The notes under the pieces: generated by a model
The model's input: the letters and a program-made list of their open reading frames with translations, nothing else
Database searches by the model: none
What the model was told of the DNA's origin: nothing
Assembly (NCBI RefSeq): GCF_027923585.1
Contig: NZ_BRPL01000004.1
Location: 124,001-188,000 of the forward strand
Length of the DNA: 64,000 bases
Direction of reading: 5' to 3'
Origin: Philodulcilactobacillus myokonensis
GTDB taxonomy: Bacteria; Bacillota; Bacilli; Lactobacillales; Lactobacillaceae
Shown here: positions 1 through 64,000 of the stretch, piece after piece
How the letters are laid out: every line of letters starts with the position of its first letter
Numbering within the stretch: the stretch's first letter is position 1
Program-made: the position numbers and the translations under genes

Positions 1-1
1 A

Positions 2-391
2 ATTAAAGCTTTCACCGCACCAAGCAGTCCGTTTGAACCATTAGTATTTACTAATCCATTGATTTCAATCCTACCCAGAATCTTAGTTGGCTTATTTGCT
101 GGATATTTGTTTATCTTATTCGGTCATATTATTAAAAAAACAAGCATAAATATGATCATTACAGGTTTATTGGGCGCACTTTTAAATACCATTTTGGTTC
201 TTGGCATGATTTATTTATTTTACCGCACCCCGGAAGTAGCGAAAGCTTATGGCGCATCAAACCCGGCAATGATTGGAAAATTACTATTAATTGTTGTTGG
301 CACAAATGGTATCCCGGAAGCTATCCTGTCCGCCATTGTCACTCCGTTAATTGCTGATCCAATTTTACATTTTGTAAAACGTGATGATTAA
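2..391 (+). CDS. ECF transporter S component, 5' partial
   Basis: This is the substrate-binding membrane subunit of an energy-coupling factor vitamin transporter. The frame is open from base 2, so the gene runs off the left edge; the TTG at 59 is internal. The visible part has about four membrane segments and the ITNP-like stretch FTNPLISILPRILVG, typical of the PF12822 group (pantothenate, folate or cobalamin type). It lies 65 nt upstream of ecfA1 and probably shares its transcript, suggesting a dedicated S component. The vitamin cannot be read from this fragment. Confidence 0.8.
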   Translation: MKAFTAPSSPFEPLVFTNPLISILPRILVGLFAGYLFILFGHIIKKTSINMIITGLLGALLNTILVLGMIYLFYRTPEVAKAYGASNPAMIGKLLLIVVGTNGIPEAILSAIVTPLIADPILHFVKRDD

Positions 392-456
392 TTATCAATT
401 AATCGGTATAATAATATTATTATACTGATTTTTTTATTAAATAAAGGAGAAATATT

Positions 457-1296
457 TTGCATAACAATGCTATAAATATCAAAAATTTATCATTTAAGTA
501 CCATCGAAATCATAATTTAGCCTTAAATCATATCAATTTAAATATTCAAGAAGGAAAATGGTCAACATTGCTCGGCAGCAATGGGAGTGGTAAATCAACC
601 TTAATAAAATTAATAGTCGGTTTATTACAGCAGCAAGATGGTCAAATTAAAATTTTTGATCGAAAATTAAATGAAAATAACGCTGATGATTTCCGTTCCA
701 ACATTGGAATGGTGTTTCAAAATCCAGAAAATCAATTTGTTGGATCAACCGTGTTAGAAGATGTCGTTTTTGGATTGGAAAATCAAAGAATGAATAGAGA
801 TTTAATGCTTAAAAAAGTAAGATCAATCTTAAAGCAGGTTCAAATGTTAGATTTTATTAATCATAAACCAGAAGAATTATCTGGCGGACAAAAACAACGG
901 GTGGCATTAGCAGGAGCAATGGTTTTACAACCTAAAATATTAATCTTAGATGAAGCGACAAGCATGTTGGATCCTGCAGGGAAAACATCCCTATTACAAT
1001 TAGTTAAACATATGCAGAGTCAAAATCAAATGACGGTATTAGCAATTACCCATGATATTAATGAAGTTAAATTTTCAGATTATATGATAATTTTAAATCA
1101 TGGTCGAATTAAATTTAGTGGAAATCCAAAAGAAGGGGTTTTAAAAGCATCCCTCTTAAAAAATTGTGGATTGGATCAGCCATTAGATATTAAAATCCAG
1201 AAATATTTATCATCCCATGGAATGAAGTTTAATCAATGGTTCATGAATCGAAAGGAGTTAATTGGTGCAATATGGCAATCCAATTCAAAAATGTAA
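457..1296 (+). CDS. ecfA1: ECF transporter ATPase EcfA1
   Basis: One of the two cytoplasmic ATPases that power ECF vitamin uptake. The 279-aa protein has Walker A GSNGSGKST (residues 40-48), Q-loop Q88, signature LSGGQ (141-145) and Walker B LILDEA (about 162-167), followed by an H-loop in ITHD. The start is TTG, placed 7 nt after AAAGGAG. It overlaps ecfA2. This module has its own S component upstream and no truA/rplM downstream, unlike the usual ribosomal-cluster ecfAAT of lactobacilli, so it may be a second or relocated copy. Confidence 0.93.
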   Translation: MHNNAINIKNLSFKYHRNHNLALNHINLNIQEGKWSTLLGSNGSGKSTLIKLIVGLLQQQDGQIKIFDRKLNENNADDFRSNIGMVFQNPENQFVGSTVLEDVVFGLENQRMNRDLMLKKVRSILKQVQMLDFINHKPEELSGGQKQRVALAGAMVLQPKILILDEATSMLDPAGKTSLLQLVKHMQSQNQMTVLAITHDINEVKFSDYMIILNHGRIKFSGNPKEGVLKASLLKNCGLDQPLDIKIQKYLSSHGMKFNQWFMNRKELIGAIWQSNSKM

Positions 1297-2018
1297 GCTA
1301 TGTTTACCATCAAAATGCTAAGCAGCCATTTGAAGCATTAAAAAATATTAATTTTCATATTCAAACAGGTAGTTTAACGGCTATAATTGGTCAGACTGGA
1401 AGTGGTAAATCAACATTAATTCGTCATTTAAATGGACTACTTCATCCAACCAAGGGTGAGGTAATTATTGATCATTTTCACATTGATAATAAAACTGATG
1501 ATGCTAATTTATATGAACTTAGGAAAAAAGTTGGTGTTATTTTTCAATTCCCAGAACACCAATTATTTGCTAAAACGGTCTTAGATGACGTCTCATTTGG
1601 GTCCATTAATTTTGGTTTTAAAAAATCCATTGCAATTAAAAATGCTAAGGATAGTTTAAAACTACTTGGCGTTAATGAACATTGGTTTCACCAAGCACCA
1701 TTGGAATTGTCAGGAGGTCAAATGAGAAGGGTGGCATTAGCTGGTGTTTTAGCATTCCATCCTAAAATATTAGTCCTTGATGAACCAACTGCCGGTTTAG
1801 ATCCTAATGGTCACCGACAAATAATGGCAATTATTAAATCGTTACAAGTAGAACAGCACGTAACGATTATTATGGTGACACATTCAATGAATGACGTCGC
1901 TAATTACGCAGATCAAGTAATCGTGATGCAAAATGGAAAATTACTTCAATCAACTACTCCAAAAAAATTATTTCAAAATATTCCATTTTTAAAGCAACAT
2001 CATTTAGGATTACCTTAA
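1272..2018 (+). CDS. ecfA2: ECF transporter ATPase EcfA2, truncated by in-frame stop
   Basis: Partner ATPase of EcfA1. I place the start at the ATG at 1272 because the product then begins MAIQFKNVSYVYH as family members do; the longer frame from 1236 lies inside ecfA1. Walker A GQTGSGKST is at residues 40-48, LSGGQ and LVLDEPTAGLDP follow. A TAA at 2016 ends it at 248 aa, but the same frame then stays open for 38 more codons to a TAA at 2133 that overlaps the ecfT ATG, giving the usual length of about 287 aa. The C-terminal helices that pair EcfA1 with EcfA2 would be lost. Confidence 0.88.
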   Translation: MAIQFKNVSYVYHQNAKQPFEALKNINFHIQTGSLTAIIGQTGSGKSTLIRHLNGLLHPTKGEVIIDHFHIDNKTDDANLYELRKKVGVIFQFPEHQLFAKTVLDDVSFGSINFGFKKSIAIKNAKDSLKLLGVNEHWFHQAPLELSGGQMRRVALAGVLAFHPKILVLDEPTAGLDPNGHRQIMAIIKSLQVEQHVTIIMVTHSMNDVANYADQVIVMQNGKLLQSTTPKKLFQNIPFLKQHHLGLP

Positions 2019-2135
2019 GCCTCTCAATTTGCTTTGGAATTATTCAATCACCATGATAAATTACAACAGACTCCAATTACATTTAAAGAACTAAAGTTAA
2101 TGTTAAATCATAAGTTCTTGGATAAGGAGTCATAA
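2016..2135 (+). pseudogene. ecfA2: Detached C-terminal tail of EcfA2
   Basis: After the TAA at 2016-2018 the ecfA2 frame continues without a stop for 38 codons, reading ASQFALELFNHHDKLQQ and on to KFLDKES, then TAA at 2133-2135. This matches the helical end expected of EcfA2 and ends in a TAATG overlap with ecfT, so a single AAA-to-TAA type change is the simplest explanation. Confidence 0.85.
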
Positions 2136-2932
2136 TGGATAATTTTATTTTTGGCCAATATTCTCCAGGTGATTCTTTCATTCATCGACTTGATCCGCGA
2201 AACAAATTATTTTTAACCATTTTAATTATTGTCGCTAGTTTATTAATTCATTCATGGGTGAGCCCTTTGATTTTATTATTAGTTTGTGCCTTTGCTATTC
2301 AAACATCCCATGTCGGTTGGCATTTCCTTATTCACGGGATTAAATTTTTTATTCATATGATTTTGTTGACTTCATTACTTCAGTTATTATTAAGTCGTAG
2401 TGGCAAAGTTTATTGGTACTTTTGGATCTTTAATATTAGTTCATTTGGCGCCCATATAGCAATAATGAGTTTTTTTAGATTCATAATTGCCATTATCATT
2501 AGCATGTTGTTCCTACTAACAACGTCACCCATTGAAATATCTGATACGATATCAAGTTTATTAAATCCTTTAAAATTTATTCATGTCCCTGTTGAAGATA
2601 TCAGTTTAACGATTTCTATTGCCTTAAGGTTTGTTCCAACAATGACTGGAGAAGTCCATCGCATTATGGATGCCCAAAAATCACGTGGTGTTCAATTTCA
2701 TAAGGGTAATGTCATTAAACGAATTAAAATGTCCATTCCAATTATGTTCCCACTATTTATTAATACCTTTAAACGGGCTGAAGATTTAGCATCTGCAATG
2801 ATATTAAGAGGCTATACTGGTAATCGTTATCGGAGTAGTATTAGAAAAATGCATTGGCATATCAATGATACGATTGTTTTTATCGCTATCATTTTAATTA
2901 TTATACTAATATTTTTATTAATTGAATCATAA
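2135..2932 (+). CDS. ecfT: ECF transporter transmembrane protein EcfT
   Basis: Membrane scaffold that couples EcfA1/EcfA2 to S components. The 265-aa protein starts with the family opening FGQYSPGDSFIHRLDPRNK, has several hydrophobic segments, and carries the two short cytoplasmic coupling motifs as AQKSRG (about residue 182) and ILRGYTG (about residue 224). Its ribosome site AAGGAGT lies in the untranslated ecfA2 tail and its ATG overlaps the old ecfA2 stop, so it may be poorly translated if ecfA2 translation ends early. Confidence 0.93.
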   Translation: MDNFIFGQYSPGDSFIHRLDPRNKLFLTILIIVASLLIHSWVSPLILLLVCAFAIQTSHVGWHFLIHGIKFFIHMILLTSLLQLLLSRSGKVYWYFWIFNISSFGAHIAIMSFFRFIIAIIISMLFLLTTSPIEISDTISSLLNPLKFIHVPVEDISLTISIALRFVPTMTGEVHRIMDAQKSRGVQFHKGNVIKRIKMSIPIMFPLFINTFKRAEDLASAMILRGYTGNRYRSSIRKMHWHINDTIVFIAIILIIILIFLLIES

Positions 2933-3009
2933 TAAGTTGAATTCCTTGCATTAGAGTTGGGTTAAAGTTGTAGTATTATCGTTGAACATAATCTTAAGGA
3001 GGTTTCTCA

Positions 3010-4050
3010 ATGAAAGATACAGTATTTGTAAAACCAGGCCAGGTTAAAATTGCAAATGTAGCAAAACCAAAAATTCAAAAGGATGATGACGTCATTTTAC
3101 ACGTTGTCAGAACTTGTGTTTGTGGATCCGATTTATGGTCATACCGTGGATTAGACGATAAAGCACATAATTCTAACAATAATGGTCATGAAGCTATTGG
3201 AATCGTTGAAGAAGTTGGTAAAAACATCACCACTGTTAAACCAGGTGATTTTGTGATTGCACCATTTACCCATGGATGTGGACATTGTGCCGCATGTCTT
3301 GCTGGATTTGATGGCGATTGTTTATCACATTCAGATAATAATAGCTCTGATTACCAAGCAGAATATGTTCGCTATCAACATGCTGAATGGTCACTAGTTA
3401 AAATTCCAGGTAATCCTGATGACTACAGTGATGGGATGTTAAATTCATTCTTAGCACTTTCAGATGTCATGGCAACCGGTTATCACGCTGCTAGAACTGC
3501 TCGTGTCAGCAGGGGCGATACTGTCGCTGTCGTTGGTGATGGTGCCGTTGGATTATGTGGTGTTATTTCCGCTAAGTTACGTGGTGCCAAACAAATCATT
3601 GCTTTGAGTGGTCATAAGGACAGACAACAATTAGCAGTTGAATTTGGTGCAACTGACATTGTTGCTGAACGTGGTGATGATGCTGTTAAACATGTTATGA
3701 AATTAACTCATAACCATGGTGCCGATGCAGTATTAGAATGTGTTGGAACTGACTTAACATTAGATACTGCTCTAAAAATTGCTAGGCCAGGTGCTTCTGT
3801 TGGCCGTGTTGGCTTACCTCATTCACCAAAAATGAATGCTGCAACCACTTTCTTAAAGAACATTAGTTTATCTGGTGGAATTGCTGCCGTTACAACTTAT
3901 GACAAGTCAATCTTACTTAAAGCTGTTTTAGATGGTGACATTCACCCTGGTAAAGTATTTAACAAACGATTCTCACTTGATGATATTGATAATGCTTATA
4001 AAGCCATGGTTGACCGTAAAGCTATCAAATCATTAATTGTTGTTGATTAA
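3010..4050 (+). CDS. Zinc-dependent alcohol dehydrogenase
   Basis: Medium-chain dehydrogenase/reductase that interconverts alcohols and aldehydes or ketones with NAD(P)H. Catalytic-zinc ligands are C38 (CGSD) and H60-E61 (GHE). The structural zinc cysteines are all present at 90, 93, 96 and 104. The nucleotide fold shows GDGAVG near residue 177. Length 346 aa is normal. The ATG follows AAGGAGG by 7 nt, and a strong hairpin follows the stop, so it is monocistronic. The substrate is not determined; sorbitol/threonine-type relatives are also possible. Confidence 0.9.
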   Translation: MKDTVFVKPGQVKIANVAKPKIQKDDDVILHVVRTCVCGSDLWSYRGLDDKAHNSNNNGHEAIGIVEEVGKNITTVKPGDFVIAPFTHGCGHCAACLAGFDGDCLSHSDNNSSDYQAEYVRYQHAEWSLVKIPGNPDDYSDGMLNSFLALSDVMATGYHAARTARVSRGDTVAVVGDGAVGLCGVISAKLRGAKQIIALSGHKDRQQLAVEFGATDIVAERGDDAVKHVMKLTHNHGADAVLECVGTDLTLDTALKIARPGASVGRVGLPHSPKMNAATTFLKNISLSGGIAAVTTYDKSILLKAVLDGDIHPGKVFNKRFSLDDIDNAYKAMVDRKAIKSLIVVD

Positions 4051-4077
4051 TTTAAATTTTTTAAAGATATAAAATCG

Positions 4078-4116
4078 AAAGCATCCCACAAAGTAAATTT
4101 TGTGGGATGCTTTTAT
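4078..4116 (+). terminator. Rho-independent terminator after adh
   Basis: A perfect 15-bp inverted repeat (arms 4078-4092 and 4099-4113, core GCATCCCACAAA) with a 6-nt loop and a T-rich tail, 28 nt after the alcohol dehydrogenase stop. Confidence 0.95.
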
Positions 4117-4329
4117 TTTGACTGACTTTATTTAATTTTTACCATTATTTTGCAGTAAATATAATTTCAACTGGTACGATGAAATCAAAAGGTAGATTCA
4201 ATAAGGTAACTGATTTAAAGAATGGCTTTTACATTATTTATCAAAAGCATGATATTTTGATTAAAAAGTAACTTACATTAATTAATTTAAAAAGGACCGG
4301 AATTTTGATTCTGATTCTTTTTGTATAGA
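4117..4329. other. Intergenic stretch with one doubtful 30-codon frame
   Basis: No convincing gene. The only candidate is ATG 4179 to TAA 4271 on the plus strand, coding a lysine-rich 30-residue peptide (MKSKGRFNKV...), without a clear ribosome site. It may be a relic. Confidence 0.3.
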
Positions 4330-4359
4330 TTGAATTGAATAGGATGATTAGGGTAAAAT
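4330..4359 (+). promoter_or_regulatory. Predicted promoter for 4389-5110
   Basis: TTGAAT (4330-4335), an 18-nt spacer and TAAAAT (4354-4359). The start of transcription would fall near 4366, almost on the ATG at 4368, which favours the later ATG at 4389. Confidence 0.45.
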
Positions 4360-4388
4360 ATAAATAAATGAAGGGGATGGTTAAAATA

Positions 4389-4745
4389 ATGGGAAAAAAC
4401 AAAGATAAAATGTTGGAAACCATAATTGCAACTGTTGCATTTCTAACTGCATGGATCATGATTTCATTAATTCAATTTCATTCATTATTTAGTACTAATT
4501 TATTTGGTGGGTATTTATTAGCACTTTTATTTTCAATTATCTACATTTGGTTTAGACAAAATGTTAAAATTAGAAATATTTTAATGACAATAACGCTAAT
4601 TATTTCATTAACTGTGACTGCAATTATTAAACATACTTCGTTCATTTATGCCGCATTGATTATAATAGCTGCTGTTATTGTTATGATAATTTTATTTATG
4701 GCTGAACGTTGGATTAATAAATTGAAAATCAAAAGGAGCAGATAA
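4389..4745 (+). CDS. Small integral membrane protein
   Basis: Not recognised. The 118-aa product (MGKNKDKMLETI...) has four hydrophobic segments with short polar ends and a basic tail KLKIKRSR. Alternative starts at 4368 and 4377 lie at or beside the likely transcript start or touch the AAGGGG ribosome site. The stop is 2 nt before the next ATG, so the two genes are co-translated. Confidence 0.7.
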   Translation: MGKNKDKMLETIIATVAFLTAWIMISLIQFHSLFSTNLFGGYLLALLFSIIYIWFRQNVKIRNILMTITLIISLTVTAIIKHTSFIYAALIIIAAVIVMIILFMAERWINKLKIKRSR

Positions 4746-4747
4746 AT

Positions 4748-5110
4748 ATGAAAAGTAGCAATGTTCCAAATAGGTACAAAGATCAAGCCGATTTAATAAA
4801 AGCAATGTTCTTAGAAAATCGAAAACATGTTCCTGGTGTTAGAATTGATGAAGATGATATGAGGATTACCTTTGCTTTTACTAATAGGGAGGATTGTGAT
4901 CTATCAAATGTGCATAGCAATGTTTTGGACTTACTTTCGATTGTTGGTGATTTAGCAATTAAGTTTGAAATGTCAGGAGAATACGACAATCAACATAAGT
5001 TTGTTGAACTTCAGGTGATTGATGATAGGATGGATGTTTTGCCTAATATGCAACCACCTAAGGACGCAACAATCACTCATTTGAAAATTGAAAAGAATAA
5101 AAAGCATTAA
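4748..5110 (+). CDS. Hypothetical soluble protein
   Basis: Not recognised. A 120-aa soluble, charged protein (MKSSNVPNRYKDQAD...), preceded by AAAAGGAG and spaced 2 nt from the membrane-protein gene, so probably an operon partner. No signal peptide or membrane segment. Its last 4 nt overlap the end of the convergent reductase gene. Confidence 0.7.
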   Translation: MKSSNVPNRYKDQADLIKAMFLENRKHVPGVRIDEDDMRITFAFTNREDCDLSNVHSNVLDLLSIVGDLAIKFEMSGEYDNQHKFVELQVIDDRMDVLPNMQPPKDATITHLKIEKNKKH

Positions 5111-5691
5111 AATTTGATTTGCTCTAATTGATTAAGATAATTAGTTCGTTTTTGATTAGTTGAGTTGGTGATTCCACCCAGGTTATGCCATTTAACATTT
5201 TGAATCCCAAGTTGCTTTAAAGTTTGTTTAATGAAAATTTTTTTAATTGCATTCCCAGCCATAAAACGATAGTAAAGAGTGGGTGAAGTCGAGGTCGTAA
5301 AAACATAGTTTGATTTTAAATTAGTTAAGGTTCCTTTAACACCTGTCTTAGTGACAACGTGAGTTTTACTAGGGCCTTCTTTCATCACCTTATCAACAAA
5401 TCCTTTTAGCATCCCTGGAATACTGTTCCACCAAATGGGTGTAATAAAAATAATCCCACTAGCTTGTTTTAATCGTTTCAAATATTCTTGAACAAGTGGG
5501 TCATGGGTGCCACCGTTATGAAACATTTTTAATTCCTGTTGATCATAAACTGGATTAAAATGGTCATGATACAAATCAATTAAGTGATAGTTAATATTTT
5601 GTTTTGTTAAACTACTTTCAATTTTAAGCAATTCAGCATGGTTAAAACTACCATTATATGGATGGCAATAAACAATTAACATTCGTTTCAT
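5107..5691 (-). CDS. NAD(P)H-dependent oxidoreductase, flavodoxin-like fold
   Basis: Flavodoxin_2/NAD(P)H dehydrogenase (quinone) family, 194 aa. It opens with a beta strand and phosphate-binding turn (MLIVYCHPYNGSFNHA), and has the family segment ITPIWWNSIPGMLKGFVDKV near residues 88-107 that lines FMN. Probable role is two-electron reduction of quinones, nitro or azo compounds. It starts 1 nt after the TetR gene stop, so it is very likely the target of that regulator. Confidence 0.85.
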   Translation of the reverse strand: MKRMLIVYCHPYNGSFNHAELLKIESSLTKQNINYHLIDLYHDHFNPVYDQQELKMFHNGGTHDPLVQEYLKRLKQASGIIFITPIWWNSIPGMLKGFVDKVMKEGPSKTHVVTKTGVKGTLTNLKSNYVFTTSTSPTLYYRFMAGNAIKKIFIKQTLKQLGIQNVKWHNLGGITNSTNQKRTNYLNQLEQIKF

Positions 5692-5692
5692 T

Positions 5693-6253
5693 TTATTTCT
5701 CCTCTAATAATTTACGTAAAGTATCATTCATTAATTTCTCATCTATTTTCACCACCTGTTTACTAACCAACATTCCATAACCTAGGATGAAAGACCATAA
5801 TTGAATGAAAGTTGTATTAATTAAAACAGTGTCATCCGTCTTTAAAGCTGCTGCAATGATTGATTTAGTAATCGAAAGAAAGGGCATTTCAGCACCGATT
5901 CTTGCATCACGATAACTATCTAAAGCGGCATTATTAAAAAATAAAAAACTCATGACGTGATTAGATGAATTAAATAGGTAGATGATGTCTTTGCCTAAAT
6001 TCATAAGGGATGAATGAGGTTGTTTTTGATAATCTTTAATATCTGGATAAATTTGTTCATAAACTTGTTTTGATAGTTTTTTAGTTGCCATCATAAAAAG
6101 TTCTGATTTATTTTTAAAATGTTTATAAAAAGCACCAGTTGTAATGCCTAATTCTTTAGTGATTTTTCTTAATGAAATTTCGGCAGAACCATTAGTTCTT
6201 ATTTTCTGAACGGTTAAATCAATAATTTGTTGACGGATTGAATCTTTGTCCAT
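5693..6253 (-). CDS. TetR/AcrR family transcriptional regulator
   Basis: Repressor with an N-terminal helix-turn-helix: ISLRKITKELGITTGAFYKHFKNKSELF covers residues about 27-54. I use the ATG at 6253 (MDKDSIRQQI), which has AGAAAGGAAAG just upstream; the frame is open to 6364 but the extra part covers the operators. It is followed at once by the reductase gene. Two matching palindromes upstream suggest autoregulation. The ligand is unknown; an electrophile or quinone would suit the target. Confidence 0.88.
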   Translation of the reverse strand: MDKDSIRQQIIDLTVQKIRTNGSAEISLRKITKELGITTGAFYKHFKNKSELFMMATKKLSKQVYEQIYPDIKDYQKQPHSSLMNLGKDIIYLFNSSNHVMSFLFFNNAALDSYRDARIGAEMPFLSITKSIIAAALKTDDTVLINTTFIQLWSFILGYGMLVSKQVVKIDEKLMNDTLRKLLEEK

Positions 6254-6275
6254 ATTAACTTTCCTTTCTGATTTG

Positions 6276-6318
6276 ATAACAGTGTTATTTGCATTTAGAA
6301 TGATAACATCGTTATCAT
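6276..6318. promoter_or_regulatory. Twin TetR-type operators
   Basis: Two copies of the palindrome ATAAC-N3-GTTAT, at 6276-6288 and 6303-6315, with centres 27 bp apart. The second extends to ATGATAAC-ATC-GTTATCAT (6300-6318), a perfect 8-bp inverted repeat. They sit between the start of the tetR gene and a divergent small gene, as autoregulated TetR operators do. Confidence 0.75.
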
Positions 6319-6387
6319 GAAAAGAAAAGTAAAGGATGCTTAGAATATGTTCAAATAAATCCAAATTAATGAATGGTGTGATTAACT

Positions 6388-6546
6388 ATGGACTTTTGGA
6401 ATTTCATACTGGATATAATTTTTAATTTCTTAATCCCCGGTGGCGGGTACAATAAAAACACAAGCAAAACTTTTGCTTATGTTCAAATAGTAATCGTTAT
6501 GATTTTATTAATAGTCGGATTAATTATATTGATTAGCAGATTTTGA
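6388..6546 (+). CDS. Small membrane protein, 52 aa
   Basis: Not recognised. The product MDFWNFILDII... has a central PGGG turn and a C-terminal hydrophobic segment of about 20 residues ending ISRF. It is divergent from tetR, so the twin operators might also control it. The ribosome site is weak (GGTGTG). Confidence 0.45.
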   Translation: MDFWNFILDIIFNFLIPGGGYNKNTSKTFAYVQIVIVMILLIVGLIILISRF

Positions 6547-6557
6547 TTAATTTTAAA

Positions 6558-6731
6558 CTAAATAATCATTATTAATGCACAGATTAGATTCAGTGAAACA
6601 TTCCAAAATCCATTGGGATTAATAACATGATAACCGATTGATCTATCCATAATGATTGCAAAGGCATTATCAAATGCCATTAAAATACAAAACCAAATTC
6701 CCATTTCAATATAATTAATTAATATTTCCAC
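6558..6731 (-). CDS. Small membrane protein, 57 aa, GTG start
   Basis: Not recognised. GTG at 6731 is preceded by GAGAGGAAT at good spacing. The product (MEILINYIEMGIWFCILMAF...) has two hydrophobic segments around a polar loop with DRSIGYH and ends ICALIMII. Its stop faces that of the 6388 frame 11 nt away. Confidence 0.5.
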   Translation of the reverse strand: MEILINYIEMGIWFCILMAFDNAFAIIMDRSIGYHVINPNGFWNVSLNLICALIMII

Positions 6732-6938
6732 ATTCTTAATTCCTCTCTATGTTTAGTAGCGAACATTAAATAAATTTACTACTTTTTAACGCATTTGGTA
6801 GGAATAAAATGGATGGGGAACCAATTTTATTATTTACTTTACATAACATAGATTATACGCAGTGTATAAAAAAGGGCTACATGTCAAGCCGAAATCCAAC
6901 AAAATTAAGATTTTATCTATATAAAGTAAATTTTAATA

Positions 6939-6972
6939 TAAAAAAGAAGCATAACAATTTATAATGTTATGC
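6939..6972 (-). terminator. Terminator after the 7006-7952 unit
   Basis: 8-bp arms GCATAACA/TGTTATGC (6949-6956, 6965-6972); on the minus strand it is followed by a T-run (plus-strand A-run 6940-6945), 34 nt beyond the stop at 7006. Confidence 0.8.
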
Positions 6973-7005
6973 CTCTTAAAATCAGACATTAGTAATTATT
7001 ATGAA

Positions 7006-7596
7006 TCACCAATTATTGCCAATTAAAATATATGGTATCTTTCTTAATGAAGAAGTTTTTAAATATATTTTAAGCTGATAATACGAATTTTTAGCAATTG
7101 ATTTGTCTTTCTTATTTTTAATTTTTCTAATCATATTAGATAATTTTTTAAATTTTTTGTTAGCAGGATGATGGAAAATATTTCCTTCAAGTTTTACAAT
7201 CGGCTTTAAGGTTTTTGAATGACTATTTGTATAATAGAAGCTACTAGGATAATTGGCCCAGATGTTGTATTTATTACCTTTAGATACTAAATTGAAAGAA
7301 ATAGCATTTTTGTAGGTACCGATATGTCTTATTTGAAATCTTACCTTATTTTTTACAATTTTATTGTATTGCTTTTTACTAAGGTTAGTTAATATATAAT
7401 CATGATTACCATAAAGTAAGGAGTATGAATAGCCCTGACGTTTGAAAGTGTTAGCCCATTTAGCATTTCTAGTAACATACTTTGTATGTGTTTGAGAAAT
7501 ACTAGCCGATACATTATTACTGCTATTAATAGATAAGATAAATAATGATAAAAAAGTTATTACTAATATAAACATTTCTTTTTTTAATGATTTCAT
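7006..7596 (-). CDS. Secreted basic protein of unknown function
   Basis: Not recognised. 196 aa with a signal peptide (hydrophobic FILVITFLSLFIL, likely cleavage near VSAS). The mature part is rich in lysine, asparagine and tyrosine, with no cysteine pair or known catalytic motif. Ribosome site AAAGGACG precedes the ATG. It lies 18 nt after another secreted-protein gene whose signal peptide is frameshifted, so the two form one transcript ending at the hairpin near 6950. Confidence 0.65.
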   Translation of the reverse strand: MKSLKKEMFILVITFLSLFILSINSSNNVSASISQTHTKYVTRNAKWANTFKRQGYSYSLLYGNHDYILTNLSKKQYNKIVKNKVRFQIRHIGTYKNAISFNLVSKGNKYNIWANYPSSFYYTNSHSKTLKPIVKLEGNIFHHPANKKFKKLSNMIRKIKNKKDKSIAKNSYYQLKIYLKTSSLRKIPYILIGNNW

Positions 7597-7614
7597 ATTA
7601 TGATCGTCCTTTAA

Positions 7615-7952
7615 TTAATTATCCATGAAGTACCAACCGTATTTCATTCCTCCACATTTAGCTGATCTGTTAGCTGGAGATAGATTATTATAAAAGCGCT
7701 TCTTGATCTTAGCAGTAGTATGTGCTGCATACAATTCATTAAATAATCCACTATCATTTATTTGACTAGAACTATCATTAGAATTAAGTGAATTACTGTT
7801 AGTATTATCATCGTTTGTATTTTGAACAGTAGTGTTGTTACTAGTATTTGTTCTTAAAGAATTAGCCAAAACACTCCCCCCATTAATAACGTTGCAAACA
7901 ATAAAGCTGACATTAAAGATACACTTACTTTAGATAAATATGATTGTTTCAT
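7615..7952 (-). pseudogene. Secreted Asn/Ser-rich protein, frameshifted in signal peptide
   Basis: The ATG at 7952 has AAGGGAG upstream and encodes a signal-peptide start (MKQSYLSKVSVSLMSALLF...). At a run of six C (7876-7881; G6 on the coding strand) it goes out of frame and stops. One extra G would join it to a frame reading SVLANSLRTNTSNN, a natural cleavage region, then an Asn/Ser/Thr-rich linker and a C-terminal domain ending CGGMKYGWYFMDN at 7615. Complete product about 112 aa. Either a base-call error, a phase switch or decay. Confidence 0.7.
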
Positions 7953-8362
7953 AGAACAAGACTCCCTTTCAAAATTATTGTAATGTGTTTAAAAATTTAA
8001 TTCAATAATTTTGTGTAAATAAAAATATTAATACATAGATTCTAAAATATCTTCTAGTACTCTTAAAATTATGGGCGATTTTAATCCAAAGCGTTAGAAT
8101 TTACAATTAATATAATCATAATTCTTTCCAACAACGTTTTGTACCAATATTTCCAGCTTATTTACATCATTTAATAATGATCATTTCATTTTTATATTAG
8201 GTGTGTATGGCAACTTTTAAATTCGGATGCAAAAAACAATTTTAGCAACAAATAATCAGTACTAAATTAAATCAATTAAATTTAAATATCACTCTTAAAT
8301 TACCATAACGTGGTTTCTAATATACATAGTAAGATTTTATAAATATATGGTGTTCAAAAACA
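7953..8362. other. AT-rich intergenic stretch without genes
   Basis: No supported gene. It contains the ribosome site and presumably the promoter of the minus-strand secreted-protein unit near its left end and plain AT-rich DNA elsewhere. Confidence 0.6.
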
Positions 8363-8391
8363 TTGCTTGTAAGCGTTTGCAATGCTACTAT
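8363..8391 (+). promoter_or_regulatory. Promoter with embedded cre site
   Basis: TTGCTT (8363-8368), a 17-nt spacer and TACTAT (8386-8391). The spacer coincides with TGTAAGCGTTTGCA (8368-8381), a full match to the CcpA cre consensus TGWAARCGYTWNCW, flanked by CATTGC/GCAATG arms (8361-8366, 8379-8384). CcpA bound there would block polymerase, so the sugar porter should be glucose-repressed. The leader to the ATG is about 130 nt. Confidence 0.8.
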
Positions 8392-8528
8392 CAAGGTGAA
8401 AGGAAGAAGCAATATCAACCTTTTATCATCAAAGAGGTGTCTACCATGCAATCATAAAATTAGATTTATCCCAATGATTTTAGTTTTTGAATGGTGCAGT
8501 TTATTTAATTTTGAAGAAGGCATCAATT

Positions 8529-9915
8529 ATGAAAAAAATTCATTTAAATATTGCATTTATTTTCATTTTTGGAGCACTAGGCGGATTGCTATTCGGGTTT
8601 GATACCGGAATAATTTCCGGTGCATCCCCATTAATTGAAAGCAATTTCCAGTTAAACGTTGAACAAACAGGATTCATTACATCGTCGGTTCTAATTGGTT
8701 CAGCAATCGGTTCGCTTTCAATTGGATCTCTATCAGATAAATTTGGACGAAAGAAACTATTGATTTTAGCATCAATTTTATTTTTAATTGGGATCAGGTT
8801 TATCAGCAGCTTCTACCGGTTTTATCACAATGATTTTTGCTCGAATTATTTTGGGATTAGCCGTTGGTGGTGCATCAGCATTAACTCCTGCATATTTAGC
8901 AGAACTAGCAGATAAAGAACACCGTGGATCATTAGGAACCATGTTCCAATTAATGGTTACATTAGGAATTTTGCTGGCATATGTATCAAACCTAGCATTC
9001 TTAGGTCATAATTTATTAGGAATTCGTGACTGGCGATGGATGCTCGGATCAGCTTTAGTACCTGCCATTCTATTATTCATCGGTGGTATATTACTTCCTG
9101 AATCCCCTCGTTACTTAGTCAAAGAAGGTAAAAATTTAGAAGCTCTTCAAGTTCTAACAATCCTTAGAAAGAAATCAAGGGAAAATCCTGAAGACGAACT
9201 AAAAGGTATTGAAAAAGTTTCTAGAAATGACAAACAAGGTGGCATGAAAGAACTGTTTACAATTGCTCGTCCCGCATTGTTTGCCGCAATTGGTATTATG
9301 CTTTTTCAACAGTTGGTTGGGATTAATGCTGTAATTTATTTCTTACCACAAGTATTTATTAAAGGGTTCCATTTCCCAACCGCTAGTGCAATCTGGATTT
9401 CAGTTGGGATTGGAATTGTTAACTTTGTTGTCACCGTTTTAGCTTACTTGATTATGGATAAAGTTAACCGCAAAACAATTCTAATTTTTGGATCACTTGT
9501 TATGGGAATTTCATTAGGAATCCTAGCTACTTTAAACTTCACAGTGAGCATCAGTACAGCAGCCATCCCTACCATCATTTTAATTGCAATCTATATTTGT
9601 GGTTTTGCCATTTCATGGGGTCCTGTTGCTTGGGTACTAATCGGTGAAATCTTTCCATTATCTGTTCGTGGAATTGGGACTGCAATTGGATCTGCATCAA
9701 ACTGGATTGCAAACTTTGTTGTTTCACAATTCTTCCTTGCTATCCTAGCTGCATTCCATAACAATGTTGGTGGCCCATTCATTATTTTTGCTGCCTTTGC
9801 ATTCTTATCATTATTCTTCGTTATGAAATTTGTTCCAGAAACTAGAAATAAATCACTAGAACAAATTGAAGCCGATTTAATTCACAGATATAATGTTAAG
9901 AAAAGCAATAAATAA
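8529..9915 (+). pseudogene. Sugar:proton symporter (MFS sugar porter), frameshifted
   Basis: Full-length sugar porter in two frames. ATG 8529 (ribosome site GAAGAAGG) begins MKKIHLNIAFIF and runs to GGG at 8790-8792, after which the frame moves by one; with GG the join reads LIGSGLSAASTGF as in the family. Motifs are SDKFGRKK in the first cytoplasmic loop, PESPRYLV mid-protein and PETRNKSLEQIE at the C-terminus, with 12 membrane segments in total. Likely substrate is a pentose or hexose (AraE/XylE/GalP relatives). The cre-controlled promoter upstream looks intact. Confidence 0.85.
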
Positions 9916-9938
9916 ATACATTTAAAATTGATAACAAG

Positions 9939-9973
9939 AAAACTGGGATGAATTAAATTCACCCCAGTTTTTT
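9939..9973. terminator. Bidirectional terminator
   Basis: 14-nt arms (9939-9952, 9958-9971; core AAAACTGGG/CCCAGTTTT) with one mismatch and T-runs on both sides, between the convergent sugar porter and ASCH genes. Confidence 0.9.
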
Positions 9974-9979
9974 GATTGA

Positions 9980-10429
9980 TTATTTTATTGGATAAACAAC
10001 GTAAAAATTTTCAAGAACCATCTTTGAAATTTCAGGATTAAATGTTTTACCCATCCGATGATATTCGTTGGTGAAAAAATCATTATGAACTTTTCGCCAA
10101 TATTTCATGGTACGATCGCCTTCACCCTCCAAATATGCATGTTTAGCTGGAACCTGATTGTATGTACATATATTTACTTTTTCAGTATATGTTACACAAA
10201 CTGGATTACCATGATCATCAGTAACTACATCGTATTCACCTTGAATTGGCAAATGCTCATCTTTTTCATATAGATCATAAGCACTAGTGGTTGCCGTTTT
10301 AATCCCGTTTAGTACTAATTGTGCTAAATAATCGGCATCAACACCAAATGCGTATGTACTGGTTAATTTGGTATTACTAGGTAAATTCAACGCTTGTTTT
10401 GCATCTTTAAAAAATTTTTCTGGTGTCAT
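9980..10429 (-). CDS. ASCH domain protein
   Basis: 149 aa, almost all one ASCH (PUA-like, RNA-binding) domain. Family landmarks are TSTYAFGVDADYLAQLVLNG, GIKTATTSAYDLYE near residues 42-55, VVTDDHGNPVCVTYT and EGEGDRTMKYWRKVHNDFF. The family is proposed to bind RNA or modified nucleosides; no direct function is known for this member. It is followed upstream, 27 nt away, by the nitrilase-family gene on the same strand, so the two probably share a transcript. Confidence 0.88.
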   Translation of the reverse strand: MTPEKFFKDAKQALNLPSNTKLTSTYAFGVDADYLAQLVLNGIKTATTSAYDLYEKDEHLPIQGEYDVVTDDHGNPVCVTYTEKVNICTYNQVPAKHAYLEGEGDRTMKYWRKVHNDFFTNEYHRMGKTFNPEISKMVLENFYVVYPIK

Positions 10430-10456
10430 TTATTATTTTCATCCTTCATTTATATT

Positions 10457-11269
10457 TTATCGATATAGTTCTGGTCTTCTTTGTGCAGCAGATGGTAATT
10501 TTTGACGAACTTTTTTAATCTGATCTAAATTAATTTTAGCATATAAAATTTCTTCATCACTGCCAGCCTGATTGGTAACGATTCCCATTGGATTAATCAC
10601 TTGGCTTAAACCGACCCGGTTATTTTTAGCTGGTTTATCGCATCCAGCAACAAACGTGGTATTTTCAATTGCTCGTGCTTTGAGGAGTGCATTCCACTGA
10701 TATTCTTTTAGTGGTCCGCTGACCCACGCAGTCGGAATGATGATAATGTCAGCACCGTTGATGGCCTCATAACGTGCAACTTCAGGAAAACGCAATTCAT
10801 AACAAACAAACAAGCCTAATTTTCCAAAGGGCGTCTCAATCGGTTGAAAAAGATGGTTACCCGGTTTAATTTGATCAGATTCCCGATTGCCAAAAGCGTC
10901 ATATAAATGGGTTTTATGATAAGTGCTAACAATTTTACCATGGTCATCAAGCACTACAATTGTGTTATAAACCCGTTTATCTCCATGATCATCATTGGTC
11001 TCACGCATTCCAAAAATAAGCCAAACATGATTATCGATTGCTGCCCGTTTAGCATTTGCAACAAATGGGCCATCTAGAGGTTCGGCATGCTGATTAATTT
11101 CAGACAAATTGGCTTTGGATGAAACAGTGCTCATAAACATTTCTGGAAAGACTATCAATTTTGCATGATTGTCAGCCGCCCGTTTTACCATTTTAGTTAG
11201 CCTAGCTTGATTAATGCTTTGATTCAAATCTGAATATGCTTGGACTAATGCAATTTTATAATTTGTCAT
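10457..11269 (-). CDS. Carbon-nitrogen hydrolase (nitrilase superfamily)
   Basis: 270-aa amidase of the Nit2/omega-amidase type. The catalytic triad is visible: Glu in IVFPEMF (about residue 42), Lys in YHKTHLYD (about 119) and Cys in FVCYELRFPE (about 154). Such enzymes deaminate omega-amides such as 2-oxoglutaramate or repair deaminated metabolites. The start ATG follows AGGTGATACC. The exact substrate is not determined. Confidence 0.9.
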   Translation of the reverse strand: MTNYKIALVQAYSDLNQSINQARLTKMVKRAADNHAKLIVFPEMFMSTVSSKANLSEINQHAEPLDGPFVANAKRAAIDNHVWLIFGMRETNDDHGDKRVYNTIVVLDDHGKIVSTYHKTHLYDAFGNRESDQIKPGNHLFQPIETPFGKLGLFVCYELRFPEVARYEAINGADIIIIPTAWVSGPLKEYQWNALLKARAIENTTFVAGCDKPAKNNRVGLSQVINPMGIVTNQAGSDEEILYAKINLDQIKKVRQKLPSAAQRRPELYR

Positions 11270-11539
11270 ATGGTATCACCTGATTGATTTAAACTAAGAG
11301 AATAATTATCGGCTTAAAAGTTTGCTTAAAAATATATTAACATTAATCGAATTAAAATTGTGAATATATCATTTTTATTTCAATCTTAAAAAATAACGCT
11401 TATTTTTTAATGCATACTATCAATTTAATTTTTAATTTCATATAACTTTACATGAAGCAATTATATTTCCTTAAATGTACTAAAATTTGCATATTTAATT
11501 TTAAATCAATATGATCGATTTTTAATGAATATAAATTAA

Positions 11540-11577
11540 TTAGTTATCACGGTTTTATGTAGAACAATGATAACTAA
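11540..11577. repeat. 10-bp inverted repeat, 18-nt spacer
   Basis: Perfect arms TTAGTTATCA (11540-11549) and TGATAACTAA (11568-11577). No T-run follows, so it looks like a protein-binding or recombination site rather than a terminator. Confidence 0.65.
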
Positions 11578-11635
11578 CCATAAACATTGATATAGTAACT
11601 ATTAAGTATTATAATTAATATTAGTTATGGTGGTT

Positions 11636-11662
11636 ATAGTTATTTTATTATAAAATAACTAT
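11636..11662. repeat. 27-bp near-perfect palindrome
   Basis: Perfect 12-bp arms ATAGTTATTTTA and TAAAATAACTAT around a 3-nt centre (TTA). It contains two of the TAGTTAT copies and lies 70 bp before the ATG at 11732. Confidence 0.75.
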
Positions 11663-11731
11663 AATACCATCAAAATGACTAGTATAAATGCGATTATGAA
11701 TAATATTTTAAACTAAAGAAGGAATTAATTC

Positions 11732-11926
11732 ATGAAAAAACGGACAAAAATAAAATGGATTGCATTTTTATTATTTTGGGTATTTGGATTAATTTTCGGG
11801 CTCCTTTTATCACTCCTAAATTGGAACGATACTTTAACATATATCTTAGCGATGACATTAAGTTTATCGCTTTCGGATTGGATTTTTCATTTTTGGGGAC
11901 TCGATTGTTTTGGTAACAAAAGATGA
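11732..11926 (+). CDS. Small membrane protein, 64 aa
   Basis: Not recognised. Two hydrophobic helices (WIAFLLFWVFGLIFGLLLSLL and ILAMTLSLSLSDWIFHFW) follow a basic N-terminus. Ribosome site AAGAAGGAAT precedes the ATG. It sits 29 nt before the recombinase gene, probably in one transcript, below the TAGTTAT dyads. Confidence 0.6.
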   Translation: MKKRTKIKWIAFLLFWVFGLIFGLLLSLLNWNDTLTYILAMTLSLSLSDWIFHFWGLDCFGNKR

Positions 11927-11955
11927 ATTAACATTAAAATGAAGGGACAAAAGTT

Positions 11956-12573
11956 ATGGCAACTAAAGTTGAAAACGTACAACCCATAAAGGATAAGTAT
12001 AAACTTCATCAAGTTGAAGAGACTTTAAGAAAAGATTTTCAAGCAGGTACAAGAAATTTAATGATCTTTCGGACGGGAATCATTACTTTATTACGTTGTT
12101 CAGATGTTCTTTCATTAAAGATGAACGATATCTACGATGAAAATGGATACCCAGTTGACTATATTCATATCAAAGATCAAAAGACTGGCAAGCAAAATGA
12201 TATTTATATTAAACCATTGTTTAACGATCTAATAGAATATCGTCGTTACCGATTAAAGCATCACATTAAAAGTATTTATTTATTTCCATCCATCTGGAAT
12301 TTGAATCACTATCGTAAAATTAAGGATCATCCCATCAGTCGCTCCCGTTTCTACAACATTCTTAAAAAAGTTAGTCAGAATACTGGAATTCGATACCTTG
12401 GTACCCATACGATGCGCAAGACAGGCGCATATATTGTTTACCAGCAAACGCATAATATCGCCTTTGTTATGCATAAGTTAAACCATTCTAATGAAGGCGT
12501 CACCATGCGCTACTTAGGGATCGATAATGATTCTGACAAACGAATTTTAGATAGTATTAAATGGAATTTATAG
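11956..12573 (+). CDS. Short tyrosine recombinase, catalytic domain only
   Basis: 205 aa, much shorter than a typical integrase. The active-site set is present: Arg in LLRCSDVLSL (about residue 47), Lys in DQKTGKQ (about 77), HxxR as THTMRKTG (about 152-155), His in LNHSNEG (about 174) and Tyr in MRYLGI (about 183). There is no N-terminal core-binding/SAM-like domain, as in FimB/FimE-type invertases. The ATG follows GAAGGGAC. It could act on the nearby palindromes or be a relic of a lost element. Confidence 0.85.
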   Translation: MATKVENVQPIKDKYKLHQVEETLRKDFQAGTRNLMIFRTGIITLLRCSDVLSLKMNDIYDENGYPVDYIHIKDQKTGKQNDIYIKPLFNDLIEYRRYRLKHHIKSIYLFPSIWNLNHYRKIKDHPISRSRFYNILKKVSQNTGIRYLGTHTMRKTGAYIVYQQTHNIAFVMHKLNHSNEGVTMRYLGIDNDSDKRILDSIKWNL

Positions 12574-12576
12574 TAT

Positions 12577-13755
12577 TTATTCATTTGTTACATGTTCTTT
12601 AGTGTGAACTGCTTGAATTAAAAGTAGTCCTATCGATATTAAAATGAACACGATTACCATTAATAATGCAATTAGTTTAAATGACCAAACTTTATTCATG
12701 ATTCCGATTGACCACAGTGAAATCATAGAGACAACACTGCAGATTGTATCCGTTAAAGACATAACAGATGAAATCATCTGACTAGGTGCTTGTCTTTGAA
12801 TATTAAGGGTTAATTGATTGGTATACAAATTAAATGGAATGAGAAAACATCCAAGAATTAAAATAAAAACTAGTTTATTGCTAACCATATTCATAAACAC
12901 AAAGAAACAACCAATTATGATCACAAAAATAAGACTGTCATTTTGCCAGTTAAACCGTTTAAAAATATAATTACTTAAAATTGCCACAATTTGAAAAGCA
13001 ACGTAAAAGAAGCCAAAATACTTCTGGTTAAAATGAACGTTCAGAAGAATGACTTGCCAAAATTGAATGAACAGTTCCATAATGATTTGAAACACCGCCA
13101 TTAAAATAATGTTTATGAGCGTGTTTCTTTTGGCAAAGACGTATTTAAATCCAACTAGAATTTTTTTAACGCTATTTTCCTTAATCTTCTTGGTCTTAAC
13201 ATTTTTAAATCCAACTAAAACGATTAATCCGGAAACAATTATTAAAAGGATGGATAGAATATAAATGCCGTTGTTGATCCCCTCATAAATAAATGAACCA
13301 ATTCCACCGCCAATCAAAGTACTGTACAGGTTGATACTATTAAAGTGGACGTTGAATTTTTTAATTTGTTTTCCATTATTTTGATATGATCTTAAAAAAT
13401 ACATGTCGAGTGAATTTCCCATCGTAGCACTACTAATTCCATATATAAACCACGACATACAAAGTAATGGAAAGTCAGAAGAAATCATAATAATATAGTA
13501 AGAAATTAAAAGTAGAACTAAGGATGTAATATAGGTCATTTTTTCGGACCAAATATCCGTTAAAACACCAGACGGGAACGAGAAGATAATACAAGCTAAC
13601 ATGAAAAAGCCCTGAATAACAGCAATATCACCCACGGTCATCCCTTTATTTAATAAAATAACCGTTAAAACTGCATGTGGTAGCACCCTTCCTAAATTAT
13701 ATAGAAAGTAACTTGTGAAATAAGTCTTAATTAGTGACAACTTATTTAATATCAT
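12577..13755 (-). CDS. MFS transporter
   Basis: Major facilitator permease of about 392 aa with 12 hydrophobic segments; GVLTDIWSEK in the first cytoplasmic loop matches the MFS loop 2-3 motif. The ATG at 13755 is preferred because AAAGG touches the earlier ATG at 13767. The gene ends 3 nt from the recombinase stop (convergent). Drug-efflux-like but no substrate can be read. Confidence 0.8.
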   Translation of the reverse strand: MILNKLSLIKTYFTSYFLYNLGRVLPHAVLTVILLNKGMTVGDIAVIQGFFMLACIIFSFPSGVLTDIWSEKMTYITSLVLLLISYYIIMISSDFPLLCMSWFIYGISSATMGNSLDMYFLRSYQNNGKQIKKFNVHFNSINLYSTLIGGGIGSFIYEGINNGIYILSILLIIVSGLIVLVGFKNVKTKKIKENSVKKILVGFKYVFAKRNTLINIILMAVFQIIMELFIQFWQVILLNVHFNQKYFGFFYVAFQIVAILSNYIFKRFNWQNDSLIFVIIIGCFFVFMNMVSNKLVFILILGCFLIPFNLYTNQLTLNIQRQAPSQMISSVMSLTDTICSVVSMISLWSIGIMNKVWSFKLIALLMVIVFILISIGLLLIQAVHTKEHVTNE

Positions 13756-13841
13756 CTTGCTCGCCATCCTTTCACTTAAATTTATAATAATTTAAGTATA
13801 ACATTAAAAACAAATTAGATAAAAATTAATTTACCCATAGT

Positions 13842-13873
13842 AAAAAAGCCAGGTATAATTACCTGGCTTTTTT
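13842..13873. terminator. Bidirectional hairpin
   Basis: Perfect 14-bp arms (13842-13855 and 13860-13873, core AGCCAGGTA) with a 4-nt loop and A/T runs on both sides. It lies between divergent genes, so it may be a relic terminator or shield the two promoters. Confidence 0.75.
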
Positions 13874-13901
13874 GGATTAAATTTAGTAAATATTTCATAT
13901 T

Positions 13902-13942
13902 CAAATTCATCTGATGTATTATATAAACATATGATGAATTTG
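13902..13942. promoter_or_regulatory. Inverted repeat before gntR
   Basis: Perfect 10-bp arms CAAATTCATC (13902-13911) and GATGAATTTG (13933-13942). The 21-bp spacer holds ATGTATTATATAAACAT, a partial dyad with ATGT/ACAT ends, typical in shape of a GntR-family operator over a -10 element. Probably the autoregulatory site of the next gene. Confidence 0.45.
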
Positions 13943-13949
13943 GAAAGAG

Positions 13950-14594
13950 ATGAATAATTTGGAACAAAAAAGTCGTCAAAAAAATATTGATCTTGGAACT
14001 GAAACTATCAAAAAAATTACCAACTATATTAAATCAAATCGACTATCTGTTGGTGATAAATTACCAAACGAGCAAGAATTAATGGATGATCTAAATGTTG
14101 GCCGTTCTACCATTAGAGAAGCAATGCACGTTCTCGAGTATTCTGGAATTGTTGATATAAGACAAGGTTCAGGTACCTATGTCAAAGGTTTTAAAATCAT
14201 TGATGAAAATAATCCGATTTTATGGAAAACAAAGAAAATGCTTGAAAAAGAAGCCATTACCGAATTAATTGATCAAGATATCCAACCAAATGATTGGTTA
14301 ATTTTAAAATCGTACTTAACTAGACGGAATCAATTATTGAACCAAGGAAAATTTAAGGGCTTTATTGAATCCGATATTTTATTTCACACCAAAATTATTA
14401 AAATGTCTGGCAATCCATACTTGATTAAATGGTATCAAGAATTAAGCCCACTTTGGAAAAGTCGCTTGAATCAATTAATTGTAAAAAAGGAACATTACAG
14501 TGGTAAAAGTGATTACCATAATCAATTATTTGATGCTTTAGTAGATCGCAATTTACATAAAGCATTGAAAATGATTAAGTTAGTTGGTAGATAA
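13950..14594 (+). CDS. GntR family transcriptional regulator (FadR/FCD type)
   Basis: N-terminal winged helix: KLPNEQELMDDLNVGRSTIREAMHVLEYSGIVDIRQGSGTYV (residues about 38-79), then an all-helical FCD-like ligand domain with metal-type residues (DILFHTKIIKMSGN). 214 aa, slightly short. The start is ATG 13950; TTG at 13959 is a possible alternative given the GGAAAGAG position. It leads a three-gene operon with a TauE/SafE exporter and a YitT-like membrane protein, which it probably controls. Confidence 0.9.
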   Translation: MNNLEQKSRQKNIDLGTETIKKITNYIKSNRLSVGDKLPNEQELMDDLNVGRSTIREAMHVLEYSGIVDIRQGSGTYVKGFKIIDENNPILWKTKKMLEKEAITELIDQDIQPNDWLILKSYLTRRNQLLNQGKFKGFIESDILFHTKIIKMSGNPYLIKWYQELSPLWKSRLNQLIVKKEHYSGKSDYHNQLFDALVDRNLHKALKMIKLVGR

Positions 14595-14612
14595 AAAGGG
14601 AGTATATATTTC

Positions 14613-15356
14613 ATGTTATCTTTCACGACAATTTTAATTTTGATTATTGGTGGCTTATTTGCTGGCATTCTGAACGGAATCGTTGGGATGGCAGTTCTAA
14701 CCATTTACCCGATTTTATTAGCAATTGGAGTTCCACCCATTATGGCTAATATTACCGCCACCATTAGTGTTATCTTCAGTGGTTTTACATCCGTCGCATC
14801 TTCCGTATCAGAAATTAAATCATATAAGAAACAAACATTCATTATTACGATTTTATCCGTCATTGGATGTCTAATCGGAACCATTTTATTGATTAAAAGT
14901 AATAATGGGCAGTTTAAGAAGGTTGTTCCATTTATTATTTTATTCGCCGGAATTATGATTCTTTTGCCTAAAAGCAAGGGCAAACACGGAAATGAATTTG
15001 TTACTTCTTTCCAATACAGTTTATTACCACTGGTAGGTATTTATAGTGGATATTTTGGAGCCGGTGCAGGGATTTTAATTGTTTCAATTTTATCGAGGAT
15101 TGTTCACAAACCCTATCCAGTTTATAATGCCATGCGAAATGTATCATCACTTGTTTGTAACATCGTTAGTTCCATTATTTTTATCATCTTTATGCCAGTT
15201 GATTGGCACGTTATTATTCCACTAGCAATTGGTTTAGTCGTTGGTGGATACCTAGGACCAATCATCGTTAGATACATTCCAACTAAGATCATGGAGATTG
15301 CTGTTGGTATCTTTGCGATCTTACTTGCAGGTTATTTATTTATCACAACTTATTAG
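14613..15356 (+). CDS. TauE/SafE family transporter
   Basis: 247-aa membrane protein with about eight helices in two repeats. Family marks are the N-terminal GGLFAGILNGIVGM and the repeat YSGYFGAGAGILIV near residue 145. Members export sulfite, sulfonates or other organic anions. It is 18 nt after the GntR gene with AAGGGAG before the ATG. Glutathione synthesis begins with gshA just downstream, but a sulfur role here is inference only. Confidence 0.88.
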   Translation: MLSFTTILILIIGGLFAGILNGIVGMAVLTIYPILLAIGVPPIMANITATISVIFSGFTSVASSVSEIKSYKKQTFIITILSVIGCLIGTILLIKSNNGQFKKVVPFIILFAGIMILLPKSKGKHGNEFVTSFQYSLLPLVGIYSGYFGAGAGILIVSILSRIVHKPYPVYNAMRNVSSLVCNIVSSIIFIIFMPVDWHVIIPLAIGLVVGGYLGPIIVRYIPTKIMEIAVGIFAILLAGYLFITTY

Positions 15357-15398
15357 TAAATTAATCATTGAAATTAAATATTAGGAGGCTATTTTCGA

Positions 15399-16055
15399 TT
15401 GAAAAACCATCAAAATAATGCAATGAAGACTAGAGTAGCCGGATTACTATTAGGGTTACTATTGAATGCCGTTGGGAATGCTCTCACCATTTCTTCCAAT
15501 ACCGGTTCAGCTGTCTACACGGCTGCATCCGTTGATTTATTTAAATTAACTGGCGTTAACACCAGTATCTTTATCTTTCTATGGGGATTTGTGAACGCCA
15601 TTATTAATCAATTTTTAATTAAAAAAATTGATGTCATAAGATTTGCCAAGGGAATCTTTTTCACCCTTTTCTTTAGTTACTTCATCAATATTTTTACAAA
15701 CCTATTTAATTTAATTGGATTACCAAATCAAAACTGGTGGATTAGAACCCTATTTTCATTAATTGGAACATTCATCATTGGCGTATCAATCTCAATTTAT
15801 CAACGGGCTAACCTCTTACTACACCCGAATGATGATATGACCAACATTCTCCGTTTTGATTATCTAAATGGCAGTGCCATCAAAGCACAGGCCATTGACT
15901 TAACGTTACCAATTGTTGCGATTGTCATCTGCTCAATTTTACTGGACCACGTTTATGCCGTTAGTATTGCAACAGTCACCTACTTTCTATTTACCGGAAC
16001 CGTCATTAAGTACACCGATAAATGGGTATGGCCAAGTCTGATTCATAATTTTTAA
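15399..16055 (+). CDS. YczE/YyaS/YitT-like membrane protein
   Basis: 218 aa with about five or six hydrophobic segments and a family-like opening (LLLGLLLNAVGNALTISSNTG). TTG start at 15399 is 10 nt after AGGAGG. Third gene of the GntR operon. The family is poorly understood (proposed permease-like); no substrate can be assigned. Confidence 0.7.
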   Translation: MKNHQNNAMKTRVAGLLLGLLLNAVGNALTISSNTGSAVYTAASVDLFKLTGVNTSIFIFLWGFVNAIINQFLIKKIDVIRFAKGIFFTLFFSYFINIFTNLFNLIGLPNQNWWIRTLFSLIGTFIIGVSISIYQRANLLLHPNDDMTNILRFDYLNGSAIKAQAIDLTLPIVAIVICSILLDHVYAVSIATVTYFLFTGTVIKYTDKWVWPSLIHNF

Positions 16056-16058
16056 TTC

Positions 16059-16093
16059 AAAGAATGAAGTTATTAAATTCTTCATTCTTTTTT
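16059..16093 (+). terminator. Terminator of the gntR operon
   Basis: 11-bp arms AAAGAATGAAG/CTTCATTCTTT (16059-16069, 16080-16090) and a T-run, 4 nt after the stop. Confidence 0.9.
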
Positions 16094-16153
16094 ATTTCTC
16101 ACTTTATTGTTAATATAGACACAATCAGTCACAAACAATAAGGAGGTTTTGGG

Positions 16154-17488
16154 ATGAATCGAATCAGTGATTTAGTTTTAAAGCACCATTTAATCAACCA
16201 ATTGCTTAATGTTACAACTGGAATTGAAGTTGAACGTGATCGTACCAATTTGAATGGTAGTCTAAGTACTTACCCTTATCCAAAGGGAATTGGAAACCAA
16301 GCTGATAATCCATGGATTACCAATGATTTCTTAGAGGCAATGTCAGAGGCAGTTACCCCGCCGGCTAAAACACCAGCGGAAGCAGTTAAATATTCTTATG
16401 ATATTTCAATTATTCTAAGAAAAAGATTAAATCAACATGAAATTTTATGGCCAATGTCAATGCCACCTACTTTACCGAAAGATCAAACTGATCAATCATT
16501 GCTGGCTCACGCGGCACCTAAAAAGCGCCAGTACATTATCGGTTTGTACCATCGGTTTGGGATGGCTAAACAAACGCCATGCGGCATTCATGTTAATATG
16601 AGCCTTGAAAATTCAGTCATTGATCAAATCGCATCCCTTACCAATTCAACATCTAAACGGGTCAGAAACCATCTTTATTTAAAGGTTGCCCAGGGATTTA
16701 TCAAATACCACTGGCTTTTGACCTACTTTTTCGGTGCTAGTCCGATTGCTCAACCCCGTTATTTTAAATCTGATCAAGAACACCCTGACCATCCGGTTAG
16801 AAGTCTTCGCCAAAGTAAATATGGGTATCCATCTTCATTTGCCGGTGAATATACCAGCATTAACGATTATGTTCAAAGAATTAAAGATGGAATTAATCAA
16901 GGTATTCTTATGTCACCAGCGGAGTTTTATGACGTTGTTAGATTCAAAGGCTATCCGAATTTAGATCAATTAAAATCCAATGGAATTAAATATTTAGAAT
17001 TCAGGATGTTTGATTTAGATCCAACTAGTGAAGCCGGGATTAAAATATCGACAATTCAATTTGTCAGCTTAATGATGTTATATTTCATTATGAAACCTGC
17101 AATGAATCAAGCACAAGTGACATCTATGGCTGAAAAAGCTAGAAAAATGAATGAAGAAGTTGCGTTGGAAAATCCAACTAATACAACTTCATATGCTGAT
17201 GAAGCCCATCAATTCATTCATGAGTTGCTAACATTCACCAATCAATTCAACCTTGGCCCAAAGTATTTAGAAATTTTAAATGATTTAGATCATCAAATTG
17301 ATTGTCCGAAGTTAACGATTAACGGTCATTTATCAACATATATTAAGAATGGCTCCCTATTAGATTATGGAATCAAACAGGCAGTTAAATACCAAAAGCA
17401 TGGTTTGCAGAATCCATTTGATTACGATGGATTTAAGAATGGTGATTTTTCTGGTAATGATTTAATCAAATTTTTGAATCAATTTTAA
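16154..17488 (+). CDS. gshA: Glutamate-cysteine ligase
   Basis: Catalyses ATP-dependent joining of glutamate and cysteine, the first step of glutathione synthesis, in the cytoplasm. The 444-aa protein has family blocks GIEVERDR (about residue 23), ITNDFLEAMSEAVTPP (about 55-70), ILWPMSMPP, YHRFGMAKQTPCGIHVNMS and KYLEFRMFDLDP. The ATG follows AAGGAGG. No gshB or GshF fusion is visible: length matches the stand-alone ligase or the N-terminal half of GshAB. Product may be gamma-glutamylcysteine only, unless a ligase is elsewhere. Confidence 0.92.
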   Translation: MNRISDLVLKHHLINQLLNVTTGIEVERDRTNLNGSLSTYPYPKGIGNQADNPWITNDFLEAMSEAVTPPAKTPAEAVKYSYDISIILRKRLNQHEILWPMSMPPTLPKDQTDQSLLAHAAPKKRQYIIGLYHRFGMAKQTPCGIHVNMSLENSVIDQIASLTNSTSKRVRNHLYLKVAQGFIKYHWLLTYFFGASPIAQPRYFKSDQEHPDHPVRSLRQSKYGYPSSFAGEYTSINDYVQRIKDGINQGILMSPAEFYDVVRFKGYPNLDQLKSNGIKYLEFRMFDLDPTSEAGIKISTIQFVSLMMLYFIMKPAMNQAQVTSMAEKARKMNEEVALENPTNTTSYADEAHQFIHELLTFTNQFNLGPKYLEILNDLDHQIDCPKLTINGHLSTYIKNGSLLDYGIKQAVKYQKHGLQNPFDYDGFKNGDFSGNDLIKFLNQF

Positions 17489-17498
17489 AAATATAAAA

Positions 17499-17537
17499 CC
17501 CCACAATTTTAGTATCTAGACTAAAATGTGGGATTTA
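17499..17537 (+). terminator. Terminator after gshA
   Basis: Inverted repeat CCCACA-ATTTTAGT/ACTAAAAT-GTGGG (17500-17532) with one bulged base and a T-rich tail, 11 nt after the stop. Confidence 0.85.
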
Positions 17538-17582
17538 TTTGATAAAAAATATTAGATTTAATGTAAAGAAGAATTTATAAAT

Positions 17583-18275
17583 ATGAAAATAGTTAGTTGG
17601 AATTGTGATGGTGGTTTTAGCGACAAATTTGACAATTTAATTAAAATTAAAGCTGATCTTTACTTAGTTCAAGAAGTAAATGAACGTAAAAAGAACAATT
17701 GGATTAATAATCCGAAATTTCCGATTAATAATTATTTATATTTAAGAAAAACAAATGGTAAATATCATGATTATAAGGGAGTACTTGCTTTTAGTTACTC
17801 TAAACACCGAATTAAAATTAATCGTCATTTAAATGATTTGAACATGCGTTATTATCAGTATTTTAATTTCAATCATTTTAGAATTTTAAATGTATGGACT
17901 CATCCAAATTATATTGAAAATTTAGTTAGCATTTTATTGTCTAACGAAAAAGAACTATTTAAGAATAATCATCTCTTAATTATGGGAGATTTTAATAGCA
18001 ATGTAATTTGGAATTATAAACATAAATTTAGTAACCAAAATAATTTTAATGATATAACGAGAAGACATGGGATTGTTAGTGCTTATCATTTAGTAAATAA
18101 AGAATCATTTGGTAATGAACATGATTTTACTTTCCGGATGTATAAACATTTTAATCAAAAATATCATATGGACTATGCATACGCAGCAAAAGATAAAATT
18201 GTTGATTTTAAAATTAATCATTCATTAGATGAAATTTCTGATCATTCTGTACTTCAAATTATACTAAAATTTTAG
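17583..18275 (+). CDS. Endonuclease/exonuclease/phosphatase family protein
   Basis: 230-aa metal-dependent phosphoesterase fold. Landmarks: SWNCDGGF (N at 7), LVQEVNE (catalytic Glu about 32), GDFNSN (about 139), HMDYAYA (about 197) and ISDHSVLQI at the end. It has no signal peptide, so a cytoplasmic nuclease or phosphodiesterase. Very AT-rich codon use. The last 4 nt overlap the convergent amidohydrolase gene. Confidence 0.87.
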   Translation: MKIVSWNCDGGFSDKFDNLIKIKADLYLVQEVNERKKNNWINNPKFPINNYLYLRKTNGKYHDYKGVLAFSYSKHRIKINRHLNDLNMRYYQYFNFNHFRILNVWTHPNYIENLVSILLSNEKELFKNNHLLIMGDFNSNVIWNYKHKFSNQNNFNDITRRHGIVSAYHLVNKESFGNEHDFTFRMYKHFNQKYHMDYAYAAKDKIVDFKINHSLDEISDHSVLQIILKF

Positions 18276-19462
18276 CATTCCTTAATACCCTTTTTATAAA
18301 CACCTAATCCCTTTTGTTGAATTGCTTTGACGTCTTTAAGTGGATCATGATCAAGCACTAAGAAGTCAGCGTTATATCCAGGTTTTAAAATTCCAATCTT
18401 TTCGTTAAACTGCTGACAACGTTCGATTAATTTAGCAGAATTAACATTGGCCTGCAATGCTTCAAAATTGCCAACTGCCATATATTTAACGAATAGTTCG
18501 AATTCCTTTGCAGTCGCATCAAAGTAAGTAAACGCGCAACCAGCATCTGTTCCAACTGTAACTGGAACACCACGATGCCAGGCATGTTTAATATTAGGAA
18601 TTAACATTGACCAACATTTCTTTAATTTATCTTTTTCCCATTTTGGAACCTTATTGGTGTTCATTGCCCAGTTACATTCTAAGGTAGAAGTCAAAAATGT
18701 TTTTTGCTTCAGCATTTCATCAATCTCTTCATCGTTAATTTCAAAGCCATGTTCGATTGAATCAACACCAGCTTCAATTGCGTTTTTAAGTCCAGGATTA
18801 GCTTCGGCATGGGATGCAACGATTAAACCTTTGTGATGAGCCTCTTCAACCGCCGTTTTCATATCCTCGATGCTTAATTGTGGATTAAACATGGAATCTT
18901 GTGGCGTAATGACTCCACCAGTTGCCATTACCTTAATCGCTTTTGCACCTTTTTTGATACCGACTCTGACATCATGTCTAATGGCATCAACAGAATCACA
19001 ATGATAACCCCAATTAGGTAAATCGGAGTGTCCACCTGTAATTCCAAATGGCTTTCCAGCTGGTAAAATCGTTGGCACATGTTTTAATTTGCCCTTAGCT
19101 CTTAATTTTTCTAGAACAATATCAATGTTATAGGTTGCCCCACAACCACGAATAGTTGTTACACCGGATTCTAATAATTCATGTAAATGGCGAATTGCTC
19201 TGACGGTTGATCTAATTTCATCAACATCAGTATCACCAGAAGGTGAATTAGGGTTAAAAGTGATATGGGTATGAACGTTAATCATTCCAGGCATGACATA
19301 TTTACCTTTTAAATTTACTTTAGATTTTATTTTAGGTTGATCTTGATTTCCAATTTCTTCAATCGTTCCTTTATCATTATCTACAACCATCCAGGCATGC
19401 TTTTTAATTTGATCGTCTTGACCGTTAAATAAATGAAAGTTAAAGTATAATGTTTTACTCAT
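18272..19462 (-). CDS. Metal-dependent amidohydrolase
   Basis: 396-aa TIM-barrel hydrolase of the imidazolonepropionase/prolidase-like group. Metal ligands are seen as INVHTHI (about residue 61), the carbamylated-lysine candidate in AIKVMATGG (about 176), SHAEAN (about 217), IEHGFE (about 237) and TVGTDAGC (about 306). Such enzymes cleave cyclic amides or acyl-amino acids. It is co-transcribed with a GltS-like permease just upstream, suggesting uptake followed by hydrolysis of one nitrogen compound. Confidence 0.88.
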   Translation of the reverse strand: MSKTLYFNFHLFNGQDDQIKKHAWMVVDNDKGTIEEIGNQDQPKIKSKVNLKGKYVMPGMINVHTHITFNPNSPSGDTDVDEIRSTVRAIRHLHELLESGVTTIRGCGATYNIDIVLEKLRAKGKLKHVPTILPAGKPFGITGGHSDLPNWGYHCDSVDAIRHDVRVGIKKGAKAIKVMATGGVITPQDSMFNPQLSIEDMKTAVEEAHHKGLIVASHAEANPGLKNAIEAGVDSIEHGFEINDEEIDEMLKQKTFLTSTLECNWAMNTNKVPKWEKDKLKKCWSMLIPNIKHAWHRGVPVTVGTDAGCAFTYFDATAKEFELFVKYMAVGNFEALQANVNSAKLIERCQQFNEKIGILKPGYNADFLVLDHDPLKDVKAIQQKGLGVYKKGIKEC

Positions 19463-19489
19463 GATGATTCACCCCATATTTTTTAATAA

Positions 19490-20653
19490 TTAAAGTAGTT
19501 TTAAGAAAATTGATGCAATAAAAACTGAAGCAACGGAAACGGTAGCAAATCCTCCCACTACCATTTTAGGCATCGTGTGATCCATGATGTATTGGTATTC
19601 ATCAACATTTGAAGCGACATTATGAGCTGCTTCTCTAGTGACAATGTAATCTGCTGGGAAACCAAATAATGCAGTTAACGCACATGCAAAAGCCATTGAT
19701 TTAGATAATCCCATTGGTTTTGCTAATAAGAAAGAAACCACAAACATTCCAAAAATTCCTAATGCAATCATTGTAATGATTGGAACTAACATTTTAGGTA
19801 AATTGGAAGGTTTAACAACGTTTAAATCTGAAAAAATGTAAATTAATTCTGCGTACAAGAACCAATTAAACACACCCGATTTTTCAAGAACATTACTTTC
19901 TAAAAGATGAGCTTGATGAGCAATTACCCCTAAAATCAATCCGATCACGTAAGGATTGATGACATTATGAATTAAATTGGAAATTTCAAATGAAATTAAT
20001 CCAATTAACAAAACTAGAAAAATATTGAAAGCAGCTGTCCGATATTTTTCAGGAATAAAAGGTTTTAAGGTGTCTTTCTGCTCAATTTTACTATGACTTC
20101 TAACATTTTGATTTGATCGAAAAATACCAATTAATCTTCGGTCTTCCTTTTTTAATAGAAAAGCAGTTAATGGATAGCCAATAATACTATGAACAACAAA
20201 CATTGAGGTCGGGAAAGCAATTAAATCCATGATATGTTGTGCTCTTAATCCATTTGCCATTAAGAATGCCGCAACAATGCCACCTGTTAATGGTGGAACA
20301 CTAGCAATGACTACTTTCCAGCGGAATAGTAATAAACCAATTCCTAGTGCTAAGATAATGGTGCCTAAAACTCCACAAAGAGCAATAACAACAACCTTCC
20401 ATTGATTAATTAGCGTTCTTAAATCCATTAATGTTCCCATGTGTACAATGATGGCTGACATTACAATTGTCATAAATATTGGATCAAAACTAGCAATTTG
20501 AACGATATTTTTTGGAAAAATAGTCCAATATCCAATTAAGAACATCATGGCAGTTACGAATACGGACGGAACATAGGCCTTAGTAAATTTAGAAATCCAT
20601 TCACCGACGAACAAACAAAACATTAATTCTGCTAACGCAAAAATATTAACCAT
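19490..20653 (-). CDS. Putative Na+-coupled permease, GltS-like
   Basis: About 387 aa with 10-12 membrane helices. Motifs resembling the glutamate:sodium symporter fold are PPLTGGIVAAFLMANG and, in the second half, MVVGGFATVSVASVFIA; each half contains a GG pair. I use ATG 20653 because AAGGAGGA lies just before it inside the longer frame (start 20674). It is 27 nt upstream of the amidohydrolase gene in one operon and may import that enzyme's substrate. Confidence 0.7.
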   Translation of the reverse strand: MVNIFALAELMFCLFVGEWISKFTKAYVPSVFVTAMMFLIGYWTIFPKNIVQIASFDPIFMTIVMSAIIVHMGTLMDLRTLINQWKVVVIALCGVLGTIILALGIGLLLFRWKVVIASVPPLTGGIVAAFLMANGLRAQHIMDLIAFPTSMFVVHSIIGYPLTAFLLKKEDRRLIGIFRSNQNVRSHSKIEQKDTLKPFIPEKYRTAAFNIFLVLLIGLISFEISNLIHNVINPYVIGLILGVIAHQAHLLESNVLEKSGVFNWFLYAELIYIFSDLNVVKPSNLPKMLVPIITMIALGIFGMFVVSFLLAKPMGLSKSMAFACALTALFGFPADYIVTREAAHNVASNVDEYQYIMDHTMPKMVVGGFATVSVASVFIASIFLKLL

Positions 20654-20865
20654 TATTGATTTCCTCCTTACCAATATCCATAAGGGATTATTAACAAATT
20701 ACATACTTTAATCACACTTCTCCTTTTATCATTCGTATTTATCAAATAAATAAATGTATTTTAATATTAATGTTTATATATATTTATGATAATACGAATT
20801 AAATTAATGTAATTATATATTATATTAGATAATAATGTCAATACTAATCGAATTTTAATTTAATG

Positions 20866-20905
20866 AATAATAAAACCATATTTTTTAAATATGGTTTTAT
20901 TTTGT
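20866..20905. terminator. Hairpin downstream of pepT
   Basis: 15-bp perfect arms (20869-20883, 20887-20901; core AAACCATATTT) with a 3-nt loop and T-rich flanks; it ends the pepT transcript. Confidence 0.8.
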
Positions 20906-20945
20906 TTATTATGTTAATGTAACTTTTGACAATTAACAAAATTAT

Positions 20946-22187
20946 TTAATTTTCAGCATGAAGCTTTAAAATATTAATTACAACTTCAGCCAATTTTTCC
21001 ATTCCTTCAACGCTAACGTATTCATAAGGTCCATGGAAATTTCCACCAGCGTTAAATAAATTGGGCGTTGGAATCCCCTTTGGTGTAATGAAATTTCCAT
21101 CGGTCCCACCACGAAATGGTTGAACATTTGGTTTTAATCCTGATTGTTTATAAGCTTTTAAAGCCAGTTCAATAATCATAGGATACTTCTTAATTACATC
21201 CCCAATATTATGGTACTGTTCTACTAATTTTAAATGAATTCGTGGTTTTTGATATCGACAATTAATATTATTAATGATTAATTTCAAATATTTTTCCTTA
21301 TTATGAAATTGTTTTGTATCGAAATCCCTCAAAATAAGTTTTAATCTAGCGTGTTCGACCGTTCCATCAGCGTGGGTGATTAAATGAAATCCATCATAAT
21401 TCTTACTGTACCGTGGCACATCATAATGATCCAATTTATCAATTAACTCGTGCATTAAAGCAATTGCACTAACCATCGTTCCGCAAGAGCTTCCCGGATG
21501 AACTGTCGTCCCTTGAAAAGTGATTTCAGCTTGGGAAGCATTAAAAGTTTGGTACTTAAAATCACCTGGTGCACCATTATCCAACGTATAAGCAAATTTA
21601 GTATTAAATTTCTTGGCGTCGAATTTTTTAGCACCACGACCGATTTCTTCATCAGGACCAAATGCAATTTTAAACGGGCCATGTTTAATTTCAGGATGTG
21701 CTTTTAAGCTCTTTAGAGCACCAATTAAAGCAGCGATGCCCGCCTTATCATCCGCTCCCAACAAAGTGGTTCCATCACTAGTAATCAATGTTTGACCTTT
21801 AAATTGATTTAATGCCGGAAATTCATCTGGATCCAAAATCAGGTGTCGATCTTGGTTAATCAATAATTTCTGACCGTCATAATTATGATGAACTTCTGGA
21901 TTCAAATTATCAGCTGGAAAATCGGCCGTATCTAAATGCGCAATAAAACCAATCGGTGAAACTTGATGTTTAATATTACTAGGCACACTAATTGTGACGT
22001 AACCATTAGCTTGATCATACTCAACATCTCTGATTCCCAATTGATTTAAATCATCCATAATCACATGAGCTAATGTAACCTGCCCCCTTGTCGTTGGCGT
22101 TGTCTTACTATTTGGATCGGAACGCGTATTGATTCGACAATACTTGATAAATAATTTTTGAATTAATGCGGTATCAATTGATGACAT
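20946..22187 (-). CDS. pepT: Peptidase T (tripeptide aminopeptidase)
   Basis: Dizinc M20 aminopeptidase releasing the N-terminal residue from tripeptides. 413 aa with metal/active residues in AHLDTAD (about 84), GADDKAGI (about 145), PDEEIGRGA (about 177) and FRGGTDGNF (about 357). Ribosome site AGAAGGAG precedes the ATG. A complete T-box leader lies upstream with no gene between, so transcription should rise when a particular tRNA is uncharged, an unusual control for a peptidase. Confidence 0.95.
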   Translation of the reverse strand: MSSIDTALIQKLFIKYCRINTRSDPNSKTTPTTRGQVTLAHVIMDDLNQLGIRDVEYDQANGYVTISVPSNIKHQVSPIGFIAHLDTADFPADNLNPEVHHNYDGQKLLINQDRHLILDPDEFPALNQFKGQTLITSDGTTLLGADDKAGIAALIGALKSLKAHPEIKHGPFKIAFGPDEEIGRGAKKFDAKKFNTKFAYTLDNGAPGDFKYQTFNASQAEITFQGTTVHPGSSCGTMVSAIALMHELIDKLDHYDVPRYSKNYDGFHLITHADGTVEHARLKLILRDFDTKQFHNKEKYLKLIINNINCRYQKPRIHLKLVEQYHNIGDVIKKYPMIIELALKAYKQSGLKPNVQPFRGGTDGNFITPKGIPTPNLFNAGGNFHGPYEYVSVEGMEKLAEVVINILKLHAEN

Positions 22188-22277
22188 TATTAATGACTCC
22201 TTCTATTTTGCATATTTAACATCATGAAGAAAACACTTTACCCAATTTTCATTATCAAATCTCCCCTTTGATAAAAT

Positions 22278-22525
22278 AAAAAAAGCATCCACCCTTTCAA
22301 TCGAAAGGGCGAATGCTTCGCTGTGCCACCTTTATTCATAGGTTATTAAATAACCTATCTCATTTCAGAACAAATCATCTTATTCCTAGCGCGATATCGG
22401 GCGCACCCGTTGTAGTTTTCGCTACCCATAAACTCAAAGACCATTTCAAATGCTGTCAATCACTTGTTTCCACTAATCACAAGCTCGCTGATCATTTCCA
22501 ACATCTTACTTATCTCTTCATTGCT
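22278..22525 (-). promoter_or_regulatory. T-box riboswitch upstream of pepT
   Basis: On the minus strand: stem I with AGTAAGATG and the conserved AGCGAGC, T-box core AAGGTGGCACAGCG (plus strand 22319-22330 covers GGTGGCACAGCG) and a terminator AGCATTCGCCCTTT/AAAGGGTGGATGCT with T7 (22278-22317). Aligned to the two Arg leaders of this window, the specifier falls on AUG (22442-22444; context GAA-AUG-GUC). The core reads UGGC, which predicts a tRNA with G73 and does not fit ordinary tRNA-Met (A73). A one-base shift would read AAU (Asn, G73). Confidence 0.88.
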
Positions 22526-22547
22526 TAATTAATATTTCATTAATTTT

Positions 22548-22575
22548 ATTATAATTTAATTATAATAAATGTCAA
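22548..22575 (-). promoter_or_regulatory. Promoter of the pepT T-box transcript
   Basis: Minus-strand TTGACA (22570-22575), 16-nt spacer, TATAAT (22548-22553): both consensus hexamers perfect. Transcription would start near 22541, at the foot of the T-box. Confidence 0.85.
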
Positions 22576-22583
22576 ACAACATC

Positions 22584-23525
22584 CTATTCATCAACATATT
22601 CTTTAATATGATTAACTTTATCCTGGATGAATTTTGCTGAATCTGCCAATTTTTGTTGTTCACTATCGGTAAGATCAATGTGCACTTGTTCGATTAACCC
22701 GTTACGACCCAGAATAATTGGGTATGACATATAAGTATCATATTTATAACGGTAATTAGAAACGGGAACTTCAGTTCTAGCATCGTTCATGACAATGTTA
22801 ATCAGTTTGCAAGCTGCTGAAGCAATTGCATAGTTAGTGTAGTGTTTCCCTGCAAAAACGGTATATCCTCCAACTCGAACAGATTGTTCAACTTTTTTAA
22901 TTGGGAAGTGGTAAGCTTCAGCCATTTCAACCACTGGCTGATCCTTCACTTTAATTGTCGACCAAGCTGAAAATTGGGAATTACCGTGTTCGCCCATGTT
23001 ATATCCACTCACTGACCTTGGATCAACATGAAATGCTTCATCCACTGCTCGTTTCATTCGTGCGGAATCGAGCATTGTTCCTGTTCCAATTACTTTATGC
23101 TTCGGAAATTCTGAATACCTTTGAAAAATAGTTGTCATCACATCACAAGGATTAGTAATCACAATCACAACGCCATGAAATCCAGCTTCCTTAACTTTTT
23201 TAGCAGCATCTTTCACTTCAGGTATGTTCAGCCTGAATTCGACAAACCGATCACCATAATGTTTTGGATCCAATTGGGCTTTAATATGACCAATTGAACA
23301 AATCACGATATCAGCATCACCCAATGCAGAATAATCATTCACGTAAATATTAGTATGATAATCAAGATTGGCTTGAGCATCCCGAAAATCCAATGCATCC
23401 GCAATTAACTTATCCTTATTTTTATCAATCAAAACCAAATCATCTGCGTAGCCATTATGAACAATGCAATGTGCGATGGTGGAACCAACGTGTCCCATTC
23501 CAATAATGCCAATTCTTCTAGTCAT
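22584..23525 (-). CDS. L-2-hydroxyisocaproate dehydrogenase (L-LDH family)
   Basis: NADH-dependent reduction of branched-chain 2-oxo acids to L-2-hydroxy acids; relative of L-lactate dehydrogenase. The sequence follows the known HicDH closely: GIIGMGHVGS (NAD site), DRFVEFRL (substrate Arg region), ITNPCDVMT, IGTGTMLDSARM and the catalytic GYNMGEHGNSQ. ATG 23525 is chosen since GGAGGAAA lies inside the longer frame starting 23540. 313 aa. It recycles NADH and forms flavour hydroxy acids from leucine. Confidence 0.9.
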   Translation of the reverse strand: MTRRIGIIGMGHVGSTIAHCIVHNGYADDLVLIDKNKDKLIADALDFRDAQANLDYHTNIYVNDYSALGDADIVICSIGHIKAQLDPKHYGDRFVEFRLNIPEVKDAAKKVKEAGFHGVVIVITNPCDVMTTIFQRYSEFPKHKVIGTGTMLDSARMKRAVDEAFHVDPRSVSGYNMGEHGNSQFSAWSTIKVKDQPVVEMAEAYHFPIKKVEQSVRVGGYTVFAGKHYTNYAIASAACKLINIVMNDARTEVPVSNYRYKYDTYMSYPIILGRNGLIEQVHIDLTDSEQQKLADSAKFIQDKVNHIKEYVDE

Positions 23526-23582
23526 TTTAATTTCCTCCATTCAAAGTAATCATCATTAGTAATTCATATCATGTCAAAACAA

Positions 23583-23611
23583 AAAGCCTCACAGTTGATT
23601 TAACTGTGAGG
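23583..23611 (-). terminator. Hairpin between yhaM-like gene and hicDH
   Basis: Perfect 10-bp arms CCTCACAGTT/AACTGTGAGG (23587-23596, 23602-23611) followed on the minus strand by CTTTTT. Confidence 0.85.
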
Positions 23612-23895
23612 TTGATTATTCAAGTAGATTTGATTTAAGATCCACACAGTTAATTCATTTTTTATCTGTGTGAAAGTCAATTAATAAGCAAGATTAAAGT
23701 TGATTAGATTCACACAGATTTTATAATTAATAAAAATAAGTGTAAATCTAATAATTGATTGTTATTAACAACCGTAATATACCTATTCATAATCAAATTT
23801 CCTTTTTATTTCTAATTTAATTCTAATGATTAATTCATAATATACTACTTAATCATAATGAATGCAATTCATTTTGAAAAATATATTAAAAATAT
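23612..23895. other. Gene-free stretch with CACACAG repeats
   Basis: No gene. CACACAG occurs at 23643 and 23711 and inverted (CTGTGTG) at 23666; the first pair could fold. The rest is AT-rich. It separates the HicDH promoter region from the upstream gene. Confidence 0.5.
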
Positions 23896-24912
23896 TTAGT
23901 CCCGTTTCAAAGATCCATCCGGATTTTCCGGTTTCTTAAACGGTGTGACGTTTTGTAAGCCAAAATTACGATTGCCTAATGTATTCGCATCCTGATCAAC
24001 ATACGCTTCTTCAAACATTTCCATGTGAGAGTCCATTAGATCAATTAAATGCACTAACATCGCATCTTCGGTTGCTGGAACGACCGGACTGCCCCATTCT
24101 TTTCTACCATGGTGAGCTAAAATGATGTGCCGCAATAATTCAATTGATTCCTGGTGTGAATCAATTCCGTTTTGATCGCATGCTTCTTTGATCCAATCAA
24201 AACAAATCGTAATATGGCTGCTTAAAGTTCCCAAAATGGTATAATCAGGATTTTCAGCGGTTCCCATTTCCTTGGTTTTACCAATATCATGCAAAATAAT
24301 GGCAGCCCGATCCATATTTATATCCACATGGTGGTACAGTGGTTTGCCAATTTTAGGATTTTGAAGACGATTTAAATCTTTTAACATTCGATATTCATGA
24401 TAAGCTAACCCACCTAGAAAACTATGGTGCATCGATTTTGCAGCGGGATGGGCAAGAAAATCATGCGCATAATGCTTCATAATATAATTAATAATTATAT
24501 CAAATTCTGGGTATACTTTTTTAATTTCTTTCAATTGTTTTTGAAAATAATCTCGCATCACTTTTGAAGAAACTGGGGCATGAACTAAATATGTTCCGGA
24601 CCACGTTGATTTATCATCATTTTGGCGTTCAACCACCTTAATATTCTTCATATCGTTAACAGTCAGTTGAAGTTGATCGTTAAATGGATTTACATCGGCA
24701 TCTTTAATTGCCAGCACTTTTCCCTTCGCGCTCGATAATTGGATTCCTTGTTGCTCAGTAACTTTCCAAACCATCATGTGATTAAGGTGATGACCATCCT
24801 GAATTTGTAAATGGGCAAATAAATCGCCATCTTTTTTCCGCTTAATTTGAACTTCTTTTAGGAGTGCCTTTCCTGTAAAACGCACACCCGCTTTTAAATC
24901 TTTTAATTGCAA
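23896..24912 (-). CDS. yhaM: 3'-5' exoribonuclease YhaM family protein
   Basis: RNA-processing nuclease with two domains: an N-terminal OB-fold (residues about 10-90, FTGKALLKEVQIKRKKDGDLFAHLQIQDG cut across strands) and a C-terminal HD domain with MHHSFLGGLAYHE, ILHDIGKTKE (HD pair) and HHGRKEWGSP. 338 aa is close to the usual 314. It is monocistronic, with the ATG behind AAAGAAGGAAA. Likely acts in mRNA 3' end trimming. Confidence 0.9.
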   Translation of the reverse strand: MQLKDLKAGVRFTGKALLKEVQIKRKKDGDLFAHLQIQDGHHLNHMMVWKVTEQQGIQLSSAKGKVLAIKDADVNPFNDQLQLTVNDMKNIKVVERQNDDKSTWSGTYLVHAPVSSKVMRDYFQKQLKEIKKVYPEFDIIINYIMKHYAHDFLAHPAAKSMHHSFLGGLAYHEYRMLKDLNRLQNPKIGKPLYHHVDINMDRAAIILHDIGKTKEMGTAENPDYTILGTLSSHITICFDWIKEACDQNGIDSHQESIELLRHIILAHHGRKEWGSPVVPATEDAMLVHLIDLMDSHMEMFEEAYVDQDANTLGNRNFGLQNVTPFKKPENPDGSLKRD

Positions 24913-24971
24913 AGTATTTTCCTTCTTTAAAATTATTTTATGTATAATCTGATTGTATCATGGAATCATCA

Positions 24972-25007
24972 AAAATCCCTTAACTAAAAAATTAACTAAG
25001 GGATTTT
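24972..25007. terminator. Bidirectional terminator after pnuC
   Basis: Arms AAAATCCCTTA/TAAGGGATTTT (24972-24982, 24997-25007), extended by AACT pairs, with A/T runs outside, between pnuC and yhaM. Confidence 0.85.
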
Positions 25008-25027
25008 AATAATTTATTCAAATTAAT

Positions 25028-25825
25028 TTAACTTTGGTGGCTTAATTTCTTTTCCCATACGTACCAACCGTAAAAAGCATTGATGGTGCATAAAAGCCAG
25101 AACATTGCAACAATCGGATTAAAGTTTACAACCCATAAAATAGTTTCAATTCCATTACCAATGATCCACATAATAAACTGTGGGGTTCCATAACGGGTAA
25201 TCAGAAGAAATTGAGCGACAACGTTCGTTACCGTACTTAATGCATCTAACCAGGGATGGGGATCTAACGTTGCTGACAAAAATGGAACATGCATTAGAAA
25301 CATTGCCATTAATAACCAGGCAATCACAGTAAAGATAAGCAAAAATATCCAACCAGTACCTGACATTTGTTTAACCTGAACGGTATTGACATTCTTAGCC
25401 CCGGCCATTTCATTCTTACTGTACCAAAGATATATCCCAATAAATTGGGTAACCAAAAATAAAAGATTCAAATATACTTCACCATATAAATGGCTATCAT
25501 ATGATACCCAAATGTAAGCAATGTTATTAATGATTCCCCAGAAATAATTACTGATTAAACCATCGGCATCGGCAACAACTGAAAAAATTTCCGTTATCCC
25601 GGCAATTAGGCTTAAAACTGGAATCAATGAGAAATCCGGTGCAAATTGAAATTTCCCGTTTGCAAATACAATCAAGAAAGAAGCAACTTCAACTAGTTGT
25701 AAAACCCATAGGTAGATACTACGGCTTTTTTTCATTCGAAAGATTTCCGAAAAAATTTCTTTGGGACTAAAAGTTAACTTCATTCCTCGACTAAAAACAT
25801 CCAACTTACTTAAATTATTGTTCAA
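25028..25825 (-). CDS. pnuC: Nicotinamide riboside transporter PnuC
   Basis: Seven-helix membrane facilitator for nicotinamide riboside, feeding NAD synthesis. Family marks: LIAGITEIFSVVADADG, YFWGIINNIAYIWVSYDSHLYGEVYLNLLFL and the C-terminal WLLCTINAFYGWYVWEK. 265 aa is typical. The gene is alone between terminators; no riboswitch was recognised upstream (25826-26074). Uptake by PnuC suggests the cell salvages the vitamin rather than making it. Confidence 0.92.
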   Translation of the reverse strand: MNNNLSKLDVFSRGMKLTFSPKEIFSEIFRMKKSRSIYLWVLQLVEVASFLIVFANGKFQFAPDFSLIPVLSLIAGITEIFSVVADADGLISNYFWGIINNIAYIWVSYDSHLYGEVYLNLLFLVTQFIGIYLWYSKNEMAGAKNVNTVQVKQMSGTGWIFLLIFTVIAWLLMAMFLMHVPFLSATLDPHPWLDALSTVTNVVAQFLLITRYGTPQFIMWIIGNGIETILWVVNFNPIVAMFWLLCTINAFYGWYVWEKKLSHQS

Positions 25826-26074
25826 ATTTGCTAGCTCCCATCATAAGCTAAACTCATCACTGTACTGTAAATATTATCAATTAACCTAAGAAGTACCATC
25901 CCATTCGGTTTTTAATTATATTTAATCATAAAAGTGGCTTTAAATCAATTAATCCTTAATTAAATCCTAATATTAAAATTAATCTAGATTTAAATAATTA
26001 AGGTAGCCATTCAAATTAAATTAAACACTTCCACTTTAAATATGATAAAATAATGAGTAATACTTAAAAAAGAG

Positions 26075-26623
26075 ATGAAGTTTATGCTTTCTTTATGTCA
26101 GTTTAACCTCTCCAATCACCACATTAAAATTGAATTTCCGGAAATGAGTCATGCCCACGTGTTATATGAAGAAATTGCTAAGGATCGCAATGAATTACAA
26201 CGCTTTCTACCGTGGGCAAACTTTATGAAATCTGAACAGGATGAAATGGATTTTCTAGAACAGTGCCGTGGTGATATTGCCAAAGGAAAGGGATTCCCAT
26301 TTGTCATTTTATGTGATGGGACTCCAGCGGGAATGATTGATCTACATAATATTAACTACAACAATTCCAAAGCAGAGGTTGGTTATTGGTTATTCAGTGG
26401 TTTTCAAGGGATGGGAATTGTTACCCAGTCACTTAAAATGATGATTCAAAATATTCAAGAAGAACTTCATTTTCATAAATACGTTGTTTTGGCCGATGTT
26501 AAAAATAAAGCCAGTCAAAACATCCCGTTAAGATTAGGTTTTAAATACGAAGCTACCCTAAAGGATTATTTATATCATCATAACCGTTTTCATGATTTAA
26601 ATGCATTTATTAAATTATTTTAA
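26075..26623 (+). CDS. GNAT acetyltransferase, RimJ/RimL type
   Basis: 182 aa. The fold is seen as a beta strand KIEFPEMSHAHVLYEEIAKDRNEL, then WANFMKSE, GMIDLHNINYNNSKAEVGYWLFSGFQGMGIVTQS (acetyl-CoA pyrophosphate region QGMGIV) and the closing LRLGFKYEATLKDY. Members acetylate the N-terminus of ribosomal proteins or detoxify. ATG 26084 is a possible alternative start. Confidence 0.88.
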   Translation: MKFMLSLCQFNLSNHHIKIEFPEMSHAHVLYEEIAKDRNELQRFLPWANFMKSEQDEMDFLEQCRGDIAKGKGFPFVILCDGTPAGMIDLHNINYNNSKAEVGYWLFSGFQGMGIVTQSLKMMIQNIQEELHFHKYVVLADVKNKASQNIPLRLGFKYEATLKDYLYHHNRFHDLNAFIKLF

Positions 26624-26627
26624 ATAA

Positions 26628-26661
26628 AAAAAGCAGGATTGAAATTAATCAATCCTGTTTT
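26628..26661. terminator. Bidirectional terminator
   Basis: Arms CAGGATTGA/TCAATCCTG (26634-26642, 26649-26657) with A-run before and T-run after, between convergent genes. Confidence 0.9.
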
Positions 26662-26675
26662 AAGTTTAAATCCAG

Positions 26676-27389
26676 TTAAAATAATAATAGCAACATTGCA
26701 AGTGATGCTAAGGCATTTTGTAAGAAATGCATTGAAATTGACGCTTTAATATTACCAGTTTTTTTATAAATATATCCTAAGCCTGCTCCCATGCTGAAAT
26801 AAGTTAAGAAAGCAAAAATATCACCGCCAGTTGCGTGCCCCAGTGCAAAAAAGACAGAGCTCACAATAATTGGCATCCAAAAACTATTTTCTTTAAAGAA
26901 AACATCCATAATAAAACCGCGAAAAATAAATTCTTCAACAAATGGTGATAATAGTAAATCTAAAATAAAGAAAATTAAGACAACTTTATCACTATTGCTT
27001 GCAATTCCGTTTAATATCGATTGATTAGCAGTCGTTTGGGTATGATAAACAACATTATCTAATATTGATAATACAATATTAATAATGAAGACTACAATCC
27101 AAACTTTAATACTAAATTTTAATTGTGATTTAGTTAATTTACCAATGTGATTACGGCCCCATGCTTTATACGCAAAATAAATTGCTGCAAATGATCCAAA
27201 TAAAATCAAGAAGGTAAATCCAACGTATAAGACGCTTTTAAGAATTGAATAATGTTTGTAAACTGCAATCACAGTCGGAGCTAAATTCATTGAGTAAATC
27301 AGTGTAATTGCAATTACCACAATCACATGCAATAAAAATTTAGTCGATTGACCTAATCGTTCAGAAAAATTTTTAAAAATAAGAAGCAC
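26676..27389 (-). CDS. CPBP family intramembrane metalloprotease
   Basis: 237 aa, about eight helices. The CAAX-protease/bacteriocin-processing (Abi) motifs are SPFVEEFIFRGF (EExxxR, about residue 155), FFALGH (about 180) and MHFLQN near the end. Such proteins in lactobacilli process or confer self-immunity to bacteriocins, or tune peptide secretion. It is not adjacent to a peptide gene here, so the substrate is unknown. Confidence 0.9.
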   Translation of the reverse strand: MLLIFKNFSERLGQSTKFLLHVIVVIAITLIYSMNLAPTVIAVYKHYSILKSVLYVGFTFLILFGSFAAIYFAYKAWGRNHIGKLTKSQLKFSIKVWIVVFIINIVLSILDNVVYHTQTTANQSILNGIASNSDKVVLIFFILDLLLSPFVEEFIFRGFIMDVFFKENSFWMPIIVSSVFFALGHATGGDIFAFLTYFSMGAGLGYIYKKTGNIKASISMHFLQNALASLAMLLLLF

Positions 27390-27496
27390 ATCCCTTTATA
27401 AAATCATAAACTGATTTAATTATAAATGTAAAAGGGTTTGTTTGTCAAATTAACGTTGAACTAAATTATAAAATATATAAAAAGAGGTTATCTTAA

Positions 27497-27850
27497 TTGA
27501 CACGACCACAATTCAATCAAATTACTAGTCCTAATGAATTTCTTAAATTCTATTGGTACAAAGAAGAATTGCGGTTAATTTGTTGGAGACTCCAGTTACC
27601 AACGAGTGGAACTAAAGCTAATTTAAATCACTATATCTTACAGTATTTAAACGGGATTCCAGTTAATCAAATTCAACCCATTAAAAGTCGTCATTTAAAA
27701 AATGACTTAAAGGCAAAACAAACTAATTTAAACACAAAATTACTCAATTCTGGTTTTGCATTAAACAATCAAGCAAGATTATTTTTTGCTAATTATTTCA
27801 ACGTAAAGAGATTTACTTTCAAAAAAGTAAAGATCAAAAGCATAATTTAA
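27497..27850 (+). CDS. SAP-domain protein, C-terminus abnormal
   Basis: 117 aa with TTG start behind AAAAGAGG. Residues about 12-53 form a SAP-like motif (FYWYKEELRLICWRLQLPTSGTK) common in a lactobacillus DNA-binding family, followed by LLNSGFALNNQARLFFANYFNVKRFTFKK. Family members continue for another 60-100 residues from FSFKK; here it stops after nine residues at an A6 run. The next frame stays open to 28074. Truncation, frameshift or replacement of the tail. Confidence 0.7.
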   Translation: MTRPQFNQITSPNEFLKFYWYKEELRLICWRLQLPTSGTKANLNHYILQYLNGIPVNQIQPIKSRHLKNDLKAKQTNLNTKLLNSGFALNNQARLFFANYFNVKRFTFKKVKIKSII

Positions 27851-28074
27851 TTGCCGCTATTTATTATCATCACAATAAATGGTTAAATATAAATAGTAAA
27901 GGCTCCACTGATAGATGGCATGTCATCACAATTAATGATCATGGTAAACGAATTCACGCTTTAGAAAACATTGCTGGAAGTGGTAATTTCAAGACTATTT
28001 TCTTCCCTAGTAAACATATTGCAAAACAATTAAGTCATCGTTATCCGGTTGTCAGCCTCAGGGTGAGAAATTAA
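27793..28074 (+). pseudogene. Startless open frame after the SAP gene
   Basis: 93 codons with no ATG, GTG or TTG near the beginning, in frame -1 to the SAP gene. An extra A in the A6 run at 27821-27826 would fuse both into one product of about 193 aa, reading FKKSKDQKHNLIAAIYYHH, then WLNINSKGSTDRWHVITIND and ending LRVRN. I do not recognise this segment and it does not resemble the SAP-family tail I know, so it could be the end of a different, deleted gene. Confidence 0.5.
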
Positions 28075-28101
28075 AATATTATAAATATAAATTCTTAAAA
28101 G

Positions 28102-28150
28102 AATGAATTTTTAAAGTAGTTTTAACTATTTTAGAAATTCATTTTTTTAA
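28102..28150 (+). terminator. Long hairpin terminator
   Basis: AATGAATTT/AAATTCATT outer arms with an inner AAAGTAGTT/AACTATTTT stem and T7 tail (28141-28148), after the SAP region and before pox. Confidence 0.85.
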
Positions 28151-28237
28151 TTAAGTCGACTCCTTACTAACTTTTTATAAATGGTGCTATGATGCAGTTG
28201 ACATCAAATCATTATATTAATAAGGGGGTTATTAATA

Positions 28238-30052
28238 ATGACAAAAAATAGGATTCTAGCAAGCGTTGCATCATTAAAAGTTCTCGAATCATGGGGAGTT
28301 AAAAACATCTATGGTTATCCTGGTGGATCCATTAGTTCATTAATGAATGCACTTCAAATTGAACAAAACAGGATTCATTATATTCAAATTAGACATGAAC
28401 AAGTTGGTGCGTTAGCAGCATCTGCTCATGCTAAACTAACCGGTAAAATAGGTGTTGCATTCGGTTCAGCCGGACCTGGTGCCGTCAATTTACTTGATGG
28501 ATTATACGATGCTAAATATGACCATGTTCCCGTTTTAGCAATTGTCGGACAAGTACCAAGCACTAATATTAACTATAATTTCTTTCAAGAAATTCCAGAA
28601 AAACCAATTTTTGAAGATGTCGCTAGCTATAATCGTGTCGTTATGACGCCCGAAAGTATGCCCCATGTTTTTGATGAAGCAATCAAAGCAGCCTATGCCA
28701 ATAAAGGTGTTTCAGTGGTGGTTGTACCTAATGATTATGGATTCAAAGAAATTCCGAACCGTTCATACACGAGTGTTAGTGCCACTGATGACAAAAAGGC
28801 ACCACTTCCTATGGTTAATGATCAAGAAGTTAAACAATTTTTAACCATGGTTAGTCACGCTAAACGGCCTGTAATTCACTTTGGTCGTGGCATTAAGAAT
28901 CACGGTAGTCAATTAGTCAAGTTATCAGAAAATCTACAAATTCCTTTAATTGCTGATGGCTTAGCCTTTAACCTTATTTCACATAAATATCGTGGCTTTT
29001 TAGGAACGTTCGGCCGTGCATCTTCTAAAGCTGCGGATGAAATTCTTGCCACTGCTGATTTAGTAATTGACATTGGTGGTGACTTTCCATTTGCCCATGT
29101 TTTTTACGCTAGTCATCCCTTTAAATATATCCAAATTGATACTGACCGTTCCAAATTAGGTCGTCACCATCACTTAGATTTAGGCATTTGGTCTGATGCT
29201 GGAAAATTTATTAACCGAATTTTAGAACAAAGTTCAACGGCACATCAATCTAAATTCTTTCAAGCTGCCATTGCTGATATGGATAATTGGCGCAACTACT
29301 TAGGTCAAATTGAAGCATCATCTGATGACCCCATTTTGCCAAGTCAAGTCTATTATCAAATCAATCACCATGCAGATAATGATGCGATCTATTCCATTGA
29401 TGTTGGCGATAACATCATCAATACTTTCAGAAATTTACAACTTACCACTAAAAATAAATGGATTACTTCTGCATTGTTTGCCACCATGGGATTTGGTCTT
29501 CCAGGTGCGATGGCCGGTAAAATCGATTATCCAGACAGACAAGTTTGGAACATCACCGGTGACGGAGCTCAATCAATGGTGATGCAGGATTTAGTCACTT
29601 TAGCTAAATATCAATTACCAGTGATTAATGTTGTCACTTCTAATCAAACGTTGAGTTTCATTAAAGGTGAACAAGAAGATACGCCAATGCAATTCTTTGG
29701 CGTTGACATCCATGATATTAATTTTGAAATGGTTGCAAAAGGCATGGGAATTGATGCTACCACTGTTCATAATATCCATGAATTAAAACCAGCTTTTGAT
29801 AAAGCCGTTCAAGTCTCTAAATCAGGCAAGTCATTTTTGATTAATGTCAAGATTGCAGACCAAAGAGCATTACCGGTTGAAGATCTTAAAGTTACCATTC
29901 GAGATAGGAGAGTTGAAGAATCCGTTAAACCAGTCTACCGAATTGATAAAGTTGACAAACATTATACAGTTCGAGAACTTTTTGATCATTATAAAGGCCA
30001 ATCATTAAAGCCAGTTACCGAATTCTTTAATCAATTTAACGTTAAATTTTAA
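28238..30052 (+). CDS. pox: Pyruvate oxidase
   Basis: ThDP- and FAD-dependent oxidation of pyruvate with phosphate and O2 to acetyl phosphate, CO2 and hydrogen peroxide. 604 aa, matching the lactobacillus enzyme. N-terminal Pyr domain with catalytic Glu in RHEQVGALAAS (about residue 59), FQEIPEKPIFEDVA, central FAD domain, and C-terminal ThDP motif GDGAQSMVMQDLVTLAKYQLPVINVV split at GDGA (about 438). Strong AAGGGGG ribosome site. It gives extra ATP in air and makes peroxide. Confidence 0.93.
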   Translation: MTKNRILASVASLKVLESWGVKNIYGYPGGSISSLMNALQIEQNRIHYIQIRHEQVGALAASAHAKLTGKIGVAFGSAGPGAVNLLDGLYDAKYDHVPVLAIVGQVPSTNINYNFFQEIPEKPIFEDVASYNRVVMTPESMPHVFDEAIKAAYANKGVSVVVVPNDYGFKEIPNRSYTSVSATDDKKAPLPMVNDQEVKQFLTMVSHAKRPVIHFGRGIKNHGSQLVKLSENLQIPLIADGLAFNLISHKYRGFLGTFGRASSKAADEILATADLVIDIGGDFPFAHVFYASHPFKYIQIDTDRSKLGRHHHLDLGIWSDAGKFINRILEQSSTAHQSKFFQAAIADMDNWRNYLGQIEASSDDPILPSQVYYQINHHADNDAIYSIDVGDNIINTFRNLQLTTKNKWITSALFATMGFGLPGAMAGKIDYPDRQVWNITGDGAQSMVMQDLVTLAKYQLPVINVVTSNQTLSFIKGEQEDTPMQFFGVDIHDINFEMVAKGMGIDATTVHNIHELKPAFDKAVQVSKSGKSFLINVKIADQRALPVEDLKVTIRDRRVEESVKPVYRIDKVDKHYTVRELFDHYKGQSLKPVTEFFNQFNVKF

Positions 30053-30060
30053 ATCAAAAC

Positions 30061-30098
30061 AAAAATACTGATAACTAAATTTAGTTACCAGTATTTTT
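30061..30098. terminator. Bidirectional terminator between pox and FAD oxidase
   Basis: 19-nt arms (30061-30079, 30080-30098) with one mismatch; core AAATACTG/CAGTATTT and flanking A/T runs. Confidence 0.9.
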
Positions 30099-30121
30099 AT
30101 CTATCCATATTATTAAAAAAA

Positions 30122-31522
30122 TTAATCGATTTTACGTTTAGGATTCAAAATGTGCATTGGATCTAAAAGTGATTTAATTTGCTGTTGTAAGTAATCAACA
30201 TTGTTACCTAATTCAGTGTTAACCCATTGATTTTTAAGTGAACCAACTGAATGTTCACCAGAAATTGTGCCACCTAACTCTAATGATTTTCTAAACATCA
30301 TTTGAACTGCTTTTTGAACGTTATCTGGAATGCCCTTTTCAGATTTGGGCCAGTTAACAATTGGATGAACATTACCGTCACCAGCGTGTCCGGCAACATA
30401 AATATTAACATCCAACTTTTTACTAATATCATTAATTGATGCCATTAAGTCAGCAAATTTAGACATAGGAACGGCCATATCTTCCATCACATATGCTTTA
30501 CTTTGATCAGCATAAACAGCCGGTAACATGTCCTGGCGTGCTTTAATAATTGTTGCTTTTTCTTTAGCATCCTTGGTTACTTTTAGATCGGTCGCATGAT
30601 ATTTCCTTAAAATTTGTCGAACAGTCTGTAGCGTATCATCGTCATGATTATCAAGTTTAAAGACTAACATTGAATTACCTTTATCAGCATAATCAGTCTT
30701 GTCTTTTTGATCAATTGCTTTCATCACATTATGATCCATGGCCTCAAGCATTGATGGACTAACGCCAGAAGTTCTAATTGTGGCCACTGCCTGTGATAAG
30801 TCATTTAAATTATTGAAAAAGGCCATCCCTAAAATTGAATCGCTCTTTGGAATTGGAAATAATTTTACAGTGACTTTTGTAATAATCCCTAAAGTTCCTT
30901 CAGAGCCAACAAACAAATGGGTTAAATCATATCCAAATGCCTGTTTATAGGTTTTGCCACCTAAATTAAGAATCCTGCCGTCAGCTAAAACAACTTGTAA
31001 TCCTAAAACAGAGTCCTTAGTGGAACCGTATTTAAGATTACTCATCCCGCCAGCATTGGTATTGACATTCCCACCAATTGATGACATTGGGCGGGAAGCT
31101 GGATCAGGTCCGTATAACATACCAACTTTATTAGCTTCATCATTTAAATGCTTATTGATAACGCCAGGTTGAACAACTGCAACTTGATCACTTGGATTGA
31201 TTTCTAAAATCTGATTCATTTTAGCGGTTGATAAAAGAATACCATGATTAATGGCATCAGATCCGGAAACAACGCTGGTTGCAGCGGTTTGTGGAACAAC
31301 TGGTAAATGATACTGTCTAGCAACTGATAGAACACCTTGAATGTCTTTAACATCTGATACTTTTACAATTGCTACAAAGTGGTCATGATCAATCTGTAGG
31401 CCATATGAATCATTTTGATATTGATCTAATGTCTTAGAATCACTAGCAACATCAGCATGTGGTGCCCGTTCCTCCAATGCATTAATAATATCTGAATCTT
31501 TGAATGCTTTAAAAATTGCCAT
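30122..31522 (-). CDS. FAD-binding oxidase, GlcD/D-lactate dehydrogenase type
   Basis: 466 aa. FAD_binding_4 (PCMH) domain: VVPQTAATSVVSGSDA, MSSIGGNVNTNAGGMSNLKYG and FVGSEGTLGIITKVTVKLF. FAD-oxidase_C domain: VAGHAGDGNVHP and TISGEHSVGSLK. Oxidises a 2-hydroxy acid such as D-lactate or glycolate to the oxo acid. ATG 31522 has AGGAGG at 7 nt; the earlier ATG (31528) touches it. Converging on pyruvate oxidase: this enzyme could feed it pyruvate from lactate. Confidence 0.9.
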   Translation of the reverse strand: MAIFKAFKDSDIINALEERAPHADVASDSKTLDQYQNDSYGLQIDHDHFVAIVKVSDVKDIQGVLSVARQYHLPVVPQTAATSVVSGSDAINHGILLSTAKMNQILEINPSDQVAVVQPGVINKHLNDEANKVGMLYGPDPASRPMSSIGGNVNTNAGGMSNLKYGSTKDSVLGLQVVLADGRILNLGGKTYKQAFGYDLTHLFVGSEGTLGIITKVTVKLFPIPKSDSILGMAFFNNLNDLSQAVATIRTSGVSPSMLEAMDHNVMKAIDQKDKTDYADKGNSMLVFKLDNHDDDTLQTVRQILRKYHATDLKVTKDAKEKATIIKARQDMLPAVYADQSKAYVMEDMAVPMSKFADLMASINDISKKLDVNIYVAGHAGDGNVHPIVNWPKSEKGIPDNVQKAVQMMFRKSLELGGTISGEHSVGSLKNQWVNTELGNNVDYLQQQIKSLLDPMHILNPKRKID

Positions 31523-31638
31523 AAACATTCCTCCTAAACTTTAATTAATTTACTAAAACTCAGTTTAGACTCAATTAAACAATAGTCAATCATTATTACT
31601 TACTTTTTATTAGTTGATTAAGAAAATAAAAAGGATTC

Positions 31639-31923
31639 TTACAATGAATCCAAGAATCCCGGTAAGTACTTATGGAAAGTATCTTTATTAATCGACAAAT
31701 ATTTAATTTGAGCATCTTTTCTTGTATGGGTTAACCCAACCGATCGTAAAATTTTAAAATGGTATGATACCGTCGATTTACTAATGTTCAACTCCCCTCC
31801 GACTTCACCACACGTCATTTCACGATGATGTCGGTACAAAATGCGGATCATGCTTAAACGGTTCACATCCGACAACGCTTTAAAAATATCTGCCCTTTTC
31901 TTATCCATTTGTTCTAATGTCAT
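31639..31923 (-). CDS. ArsR family HTH regulator
   Basis: 94-aa winged-helix repressor: IFKALSDVNRLSMIRILYRH then MTCGEVGGELNISKSTVSYHFKILRSVGLTHTRKD (residues about 37-70). No metal-binding Cys pair of the ELCVCD type, so a non-metal ArsR. The frame opens at 31941, but the promoter places the transcript start near 31937, so ATG 31923 is chosen; the leader is short with no clear ribosome site. It lies upstream of the FAD oxidase (116 nt) and may control it. Confidence 0.87.
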   Translation of the reverse strand: MTLEQMDKKRADIFKALSDVNRLSMIRILYRHHREMTCGEVGGELNISKSTVSYHFKILRSVGLTHTRKDAQIKYLSINKDTFHKYLPGFLDSL

Positions 31924-31943
31924 GAAACAAATGTAGTGCATAA

Positions 31944-31972
31944 ATAATAATATGTCAATTACTTACAGTCAA
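31944..31972 (-). promoter_or_regulatory. Promoter of the arsR-type gene
   Basis: Minus-strand TTGACT (31967-31972), 17-nt spacer, TATTAT (31944-31949). Confidence 0.75.
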
Positions 31973-31973
31973 T

Positions 31974-32324
31974 TTAATCAGCCCGGTCTTTAACTTCTTG
32001 CATGTACCGATTGCCCCAGTGTTCCATTGACATAATAATGGGCTCAAAGCTAAGTCCAAATTTTGTTAGTTGGTATTCCGTTTTAACCGGGATTGTAAGG
32101 TAAGTTTTTTATGAATTAAACCATCATTTAATAATTCGTTTAGTTGTTTAATCAGCATTCGCTTTGAAACATATGGTAATTTACGCTGAAGCATTGAAAA
32201 ACGTAATTTCTCATTCTTTAATAAATGATAAAGAATTACCGTTTTCCACTTACCGGAAATAAATTGAAGTGTGTTCTGGACTGGACATCCAGAATCACAA
32301 TCATAAACTTTAATCTTTTTTCAA
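31974..32324 (-). pseudogene. HxlR family regulator, frameshifted
   Basis: Minus-strand reading gives KVYDCDSGCPVQ, LQFISGKWKTVILYHLLKNEKLRFSM in pieces, and LNELLNDGLIHKK, the HxlR winged helix, then leaves frame at a six-base A-run (plus T6 at 32105-32110). One more A restores TIPVKTEYQLTKFG and a tail MEHWGNRYMQEVKDRAD ending at TAA 31974. No good start codon exists in frame; TTG 32324 would need five rather than six A after it. It is divergent from the MDR gene that such regulators usually control. Confidence 0.8.
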
Positions 32325-32436
32325 CCTTCTTTAGTTTAATTATATCACCTCACCTTTTACAATTGACGTGGTGAATTTAAATTCACTTCTTAAATTACTA
32401 ATGTGACTTTCTTATGATTGAAGTGGAGGTAATTTT

Positions 32437-33474
32437 ATGAACAAAGAAATGAATGCAATCGGGTTTGATCAACATTTACCAATTGACAACCCCGACAGTT
32501 TTAAAACCATTAAGAAAACTATCCCAGATCCAAAAGGTCATGAATTATTAGTCAAGGTAAACGGAATTTCCGTTAACCCCGTCGATATTTTTTCACGTCG
32601 ATCCGGTGGCAAAGGTAAATTGAAACATCCTAAAATTATTGGATGGGATGCAGTCGGAACCGTTGTTAAAGCTGGCAGTGACGTTTCATTATTTCACCAT
32701 GATGACCGGGTTTGGTATGCTGGCGATATCACTAAAGATGGCAGTGATGAGCCATACCAAATTATTGATGAACGAATTGTTGGCAGTGCTCCACGTTCTT
32801 TAGAAGATTCACAAGCTGCTGCAGTTCCACTCGTTAGTTTGACAGCATACGAAGCTTTATTTGAAAAACTACCGATTCAAATCGATAACCAAGAAGAAAA
32901 TAAACACCACACGATTCTAATTATTAATGGTGCTGGTGGAGTTGGCTCCATGGCTGTTCAATTAGCTCACTTAGCTGGATTAAAGGTCATTGCGACTGCT
33001 TCGAATGAAAAATCAATCCAGTGGGTAAGAAGAAATGGTGCTGATGAAGTTGTTAATCACCATCAAGATTTGGTTTCACAAGTTCGCAAATTAGGACATC
33101 ATTTTGTTGATTATGCTTTAAATCTTAATAATTTAGATGCCCACTGGGATGAATTGGCTGAATTAATTAGACCGGATGGCTGGATTGCAGCCACAACCGA
33201 GAATCGTCATCTGATTGATTTACAGAAATTAACTAAGAAACGGGCAACGTTCACTTGGGAATGGATGTATACAAAGGCTTATTATCAAACTAAAGATATG
33301 ATTACCCAACATCAAATTCTTGATAAAATTAGTGAATTATACGATCAAAAGAAATTATTGCCAATCATGCGGAAACATTATTCACCAATTAATATTGATA
33401 ATTTGAAGAAGGCTCATGCTGATATTGAAACTGGCCATACAATTGGTAAAATTACGTTAACGAAATGGGAATAA
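32437..33474 (+). CDS. Zinc-binding-type alcohol dehydrogenase family (quinone reductase-like)
   Basis: 345-aa MDR protein of the NADPH:quinone reductase/YhdH-like branch. GroES-like start (HELLVKVNGISVNPVDIFSR), LKHPKIIGWDAVGTVVKAG, DDRVWYAGDI, and Rossmann IINGAGGVGSMAVQLA (about residue 166). The zinc-ligand cysteines of true alcohol dehydrogenases are absent. Ribosome site GGAGG. Probably reduces quinones or enals; the broken HxlR gene next door suggests control is lost or altered. Confidence 0.9.
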   Translation: MNKEMNAIGFDQHLPIDNPDSFKTIKKTIPDPKGHELLVKVNGISVNPVDIFSRRSGGKGKLKHPKIIGWDAVGTVVKAGSDVSLFHHDDRVWYAGDITKDGSDEPYQIIDERIVGSAPRSLEDSQAAAVPLVSLTAYEALFEKLPIQIDNQEENKHHTILIINGAGGVGSMAVQLAHLAGLKVIATASNEKSIQWVRRNGADEVVNHHQDLVSQVRKLGHHFVDYALNLNNLDAHWDELAELIRPDGWIAATTENRHLIDLQKLTKKRATFTWEWMYTKAYYQTKDMITQHQILDKISELYDQKKLLPIMRKHYSPINIDNLKKAHADIETGHTIGKITLTKWE

Positions 33475-33488
33475 AAACGGTTAAACTA

Positions 33489-33523
33489 AAATAGCCACAG
33501 AAATTAATCCGTGGTTATTTTTT
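33489..33523 (+). terminator. Terminator after the MDR gene
   Basis: Arms AATAGCCAC/GTGGTTATT (33489-33519 overall, one G-T pair) followed by T-rich bases. Confidence 0.85.
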
Positions 33524-33559
33524 ATTCATAATATGAATAATGATGATTAAAATAGTGAT

Positions 33560-33949
33560 GAACGGCATGGGTAAATGACTTTGATAAAAATATTTTAATT
33601 TAAAGTTTCATCATTATATCCGATAAATAATCTTTTTAACAATGAATTTAATTACAATGGATTGAGCTTGATCGCCATTAGGATACTTTTGCATTTGATT
33701 AGTCGATATGCCAAGAAGTCCTTGGATTTTCACTTTTAAATTAGTTTCTTCCATGTACTCTCTCTTACATGCATCAACAGCTGTTTCACCAAATTCTAGC
33801 GCACCGCCAGGCAGTCCCCATTCGTTGAAGTCGGCTCTTTTTTGTAACAAAATTTCATTCTTTTGATTAACAAGAATTCCGCCAGCAAAAACTAAAATAA
33901 GTGATTGATGGCCAACTAATTTTCGGATGTCTCAAATATAATTCTTCAT
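33560..33949 (-). pseudogene. NUDIX hydrolase, broken by stop and frameshifts
   Basis: ATG 33949 begins MKNYI, then TGA (33932-33934, probably a former Trp), then in the same frame DIRKLVGHQSLILVFAGG and the NUDIX box GGALEFGETAVDACKREYMEETNL (split at GGAL; residues about 48-71), consistent with G-x5-E-x7-REUxEE. The frame ends at 33614; the family end (DETLNLKYF...) can be read in other frames down to about 33560. An ATG at 33850 could only make a clipped protein. Decayed. Confidence 0.8.
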
Positions 33950-33957
33950 CTTAAAAT

Positions 33958-35043
33958 TTAATCCAATTTTTTCGGTACTTTCACACCTAAATCTTGACCA
34001 ATCTTTTCAATTTGTTTAGCAGTCACATCGTCAATGGAAACCCCGTGCTTTTCATTATCAGCATAGAATCGGTATTCACGATCACCAGGGACTTTAATCT
34101 CTTTACCAGGAATATGTGGTAAATTTCTAAGACGGTCAAACATTTTACTAGCCCGTTTAGTTAGACCGTCCAAATCACCAAAGAATGATGGATCAATTGC
34201 TAATAGGCATTGACTAAAATCATGTTTACCCACATTCGTATCTGCTGAAATAGAACCTTGAGCTAAAATTCCTGTTAATAATTCAACAATAATTGAATTA
34301 CCAAAACCCTTATAGTTAGAATTTTGTTCTGATGAGCCACCAAGGGTTAATAATCCGCCACCCTTTTGATTCGGCGTTAATGCAGCGTTATATAGACTCT
34401 TTTCAGCTTGCTTTGGATCAGTTACAACCTGACGATGCTTATCAACAACCCATTCACCCGGTAACTTTTGTTTCATTTTATCGTGAACTTGAATTTTTCC
34501 ACCGGCAACGACTGAAGTTGCACCATCAAATACGTATGGATGTGGTTTAGCAGGAAATGTGAATGCAAAAGCGTTCGATCCTAGAAAAGCTTGAAATGCA
34601 TTGATTGGAACCACTAATGGTCTGGTATTAGTCATGGCAATCCCAATTAAGCCCTTTTTAACAGCTTTTCTTGCCCAGTAACCGGCAGTGCCAAAATGAT
34701 TAGAATTTCTAATGACTGCAATCGAAATCACTGATTTTTTAGCTTTTTGAATTAATTTATTCATTGCTAAGTTACAAGCAATCTGTCCCATATTTTTATT
34801 GGCATCGACTAATAAACTGGTCGGTGATTCTTTTAAAATTTTAACTTTATTTTCAGGATGAATCGTTCCCTCATGAACTAAACTTAGGTACCATTTAAGA
34901 CGTTGGATACCATGGGAGGAAATTCCCCTTAAATCCGCATCAGTTAAGGTATCAGCTAACAAATGACTACTGTCTTTTGAAAAACCAGTCTCGTTAAAAA
35001 CTTGTTCTAAATATGTAAACTCTTCTTTTGCATCAATTTTCAT
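33958..35043 (-). CDS. Ldh2-family malate/L-lactate dehydrogenase
   Basis: 361-aa NAD(P)-dependent oxidoreductase of the Ldh_2 fold (malate, L-lactate, ureidoglycolate or sulfolactate types). Landmarks: DADLRGISSHGIQRLKWYL (about 34-52), AVIRNSNHFGTAGYWA (about 110), MTNTRPLVVPINA and KGFGNSIIVELLTGILAQG. Substrate not determined. The stop lies 9 nt before the broken NUDIX gene. Confidence 0.9.
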   Translation of the reverse strand: MKIDAKEEFTYLEQVFNETGFSKDSSHLLADTLTDADLRGISSHGIQRLKWYLSLVHEGTIHPENKVKILKESPTSLLVDANKNMGQIACNLAMNKLIQKAKKSVISIAVIRNSNHFGTAGYWARKAVKKGLIGIAMTNTRPLVVPINAFQAFLGSNAFAFTFPAKPHPYVFDGATSVVAGGKIQVHDKMKQKLPGEWVVDKHRQVVTDPKQAEKSLYNAALTPNQKGGGLLTLGGSSEQNSNYKGFGNSIIVELLTGILAQGSISADTNVGKHDFSQCLLAIDPSFFGDLDGLTKRASKMFDRLRNLPHIPGKEIKVPGDREYRFYADNEKHGVSIDDVTAKQIEKIGQDLGVKVPKKLD

Positions 35044-35151
35044 CTTAAATCACACTCCTATTTGCTAAGCATTGTTTTAATCAAATCTTAATTTGATTTT
35101 AATAAAGCATACAAACAATGGACGGGTTTGTCAAGGTGATTTTATAAATAA

Positions 35152-35187
35152 AAAACATTATCAAATTATAATTTTGATAATGCTTTT
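35152..35187. terminator. Terminator of the arg operon
   Basis: Arms AACATTATCAAA/TTTGATAATG (35154-35165, 35173-35182) with A/T runs; the minus-strand operon ends here. Confidence 0.85.
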
Positions 35188-35204
35188 ATTTACAATTTAA
35201 AATT

Positions 35205-35939
35205 TTACAAAACTTTACTCAAAAATGTTTGAGCATCCTTGGTTTTCGGATGGTTAAAGAATTGTTTCGGATCAGATTTTTCCTGAATATTACCATGATC
35301 CATAAACCAAATATGATTGGAAACATTTTTAGCAAATTCCATTTCATGAGTCACAATAATCATGGTCATCCCCTGTTTAGCCAAGTTTTGCATGACACGT
35401 AAAACATCACCAACCATTTCAGGATCCAAAGCAGAAGTCGGTTCATCAAATAACATTACTTCCGGGTTCATGGCTAACGCTCTGACAATCGCTACTCTTT
35501 GAGCTTGACCACCGGATAGACTATAAGGATAAACATGGGCTTTATTCGCTAAACCAACCATTTTTAACAGTTGATAGGCTTTCTTTTCAGCTTCAGCTTG
35601 ATCTTCATGGTTAACCTTCATGGGTGCTAACGTAATATTATCTAAAACGGTTTTATTATCGAATAAATTAAAACTTTGAAAGACCATCCCTAAATGGGTT
35701 CTTAAATGAATCAATTCTTTTTGGGAACTGGTCATCAAATTTTTGCCGTTAAAAATTACCTTTCCACCCGTTGGTTTCCCTAACATGTTCAAGCAACGAA
35801 GGAACGTACTTTTACCAGCCCCAGAAGGCCCAATCAATGAAATGACGTCGCCTTTGTTAACATTTGCGTTGACGTGATTCAAAATTAAATTATTTTTAAA
35901 CTGTTTACTTAAATTTTCAACTTTAATTATTGGTTCCAT
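35205..35939 (-). CDS. Amino acid ABC transporter ATPase
   Basis: 244-aa polar amino acid type (GlnQ/HisP). Walker [10 protein letters not shown] (about 36-44), [19 protein letters not shown], Walker [17 protein letters not shown]-loop THEMEF. It overlaps the end of the binding protein-permease gene by 17 nt. Last gene of the argG-argH transcript, so its cargo is probably arginine or a precursor such as citrulline. Confidence 0.93.
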
Positions 35940-37434
35940 GATTCATCTTCCCTTCATAAAACTTCATCGTTCTAGAAATGGCAAACGTAATAATGAAGTA
36001 AATAATCATAATGACCGCAATCGGTGCAATTCCCTGGTAGGTATCAGCTTGAACAGCTCTCATTTGATACATTAATTCACCCACACCAATGATGGATGCT
36101 AACGAACTATTTTTAATTAATGAAATAAATTCATTTCCTAAGGCTGGCCAGATGTTTTTAATGGCTTGTGGTAAAACAATGTATCTCATCGTTTGTGATT
36201 GTGATAAACCAAGTGACAATGATGCCTCGCTTTGACCTACGTTAATAGAGGTAATGCCACTTCTGATAATTTCAGCAACGTAAGCACCCGAATTAATTGA
36301 AATCGCGACAATTCCAGAAGTTAATGCCGGAACGTTAACAACTGCGCCTAATCCAAAATAGACAAACATGATTTGAACCATCAATGGCGTGCCACGAATG
36401 AATTCGATGTAAACAACGGCAATTGCGTGTAATAACCAGTTATGACTTAATCTCATCAGTGCAAAGATAATTCCTAAAACAATCCCGAAACAAACTGAAA
36501 TGAGTGAAATCATAATCGTGTATTCAGTTCCTTTAAGAAAGTAATCCTTATAAGACCACATTGAATTAGCAACCGATTGATTTTTATTATTCGTCATGTG
36601 TTTAATAGCTTGCGGAACAAATTGATCGGTATATTCATGTTTAGCCTGAACCTGTTGAATTGTCTTATTGGCAGATGCAACTAATGATTTAGCACCCTTG
36701 GAAAAAGCGGCATTATTGTCGGAACTAGCACCACTGCTGGCACTAAAGCCAGCTGGAATTTGCATAATGCCACTATTATGTTCAACGTATGCTTTAGCAA
36801 CCGATGCATCCATTGGAACGGCAGATACTTTGCCAGTCTTTAAAGCTAAGACTAAATCATCAACACTTTCCATTCCTTTCAGGTTAACGTTTTTAATTTG
36901 ACTCTTAGCTAAATCGTATTGAACGGAACCAACTTGACCACCAACGGATTGGCCGCTTAAATCATGGTAGGATTTAATTTTGTTTTTGTCTTTTTTATTA
37001 ATAACTAAATCAGTGCCAGATGTATAGTAACTATTGGTAAAATCAACACTCTTTGCTCTCTGAGGGGTTTTATTCAAACCGGCAATAATCATATCAATTT
37101 TACCGGTTCTTAAAGCAACCATTAATGAATCAAATGACATTGATTTAACCTTTAATTTAACTCCCATATCATGAGCAATCTTTTGACCTAGTAAAATATC
37201 GGCACCGTAAACCTGTGAACTTCCATTATTCTTACCGATAAATTCATATGGCGGATAATCGGGAGCGGTTCCCATGACAAGTGTACCCTTCTTTTTAACA
37301 TTCTTTAGATAATTATCATGAGTCGGCTGTGCTTTAGCATTTGCGGATGGATTAACCATCCCTAATAATCCGCTCAAAGCAAGCATAACTGTTGCTATTA
37401 ATAATAAAATTTTTTTGATTTTTGGATTAATCAT
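35923..37434 (-). CDS. Fused amino acid binding protein/permease
   Basis: 503 aa. Signal-type N-terminus, then one SBP_bac_3 domain ([20 protein letters not shown], residues about 50-275) with the Arg/Asp ligand site region [13 protein letters not shown], then an HisM-type permease with five helices and the EAA loop ([22 protein letters not shown], split here at SQ). Fusions of this kind occur in GlnP-type importers. It is 7 nt after argH in the T-box(Arg) transcript. Confidence 0.92.
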
Positions 37435-37441
37435 TGAATCA

Positions 37442-38821
37442 TCATTCCTTTAACTGTTTTTTAGCATTTTTTATCTGCATTGCAACCTGATCAAAACCAG
37501 TACCACCAAGTGAATGACGTCTTTCAACCGCCACTTCGGATTTCAAAACATGGTAGGCATCATCATCAATTAAATTAGAAGCTTGTTTTAATTCATCTAA
37601 ACCCATGTCTTGTAGGAAACGGTGTTCTTTAATGCCTTTAGCAACTAATTGCCCGACCGTTTCATGGGCTTGTCTAAACGGCATGCCCTTGCTTGCTAAG
37701 TAATCAGCCAATTCGGTTGCATTGGAATAATCCTTTTCAGTCGTTTCCTTCATTCGCTGCTTATGAACTTTAACCGTTGAAAGCATTCCCGATAAAATTT
37801 TTAAAATCGGAATAATATTATGAACGGTGTCAAAAACGCCTTCCTTGTCTTCCTGTAAGTCCTTGTTATAAGCCAGTGGCAATGATTTCATTGTTGATAG
37901 TAATCCCATTAAATGGCCATACATTCGACCAGTTTTACCACGAACCAATTCAGCCATATCAGGATTCTTTTTCTGTGGCATAATCGAACTACCAGTGGTG
38001 TATTGATCACTTAATTCAATGTAGTTAAATTCATAACTCTCCCACATACTAATTTCTTCACATAATCTTGATAAATGCATCATCAAAATGGAAGCATTGC
38101 TTAAAAATTCAAGTGCAAAGTCACGATCGGAAACGGCATCAAGTGAATTCGCATATACTTGTTTGAAACCAAGTTCCCTTGCCGTAAATTTTGGATCCGT
38201 TTTAAAAGTGGTCCCAGCTAAAGCAGCTGCTCCCAACGGTGAAATATCAGTGTGTTTCATATTGAATTGGAATCTTTCCTTATCACGCTGAAGCATCTGA
38301 TAGTAAGCCATTAAGTAGTGTCCGTATGAAATTGGCTGAGCATGCTGCAAGTGGGTATAACCAGGCATAATCGTATGAACATTTTTTTCAGCTAATTTAA
38401 CAAATACCTTTTGTAAGCCGGTAATTAAATCGATGGTTTTAGGTAAACGATGCTTTAAATAAAGGTGAAAATCAACGGCGACTTGATCATTTCTTGATCT
38501 AGCCGTGTGTAATTTCCCAGCAACCGGACCAATTTTCTTAGTTAAAAGTTCTTCAATATTCATATGAATATCTTCATAGTGATAATCAAATTTCACCTTT
38601 CCATTTTGAATATCTTTTTGAAGACTTTCTAACCCTTGAATAATCTTTTTACAATCGGCAGCTGGCAAGATCTTGGTATGCTGAAGCATTTTCACATGGG
38701 CAAGGGATCCTTCAATATCTTCGTTTGCTAGCTCCTGGTCAAAATAAATGGAAGCACCAAACCGATCGAATAAATCATTGGTCGTTCCTTGAAACCGACC
38801 GCCCCATAATTTACTGTTCAT
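37442..38821 (-). CDS. argH: Argininosuccinate lyase
   Basis: Splits argininosuccinate to arginine and fumarate. 459 aa, full length. It begins [20 protein letters not shown], has [11 protein letters not shown] (about 110), [15 protein letters not shown] and the superfamily signature [13 protein letters not shown] (about 279). Its start overlaps the end of argG by 11 nt, implying coupled translation. Confidence 0.97.
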
Positions 38822-40115
38822 GATGCTTTGATCCTTTCTTATTTTTAACTAAAACCTTTGATTTTTGTTTCTGATTAACAATTGATTTAACAAATGCTTT
38901 TTGCTGGTTCTTGATTTTAACTTGGGAAGCGACTTGGGTTGGTAATCCCCATAGTTTTATAAAACCAAGTGAAGCATTTTGATCAAATGAATCGGCGGAA
39001 GTATAAGTAGCTAAGTCCTTGTTATAAAGCGATTCATCAGATTGACTCCCCATAATGAAGATGTTGCCTTTAAACAATTTCAATTTAACGTCACCACTAA
39101 CAACTGATTGGGTTGATTTAATAAATAACTTTAAGGAGGTCATTAATGGTGAGAACCAAAGGGCGTTATAGATCATATTGGTCATCTTATGTTCAATCAA
39201 TGGTTTAAAGTGGGCAACATCCCGTTCTAAAGTTAAATTTTCCATTGCATGGTGAGCTTTAATCAATGTCATTGCAGCTGGTGATTCATAAATTTCTCTT
39301 GACTTAATTCCGACCAACCGGTTTTCAACGTGATCAATTCTACCGATGCCATGTTTGCCAGCTAAGTGATTCAATTTACCAATCAAATCAGCAAATTTCA
39401 TCGGATGGCCATCCAATGCAACTGGTTTTCCTTTTTCAAAGGTAACCTTAACCATTGCCGGTTCATCAGGTGTTTTTTCAATGGGATTGGTAATTCCAAA
39501 CGCATCTTCTGGTGCTGGATGCCATGGATCTTCTAGAACTCCACATTCATTCGCTCTTCCCCAGATATTAGCATCAATTGAATATGGTGAATCCAAATCA
39601 ACTGGGATTGGAATGTTATGTTTTTTAGCAAATTCAATTTCTTCTTCCCGGTTCCAGTGCCATTCTCTAACGGGACTGATAACTTTTAAATTTGGATCCA
39701 AGGAATGAATGGCAACGTCAAAACGAACTTGATCATTCCCCTTTCCAGTACAACCATGGCAGATGCCCATAGCATTTTCTTGGTGGGCAATTTCAACTAG
39801 CTTTTGACTCATCAATGGCCGTGATAATGCTGAACTTAATGGGTATGAATCCTCGTATAAAGCATTTGCATCTAAAGCGTATAAAAGAAAATCATCAGCA
39901 AATTCATCTAAAGCATCAATCACAAATGCTTTTTTAGCACCAACTTTTAGTGCTTTTTCCTTAATGGCATTCAAATCTTTATTTTCTCCATAATCTTCAC
40001 CAACGTTAATACAGCAAGCAATTACGTCGTATCCCTTTTCAATTAACCATGCAATTGAAACTGATGTATCTAAACCACCTGAATATGCTAAAACAACCTT
40101 TTTATTTTCTGACAT
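38811..40115 (-). CDS. argG: Argininosuccinate synthase
   Basis: Joins citrulline and aspartate using ATP. Begins [19 protein letters not shown] (PP-loop, about residues 6-24); also [15 protein letters not shown] and [15 protein letters not shown]. 434 aa, about 30 longer than usual, because of a basic tail ([20 protein letters not shown]) that overlaps argH. No other arg biosynthetic gene is nearby, so citrulline must come from outside or from arginine deiminase products. Confidence 0.97.
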
Positions 40116-40148
40116 TAAAATTCACTCCTTATCAATAATTTATCTAAC

Positions 40149-40400
40149 AAAAAAGCCCACTTGGAAAAATTCCAAGAGGGCGAATGTAATTCACTGTGCC
40201 ACCTCAATTTCCAATTGACTCACATCAATTGGCTTAAGAAGTTATTAACTTCAGCGATAACGGGCTAGCGATGATTCCTAATTCATTTCGGAATCGAACT
40301 CCCAGGCACGATTTAATGATTATCATCCCAAGGTCTCATCAATCCTAAGGTTTCTGTTATGAATTACCATTAAAATTCCTGTTCATTGTTCTTCTAAATT
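40149..40400 (-). promoter_or_regulatory. T-box riboswitch 1 (Arg), argG-proximal
   Basis: Minus strand: stem I ending AAAT-CGU-GCC-UGGGAG with specifier CGU (Arg) at 40308-40310, T-box core TTGAGGTGGCACAGTG (40192-40203 covers GGTGGCACAGTG) and terminator GCCCTCTTGG/CCAAGTGGGC plus T6 (40149-40181). UGGC predicts tRNA with G73. It lies just before argG. Confidence 0.93.
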
Positions 40401-40423
40401 TTGATTTAATTTTAAAGGGAAAC

Positions 40424-40675
40424 AAAAAATCCCCTTGAGCAAAATGCTCAAGAGGACGATTTAATCGCGGTGCCACCTCAATTTCTAGTTGATTCACATC
40501 AACTAGCTCAAGAAGTTAAATAACTTCAGTGGTAACGCAACCAGCGGTTTTTCTACTTTGTTTTCGAGAAACGATTCACAGACACGATCTAATGAACATT
40601 ATACTTAGTCCCATTTCCCTAAGCTTCCTTCTAATAATGTTTCATTAAAATTTCTGCTCAACATCTTTATTTCTT
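40424..40675 (-). promoter_or_regulatory. T-box riboswitch 2 (Arg), promoter-proximal
   Basis: Minus strand: specifier CGU at 40584-40586 in AGAU-CGU-GUC-UGUGAA, T-box core GAGGTGGCACCGCG (40466-40477) and its own terminator TCCTCTTGAGCA/TGCTCAAGGGGA with T6 (40424-40456). Closely resembles T-box 1, so a tandem duplication. Both must read through for argG expression. Confidence 0.93.
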
Positions 40676-40687
40676 TAATTGTTAAAT

Positions 40688-40716
40688 ATAATAATCCCAT
40701 TAATTATAAAAGTCAA
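40688..40716 (-). promoter_or_regulatory. Promoter of the arg operon
   Basis: Minus-strand TTGACT (40711-40716), 17-nt spacer, TATTAT (40688-40693), just upstream of the two T-boxes. Confidence 0.8.
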
Positions 40717-40832
40717 CAGTGATTTATTATTTTTCTTTAATTATTATATTAATTATATTATTTTAATAGTCATTTGTGATATATTAATAGTGGTGATAAT
40801 AATATGGAATTGTTTCAAAGGAGATGTTAAGC

Positions 40833-41039
40833 ATGGGGTTTCTTTATGCTTTTAACTTTATTTTATTTTTTGCCGGGGTCATAGGTACTGTTGTAACATT
40901 TATTAATCTAGTCTATAGATTAGTCAAGCATGAACACAATTACACTAGAAGAATCCTATTATTGATCTTCTTTATTATTATCACCATCATTTCCATTAAT
41001 ATTGATGGATCATTTATTCACTTTCTCCTCCATCCGTAA
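40833..41039 (+). CDS. Small membrane protein, 68 aa
   Basis: Not recognised. Two hydrophobic helices (FILFFAGVIGTVVTFINLVY and ILLLIFFIIITIISI) around a basic loop KHEHNYTRR. ATG 40833 is preferred: AAAGGAG (40817-40823) touches the earlier ATG at 40824. Alone between the arg promoter and the pst operon. Confidence 0.6.
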   Translation: MGFLYAFNFILFFAGVIGTVVTFINLVYRLVKHEHNYTRRILLLIFFIIITIISINIDGSFIHFLLHP

Positions 41040-41063
41040 ATGATCCGTCTTAGTCACTACTTT

Positions 41064-41132
41064 AAAATCCACCAATTAAATCCTAATACTCTTCATAATT
41101 AGTATTTTGATTTAACTGATGGATTTTATTTT
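41064..41132. terminator. Long interrupted hairpin
   Basis: AAAATCCA...TGGATTTT outer arms with inner TTAAATC/GATTTAA and AATACT/AGTATT stems, then TTATTTTAT. Probably terminates the small membrane protein gene. Confidence 0.7.
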
Positions 41133-41185
41133 ATCTTTATTATCATTTATATGATTTTTACGTTAATTTAATTAAAAATTTAAAA

Positions 41186-41224
41186 TTTACAAAAAATTTA
41201 CAATTAATAAATATTAACTTTACA
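41186..41224 (+). promoter_or_regulatory. PhoP-type boxes upstream of pstS
   Basis: TTTACA at 41186, 41197 and 41219: steps of 11 and 22 bp, with a weaker TAAATA at 41208 filling the gap, so four phased repeats. This is the direct-repeat pattern bound by Gram-positive PhoP/PhoB proteins. A likely -10 (TACACT, 41234-41239) follows. The transcript then has a leader of about 100 nt. Confidence 0.82.
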
Positions 41225-41339
41225 TTCGTCTGATACACTTGCAGCGTAGATTGATGGAAGGAGGCCATCCGAATGGGCTAGACGTTCATTTGTTACGATC
41301 TTAATTATTGGTTCATTATTTCTAGGAGGTTTGTCAAAA

Positions 41340-42248
41340 ATGAAATTCAAAAAATTGTTAACTGTTATTTCCGTTGTAAGTGTTGCCGGTGCAGTCTTAG
41401 CCGGTTGTGGATCATCAGGTTCAAATTCTAGTTCATCTTCATCAGGTTCAACTTCAGGATCAAATACAACTGTTAATGCGGTTGGATCCACTGCTCTTCA
41501 ACCCTTAGTTGAACAAGCTTCCAGCAATTATCAAAAGTCACATAGCGGAACCAGTATTAACGTTCAAGGTGGCGGATCAGGAACTGGTTTAAGTCAAGTT
41601 CAAGAAGGTGCAGTTAGCATTGGTAACTCTGATATCTTCGCTGAACAAATGAAAGGTATCAATGGTTCAAAGTTATTAGACCATCAAGTTGCCGTTGTTG
41701 GGATGGCACCCGTTGTTAATAGCAATGCTGGTGTTAAGAATTTATCAATGAAACAACTTCAAAATATCTTTACTGGTAAAACTACTAACTGGAAACAAGT
41801 TGGTGGTAAGAATGAAAAGATTACCGTTGTCAACCGTGCCCAAGGTAGTGGAACTAGAGCTACATTTGAAAATTCAGTTCTTAATGGTAAATCAGCAGTT
41901 AAATCACAAGAACAAGATTCAAATGGTACGGTTCAAAAAATTGTTTCGAGCACTCCTGGTTCAGTTAGTTACTTGGCCTTCTCCTTCATTAACGGCGTTA
42001 AAGATTTAACCCCACTTTCAATTAACAACGTTGCTCCTACTGATAGCAACGTTGAAACTAACAAATGGAAGATCTGGTCTTATGAACACATGTATACAAG
42101 CAAGAAACCTTCTAAGACAGCTACCCAATTCATTAACTACATTAAATCTAGTTCAGTTCAAAACTCATTAGTTAAGAAATTGGGCTATATCAACATTCAT
42201 AACATGAAAGTTCAAAAGAATGCCAATGGTTCCGTATCAAATAAATAA
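41340..42248 (+). CDS. pstS: Phosphate ABC transporter binding lipoprotein
   Basis: Captures phosphate outside the cell. Signal peptide with lipobox LAGC (Cys23), a serine/glycine linker, then the PBP fold with phosphate loops AVGSTALQPLVE, GGGSGTGLSQV, IGNSDIF and RAQGSGTRATFE. The start is ATG 41340, 10 nt after TAGGAGG; the TTG at 41331 is too close. First gene of the pst operon. Confidence 0.95.
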   Translation: MKFKKLLTVISVVSVAGAVLAGCGSSGSNSSSSSSGSTSGSNTTVNAVGSTALQPLVEQASSNYQKSHSGTSINVQGGGSGTGLSQVQEGAVSIGNSDIFAEQMKGINGSKLLDHQVAVVGMAPVVNSNAGVKNLSMKQLQNIFTGKTTNWKQVGGKNEKITVVNRAQGSGTRATFENSVLNGKSAVKSQEQDSNGTVQKIVSSTPGSVSYLAFSFINGVKDLTPLSINNVAPTDSNVETNKWKIWSYEHMYTSKKPSKTATQFINYIKSSSVQNSLVKKLGYINIHNMKVQKNANGSVSNK

Positions 42249-42325
42249 TTGGAACTAAATAGAATGAAAGAAATTGAAATAAGTATCCACTTATTTCAAT
42301 TTCTTTATGCAGGAGATGATTTTAA

Positions 42326-43264
42326 TTGGATGATATTAAAAGAAAGCTTTTAAAACCTTCCAAAGAAACCCATCAGGAAAGTATTGGTCGAACAATTTGT
42401 TACATTTGCACAACGTTAATTGTATTAATGGTCATTTTAATCTTATATTTCATCATTGCACGTGGCCTTGCAACATTTACAGTTAACCATGTTAACTTAT
42501 GGGACTTCCTATCCAAATCAAATTGGGCACCCACTCAAGTTGACGCCCATGGAAAACCAGAAATCGGTGCATTACCAATGATTGTCACATCATTCAGTGT
42601 CACAATTTTAGCCGCCTTAGTCGCAACACCATTTGCAATTGCCGCAGCTATTTTCATGGTTGTCCTCGCCCCTAAACGTGGTAAAAAAATATTACAGACA
42701 GTCGTTGAATTACTTGTTGGTATTCCATCAGTTGTTTATGGTTTCATTGGATTAATGGTTGTCGTTCCAATCATCAGACATATTTGGGGCGGAACTGGAT
42801 TCGGAATTCTTAGTGGAACGTTAGTCCTCTTCGTGATGATTTTACCAACCATTACTTCATTAACGGTTGATAGCCTAGAAGCCGTTCCTAGATATTTATT
42901 GGATGCATCATTGTCATTAGGTGCAACGTCATGGCAAACCATTTATAAAGTCATGTTAAGGTCAGCAACTCCAGGAATTTTGACCGCTATCATTTTTGGA
43001 ATGGCCAGAGCATTCGGTGAAGCATTAGCCGTTCAAATGGTAATTGGTAACGCAGCCATCATGCCAAAGAACTTGCTAACTCCATCGGCAACTTTAACAA
43101 GTCAACTAACAACTGAAATTGGGAATACCATTTCGGGGACCCTTCCAAATAATGCACTTTGGTCATTAGGTTTAATCCTATTATTAATGTCATTGGTATT
43201 TAACATTGCAGTTAAACTAATTGGAAAAAAGGGGATGATAAACAATGAATCCAAGAATCGCTAA
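42326..43264 (+). CDS. pstC: Phosphate ABC transporter permease PstC
   Basis: 312-aa inner-membrane subunit with six helices; an extended N-terminus, a periplasmic-side domain after helix 1, and the EAA loop LDASLSLGATSWQTIYKVMLRSATPG (split at LGAT). TTG start after AGGAGATGA. It overlaps pstA by 20 nt. Confidence 0.95.
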   Translation: MDDIKRKLLKPSKETHQESIGRTICYICTTLIVLMVILILYFIIARGLATFTVNHVNLWDFLSKSNWAPTQVDAHGKPEIGALPMIVTSFSVTILAALVATPFAIAAAIFMVVLAPKRGKKILQTVVELLVGIPSVVYGFIGLMVVVPIIRHIWGGTGFGILSGTLVLFVMILPTITSLTVDSLEAVPRYLLDASLSLGATSWQTIYKVMLRSATPGILTAIIFGMARAFGEALAVQMVIGNAAIMPKNLLTPSATLTSQLTTEIGNTISGTLPNNALWSLGLILLLMSLVFNIAVKLIGKKGMINNESKNR

Positions 43265-44132
43265 TAAAATTGCCCATGGCGTTATCTATACTTTGGTTGC
43301 CATTGTTATTATTATTCTAATCTTCTTAATTAGTTATATTTTAGTCAATGGCTTACCTTATGTTACCCCTCACTTTCTAAGCGCTCCGTCACAAGTAATG
43401 AATGCGGGCGGTGGAATTCGTGATCAACTATTTAATTCAATCTATCTATTAATTTTAACGCTCATCATTTCATTTCCAATTGCATTAGGAGCCGGAATCT
43501 ATTTATCAGAATATGGCAGTGGTAAAATTTCAGGTCTAATCAGAACAACCATTGAAGTCTTAAGTTCATTACCTTCAATTATTGTTGGCTTATTCGTTTA
43601 CCTCCTCTTCGTAATTAGATTTCACATTGGTTTCTCAATCCTATCCGGTGCAGTTGCATTAACATTTTTCAACCTTCCAATCTTGACTAGAAACATCGAA
43701 GATTCATTTCAAAGTGTCCCTAATTTACAAAGAGAAGCTGGAATTTCACTAGGATTATCACATTGGAAAACAATTACTGGTGTCATCTTCCCAGAAGCAA
43801 TTCCCGGAATCATTACTGGAATTATCCTGAGTAGTGGCCGTGTCTTTGGTGAAGCTGCCGCTTTGATTTATACTTCTGGACAAAGTGCTCCCGTGGTTAA
43901 CTATGCTGATTGGAATCCATTTGATGCTGCCAGTTTTCTAAATCCAATGCGACCCGCTGAAACGCTTGCCGTTCATATTTGGAAGTTAAATACCGAAGGA
44001 TTAGTACCCGATGCTAAACAAATTTCAAGTGGTTCATCCGCCATTTTGATTTTAGTTATCTTAATCTTTAACATTAGTGCTCATTTTCTTGGTAACTATC
44101 TATATAGACACATCACTTCTTCCAGCAAATAG
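43245..44132 (+). CDS. pstA: Phosphate ABC transporter permease PstA
   Basis: 295-aa partner of PstC with six helices; family blocks SEYGSGKISGLIRTTIEVLSSLPS (read as two parts) and LQREAGISLGLSHWKTI in the EAA loop, GRVFGEAAALIYTSG after it. Translation is coupled to pstC by overlap. Confidence 0.95.
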   Translation: MNPRIANKIAHGVIYTLVAIVIIILIFLISYILVNGLPYVTPHFLSAPSQVMNAGGGIRDQLFNSIYLLILTLIISFPIALGAGIYLSEYGSGKISGLIRTTIEVLSSLPSIIVGLFVYLLFVIRFHIGFSILSGAVALTFFNLPILTRNIEDSFQSVPNLQREAGISLGLSHWKTITGVIFPEAIPGIITGIILSSGRVFGEAAALIYTSGQSAPVVNYADWNPFDAASFLNPMRPAETLAVHIWKLNTEGLVPDAKQISSGSSAILILVILIFNISAHFLGNYLYRHITSSSK

Positions 44133-44152
44133 TTTTAGAAAGGATCAATAGT

Positions 44153-44947
44153 ATGAAAAAGTATGATCTAAACGATACTTACATTGCCTCATTTGACAAT
44201 GAAAAAGCAATCACAACTAAAAATATTCAAGTGTTTTATGGTAAGGACCAAGCTTTCTTTAACGGCAGCTTAGCATTTCCCCGCTATAAAATCACCGCCT
44301 TAATTGGTGCATCAGGGTCCGGGAAATCAACTTTCTTAAGATGCTTGAATCGGATGAATGATGACGTTGCAACCGTTAAAGGTGACATTATGTACCGTGG
44401 TTTAAATATTAATTCTAAAAAAATCAACGTCTATGAATTAAGAAAACACATTGGAATGGTATTTCAACGGCCAAATCCGTTTGCTAAATCAATTAATAAC
44501 AACATTACTTTTTCACTCAAAGCCCATGGAATGAAGAATAAAAAACAATTGCGACAACGGGTTGAAAAGAGCTTAAAAGATGCGGCTCTATGGGATGAAG
44601 TCCATGGCGAATTAAACCAGAGTGCTTTGGCGCTATCTGGTGGTCAAAAGCAAAGATTATGTATTGCTAGAGCAATCGCTATGCAGCCGGATATTTTATT
44701 ACTTGATGAACCAGCCAGTGCATTAGATCCGGTTTCAACCGCTGAAGTTGAATCCACCCTTAAAGAATTAAAGAAGAAATATACAATCATCATTGTCACC
44801 CATAACATGCAGCAAGCATCCAGAATTAGTGATTACACCGCCTTCTTTTATATGGGGCATGTTCTAGAGTATAATACCACCAAGAATCTTTTCACTAATC
44901 CACATGTCAAAGCGACTGAAGATTATATTTCCGGTAATTTTGGATAG
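44153..44947 (+). CDS. pstB: Phosphate ABC transporter ATPase PstB, copy 1
   Basis: 264 aa. Walker [10 protein letters not shown], PstB-specific [22 protein letters not shown], signature [18 protein letters not shown], Walker [34 protein letters not shown]. The N-terminus is about 20 residues longer than copy 2. Two PstB paralogues in series are usual for lactobacilli. Confidence 0.95.
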
Positions 44948-44958
44948 GAGTAGTTGAT

Positions 44959-45717
44959 ATGAATCAAGATATCATTATCAGTAAGAATGTTAGATTATAC
45001 TATGGACAAAAAGAAGCCCTCCATGGAATTAATCTTAATTTTATTAAAAATAAAATTACGGCATTAATTGGTCCTTCCGGATGCGGCAAATCAACCTATT
45101 TAAGATGCTTAGATCGGATGAATGACTTAATTCCAGAAGCTAAAATGACGGGGACCATTAAAATCAATAACCATGATATCTACGCTCCAAGGGTCAATGT
45201 GGCGGATTTAAGACGAGAAGTCGGCATGGTATCACAACAGCCGAACCCCTTTCCATTCTCTGTTTTTGACAACGTTGCCTACGGACTTAGATTAGAAGGG
45301 ATTAAAAATAAAAAGAAATTGGCACCAATTGTCGAAAGTAGTCTGAAGCAAGCTGCTATCTGGGATGAAGTCAAAGACCATTTAAACGATAATGCCCTCT
45401 CGTTTTCAGGTGGTCAACAGCAAAGGATCTGCATTGCAAGAACCCTTGCAATCAAACCGAAAATCATCTTATTAGATGAACCAACCAGTGCTTTAGACCC
45501 TATTTCTAGCTTTCAGGTTGAAAATACATTACTATCAATTAAAAAGGACTATACGATCATTATCGTTACCCATAATATGCAACAGGCATCCCGGATTTCA
45601 GACCGCACTGCCTTTTTTTTGAATGGTAAACTAATTGAATTTGATGACACCAAAAGGATGTTTTTAAATCCCAAAAATGAAAAAACAAACGATTATTTGA
45701 ATGGTAAATTTGGTTAG
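44959..45717 (+). CDS. pstB: Phosphate ABC transporter ATPase PstB, copy 2
   Basis: 252 aa. Walker [93 protein letters not shown]. It follows copy 1 by 11 nt. The pair may form a heterodimer or be used at different phosphate levels. Confidence 0.95.
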
Positions 45718-45728
45718 GAGGATATAAC

Positions 45729-46472
45729 ATGCACGATTCATTTTTAGAAGCACTTAATCACTTACAAGGCAGTTTTATGAGCATGGGAATCAACGTTAGT
45801 GAACAAATTTACCAGGCCATTGAATCTTTTAAAAACAAGGATGATAAGCTTGCTGAGCAAGTCATTAAACACGATGAAAATATTAACAGTGATGAAATTA
45901 ATTTAGAAAAAGAAGCTCTAAATTTAATTGCTCTGCAACAACCAGTGGCCAATGATTTCAGATCAATCATCAGCTTCTTAAAAGCTAGTTCTGATTTGGA
46001 ACGGATTGGTGATCATGCCGCCACCATTTCTAAAGAAACCATCAGAATGAAAAAAGATAACATTGGCGAATTCAAGGACGTTAATAAAATCATTTCTAAA
46101 ATGGAAGTCAAATTAAGGAGCATGTTAGAAGCTACCCTTGACGCATTTTTAAGGGGTGATGAATCTTCAGCCAGATTAACTGCTCAAGATGATATTTTAA
46201 TTGATAAACAATTTGTAATTGCTAGAAATATCGTTACCAATGAAATTAAACAGAATACTAAACAAATTCCATTGGTCGGCAGTTATTTATATACGATTCG
46301 ATTATTAGAACGAATCGGCGATCATATCGTAAATCTTGATGAACAAGTGGTTTACAGTCATTCAGGTAAAATTATTGAATTGAATCCGGGCAAACTTAAA
46401 CCAGATCTAATTAGGAAAGAACTTCAAGCAGAAAGTGGAAGTGGCAAAAGTAAATCCAAGCAGAATAAATAA
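45729..46472 (+). CDS. phoU: Phosphate uptake regulator PhoU
   Basis: 247 aa (usual about 220) with the two PhoU three-helix repeats; metal-cluster motifs ASSDLERIGDHAATIS (about 97) and IRLLERIGDHIVNLDEQ (about 195) are intact. A Ser/Lys tail (ESGSGKSKSKQNK) is extra. PhoU damps the Pho response and Pst uptake when phosphate is plentiful. It is followed by an orphan response regulator. Confidence 0.95.
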   Translation: MHDSFLEALNHLQGSFMSMGINVSEQIYQAIESFKNKDDKLAEQVIKHDENINSDEINLEKEALNLIALQQPVANDFRSIISFLKASSDLERIGDHAATISKETIRMKKDNIGEFKDVNKIISKMEVKLRSMLEATLDAFLRGDESSARLTAQDDILIDKQFVIARNIVTNEIKQNTKQIPLVGSYLYTIRLLERIGDHIVNLDEQVVYSHSGKIIELNPGKLKPDLIRKELQAESGSGKSKSKQNK

Positions 46473-46486
46473 CGGGATGACAATGC

Positions 46487-47200
46487 ATGAAAACGGCCCT
46501 TTTAGTAACTAAACAATTAAAATTAGCAATGGAAATCAATACCATCGGTAATCAAAATAATTTGTTTGTTAACAATTTCACCGACCCGAATGATATTGAT
46601 GCATTTATTAATAATGATGATGTGGTTGGAATTATATGGGATTTATCAGTTACCGATTTGGATCAATCTTTATCAGCATTGAAAAGATTAAGGGGCAAAT
46701 TTCATAACCCCATTATCATTTTATCAACCAATCATGATATTAAAATAGAAGAAAAGATCTTTCATCTTAAAATTGATGATTATATTATTGCTCCTTTTCA
46801 GGAAAAAGATATTATTTTACGTTTAAAGACCCGCTATGACTTTTACGCTGAATTGAATCAATCACAACAGGATGCTGGTGATTATAAGCACAAACGGATT
46901 GAAAAATATAAGGATTTTGTGGTCGACCTAAAGCATTTCCAAATTAAATATAAGCATCACAATTTAAATCTAACTCCCAAAGAATTTTATTTACTGTACT
47001 ATTTAATTAGACATAATAATCAAGTCTTAAGCCGTGCGCAAATTTTTAATAGTGTCTGGCATGAAGACCGTGATTCTGTGTACATTTCATCTCGAATCGT
47101 TGATATGCACATTAGTCATTTACGTGATAAATTGAATAAATTTTCAAATAATACATCCAAAATTAAAACCATTCGTGGTTTCGGTTATATCTTTCAATAA
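46487..47200 (+). CDS. Orphan OmpR/PhoB-type regulator with degenerate receiver
   Basis: 237 aa. Receiver residues: phosphoacceptor D52 (IIWDLSVTD) is kept, S80/T81 are kept, but the acidic pair that binds magnesium is T8-K9 and the conserved Lys of the KPF motif is A102 (IIAPF). The C-terminal winged helix is intact (LNLTPKEFYLLYYLI, SRIVDMHISHLRDKLN, IKTIRGFGYIF). It is 14 nt after phoU, no kinase gene follows, and it is the natural candidate to bind the TTTACA boxes before pstS. Phosphorylation by the usual chemistry looks unlikely. Confidence 0.9.
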   Translation: MKTALLVTKQLKLAMEINTIGNQNNLFVNNFTDPNDIDAFINNDDVVGIIWDLSVTDLDQSLSALKRLRGKFHNPIIILSTNHDIKIEEKIFHLKIDDYIIAPFQEKDIILRLKTRYDFYAELNQSQQDAGDYKHKRIEKYKDFVVDLKHFQIKYKHHNLNLTPKEFYLLYYLIRHNNQVLSRAQIFNSVWHEDRDSVYISSRIVDMHISHLRDKLNKFSNNTSKIKTIRGFGYIFQ

Positions 47201-47203
47201 AGC

Positions 47204-47246
47204 GGCTTGCAGATGAGCAATTTAGTTTGTCTGCAAGCCATTTTAT
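47204..47246 (+). terminator. Terminator of the pst operon
   Basis: Perfect arms GGCTTGCAGA/TCTGCAAGCC (47204-47213, 47230-47239) and T-rich tail, right after the regulator stop. Confidence 0.9.
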
Positions 47247-47302
47247 TATCATTTATAATTTAATGATTTATGATGGATTTAAAATAAAGAAGGTCTTAAA
47301 AT

Positions 47303-47950
47303 ATGAAAATTCTTGTCACCGGTTTTAACCCGTTTGGCAACGAAAAAATTAATCCTGCGTCAGAAGTTGCCAAAAGATTGCCTGATCAAATTGGTAAAAA
47401 TAAAATTATGAAATTACAAATTCCAACTGAATTTAATCACTCTGCCGAAGTGGTTAAAAAACAAATTCTTAAATCACAACCGGATTATGTCCTAAACATT
47501 GGACTGGCCGGCGGTAGAAGAGGCATTACGCCCGAATTAATGGCCATTAACTTAAATGATAGCCGGATCAGGGACAACGCTGGCTATCAACCTTTAAATG
47601 AACCCATTCAAAAGGATGGACAGAACGCATACTTCACTGAACTACCGATTCGCGCAATTGTTAAATCCATTCGGGACTTAGGTTTTCCAAGCCGAATTTC
47701 GACTACCGCCGGAACATACGTCTGCAATCACATCATGTACCAGGTTCAATACATGATTGATAAGGAATTTCATCACTTAAAAGCTGGCTTTATCCATATT
47801 CCATTTTTACCCCAGCAAGTTAGTAATCAAACTGCCCCATCCATGACGTTAGATGGCGCCGTCCAATCCATTACAGCTGCTATTAAAACCATTATCAAGA
47901 TGGATGGCAAGAAGGATTTAAACAACGTTAATCATGTATACAAATATTAA
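47303..47950 (+). CDS. pcp: Pyrrolidone-carboxylate peptidase
   Basis: Removes N-terminal pyroglutamate from peptides; C15 cysteine peptidase. 215 aa. Starts [20 protein letters not shown]; Cys in [13 protein letters not shown] (about 143) and His in [11 protein letters not shown] (about 166) are present. Conserved Glu region lies near [19 protein letters not shown]. Monocistronic between two hairpins. Confidence 0.95.
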
Positions 47951-47953
47951 AGG

Positions 47954-47988
47954 AAAACGGTTAGTCAAAAGTGGCTAACCGTTTTTTT
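47954..47988 (+). terminator. Terminator after pcp
   Basis: AAAACGGTTAG/CTAACCGTTTT with T7, 4 nt after the stop. Confidence 0.92.
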
Positions 47989-48061
47989 AGTTATTAAATT
48001 GTTTTTCACCCTAAAATCATTTATCATATTCATATTAAATACATAGTGAAGGGATGATTTT

Positions 48062-48529
48062 TTGAAACACAGAAAAACAATTTTATCTATTATAATTTTA
48101 TTTATCATTTTAGCAATGGGAATTGGCGTTTACCGCCATAATCACCAAAACATTGCTCTAACCCCGCATCATACCATCAACGTGCAAAAGAAAGTGCCTG
48201 TTTATAAGGGACCCGGTAAAAGTAATCAACATCAAATTAAAATTTTAACGGCTGCATTCAAGAAACATCATATCAACCCTTACATTGAGGATTTTGATGA
48301 TGGTTACATTGTGATGCCAATGAATAATAATTATGAAGATCATTTAATCAATAGTGTCAGAAATCATGACCATGATCATTTTATTCAAAGAAAAGTCATC
48401 CCAACAGTAATTAAGATTTCAAAACAAACTCACACTAAAATTAATTTTAAAACTAGTGCATCCAACAGTAATTTAGTTGTGATTGCTAATGGTGGAAAAG
48501 TTAGCTGGTCAATTCTAAAAAATAAATAA
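48062..48529 (+). CDS. Membrane-anchored hypothetical protein
   Basis: Not recognised. TTG start behind GAAGGGATGA. One N-terminal helix (TILSIIILFIILAMGIGVY) and a 125-residue outside part rich in His, Asn and Lys (e.g. VRNHDHDHF) with no cysteine. Could be secreted or tethered; the His-rich segment might bind metal, but nothing proves it. Confidence 0.6.
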   Translation: MKHRKTILSIIILFIILAMGIGVYRHNHQNIALTPHHTINVQKKVPVYKGPGKSNQHQIKILTAAFKKHHINPYIEDFDDGYIVMPMNNNYEDHLINSVRNHDHDHFIQRKVIPTVIKISKQTHTKINFKTSASNSNLVVIANGGKVSWSILKNK

Positions 48530-48661
48530 TCAAGGCGTTTTATATTTTTAAAAATTATTTATCGTGGTTCTTCTTATCATTGATTCATCCCCAAATAGCA
48601 TCAATTCAATAACTAAACAAATTAAAACTCTTTGTTACCATAAAAGCAGGAGATGATTTGA

Positions 48662-49054
48662 ATGCAGATCGCATCAATGGATCACTTAGTCTTAACTGTC
48701 AAAAGTATTAAGAAAACGGTTCACTTCTATCGTGATGTTCTAGGCATGAAAATGATTCGATTTAAAAAAGGGAATACGGAACGTTATGGTTTAAAATATG
48801 GCCAAATGAAATTCAATCTTCATGAAACTGACAACGAATTTGAACCGAAAGCTAAATTACCAACACCAGGTTCAGAAGATTTTTGTTTAATTAGCAAAAC
48901 TCCAATTGATGATGTCATCAAAGAATTAAATGACAAGAACATCCCAATTGAAGATGGCCCAATGATCAACCCCGGTGCAATGGGTAAAATCAAATCGATT
49001 TATTTGCGGGATCCAGACGATAATTTAGTCGAAATTGCCAATTATCTCAAATAA
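48662..49054 (+). CDS. VOC family protein (glyoxalase/dioxygenase fold)
   Basis: 130 aa with two beta-alpha-beta-beta-beta units: MDHLVLTVKSIKKTVHFYRDVLGMKMI (His 8) and, at the end, IYLRDPDDNLVEIANYL (Glu about 125), plausible metal ligands. Ribosome site AGGAGATGA. Function may be glyoxalase, fosfomycin-type resistance or extradiol chemistry; not separable here. Confidence 0.88.
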   Translation: MQIASMDHLVLTVKSIKKTVHFYRDVLGMKMIRFKKGNTERYGLKYGQMKFNLHETDNEFEPKAKLPTPGSEDFCLISKTPIDDVIKELNDKNIPIEDGPMINPGAMGKIKSIYLRDPDDNLVEIANYLK

Positions 49055-49057
49055 ATA

Positions 49058-49108
49058 AACGCCCTATCATTATAATTAATTCCGATTATAGTGATAAGGC
49101 GTTTTATT
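49058..49108. terminator. Bidirectional terminator
   Basis: Arms AAACGCCCTATCA-TTATAAT / ATTATAG-TGATAAGGCGTTTT (49058-49104) with T-runs on both strands, between convergent genes. Confidence 0.88.
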
Positions 49109-49134
49109 TTTACCTTAATTTTCATTTATTTCAG

Positions 49135-49994
49135 TCAACCATTCTTAGCTAAACTCTTAAATACACTTGCATTAATAAAACCAGTATTGTGAATTTTAAT
49201 TTGTCCCACATATTCAGATAATTCACCATTTTTTAATAAATAAACAATGTGGCTGCCGATACTGTCACCATCAATATTAATAATATTATAACTAATTGTA
49301 TCGTTATAATAATGACGATGCGGATTCCGGCAGTCGATATGATAAGCGGTTGAATCACCAGTTACGTTCAAAATATTACCACGAATAAAACTGGTCGGGG
49401 AATGAACATGCCCAGCAAAAATAGCTTTGACGTTACTTCCACCGATCACATGATATAAATCCTTTCCATTTTGGAGAATACTATACTTCATATTTTTTAA
49501 TGGGGGGCGTAAGGAAGATGGTGCATAAAAATGATTGCCGGATGATCAGATTGACTTAGCCTTTCACCCAACCAATTTAATTGTTTATAATCCAAATATC
49601 CCTGCTCAATATTATTAAAATTTGTATCTAAAAAGTAATAATCATAATCAGATGAAGTAATTTGATAATAATATTTATCTTTGGACTTTTGTTTTAGATA
49701 ACCCCGATAAAAGGCCTTCGTTCGATCATGATTACCTAAAGTGACATAGATGGGCATTTTAAGCCGGTCTTGCTTGCAACTGATCATTTTTTTAAACGCA
49801 CAGTAATCTGCGATGTTTCCCTCATGAATTAAATCATCAGTGATAGCAATAAAATCAGCTTTTAAATGGTGCCTTTTAATATCTCTAAAAACAAGATCTA
49901 ATTTCTCATTCGGGCTAAACCGCTGTTTCATCTGTTTAGCACCAGTCGAATTTTTTAAATGCGTATCAGTAATCTGAATTATATTGTGCTGCAT
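49135..49994 (-). pseudogene. Metallophosphoesterase, split at a G6 run
   Basis: Calcineurin-like phosphoesterase in two frames. First part from ATG 49994 (AGGAG upstream touches the earlier ATG 50003): QITDTHL (D-x-H), ITDDLIHEG, LGNHD and FMHHLPYAP. Then a run of six C on the coding strand (plus G6 at 49502-49507) shifts frame and stops. One extra C joins PLKNMKYSILQNGKDL to the second part with FAGHVHSPTS, the last metal motif. Complete length about 287 aa, cpdA-like. Base-call error, slippage switch or decay. Confidence 0.82.
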
Positions 49995-50029
49995 AAACTT
50001 CATCTCCTACTGGTTTAAGACTAGCAAAT

Positions 50030-50058
50030 TACCTTAAATTTACAGTAAATTCAAGGTA
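50030..50058. repeat. 29-bp palindrome between divergent genes
   Basis: TACCTT, a mismatch, AATTTAC-A-GTAAATT, a mismatch, AAGGTA: 14-bp arms with a single mispair around A50044. No T-run on either side, so more like an operator than a terminator. It lies upstream of both the phosphoesterase and the APC permease. Confidence 0.7.
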
Positions 50059-50095
50059 TCAAATATGTAAATTTATAATTTTCTAAAATCCTGAT

Positions 50096-50124
50096 TTGAC
50101 ATTTATTCTAAACTAGATTAGAAT
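50096..50124 (+). promoter_or_regulatory. Promoter of the APC permease with dyad
   Basis: TTGACA (50096-50101), 17-nt spacer, TAGAAT (50119-50124). The dyad ATTCTAA-N6-TTAGAAT (50105-50124) overlaps the -10 box and may bind a repressor. Confidence 0.75.
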
Positions 50125-50175
50125 TATTCACATCTTACTCTAATAATAAATCAATGTTTTTAGGAGGAAATTAAT

Positions 50176-51519
50176 TTGCAAAAAGATAATAAAAAATTGT
50201 CTTTAATTGAAGTGATTGCATTTGGCATTGCAGCAGTTGCTCCCACCGGCGCGATGGCATTCAGTACGAGTGCTTCAGCCAAATTAGCTGGCATCAACGT
50301 TCCACTATCATTCTTGCTTGGTGCCGTTGGGATGTTCTGTGTTGCCTTATGTTTTGCCTCAATGGCAAAATACGTTTCAGATGCCGGTTCGGTATACGCA
50401 TATAATCGAAAGGCGTTAGGTGAAAGAGCTGGTTTCATAACGGGTTGGATATTAGCATTTGCATACATATTTTTAATCGCATCCATGCCTGGATTAACGG
50501 CACATTTTCTGGATGTTTTCTTAAATTACTTTGGAATCAACTTATCAATTAACGTAATGTCATTTGTAATCATTGCACTGATATGGGCAATTTCAATTTT
50601 TGGCATTAAAGTGATTAGTAAGGTGGCTTTCTTTTCAGAAATTATTGCGGTCGCCATTTTAATTGTGCTTGCCTGCATCATTTTTACTAAAGGTGGCAGT
50701 GGCGGATTAAGTGCTAAACCATTTATTCCTCAACATAATATCTCAGGAATTGGTCAAGGGATGATCTATGCGGTTCTATCATTCGCTGGCTTCGAAGGCA
50801 TCAGTGCCATTTCAGTTCGAACCAAGAATCCTAAAAAAGCAGTCCCTAAATCCATTATTGCCGCAATCATATTGATTACCATTTTCTTCATTGGTATTAC
50901 ATTTGCGGAAGTTTCTGGTTTTGGAATCAAGAACGTTGCCCAATTTGCTAATTCGCAAACACCACTGGATTTTCTAGCTAAAACATACATCGGTAATGAC
51001 ATGGCAATTGTTATTGACTTTGCAATACTACTGAGTGGATTAGCATCCTTCCTAGGGACATTGAATGCATGTTCATACCTATTCTATGGCTTAGCTAAGC
51101 AACATTACTTGCCAAAAATGTTGGGTAAATTTGATTTTAAATTAAACGCACCTAAAAACGCAGTTAACGTTTCAGCACTATTATGTGCATTATTATATCT
51201 GTTGGTTGGCATTCCATTTGGATATGAAACAATCTATTCAACTGGTTCTACATTAGGTGTACTAGGATTAATCATTGTTTACATGATGGTTTGTTATGGC
51301 AATATTTTCTTTTATAAGAACCATCAAAATTTACATTTTTCAATTGTTAACCATTTAATTGTTCCAGTAATTGGTATTTTAGTATTATTCTTCCCATTTT
51401 TGAGTAATGTTTACCCAATTCCACCGTTTCCAGCTAATCTATATCCATACATGATTATTTTGTGGGTGGTTGTTGGATTTGTGATCTCGTTTAAGCATGA
51501 TAGAAAAGCTAAAAAATAA
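50176..51519 (+). CDS. APC family amino acid permease
   Basis: 447 aa with 12 membrane helices. Starts LSLIEVIAFGIAAVAPTGAMAFS (helix 1 with the unwound GIAAVAPTG), has FAGFEGISAISVRTKNPKKAVPKSI and YGLAKQHYLPKMLGK. TTG start behind AGGAGG. Imports amino acids or polyamines by proton symport; the substrate is not assignable. Its promoter carries a dyad. Confidence 0.92.
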   Translation: MQKDNKKLSLIEVIAFGIAAVAPTGAMAFSTSASAKLAGINVPLSFLLGAVGMFCVALCFASMAKYVSDAGSVYAYNRKALGERAGFITGWILAFAYIFLIASMPGLTAHFLDVFLNYFGINLSINVMSFVIIALIWAISIFGIKVISKVAFFSEIIAVAILIVLACIIFTKGGSGGLSAKPFIPQHNISGIGQGMIYAVLSFAGFEGISAISVRTKNPKKAVPKSIIAAIILITIFFIGITFAEVSGFGIKNVAQFANSQTPLDFLAKTYIGNDMAIVIDFAILLSGLASFLGTLNACSYLFYGLAKQHYLPKMLGKFDFKLNAPKNAVNVSALLCALLYLLVGIPFGYETIYSTGSTLGVLGLIIVYMMVCYGNIFFYKNHQNLHFSIVNHLIVPVIGILVLFFPFLSNVYPIPPFPANLYPYMIILWVVVGFVISFKHDRKAKK

Positions 51520-51619
51520 GAATAAACATTTAAGAACAATTCATTTATTATAATTATATTAAAATATATAGAAAATATTTTAATGCAATTTAATTCAACA
51601 TTATTAAAGAGTGAGTATC

Positions 51620-51901
51620 ATGAAGAAGAAACATAGTAAATTAAAATTTCTTATTTCATTAACTGCCGGATTAGCTTTATTTTCAACTAGTATCGTAAAT
51701 GCTAGTGCAAAAAGAGTTAGAGTAAGTTATGATTATGATAGAAACGATTATACTGGATCAATGTCTCATTTTACACATGTAAAATGGATGAATGTAGGAA
51801 AACATGCACATGTAGTTGATCATTTTGATAAAAGAATTAAAGGAGGAGGTTGGAATTATAAAAAATATTCTCGTCATAACATTCGGAACGAAACTAACTA
51901 A
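51620..51901 (+). CDS. Small secreted basic peptide, exporter-linked
   Basis: 93 aa from ATG 51620 (AAAGAGTGAG upstream; GTG 51611 is less likely). Signal peptide KFLISLTAGLALFSTSIVNASA, leaving a mature peptide of about 62 residues (KRVRVSYDYDRN... GGGWNYKKYSRHN), very basic, with seven His and several Tyr/Trp, and no Cys. Followed 93 nt on by a permease-ATPase-permease ABC set. This order resembles lactococcin 972-like bacteriocin loci, but I see no convincing sequence match to that family. Confidence 0.7.
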   Translation: MKKKHSKLKFLISLTAGLALFSTSIVNASAKRVRVSYDYDRNDYTGSMSHFTHVKWMNVGKHAHVVDHFDKRIKGGGWNYKKYSRHNIRNETN

Positions 51902-51994
51902 TATATAAGTAAAATATAGGCATTATAGAGTCAAAATGTAATTCAAGTTATTATGATGCTTATATTTTTTACATTTTGACTAAGGAGAATTTAA

Positions 51995-53116
51995 ATGACA
52001 TATTCACAGTTTACAATTAAATCCATTTTAAAAAGTAAAATGAACATTTTCTTCTTGATAATTTTACCAATTTTTACGGTTATTTTCCTTTTTGTAAATC
52101 TCAGTGCTCAAAAACAGGATACCATTCAATATAATGCTCAACAATCATATTCATTTAATCAATCAGAAGCTCAGCATATAATAAAAAATAAAAAGCATCT
52201 AAAAAAAGGTGAAGTTGAGGTTATTCCTGAATACGTTATGTTAGCTAAAGAAAACAAAGCTATTTTAAATGGCATCCATAAAAATAATTGGAATCAAGTT
52301 TATAGTAAGCAAAAAGAGGTTAACAATCATTTAAACGCCGAAGGTAACCCAGCCTCTTTTACGCATGAATTAAAAAGAAATAATTTACTTATGGATTACC
52401 TTAAATCCAATCATATTAAATCACCAGAATCAGAAAGTTATCCGACCCATAATTTAACGTTTAACCTCTGGATGGATAACTTTATCATCCCTATCGTCTT
52501 ACTTTTAGTTATGATATTCATATTGAGCAATACATATTGTAAAAGTTATTCGGACAAAATTAATAAGGATCAACTAATGCCAATGAGTTTGAATCAACAA
52601 GCATTCCACAAACTAACGATTGGAACATTAGGATTTTCCATTTATTATTTTATGATTAACGTTTGGAACCTCATTATAAGTTCAATTATGGTTGGCGGAA
52701 TTGGTTTTAACTACCCCTATTACATTCATAATGGAAAACAAATGCAATACATTTCTCTAATTAACATCTACTGGAAAGCATTTATTTTACAAATATTTTC
52801 AATTTTATTTATAACTAGTTTTATTTATCTAGTAACCATCATCTTCAAGAAAAGAATCACGGTTATTTTCATTAATATCATCGCTTTAATCGGACTTAGT
52901 TTCTGTGTTCATATTTTTGATTTTCTTCAAGGAATTGCTAAATTGATACCAAGTACTTATTTTGATACTGTTGGCATTGTCTCCAATAATTCAATGAATT
53001 TAATTAATAAAACATCCTTTAGTTCAGGATTAATGGTCTTGATTATATCTTCTGCAATTGTAATGTTATTAATTGCTTTAATAAACAAACTTAATACTAA
53101 AGAAGGTCGATTTTAG
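51995..53116 (+). CDS. ABC permease A with extracytoplasmic loop
   Basis: 373 aa. Helix 1 near residues 17-35, then about 125 polar residues outside, then five or six helices (from NFIIPIVLLLVMIF on). ABC-2-like. The ATG follows AAGGAG. Its stop TAG overlaps the GTG of the ATPase gene by one base. It resembles the third gene in layout and in segments such as GGIGFNYPYYIHNG vs GSGSINYPITAF and YLVTIIFKKRI vs YLVIIICKNRI. Confidence 0.75.
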   Translation: MTYSQFTIKSILKSKMNIFFLIILPIFTVIFLFVNLSAQKQDTIQYNAQQSYSFNQSEAQHIIKNKKHLKKGEVEVIPEYVMLAKENKAILNGIHKNNWNQVYSKQKEVNNHLNAEGNPASFTHELKRNNLLMDYLKSNHIKSPESESYPTHNLTFNLWMDNFIIPIVLLLVMIFILSNTYCKSYSDKINKDQLMPMSLNQQAFHKLTIGTLGFSIYYFMINVWNLIISSIMVGGIGFNYPYYIHNGKQMQYISLINIYWKAFILQIFSILFITSFIYLVTIIFKKRITVIFINIIALIGLSFCVHIFDFLQGIAKLIPSTYFDTVGIVSNNSMNLINKTSFSSGLMVLIISSAIVMLLIALINKLNTKEGRF

Positions 53117-53736
53117 TGGCACTAGAAGTTAAAAATTTATCAATCTCGTTCCCGCATTTAAGGGTCATCAATAATTTTACCTATCAATTTAATCAAAATG
53201 GACTTTACCTGTTCGTCGCTACCAACGGATCCGGCAAAACATCTATTTTTAGGTCAATTTTGGGATTAATTCATTCTAAAAATAATGGCATTACAATTGA
53301 TGATAAACCAATGGCTCAAATGCGACGAAGCGTTTTTTACTATGAAAGTTCCAACTGGTTTGATATCAATATGTCTGGGATGGACTACCTTAAGTTAATT
53401 AAAACCCAGTGGAAATCAAATGTTAAGATTAATGCCGTTATCCACTTTTGGAAAATGGAAAACTACGTAAATAAATCGATTCGTAAATATTCATTGGGGA
53501 TGAAACAAAAGCTCTTAATCGCTCTTTATTTAATTAGTGATGCTGACTATTTAATCATGGATGAAATTAATAACGGTCTGGATGAAGATAGCAGGAAGAA
53601 ATTATTAAAGAAATTAAATGAATTATCTCAACATAAATGCATCATTATTTCTTCCCACTACAAGGATGAAGTTTATCCCTATGCTGATAAAATTTTAACC
53701 ATTAAAGACCACGAGGTGATCAATGACAACCATTAA
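53116..53736 (+). CDS. ABC transporter ATPase of the peptide-linked exporter
   Basis: 206 aa, short and single-domain. Walker A ATNGSGKTS (about 37-45; T where most have G or P), signature YSLGMKQK (about 123), Walker B YLIMDEINNGLD (catalytic Glu kept), H-loop SSHYKDE. GTG start overlapping the permease A stop; its end overlaps permease B by 14 nt, so all three are translated as a block. Confidence 0.88.
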   Translation: MALEVKNLSISFPHLRVINNFTYQFNQNGLYLFVATNGSGKTSIFRSILGLIHSKNNGITIDDKPMAQMRRSVFYYESSNWFDINMSGMDYLKLIKTQWKSNVKINAVIHFWKMENYVNKSIRKYSLGMKQKLLIALYLISDADYLIMDEINNGLDEDSRKKLLKKLNELSQHKCIIISSHYKDEVYPYADKILTIKDHEVINDNH

Positions 53737-54733
53737 TTACACTTGTTTCTTATTTAAAAGATTCATCAAAAATAAACTCAATTTAGGGTTAATACTGATC
53801 ATCCTAATTATTCTAATTTCAATGATGATTACAAATGTTAAATCTGGTAATGACGACATGCAGAATCATCTAAATCACTTTGGATATAGTCAAAATTATC
53901 GAAGAAGTTATCATAATTTAATCCAATATAACAACAAGATAATGATTAAAAGTAATTCACAAGACATCACTAATCAATTAAGCAATGATAATGAATTATT
54001 AAATTATCTTTATCAGAATAATATTCAATACGAATCAAGCAGTCATCCGACTACTTCTTACGGATTTATGAAGGAAGCTAACAATAGCTATATAACTGGA
54101 TTTACATTATTAATTATCATTTTCATGATAATTAATCTCTTTTCAAATAACTATATTGAAAGAATGAATATTAGTAAATTACTTCCGATGAATCGATTCA
54201 AAAAAGATTTTATTAGTATTATTTTTTCATTTTTATTATATGGATTTCTATGGATTATTTATAATGTCTTTAGTTACATCCTCGGTCTAATCATTTCCGG
54301 AAGTGGCAGCATTAATTACCCCATAACAGCATTCATAAATGATATTCATAATGGAAGCTACGTTAATTTCGGCTCTTTGATTCCGCATATGATAATCATA
54401 AAATCAATGTTCATGTTATTTATTGCTTGTTTTGTTTACCTAGTTATTATCATATGTAAAAACAGAATCATGGCACTTTTTTCAGCTCTATTTATCAGTT
54501 TTGGTTTAATTATTTCATCGTTACTATTTGCTCCAATCAGTCGAATCGCCCAATGGATTCCATTTTCATTTTTTAATGGAAATGATATCGTTACACTTGT
54601 ACTAGGTCATAGCATTGATAATGCAAAATTAAATTACCAAAATGGAATATTGATCTTAGGAATATCCATTGTCATAATATTAATCATTCTCATTTTAAAA
54701 AATATTTCTGTAAACAAAATTAAAAGGATCTGA
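53723..54733 (+). CDS. ABC permease B with extracytoplasmic loop
   Basis: 336 aa, same plan as permease A: helix near residues 19-36, about 85 polar residues, then six helices. Likely forms the heterodimeric membrane part with permease A. Ends 9 nt before a terminator, closing the operon. Confidence 0.75.
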   Translation: MTTINYTCFLFKRFIKNKLNLGLILIILIILISMMITNVKSGNDDMQNHLNHFGYSQNYRRSYHNLIQYNNKIMIKSNSQDITNQLSNDNELLNYLYQNNIQYESSSHPTTSYGFMKEANNSYITGFTLLIIIFMIINLFSNNYIERMNISKLLPMNRFKKDFISIIFSFLLYGFLWIIYNVFSYILGLIISGSGSINYPITAFINDIHNGSYVNFGSLIPHMIIIKSMFMLFIACFVYLVIIICKNRIMALFSALFISFGLIISSLLFAPISRIAQWIPFSFFNGNDIVTLVLGHSIDNAKLNYQNGILILGISIVIILIILILKNISVNKIKRI

Positions 54734-54740
54734 ATGTACA

Positions 54741-54777
54741 AAAATAACTCCCTAAATTTTAGAGAGTTATTTTTTAT
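54741..54777. terminator. Bidirectional terminator of the ABC operon
   Basis: AAAATAACTCCCT/AGAGAGTTATTTT (54741-54773) with T6 and outer A-run. Confidence 0.88.
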
Positions 54778-54781
54778 ACAT

Positions 54782-55663
54782 TCATTCTTCATATTCAACT
54801 TGCATCGTTTTCATTGGTTTAACGTGATGATGCTTTAGATAATGCATTCCCTTTTTAGCATAGCTTAAATCACCAAGCGGTCCAAAATGGATTCGATTAG
54901 TCTTAAGATTGTAAGTAATTTTAGTAATTCCAGCATTTGGAATGGCTTCATGTGATAAAATATCTCGATCATGTCGACTCAAATTATGATCATACTCAGA
55001 GAGGTATGCACTGATACTATCAGCAGAACTTACGACCAAAGCATTTTTCCCGTGCTTTTTATTCGTATCCTTAGCAACCATTCTAATACCTTTTGACATC
55101 CGATTAATTACCTGGTTTGCACTTTCCGCTCTCGGAATGCTACTGGCATTATGATCTAAATTATGAATTGCTTGGTTAACCTGATCAACATAATGAATGC
55201 CAAATCTTTGATGCAGTTCTGCTTTATTCTTCACATGAAAATAGTTACAAATCAACTGGTCTTCTTTCGGCCAAGTTATCATTTCATACTTACCACCGCC
55301 AGCTTCTCTAAACAACGGTGTTTCGTGAACAATTACTCTTCCATTACCAGAGTAATCGAGCATGTTCTTCATCGTATCCATCTGACGAACCAATTTTCCA
55401 CAAGCAACTTCCGTGAAACGAATGCCGTGTAAACCAGCACCGACTTCGCGGGCAACTTGTATTCCATGACTAGTGAGTGGGTAATCATCCCATCCCTCAT
55501 CCAACTTCATCACATTCCCTGCCGTTTGTCCATGGCGGGCTAAATAAATCGTAACGATTTTAGGATGTGTTCGGCGAACCCGTTTAGCATTTGCCATTTT
55601 AGGCGTCATCAAAACTAAAATGGTCATTAAAAAAATCAAACCAATTTTAACAAATTTATTCAA
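54782..55663 (-). CDS. Secreted histidine phosphatase-like protein
   Basis: 293 aa. Signal peptide (IGLIFLMTILVLMTPKMANA), then a phosphoglycerate mutase-like fold: YLARHGQTAGN (RHG motif, about residue 43), ACGKLVRQMDT, HETPLFREAGGGKYE. The second catalytic His, normally in VSHG, is replaced in ALVVSSADSISAYL (about 207-220), so activity is doubtful. A truncated copy lies directly upstream. Confidence 0.85.
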   Translation of the reverse strand: MNKFVKIGLIFLMTILVLMTPKMANAKRVRRTHPKIVTIYLARHGQTAGNVMKLDEGWDDYPLTSHGIQVAREVGAGLHGIRFTEVACGKLVRQMDTMKNMLDYSGNGRVIVHETPLFREAGGGKYEMITWPKEDQLICNYFHVKNKAELHQRFGIHYVDQVNQAIHNLDHNASSIPRAESANQVINRMSKGIRMVAKDTNKKHGKNALVVSSADSISAYLSEYDHNLSRHDRDILSHEAIPNAGITKITYNLKTNRIHFGPLGDLSYAKKGMHYLKHHHVKPMKTMQVEYEE

Positions 55664-55772
55664 AAACTTTCCAACCCTTCATAAATAGTCTATTACTATT
55701 TTAACAAAATTAACGTTAATAACGTGTCATTAGTTAAGAAATTTTAAATATGGCTAAATTATGATATTATTT

Positions 55773-56168
55773 CTATAATACGGTAACATTACTATTGTTC
55801 GAATAATCAAGCATATCTTTAATCGTATCCAAATGTCTGATTAGCTTACCGCAAGCAGCATCCGTGAAATGAATGCCACGTAGCCCAGCACCGACATCTT
55901 TAGCAACCTGATCACCCTTTGGAGTCAATGGGTAGTCATCCCAACCTTCATCCAGGGTCATCACGTTCCCAGTTGTTTGGCCATGCCGGGCTAAATAAAT
56001 TGTAACAGTATTGCGTTTGGCTCTCGAACGATGAACATGTTTTGCACTTGCCATTCCTGAACCGAGAAACAAAAACACTAGCAAACCAATTAAGCCAGAA
56101 GCTTCAATCATTCTTCTAATTTGATGCAACTCAATCCCACCTTTCTTGGTACAATCATAGAGTAACAA
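55773..56168 (-). pseudogene. Truncated tandem copy of the histidine phosphatase
   Basis: 131 aa at most (TTG 56129, behind AAAGGTGGGATTGAG, gives 118). It repeats the N-terminal half of the neighbour: YLARHGQTTGNVMTLDEGWDDYPLT, AGLRGIHFTDAACGKL and MLDYS, preceded by a signal peptide (GLLVFLFLGSGMASA). It ends abruptly at SNVTVL with no trace of the rest downstream. Likely a duplication cut by deletion, lacking half the active site. Confidence 0.75.
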
Positions 56169-56220
56169 ACGATTGTAAATTCCAAGTACATTTTAGGTAA
56201 AGATTAAGTAAAATTAGGAT

Positions 56221-56589
56221 TTATTTCATCCTAACGTTTTCGACATCTGATAATTTTACTCGCACGACCGCATCACTACTATTGATAAACACAATTCCAT
56301 GTTGCATCCCTAAAATTACTCCATACAAATCAAAATGATCCCGTTCATAAATATTAATTTGAGCAATCATAGCACGATGGCTGGATGCAGCATGTTCAAT
56401 TGCTTTCAATAGTACATCATGATTCTGCCGGCGTTGCTTTTGAATAATTTTATGGTGCTTAACCTGTTTTAGAGAAGCGACATGGTCACTAAGCATAAAA
56501 CCATGCCACTTCATCATTCCGCGGTCATAGTAATAATGATCAATAAAATTCTGTGCAACTTTATCACTAACTGGATGCTTGACGACCAT
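56221..56589 (-). CDS. YolD-like protein
   Basis: 122 aa. DRGMMKWHGFMLSDHVASLK (about 23-42) is the YolD landmark, followed by a basic helix and a beta-rich Sm-like end (YERDHFDLYGVILGM, VRVKLSDVENV). The family accompanies Y-family polymerases and is thought to act like UmuD. Its start overlaps the upstream small gene by 23 nt. Confidence 0.88.
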   Translation of the reverse strand: MVVKHPVSDKVAQNFIDHYYYDRGMMKWHGFMLSDHVASLKQVKHHKIIQKQRRQNHDVLLKAIEHAASSHRAMIAQINIYERDHFDLYGVILGMQHGIVFINSSDAVVRVKLSDVENVRMK

Positions 56590-56902
56590 TGCTTCGAACC
56601 CCCTGTTTAATTAATTTAACTTCCCGTTTTTCAAATTGGCGGTAAACAATTGCCAGTTGACTGCTTTTTCGAAACTCCACTAAAATAGCGATTAACCGAT
56701 CAAAATCAATCGGAATTGAATGCAGCGGCACTGCCCTTGTTAATTGATGCTTTCGTTTAATCTCAAAATAAAAATTAATTCGATGATCATAATAATCCTT
56801 AACGATAATTAAGTAATAAAACACATTGGATAAACCCTTGAACCAGGGATGGATTCGTTGCAAAACAATTTGAGCATCCCGTTTAAATGCATCATTTTCC
56901 AA
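56567..56902 (-). CDS. Small protein in the polymerase operon
   Basis: 111 aa, not recognised. Soluble and basic, aromatic-rich centre (NVFYYLIIVKDYYDHRINFYFEIKRK), ending RSNGRQASS. It sits between the polymerase gene (16 nt) and yolD (overlap), as small unnamed genes do in many firmicute umuC operons; a link to lesion bypass is inference. Confidence 0.65.
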   Translation of the reverse strand: MENDAFKRDAQIVLQRIHPWFKGLSNVFYYLIIVKDYYDHRINFYFEIKRKHQLTRAVPLHSIPIDFDRLIAILVEFRKSSQLAIVYRQFEKREVKLIKQGVRSNGRQASS

Positions 56903-56918
56903 TTCTTATCAACTCACT

Positions 56919-58223
56919 TTACTTAAATGCATTGCCGCCATTATGGCCGCCTACTAAACCATTCCGTTTAATGCGGGTGGCACCTTTTTCCAAACTGTAC
57001 GGATGAATAATGGCATCATTCCCAAATTTTTCCCGAATATGATCGATCACTTTATCAACGTTAGATGATTTAGCTTGCTGCTTATGGTGATGAAACAAAT
57101 CTAATTGTTCATGGGTGACTTTCGTTAATTGATGGTAACTCACCGTTATTTTGCGAACACTAGCACCCTTTCGCCAATATCGCTTAAAAATTTGAATCAA
57201 TGCTTGGTTCAAAACGGGTGTTTGGTCCGTTGCTTTGATTTGATGACTATGTGAAAATCCCTTTCCATATCCTTTTCCTCGGGCATTAAAACTGTAATTA
57301 ACTGTTAAGTGAATATCTTTCGCTTGTTTACCCAAATGCCTGAGCCTAGAAGCAACCTGTTCGCCCATTTCCTTAATCACGACTTCAATTTCATCTTGAT
57401 GAACGTAGTCATGTGGTAAAACTTGGGAATTTCCAACACTCTTGCTCTTAGCCCGCACCGGCTGATCTAATTGAGCACGGTCAATCCCATTCGCAATGGC
57501 AAACAGCTGGCCGCCAATCACACCCATCTGAGACTTTAACCAAAATGGATTGGTATGGGCTAAATCTCCTAAAGTTTCAATTCCGTAACGATTTAAGTGC
57601 TTTGCCGTATTTTTACCAATACTCCACACTTTATTCAGTGGTTTGACATCCCACAGCTTTTTTCCAAATGTTTCATAGGTTAAGGTCCCCATCATCTGGA
57701 AATCATGTTTAGCAAGAATATCCAATGCCACTTTGGATTGAAGTGGATTTTCACCGATGCCAACCGTTGTATATAAACCCAATTTTCTTTTGACAGTTTT
57801 TTGAATTCTTCTGGCCACTTGTTTTGGTGAATCACCAAATAGTTGCCAAGTGTGAGTCATGTCTAAAACTGATTCATCAATTGAATACGGATAGACATAT
57901 TTATCCTCCGTAAAATGGGTAAAAATTTGATTAATCTCAAGATTCTTTTTAATGTATAAATTCATCCGGGGCGGCACAATTATCATATTAGGATCATTGG
58001 GTAAATCACGTTTGCGATCCACATTACTGAGGTTGTATCGCTTTTTCGCCTGGGGTGAAGTTGCCAAAATCAATCCACCGTTCGTATTATCATTTTCAGA
58101 CAGAACGACCAAAACCGACTTCATTGGATTTAATCCCAGCATGATACTTTCAACGCTAGCGTAAAAAGATTTATTATCAATCCACATGAAGACACCATGC
58201 GGTTCTTTACTGTAATCCAACAT
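56919..58223 (-). CDS. Y-family DNA polymerase (UmuC/UvrX type)
   Basis: 434 aa translesion polymerase. MWIDNKSFYASVESI (catalytic Asp about 16, FYASVE), YSIDESVLDMT (SxDE, about 113), helix-hairpin-helix VWSIGKNTAKHLNRYGIETLGDLA (about 218, split), and a little-finger domain with SVGNSQVLPHDY. The C-terminal third has a basic stretch with RGKGYGKG. Ribosome site AAGGAGG. No CGAAC-type LexA box is visible upstream. Confidence 0.93.
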   Translation of the reverse strand: MLDYSKEPHGVFMWIDNKSFYASVESIMLGLNPMKSVLVVLSENDNTNGGLILATSPQAKKRYNLSNVDRKRDLPNDPNMIIVPPRMNLYIKKNLEINQIFTHFTEDKYVYPYSIDESVLDMTHTWQLFGDSPKQVARRIQKTVKRKLGLYTTVGIGENPLQSKVALDILAKHDFQMMGTLTYETFGKKLWDVKPLNKVWSIGKNTAKHLNRYGIETLGDLAHTNPFWLKSQMGVIGGQLFAIANGIDRAQLDQPVRAKSKSVGNSQVLPHDYVHQDEIEVVIKEMGEQVASRLRHLGKQAKDIHLTVNYSFNARGKGYGKGFSHSHQIKATDQTPVLNQALIQIFKRYWRKGASVRKITVSYHQLTKVTHEQLDLFHHHKQQAKSSNVDKVIDHIREKFGNDAIIHPYSLEKGATRIKRNGLVGGHNGGNAFK

Positions 58224-58282
58224 GGTAATTGACCTCCTTCTTTAGAATAATTATTATCTAGCATGACCATTTTAGCACAAAA

Positions 58283-58325
58283 AATAAGCACCCCTAAATG
58301 TTTAAAATTACACTAAGAAATGCTT
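58283..58325 (-). terminator. Terminator after 58333 gene
   Basis: Minus strand: AAGCATTTCT/AGGGGTGCTT (with G-T pairs) followed by TATTTTTT, just after the stop. Confidence 0.75.
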
Positions 58326-58332
58326 AATTAAT

Positions 58333-58707
58333 TTACCTATGAGATGATGGCCGATGAAGTGATAGCCACTTCGAGCTTGAGCGATTAACGACCCAGAAAT
58401 CAGTACTGGTATTTCGGAATTTCTTACCCTTAATGTACCACGGGTAACTAGTCCTGGTTCCCATTACAAATACTTTTGAACCACGTTTGATCCGTTTAAG
58501 TTGAATTCGTTGTCCTTGATATATTGGATTAACACAGTGAATTCTTTCAGCTATCACATGGTGCTTAAGATACACCCTGCGATAAGTCCGCCAGTAATGA
58601 TTTTTTATTCCTGGAACCGAACTAGCACGGGCATTGTTAGCAACGCCAAATGTCATAATGACGTTAATCACCGCCATCAATGTAATTAATAGTTTCTTAA
58701 AATTCAT
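58333..58707 (-). CDS. Secreted basic SLAP/KxYK-like protein
   Basis: 124 aa. Signal peptide (LLITLMAVINVIMTFGVANNARA), then a strongly basic mature part with VYLKHHVIAERIHCVN, YQGQRIQLKRIKRGSKVFVM and YPWYIKGKKFRNTS, the beta-strand pattern of lactobacillus cell-surface SLAP/KxYK-type modules. Probably binds cell-wall polymer. A start of the cluster of secreted proteins to its right. Confidence 0.65.
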   Translation of the reverse strand: MNFKKLLITLMAVINVIMTFGVANNARASSVPGIKNHYWRTYRRVYLKHHVIAERIHCVNPIYQGQRIQLKRIKRGSKVFVMGTRTSYPWYIKGKKFRNTSTDFWVVNRSSSKWLSLHRPSSHR

Positions 58708-58776
58708 TTTAAATCACAAATCTCCTTTAATAACTTTTATTATTATATCATAATGATTAGTGATAGTAAAAACTAC

Positions 58777-58812
58777 AAAACGCTTGAATCCATGGGATTC
58801 AAGCGTTTTTAT
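58777..58812. terminator. Terminator after the two-repeat secreted protein
   Basis: Perfect 15-bp arms (58777-58791, 58795-58809; core ACGCTTGAATCC) and T-runs on both sides. Confidence 0.92.
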
Positions 58813-58827
58813 TAATTTTAATTTAAA

Positions 58828-59694
58828 TTATTTACGGTTTCTGCGTCCATTTGTTTTACGTGCATGGTGAGAAACTTTTGCATTGTGAAGTTTTGAAACC
58901 TTATGAGATTTCTTCGCAGCAGTTTTCTTACTGTGTTGAACATTCTTATTGTAAACAGCGGCATTATCAACGAAACCAGCATATTTACCATTCTTAGATG
59001 ATACGTAATAACGAGTAGCACCAGTTCCAACGTTAGTCATTACTGTAATCTTATTGATCTTAAATAATTGGTTTTTAAGACGATTGGTTTTAATGACACG
59101 CCCATTTTTAGTTGTTAAAGTGTAATCAGATTTTAATAAGTAATGGTATCCACGTTGGTATTGTCCCTTAGCATTGGCGCCAAAATAATTAGTGGTTCTA
59201 ACAGGTTTATTGGTATAAGCAATTCGGACATTTCTAAAACGTGGTTTTACAGTTCTTTTAGTAACTGCTTTCTTACCACGGAGAACATTCTTATTGTAAA
59301 CAGCGGCATTATCAACGAAACCAACATATTTACCATTCTTAGATGATACGTAGTAACGAGTAGCACCAGTTCCAACGTTCTTCATTACAGTAATCTTAGT
59401 GATCTTGAATAATTGACCCTTAAGGCGGCTAGTCTTAATAACATGGCCCTTCTTAGTTGTTAAAGTGTACCCAGATTTTAATAGGTAGTGATAACCACGT
59501 TGGTATTGTCCTTTAGCATTGGCGCCAAAGTAACTTGAATCACGAACTGGTTTATTAGTATAAACAACTCGAACGGTTCTGAATGATGGTTTAACAACCT
59601 TTTTAGCACCAACATTGTTACTTAATGCTAATGGAGCAACTAAACCTAAAGCAGCAACAGCTAAAGCAGATTTTCTCATCAAATTGAATTTCAT
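58828..59694 (-). CDS. Secreted two-repeat surface protein
   Basis: 288 aa. Signal peptide (ALAVAALGLVAPLALSNNVGA), then two modules of 115 residues (period exactly 345 nt) with FGANAKGQYQRGYHYLL, LFKITKITVM and GATRYYVSSKNGKY in each, then a very basic His/Lys tail ending RRNRK. ATG 59694 is preferred over 59697 for spacing to AAAGGA. Resembles DUF5776/SLAP-type wall-binding modules of lactobacilli; I cannot confirm the family name. Confidence 0.8.
   Translation of the reverse strand: MKFNLMRKSALAVAALGLVAPLALSNNVGAKKVVKPSFRTVRVVYTNKPVRDSSYFGANAKGQYQRGYHYLLKSGYTLTTKKGHVIKTSRLKGQLFKITKITVMKNVGTGATRYYVSSKNGKYVGFVDNAAVYNKNVLRGKKAVTKRTVKPRFRNVRIAYTNKPVRTTNYFGANAKGQYQRGYHYLLKSDYTLTTKNGRVIKTNRLKNQLFKINKITVMTNVGTGATRYYVSSKNGKYAGFVDNAAVYNKNVQHSKKTAAKKSHKVSKLHNAKVSHHARKTNGRRNRK
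58936..59625 (-). repeat. Two tandem 345-bp coding repeats
   Basis: DNA of the two modules (about 58936-59280 and 59281-59625) is nearly identical in blocks, e.g. plus-strand CATTCTTATTGTAAACAGCG at 58941 and 59286. High identity at silent positions indicates recent duplication or gene conversion. Confidence 0.85.
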
Positions 59695-59710
59695 CATGTA
59701 ACATCCTTTT

Positions 59711-59772
59711 TGTAATATTTTTGTAATATTTGTAACGCAACTTTAATATAACATAAAATAAGTATTATTCAA
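59711..59772 (-). promoter_or_regulatory. Promoter and repeated 5' leader of the two-repeat protein
   Basis: Minus strand TTGAAT (59767-59772), 16-nt spacer, TATATT (59745-59750), then three TTACA copies (plus TGTAA at 59731, 59722, 59711; steps 9 and 11) in the leader before the ATG. The same arrangement precedes the paralogue at 60439-60500. Confidence 0.75.
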
Positions 59773-59801
59773 CCATTTTCGATTAAAAAATTAATTTTAA
59801 T

Positions 59802-60422
59802 TTACATCCCTTTAGCAGCATCGTGAATATCAGCTAAGATTGCATCGCGATTTCCCTTATTACTAACTTTTAATGCAATTCGACGTGCTAATTTCAATTC
59901 CTTTTTATCAAATTTTGTTAATTTATGAGTTTTATAAACATGATCAAAAACTTTGTCAGCAAGAGCACTTGATTTATCTTGATACTGATCCTGCTTGGTA
60001 ACACCATGCAAAATGTTCTGATTATAAACAGAAGCTCCATCAACGTATCCAATATACTTATGATTTCTAGAGGTCATATAATATACAATTGCTCCTGCAA
60101 CTGAATGGGTTAATTCCTTAATTTGAGTAATCTTAAATAATTGCTTTCTTAATTTCCAGGTTCCAATGTGATGGCCATCATTAGTGGTAAATACGTCACC
60201 TGGTCTAACCCGGTAATTATATCCACGTTGGTACTGGCCTTTTGAATTAGCACCAAAATAGTATTCTTCATTCACTTTTTTATTGGTAAAATGAATTTTA
60301 ACTGTTTTAAAAAATGGCTTTTCAGTTTTCTTAGCACTAGCGTTACCGCTTAATGCTAATGGTGTAATCAAGCCTAAAGTTGCCAATAGTAATGCTGATT
60401 TTTTCATTAAATTAAATTGCAT
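59802..60422 (-). CDS. Secreted one-repeat surface protein with helical tail
   Basis: 206 aa paralogue of the previous gene: same signal peptide style (LLLATLGLITPLALSGNASA), one module (FGANSKGQYQRGYNYRV, LFKITQIKEL, YVDGASVYNQN), then a charged helical tail (KVFDHVYKTHKLTKFDKKEL) instead of the second module. Shares promoter and leader design with it, so both are probably expressed together. Confidence 0.78.
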   Translation of the reverse strand: MQFNLMKKSALLLATLGLITPLALSGNASAKKTEKPFFKTVKIHFTNKKVNEEYYFGANSKGQYQRGYNYRVRPGDVFTTNDGHHIGTWKLRKQLFKITQIKELTHSVAGAIVYYMTSRNHKYIGYVDGASVYNQNILHGVTKQDQYQDKSSALADKVFDHVYKTHKLTKFDKKELKLARRIALKVSNKGNRDAILADIHDAAKGM

Positions 60423-60438
60423 ATTACTGCTTCTTTCT

Positions 60439-60500
60439 TGTAATAATTATGTAATATTTGTAACACAGCTTTAATATAATATAAAATCAGAATTATTCAA
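60439..60500 (-). promoter_or_regulatory. Promoter and repeated 5' leader of the one-repeat protein
   Basis: Minus strand TTGAAT (60495-60500), 16-nt spacer, TATATT (60473-60478), then TTACA three times (plus TGTAA at 60459, 60450, 60439; steps 9 and 11), matching the leader at 59711-59772. Confidence 0.75.
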
Positions 60501-60536
60501 TTGAATTTAATAATAAATATTTTTTAATTTTGTAAA

Positions 60537-60580
60537 CTAAAAGTACATCTAGATTTTTAATTCATCTAGGTGTACTTTAT
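60537..60580. terminator. Hairpin after the 60594 gene
   Basis: AAGTACATCTAGAT/ATCTAGGTGTACTT (60541-60577) with A/T flanks; one mismatch. Confidence 0.8.
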
Positions 60581-60593
60581 TTATTGTTGAATA

Positions 60594-61361
60594 TTAATCT
60601 TGTTTTACAGTATTCATATAATCATTAAACAATTGTTGTGCGTCAACATAGGAGTTGAATTGGTGAATCAATTCAATATGACTGCCAATTCGTTTAGCTA
60701 AATAAAATTTATCATCCTTAGCATTAAATTGATATGGATGCCGATAAAAACAAATCAGCATATCCATTTTAACGTGGCCTGGTTGAACGATTTGTCCGCG
60801 TTTAGCAACTTCATACTTATCTTTAAAAGTAGTAATGCCCAACCGATAATCTAAATCATTATGATTACTCGATAGTTGTCGAATGATACCGATTAAATTA
60901 GTGATTGAAATGATGAGTAAATAAAACATAAAGTAAATATTGAAATTAAAACTGGTTGAAATCAAGCAAAATGTAAAGACAATCAGCCAAGTATCACTAA
61001 TTAATGGGTAAGCTAATGCGAACCAAAATCGTTTCACAATGTATTCCGGGACAAACCGTTTTTGATTAATATGAATTGGTTTAAAAATATTCAAAAAATC
61101 AACCATCGGCGTTAAAAATAGCAGAAATACAAAGGTTAATAATAACGTCACAAGCAAAATCTTAAGCCCCTGATTAGAATTAATAGAATTAAACAATAAG
61201 GTAAAGTAACTCGTTAAATTTTGGTTAAACAGGACAACCGAATAGGAATTAATCAAATTGTAACGAATCAACCAATAAACTAAAACAAATATATTTAACA
61301 TCTGATACCATTTTAGTGGCCAGTGACGATATTTTAATTTTACATTTTTATATACATACAA
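60594..61361 (-). CDS. Membrane protein, unknown
   Basis: Not recognised. 255 aa with about five helices (MLNIFVLVYWLI, ILLVTLLLTFVFLLFL, LIVFTFCLIS, FMFYLLIISI) and a C-terminal cytoplasmic part of about 90 residues (FYRHPYQFNAKDDKFYLAKRIG...). No clear ribosome site. Divergent from the next membrane-protein gene. Confidence 0.6.
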   Translation of the reverse strand: MYVYKNVKLKYRHWPLKWYQMLNIFVLVYWLIRYNLINSYSVVLFNQNLTSYFTLLFNSINSNQGLKILLVTLLLTFVFLLFLTPMVDFLNIFKPIHINQKRFVPEYIVKRFWFALAYPLISDTWLIVFTFCLISTSFNFNIYFMFYLLIISITNLIGIIRQLSSNHNDLDYRLGITTFKDKYEVAKRGQIVQPGHVKMDMLICFYRHPYQFNAKDDKFYLAKRIGSHIELIHQFNSYVDAQQLFNDYMNTVKQD

Positions 61362-61488
61362 AATTAATTCAGTTCTTTCAAAAGTCTAATTTAACGCGAA
61401 TTTGCAAAGATAAAACCTTTATTATACACTTTACATATTGTTGGTCTATGAAATTTTGAAAACTAAACAACCGAGGCATTTATATTAT

Positions 61489-61965
61489 ATGGAAAGAAAC
61501 ACACCGAAGGAAAAATTTATATCAAGGTATAACAAATCAAGAATGGTCATCACAATTTCTAATATCATGATATTGTGTGCTGCCGCTTCGTTATTAATTC
61601 GTGTTATTATTCATGCATTTGCAACGCCGTTCACCATCTTATCATTCGTTCATAATGGTAGTAAGATGGCTGCCATCCTTTTATTAATCGCACTCTCATT
61701 AATGAGGCAGGAATACTTAATGATTTCCTACCATAATGCTAACCATATGAACCAATACCTGTCGTTGCCATTATTTAAGGATCGCCCAATCGAATATGAA
61801 GCAGAAACCGTTGAAATTATTTTTATCATTGATTTACTAACACTTCATTTAACCACCTGGATGTTATCAAGCTTTATCGCAATTCCAATCGTTTTTATTA
61901 GTATCATATGCCTATTATTCTACCATTTATTCTTTAAAGATTATCAAATAAAAACAAATAACTAG
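61489..61965 (+). CDS. Membrane protein, unknown
   Basis: Not recognised. 158 aa from ATG 61489 (CCGAGG 12 nt upstream); the frame is open from TTG 61438. Four helices. The segment YLMISYHNANHMNQYLSLPLFKDRPIEYEAE is split at YL. The stop lies in the left arm of a terminator. Convergent with the SocA-like gene. Confidence 0.6.
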   Translation: MERNTPKEKFISRYNKSRMVITISNIMILCAAASLLIRVIIHAFATPFTILSFVHNGSKMAAILLLIALSLMRQEYLMISYHNANHMNQYLSLPLFKDRPIEYEAETVEIIFIIDLLTLHLTTWMLSSFIAIPIVFISIICLLFYHLFFKDYQIKTNN

Positions 61966-61994
61966 ATATTTCTAACAATATCTAGTTATTTTTG
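61957..61994. terminator. Bidirectional terminator
   Basis: Perfect 14-bp arms AATAACTAGATATT/AATATCTAGTTATT (61957-61970, 61977-61990) with T-runs both ways; includes the upstream stop codon. Confidence 0.92.
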
Positions 61995-61995
61995 A

Positions 61996-62640
61996 TTATA
62001 ATTTGAAATATCCACGGTATAAATAATGATGAAATTCATAGTTATTTAGTCGTTTTTTAAAATCACGTTGAATTAGTTCAGGTCGAATGGTCCGGTAATT
62101 TCTGGTTAATTGAACAGCATCAGTTTTTACTAATTTTTTTCTGATAATTTTTGCATATAAAAATAGATTGTATTCCACCATATCTTTTTCAAGATGCCGT
62201 TCATGAATCATGTCTTGATAACGATCATTAAATAGATTAGTAATGACGTTAATAACCCGCATTAATTGGTGATTATCTTCAATTTGAAAGTAATCATCAA
62301 TATCATTTTGTTTAACTGATTGATCAAAAGTATTATTATCAAGATTCATCTTATCGTACAATAAATGGGATAAATTATGCTTATACTTGTGATTAACGTC
62401 TGGTAAGTAAACGTCATGAAAACCCCTTTTGATTTCATTATAAAATGCACGCTGATCATATAAGGCCAAAGATAATCCTTGAATGAAATACAATAAATAA
62501 TTAATTTTAGCAACCGGAAATAAATTAACCGATTCTATTTTTTTATTAAAATGTAAATTCAAATCTTCCGGATGATAATAGATATGGTTATTAACTCGCA
62601 TCCAGTTAGTAATTTTTATAGCATCCTGCAATTCGATCAT
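61996..62640 (-). CDS. SocA/Panacea (DUF4065)-like protein
   Basis: 214 aa from ATG 62640. Residues about 40-80 read AKINYLLYFIQGLSLALYDQRAFYNEIKRGFHD, a good fit to the SocA/Panacea pattern of a KLxxLLYYxQGxxLAxxxxPLFxExIEAW type core, but the following GPV motif appears as VYLPDV. Panacea proteins are antitoxins in many gene pairs. No toxin partner is adjacent on this strand, so it may be a solitary or domesticated member. Confidence 0.55.
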   Translation of the reverse strand: MIELQDAIKITNWMRVNNHIYYHPEDLNLHFNKKIESVNLFPVAKINYLLYFIQGLSLALYDQRAFYNEIKRGFHDVYLPDVNHKYKHNLSHLLYDKMNLDNNTFDQSVKQNDIDDYFQIEDNHQLMRVINVITNLFNDRYQDMIHERHLEKDMVEYNLFLYAKIIRKKLVKTDAVQLTRNYRTIRPELIQRDFKKRLNNYEFHHYLYRGYFKL

Positions 62641-62777
62641 CACTTTCAATCTATTTCCTACATTAAACCACATTCTGCTTGAAAATTCATGAATAAATTT
62701 AATATTTTACTTTACATAATATAATTCCAGTAATTGCGCTGGCTATAAGAATAATATTAATAATTAATGCTAATAAT

Positions 62778-62815
62778 AAAAAGACGAAAGATCAAAAATA
62801 ATCTTCCGCCTTTTA
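62778..62815 (-). terminator. Terminator after the alpha/beta hydrolase
   Basis: Arms AAAAGACGAAAGAT/ATCTTCCGCCTTTT (62779-62814, one mismatch) with T5 on the minus strand, 10 nt past the stop. Confidence 0.85.
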
Positions 62816-62824
62816 GTCTATCTT

Positions 62825-63574
62825 TTATTTCAAAAATTGATTTACCTTTTTCATTGCCATCTCCTGATCAGCACCATGAAAAACATGGTCAGCACCCAGA
62901 ATTTTAAATAGTTCGGCATTTTGATAAATTTGCATTGCTTTTTGACTATACTTAATGTTCACAATGTGATCACTTGTGCCATGACATATCAACACTGGCT
63001 TTTTAAAGTTGCCAATGATTTTCCAAATATCGAAGTCCTTCGCATCATCAACGTATTTTTGACCCAGTGGGATGTAATGCACATTATATTTACCCCATGG
63101 TAAATTAGTTAAATTTTTGTCAGTAATTTTAACGTGACCATCATTCATGTCATCTTGAATGCAGTAGCCAGGATAGAACAAGACTAAGTGTTGAAAAACA
63201 TCTGGCATCTGACCAGCAGTCACACCGGCAACATAGCCGCCCTGTGAACAACCCATCAAATCAATTTCTTGATAGTTCAACGACTGAACGTATCTTACAA
63301 TCTGTTTTAAATCTGCAATTTCGGTTAAAACGCTATTGTTTTGATAGTCACCATCACTTTTGCAACGGTGGTTACCCGATCCACAAAAATCAAACACAAT
63401 TGCATCAAATCCTGGTTCTACAATTGATTTAGCATAACGGCTAGCTGAAATCATGTCGGAACCATAACCGTGGCAGATAATGATGACCCGTTTTCCTGAT
63501 TTTGGTTGTGATTGGTAAATTCGTCCGCGAATCGTTAAATGATCTCGTTTAGTCTCAAATGTATTCATTATCAT
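62825..63574 (-). CDS. Alpha/beta hydrolase (esterase-like)
   Basis: 249 aa serine hydrolase. Oxyanion region IICHGYGSDM, nucleophile elbow GCSQGGYV (Ser about 110), acid in CHGTSDHIV (Asp about 201) and His in GADHVFHG (about 231). Similar in plan to lactobacillus cinnamoyl/feruloyl esterases. ATG 63574 has GGGAAG at 7 nt; several upstream ATGs exist to 63592, where the frame overlaps bioY by 4 nt. Confidence 0.85.
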   Translation of the reverse strand: MIMNTFETKRDHLTIRGRIYQSQPKSGKRVIIICHGYGSDMISASRYAKSIVEPGFDAIVFDFCGSGNHRCKSDGDYQNNSVLTEIADLKQIVRYVQSLNYQEIDLMGCSQGGYVAGVTAGQMPDVFQHLVLFYPGYCIQDDMNDGHVKITDKNLTNLPWGKYNVHYIPLGQKYVDDAKDFDIWKIIGNFKKPVLICHGTSDHIVNIKYSQKAMQIYQNAELFKILGADHVFHGADQEMAMKKVNQFLK

Positions 63575-63588
63575 TTTATTACTTCCCA

Positions 63589-64000
63589 TCATTTATTGTG
63601 AATAATGACTCGTAGTTTTTGGCTGACGAACGTGGAAATCACACACTTCACAATTTCCGGAATAATGAATGGGACTAAAGAAGTAAACAGGCTAACTTTC
63701 CAAGTCATCCCCGTATCAAATTTAAACCAGATCCAGCCAAAGACCAGGTTGATCACACTTGCTAGTAATGGATACACGAAGCTGTAGTGATCATATTTCA
63801 CAAACTTACTGGTCATGATGGATAAGAAACTAACTTCCAGTAAAAATGAAATCAGAAAACCACCCGTTGGCAATAAGAATGATGCTGGACCGGATGAGGC
63901 ACCACCAGCAAAGACTGGTAAACCCACAAAACCTAATAATAGGTATAAAGCCACGGTTGAAATGGCCAGTTTCGGTCTTAGAGTTCCACCAATAATCAAA
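63589..64000 (-). CDS. bioY: Biotin transporter BioY, 5' partial
   Basis: S component for biotin uptake by the ECF complex. Visible 137 residues contain RPKLAISTVALYLLLGFVGLPVFAGGASSG and LLPTGGFLISF (biotin-binding region), then three helices. The family is about 185 aa, so some 50 N-terminal residues lie beyond the right edge; TTG 63999 is internal. Another sign that vitamins are imported through ECF transporters. Confidence 0.92.
   Translation of the reverse strand, partial: LIIGGTLRPKLAISTVALYLLLGFVGLPVFAGGASSGPASFLLPTGGFLISFLLEVSFLSIMTSKFVKYDHYSFVYPLLASVINLVFGWIWFKFDTGMTWKVSLFTSLVPFIIPEIVKCVISTFVSQKLRVIIHNK

Follow-up and report, generated by a model that had tools for sequence, protein, structure and literature searches.

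A probable methionine T-box riboswitch ahead of pepT in Philodulcilactobacillus myokonensis, in a genome where the bulge C often faces A73

The window considered here, a stretch of 64,000 nucleotides from Philodulcilactobacillus myokonensis (contig NZ_BRPL01000004.1), carries on its reverse strand the gene for peptidase T (pepT, 20946..22187, 413 aa), recognized by NCBIfam TIGR01882 at 480.8 bits (cut-off 285.75) and as Peptidase_M20. The protein is closest to the copies of Secundilactobacillus and Lentilactobacillus, at 54–58% identity, and no second pepT is found in this genome at E 1e-60. Upstream on the same strand lie a T-box leader RNA (RF00230, 22302..22530) and, ahead of it, the promoter TTGACA-N16-TATAAT (22548..22575), sigma-70-like by consensus match alone, with 12 of 12 consensus positions. 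A lactate-dehydrogenase-family gene (22584-23540, reverse strand) ends about 9 bases ahead of this promoter; the terminator scan listed no terminator between the two, so the T-box terminator may end that transcript as well. On the other side of pepT, a hairpin with a U-rich flank (20870..20900, reverse strand; fold of 20870-20945, z -4.28) is the probable end of the pepT transcript, the A/T-rich structure not being among the calls of the terminator scan. As the gene after pepT has a second perfect promoter of its own (20841-20812, reverse strand), co-transcription of pepT with the transporter and amidohydrolase genes that follow, which was considered, is unlikely, and the T-box switch probably governs pepT alone. 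The 394-aa membrane-protein-like ORF at 19490-20674 (reverse strand), which has its own perfect promoter and is followed by an amidohydrolase-family gene, matched nothing in Pfam or NCBIfam at 0.001.

The leader aligns to model positions 1-219 of 219 with 96.4 bits (E 6.2e-20), and thereby passes the curated gathering score of RF00230, 93 bits. Its parts, a Stem I with the specifier, an F-box region, an antiterminator with a UGGN bulge and a terminator, follow in RF00230 order, which is also that of the Bacillus subtilis tyrS-type T-box. The bulge reads UGGC (22325..22328, reverse strand), with C at 22325 as its variable base N according to both sequence and alignment; its UGG lies between helices A1 and A2, where it is able to pair with CCA (AAAGG-UGGCACA-GCGAA...UUCGC-CCUUU in the RF00230 alignment). 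The antiterminator competes with a terminator ahead of the pepT coding region, a hairpin of 17 pairs followed by a T-rich tail (22282..22319, reverse strand), and the 82 nt around it (22262-22343) fold with z = -4.82 against 200 shuffles. Two copies of the core motif RGGTGGNACMRCG are present in the window, as opposed to none in 100 dinucleotide shuffles. The pepT leader is a real, intact RF00230 T-box, and the original prediction of a perfect promoter and a full T-box ahead of pepT is borne out by the promoter match and by the full-length alignment above the cut-off.

The specifier is placed by the covariance model at AUG (22442..22444, reverse strand), in the context GAA-AUG-G, which is one base short of the consensus GAA-n-XYZ-R; this is the methionine codon that had been proposed from the letters alone, and the RF00230 alignment retains it. 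In a single-sequence fold, itself non-significant (z -1.53), AUG is unpaired beside the lower helix. The short form of the loop also occurs in the leuS leader of the same genome (GAA-CUC-G), and in one relative (G034) a leader, L405, combines GAA-AUG-G with a UGGC bulge as the pepT leader does; the ORF behind it, identified by eye, appears to be methionine-synthase-like.

The relationships of the pepT leader also point to methionine. When it was aligned with 38 other leaders, its nearest neighbors were those of metQ (70.4% identity), the first of two luxS leaders (luxS1, 65.3%) and an S-methylmethionine-permease-like gene (64.6%) from the same genome, the next being at 53.4%, and the four form one clade with support 100/98 in a tree whose bootstrap values are not fully settled and whose deep forks are weak. 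The genes behind its clade-mates, metQ, luxS and the permease-like gene, are methionine-supply genes, and the antiterminator core GGUGGCACAGCGAAGCAUUCGCCC is common to all four leaders; as one clade with a shared core, their bulge C is best counted as one event. The specifier-loop strand of the pepT leader is one base shorter than in these three. Compared with the RF00230 consensus, the pepT leader has C facing tRNA base A73, UGGCACA in place of UGGNACC, and a G-C pair closing helix A2 where the model has G-U. The UGGCACA bulge and the G-C closure (within 22309-22328, reverse strand, in the pepT leader) recur in its three clade-mates; the available part of a review (PMC7583486) describes the A2-closing G-U pair as the element chiefly responsible for sensing the aminoacyl group.

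It had been noted that the UGGC bulge calls for a discriminator base other than that of tRNA-Met, and this is upheld by the tRNA genes of the genome. ARAGORN lists 63 tRNA genes in the stretches examined, the same number as a covariance search of the genome, and base 73, read by hand from the acceptor stems, is A in both elongator and initiator tRNA-Met as well as in tRNA-Leu, tRNA-Ala and tRNA-Arg(ACG), G in tRNA-Asn, tRNA-Asp, tRNA-Trp and tRNA-Ser(GGA), and U in tRNA-Gly(GCC) and tRNA-Thr(GGT). As both kinds of tRNA-Met have A73, the mismatch is real, and the pairing of N with base 73 that is usual, though not universal, for RF00230 is absent from the pepT leader. Such pairing is not what defines a T-box; in the available part of the TBDB paper (PMC7778990) it is given for the majority of cases. 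By the same hand reading, tRNA-Ser UGA and CGA (L147 1243-1330 and L145 104-191) appear to have U73, as opposed to G73 in Ser(GGA) and Ser(GCU).

In all, 27 T-boxes were detected in the genome with E up to 0.1; N, taken from alignments and a bulge-reading script, is U in 14, C in 11 and A in 2. First genes were named by NCBIfam for ten (MetE, MetQ, two MetN-like, LuxS, S-methylmethionine-permease-like and AsnS among them), several of these below curated cut-offs; valS, leuS, pheS, hisS, serS, argS, alaS, glyQ, trpS, thrS, ileS and argG were named by reading ORF starts. C faces A73 in 10 of the 16 T-boxes with an assigned A73 tRNA: those of leuS, alaS, metE, metQ, one metN, the permease and pepT, the first luxS leader and both members of the argG tandem. 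U faces A73 ahead of valS, pheS, ileS, argS and the other metN and in the second luxS leader. The remaining 11 T-boxes fall outside this count: four face G73 with U, a wobble (asnS, trpS, serS and hisS, the last read as Asp), two face U73 with A (glyQ and thrS), and five have no assigned tRNA (two brnQ-like, one hpaH-like and one nhaC-like with U, and the L023 permease with C). The C:A73 mismatch, odd as it is, is genuine and is a property of the genome, not a peculiarity of the pepT element. In the tandem before argG (40173-40395 and 40449-40670, reverse strand), both elements have a bulge C and CGU as the likely specifier; the tree pairs them as sisters (100/100), and the second scores 83 bits, under the Rfam cut-off. 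The two Met T-boxes in tandem before luxS (L018 1164-1409 and 1501-1733; C4:110368-110937) are unlike each other, the first combining AUGG with UGGC and the second AUGA with UGGU.

In related genomes the base is mostly U. Among leaders with a recognized bulge, N is U in 26 and C in 2 of 28 leuS leaders and U in all 28 alaS leaders (each from the best 29 of 60 family genomes), and U in 13 and C in 1 of 14 metE leaders from the survey of 60 family genomes. Together, C is found in 3 of 70 relatives' leaders versus 3 of 3 here (Fisher p 3.2e-4; this and the following p values are descriptive, since the tests assume independent elements and use a grouping made with the data already in view). In this survey 4 of 74 loci (one leuS, one alaS and two metE) had no recognized bulge and were left out, and relatives were sorted by gene and not by individual specifiers. 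A comparison with six relatives gives C in 1 of 35 assigned A73 elements (pheS of G034) versus 10 of 16 here (p 6e-6), A73 status in the relatives being taken from gene matches of at least 45% identity to the A73 list of this genome and not from their own tRNA genes. Elements without such a match or without a recognized bulge were dropped from this count; had L405 (Met, C), which is among those dropped, been kept, the relatives' figure would be 2 of 36. If the Met group of four leaders and the tandem before argG each count once, 6 of 12 remain here (p 5e-4).

A Met T-box (GAAgAUGAG, N = U) lies 1.7–2.3 kb upstream of pepT in 5 of 23 named loci of relatives, and the four of these that were tested with Rfam were all RF00230-positive; at the pepT loci L059 and L060 there was no RF00230 match. 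The gene between T-box and pepT is oppA-like, with SBP_bac_5 in both of the two tested, and the T-box-oppA-pepT order is the same in relatives G013 and G020. That oppA is missing from this genome, where the three matches reach just 26–32% identity, and a T-box directly ahead of pepT was found neither in 29 other top-ranked pepT loci (one of them, L158, with about 200 bases upstream) nor among 60 further pepT upstream regions, this genome being the one member of its genus covered. As this genome is without that oppA, its T-box-pepT arrangement looks like a shortened form of the known T-box-oppA-pepT design, and oppA was presumably lost from such an operon. Read by eye, a four-codon ORF (ATG-AAA-ATT-GGG-TAA, 22238..22252, reverse strand) follows a Shine-Dalgarno-like stretch where oppA would start, and may be a remnant of the oppA start or a chance occurrence. 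The tree does not group the pepT leader with the oppA-pepT leaders of relatives and so lends no support to direct orthology with them; gene conversion or re-use of a leader copy is left open as its origin. The peptidase had been described as tied to tRNA charging in place of synthesis or transport genes; the T-box before pepT stands, and the link is less isolated than this suggests, as the Met T-box of relatives precedes oppA-pepT.

The mismatch at base 73 had been taken to indicate that the specifier might be AAU, one base earlier, and the tRNA sensed tRNA-Asn, whose G73 would pair with the bulge C. This no longer follows, as the same C faces A73 in the leuS, alaS, metE, metQ and argG T-boxes, where the gene itself dictates the amino acid; with C:A73 common in this genome, the bulge does not favor Asn or Trp. 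The AAU frame would overlap the conserved GAA, the asnS leader of the genome uses AAC in the normal frame together with UGGU, and the pepT leader is akin to Met leaders in the tree, so that sensing of tRNA-Asn is to be regarded as extremely improbable. A shift in the other direction, to UGG one base later, restores the consensus spacing (GAA-A-UGG-U for GAA-n-XYZ) and would let G73 of tRNA-Trp pair with the bulge, which is why predictors requiring a base-73 match, as under the TBDB rules in the available part of PMC7778990, would favor it. The trpS leader of this genome, however, carries UGGU, the relatives' oppA-pepT leaders have A after AUG and hence UGA, which is no Trp codon, and both the clustering with the metQ, luxS1 and permease leaders and the C facing A73 in leuS and alaS speak against a tRNA-Trp sensor, which is very unlikely. 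The pepT leader shares 47.4% identity with the trpS leader and 44.7% with the asnS leader of the genome and is grouped with neither.

The C facing A73, the loop one base short and the lack of a T-box immediately preceding pepT in the other genomes examined could also be signs of a leader in decay, which would switch poorly and leave pepT mostly constitutive or mostly off. Promoter, helices, terminator and reading frame are all intact, however, and leuS and alaS, whose expression the cell needs, carry the same C, leuS with the same short loop; decay is accordingly improbable. The full RF00230 match with AUG, the intact promoter, antiterminator, terminator and pepT, the kinship with Met leaders, the Met T-boxes on oppA-pepT in relatives, the like pairing of GAA-AUG-G with UGGC in L405 and the C facing A73 in nine other T-boxes of the genome argue for a transcriptional, Met-specific T-box riboswitch with pepT as its first gene, which is the reading that very probably applies, while the non-standard C:A73 pair, which lies outside the TBDB model as far as the available part of PMC7778990 goes, stands against it, as do the shortened specifier loop, the separation from the relatives' oppA-pepT leaders in the tree and the lack of a second such T-box among the genomes examined.

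In the Met-specific switch so proposed, the CAU anticodon of uncharged tRNA-Met would pair with the AUG specifier when methionine is short, and its free CCA end with the UGG in the bulge. This would let the antiterminator form; pepT would be transcribed, and peptides in the cell would yield methionine. Charged tRNA-Met would lack the second contact, and transcription would stop at the terminator. Judging from the sequence, the leader should bind the tRNA and induce pepT on methionine starvation, with C:A73 presumably tolerated, possibly in the form of a weak A-C contact by which the threshold for induction is raised. An acidic pH as the reason for such a contact, or an edited A73, would be further conceivable explanations. 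It is possible, though doubtful, that the lineage has shifted to a variant reading of the tRNA end, with C facing A73 in many T-boxes at once; this may take the form of a protonated A-C wobble or of a contact deliberately weakened to raise the induction threshold. If so, the bulge base would no longer predict the discriminator base here, and predictors that rely on this rule would misassign such leaders, the pepT leader to Trp for example.

A Met T-box on a slightly unusual first gene is well supported. With it, a peptidase joins the Met T-box regulon, and the degradation of peptides in a lactic acid bacterium is tied to the charging of tRNA-Met. The discriminator-base rule, by which T-box annotation selects the specifier frame, can break down in over half of a single genome's assigned A73 T-boxes, which makes the weight of the N:73 pair in T-box function a testable question. 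According to the available part of PMC7778990, N mostly forms a Watson-Crick pair with base 73, wobble being the one deviation allowed, and G:U pairs occur in the Trp family; no statement on C:A73 T-boxes was found in the available parts of PMC7778990, PMC3771891, PMC6004538, PMC2494555, PMC7583486 and PMC4695836 or among the literature matches listed. A T-box before pepT was likewise not among the literature matches listed, which is weak evidence of absence. In Lactobacillus paracasei FAM18149, six Met T-boxes likewise have an AUG specifier and a methionine regulon (metE, metQ, yxjH-luxS), but pepT, the first gene here, is not among the genes listed in the available part of that work (PMC6004538). 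For L. delbrueckii, the available part of PMC3771891 tabulates a Met T-box with oligopeptide transport behind it, to be compared with the oppA-pepT arrangement. Secundilactobacillus, Lentilactobacillus and other relatives resemble the present case in having AUG and a pepT of the same clade under a Met T-box; in all of these oppA lies between T-box and pepT and N is U, whereas here this oppA is missing and N is C. The Staphylococcus aureus met leader is alike in its Met specifier and methionine genes and, in the available part of PMC3771891, prefers the initiator tRNA, while in this genome elongator and initiator tRNA-Met present the same A73.

Follow-up and report, generated by a model that had tools for sequence, protein, structure and literature searches.

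A secreted peptide family linked to ABC-2-type transporter genes in Lactobacillales is a candidate bacteriocin with its own self-protection pump

What does a small secreted peptide do when its gene stands next to a set of ABC transporter genes, and what does the transporter do to the peptide? The question is raised by a locus of Philodulcilactobacillus myokonensis that lies in a 64,000-nucleotide stretch of its genome, here called the window. A preliminary description of this DNA had placed four genes there, for a peptide, a permease, an ATPase and a second permease, and all four open reading frames (ORFs) are present (Table 1). In our view the peptide is best read as a bacteriocin that leaves the cell by Sec and acts on the wall or membrane, with a type V ABC pump for self-protection, a proposal that we hold with somewhat more confidence than doubt and in which we infer the killing activity.

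The three ABC genes overlap by 1 base at the permease A stop and ATPase start (TAGTG) and by 14 bases between the ATPase and permease B, so they look translationally coupled, much as the earlier claim that they are translationally locked had it. A gap of 93 bases separates them from the peptide gene, for which the ATG was used as start; a GTG lies three codons upstream. No regulator was found beside the operon, and no histidine kinase or response regulator lies next to it. The surrounding minus strand carries a phosphoesterase-like gene that is read as two consecutive ORFs of 168 and 118 aa and so may be interrupted (49135-50003), two adjoining secreted histidine-phosphatase-like genes of which the second (131 aa) is apparently shortened (54782-56168), and a further small secreted basic protein of 124 aa and no known family (58333-58707).

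Table 1 Features of the peptide–ABC locus, in window positions
Feature	Position	Strand	Evidence
Secreted peptide gene, 93 aa	51620..51901	+	ORF; profile match in own genome, E 5.9e-34; predicted four-strand model
Inverted repeat, 13 bp, perfect; arms 51929-51941/51969-51981, AGTCAAAATGTAA/TTACATTTTGACT	51929..51981	+	sequence
Permease A, 373 aa, predicted ABC-2/type V, helical ectodomain after TM1	51995..53116	+	model mean pLDDT 80.6
ABC ATPase, 206 aa	53116..53736	+	PF00005, 58.9 bits, above cut-off
Permease B, 336 aa, permease A paralogue, shortened ectodomain	53723..54733	+	28% identity; phmmer E 4e-26; alignment

Translation of the peptide gene bears out the description of a Sec-type signal followed by a His/Tyr-rich mature part of 62 residues that lacks Cys. 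Residues 1 to about 30 (ending VNASA) comprise a Lys-rich n-region, a hydrophobic core and an ASA-type cleavage region, and the basic mature peptide of about 62 residues is rich in His, Tyr and Lys. Full-length relatives also carry a Sec-type signal, judged by eye, as in the window peptide, from the Lys-rich n-region, the hydrophobic core and an AxA-type site. Pfam, NCBIfam, PHROGs and PADLOC returned no meaningful score for the peptide or the permeases, and only the ATPase was recognised among the four genes by Pfam and NCBIfam. A match to an ordinary wall-protein family, which the preliminary description had named as grounds for abandoning its idea, did not appear: the peptide matches none.

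Searching 398 Lactobacillaceae genomes with the one sequence brought up distant matches, and a profile was built from those that had adjoining ABC genes. Because the window peptide and six relatives were thereby already in the profile, the independent evidence for a family consists of the members found afterwards. These come from several Lactobacillaceae genera and from other families of Lactobacillales, and include Streptococcus suis, S. oralis, S. mitis, Vagococcus fluvialis, Lentilactobacillus hilgardii and Listeria floridensis; Holdemanella biformis, found by pattern, is the sole member outside the order. In a class-wide sample of 230 genomes, the peptide was found only in its own genome and in one Streptococcus. 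Given a profile E value of about 1e-34 and relatives in other genera, the window peptide is, judged by sequence, no chance ORF but a true, diverged member of an unnamed family.

The family core reads V-x-K..Y-D-x-N..TG...GGGWNYxRY...YYxGGY. Asn42, Trp78 and Asn79 are invariant (21/21 alignment rows), the GGGWNYxRY box occurs in most of the 21 rows, and YYxGGY forms the C-terminus of many members from Lactobacillaceae and streptococci. The window peptide retains the box but ends in IRNETN, which marks it as a divergent member, and with YYxGGY lost it may act differently or be on its way to decay. Divergence across the family is rapid, at about 25% identity. Plasmid and phage collections held no match to the peptide, and thus gave no sign of recent mobility. 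In the open-access literature, which leaves most subscription journals outside, we found no paper describing the family.

The peptide and its transporter genes are closely tied. Among 31 loci fetched for neighbourhood reading, all 24 in which the profile matched a peptide over at least 60 positions at E<1e-6 had the same type of ATPase and an ABC-2 type of permease adjoining, with exceptions in form only where the ABC genes are fragmented (L072) or the permease is split (L058). Most Lactobacillaceae and streptococci have the order peptide–ATPase–permease(–permease); peptide–permease–ATPase is found in the window, L056 and L057, ATPase–permease–peptide in Listeria-type loci, and divergent orientation in L066 and L074. 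The two loci that share with the window both the order of the genes and a second permease shortened in the same way (L146 and L147) lack the peptide altogether. One Listeria-type genome carries the ATPase–permease–peptide cassette in two tandem copies (L073:6585-14495).

Several of the wider neighbourhoods are of a kind linked to competition. In S. suis, a ComR-type regulator (PF18710 ComR_TPR, 190 bits) stands upstream of the cassette and a lactococcin-972-type pair downstream (L063; TIGR01654, 285 bits, and TIGR03608, 267 bits, both above cut-off); TIGR01654/TIGR03608-type pairs with scores below cut-off adjoin the cassette in L056 and L135. Rgg-type regulators are found by L065 (Rgg_C) and, as a weak match, by L076, and none of the copies read has an adjoining histidine kinase or response regulator. 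The idea that the S. suis TIGR01654 protein serves as the new peptide's own immunity protein is weakened, as a lactococcin 972 gene that is truncated at its 5' end and has no signal peptide intervenes between the cassette and the pair (L063:4225-4407). Because this gene precedes it, the pair belongs to a neighbouring weapon cassette, and the adjacency may be mere clustering of weapon genes. The window's own genome has, on another contig (C2, L172:3335-6276), a TIGR01654-like membrane protein of 760 aa (85.5 bits, below cut-off) and a MacB-type ATPase, beside which no lactococcin 972 peptide is evident; they make a second orphan immunity-like pair in this genome.

How far does the likeness to lactococcin 972, suggested earlier from gene order, extend? 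It was also said that no clear sequence match is seen, and the PF09683 search was indeed empty for the window peptide and six relatives at E<=10, and it found nothing in the genome. Neither permease matched TIGR01654, the ATPase scored 53 bits against TIGR03608 (cut-off 254.85), and hhalign of the peptide profile with 11 lactococcin 972 members gave a probability of 15%. Membership by sequence is therefore rejected, and what stands is a likeness in how the cassettes may work; the peptides might still share a deep ancestry. As in the lactococcin 972 family (PF09683; streptococcin B scbABC, mediterrocin), the peptide appears to be Sec-exported, Cys-free, unmodified and, here by prediction, all-beta, at 60-70 residues, with presumed ABC-type self-protection genes downstream. 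In both, immunity-type genes outlast the peptide in part of the population and there are links to ComR and competence (PMC11796350); the roles of the lactococcin-972 B and C genes are themselves still only presumed (PMC11796350). The two differ in that sequence homology is undetectable, in that GGGWNY lies near the C-terminus here and GGxWxYG at the mature N-terminus there, and in partners, an ATPase with one or two ABC-2 permeases here against a 7TM DUF1430 protein with a MacB-type ATPase there.

The structure of the peptide was modelled with AlphaFold2 from 11 sequences. The model has four beta strands (residues 31-42, 48-59, 64-77 and 80-90) with block-mean pLDDT of 85-94 over residues 31-90; three of the five models agree in confidence and the other two are much lower. 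Foldseek found no significant match to it among solved structures, and a sequence search of solved structures with the peptide or permease profiles gave chance matches only. The peptide could still be a far-diverged lactococcin 972 of the same fold and ancestry that has an ABC-2 pump as partner in place of the 7TM/MacB-type pair, a variant of the bacteriocin reading that is compatible with it. The two share similar size, a Sec signal, an all-beta and Cys-free make-up, SNYH-like and aromatic C-terminal motifs and neighbourhoods, and an SN-(Y/F) motif falls in register in the weak profile alignment. We nevertheless consider this ancestry doubtful, given the low hhalign probability, the empty PF09683 search, the GGxWxY motif at the other end of the mature peptide and the structure of lactococcin 972 (2LGN), which is in the PDB sequence set but not among the Foldseek matches listed.

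Alternatively, the peptide might be a non-toxic secreted envelope protein with a part in wall binding, stress or adhesion, and the ABC set a co-transcribed envelope-stress or detoxification pump. The window encodes other small basic secreted proteins, and ABC-2 pumps have envelope-stress roles too. Such a role is unlikely, however, for a family of patchy distribution and such rapid divergence, in which the peptide alone decays (see below), ComR/Rgg regulators and lactococcin-972 cassettes lie nearby, and Pfam and NCBIfam find no wall-binding domain.

The model of permease A matches the folds of NosY (Z 18.0), ABCA1 (Z ~16-17) and PmtD (Z 16.1), its matches overall running at Z 15-18 over 220-243 residues at 3.1-3.7 Å, and by this predicted fold permease A is an ABCA/NosY/PmtD-kind permease, that is, an ABC-2/type V ABC exporter. 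By sequence, one relative gave a weak match to PF12698 (26.3 bits, cut-off 31.6), and a search of genome contigs directly with permease A gave no match. Both permeases had been described with a large loop after helix 1; this holds for permease A (about residues 40-155), whose insertion after TM1 is of about 115 mostly helical residues, whereas permease B has a loop with some 50 fewer residues. The position of the ectodomain, between TM1 and TM2, is that seen in ABCA1, although identity to the ABCA/NosFY type V proteins is about 10% and the ectodomain here consists of those roughly 115 residues. The best NCBIfam model for the ATPase, TIGR03740 of LanFEG, scored 96.1 bits, below its cut-off of 309.75. 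One ATPase with two differing permeases for self-immunity, as proposed here, recalls LanFEG, but no lantibiotic modification genes lie nearby and the permease A loop is large. The Pmt models NF047568 and NF047565 gave 84.8 and 70 bits, far below cut-offs of 375 and 350.

PmtD belongs to a transporter that exports phenol-soluble modulins and gives immunity to them. PmtABCD likewise joins an ATPase to an ABC-2 permease for the cell's own toxic peptides, as we propose here, the permease A fold matches PmtD at Z 15-16, and PmtC is the second-best NCBIfam match of the ATPase. Phenol-soluble modulins are, by contrast, leaderless, helical and Pmt-exported, whereas the peptide here is presumably Sec-exported, and permease A has an ectodomain. 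If the ABC transporter were a dedicated secretion route that exports or finishes the peptide, as a bacteriocin or pheromone, the nearly constant linkage and the export of modulins by the same transporter class (PmtCD) would fit. With a Sec signal on its full-length members, however, the peptide would need no dedicated exporter.

The ABC genes also occur without the peptide. A permease profile matched 30 of the 398 Lactobacillaceae genomes at E<1e-40, and 10 of these have the peptide, leaving two thirds without a recognisable one; in 19 of the 20 remaining genomes, which were inspected, the ATPase adjoins the permease and no peptide was found, not even as a short piece in any of the six frames. 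Within the mitis group of streptococci the peptide frame is cut short or interrupted in most copies, among them those of S. pneumoniae, where the cassette lies between comEC and infC, S. mitis and S. pseudopneumoniae, whereas the ATPase and permease frames stay open. Across six copies with a decayed peptide, the ATPase has a median pairwise dN/dS of 0.09 and the permease one of 0.40; the transporter thus remains under purifying selection. The preliminary description held that ABC genes found widely without the peptide would speak against it, and they are so found; yet as the peptide decays beside conserved ABC genes, the pattern favours immunity over export and does not count against a bacteriocin. 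A dedicated exporter would lose its purpose with the peptide, whereas an immunity pump would stay useful, and linked genes that persist in this way have the look of immunity retained without its toxin. Export is accordingly quite unlikely. Streptococcin B offers a parallel, 27.5% of pneumococci retaining scbBC without scbA (PMC11796350). The reverse of the usual decay was seen in S. oralis CR140 (L086:6297-6868), where the peptide is intact and the ATPase is in two overlapping ORFs.

The other half of the earlier proposal, a peptide-sensing system in which the peptide would serve as cue and the ABC genes would take part in signalling in the manner of a Bce-type flux sensor, fits the large ectodomain of permease A and the ComR/Rgg regulators beside some relatives but is very unlikely, as neither the copies read nor the window operon has a histidine kinase or response regulator alongside, the permeases are of ABC-2/type V and not MacB/BceB type, and a beta protein of about 62 residues is large for a cue.

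The gap between peptide and ABC genes may hold a control element. The inverted repeat ends just 5' of the AAGGAG ribosome-binding site of permease A, and is a possible mRNA attenuation or processing element. The window gap folds at z -2.0, with a competing hairpin as the predicted minimum-energy fold, and a scan of it found no standard terminator. Most related loci have hairpins in this gap, several of them terminator-like with unrelated sequences; when compared with dinucleotide shuffles, 10 of 14 loci have a z of about -2 or below. The L057 gap has a terminator-like hairpin, although the whole gap is not significant, and the gaps of L064, S. mitis (L092) and Holdemanella (L089) are short and unstructured. 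The hairpins probably serve to set the peptide and the ABC genes at different levels of expression.

The signal peptide, linkage, orphan and decay pattern and neighbourhoods thus fit a bacteriocin with ABC self-immunity, the part of the preliminary proposal that fares best. Lactococcin 972 inhibits septum formation by binding lipid II. Here, Sec would export the peptide. Once outside, it would fold into a small beta protein of four strands and attack the envelope of Gram-positive competitors, most of them relatives, the likeliest guess for its target being a wall precursor such as lipid II. The A–B permease pair on an ATPase dimer would shield the producer by pulling the peptide out of the membrane or the zone of the wall precursors, or driving it away from there, with the ectodomain of permease A aiding removal, and the hairpin is so placed that it could permit an excess of peptide over immunity genes.

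The pneumococcal copy behind comEC is SPV_2257/SPV_0846, which we take to be SP_0957/0958. It is induced with the late competence genes and marked secondary (PMC6560143). More tentatively, at somewhat less than even confidence, we propose that these peptides form a separate class of unmodified beta-sheet bacteriocins of Lactobacillales, non-homologous to lactococcin 972, with a type V ABC immunity pump whose ectodomain lifts the toxin from the membrane's outer face, and that the competence regulon of pneumococci contains the immunity half as an orphan. If the bacteriocin reading is true, the bacteriocins known from lactobacilli, streptococci, vagococci and listeriae would be joined by an undescribed peptide family, a candidate function could be given to the pneumococcal genes behind comEC, and immunity to a folded extracellular protein by an ABC-2 pump would become testable.
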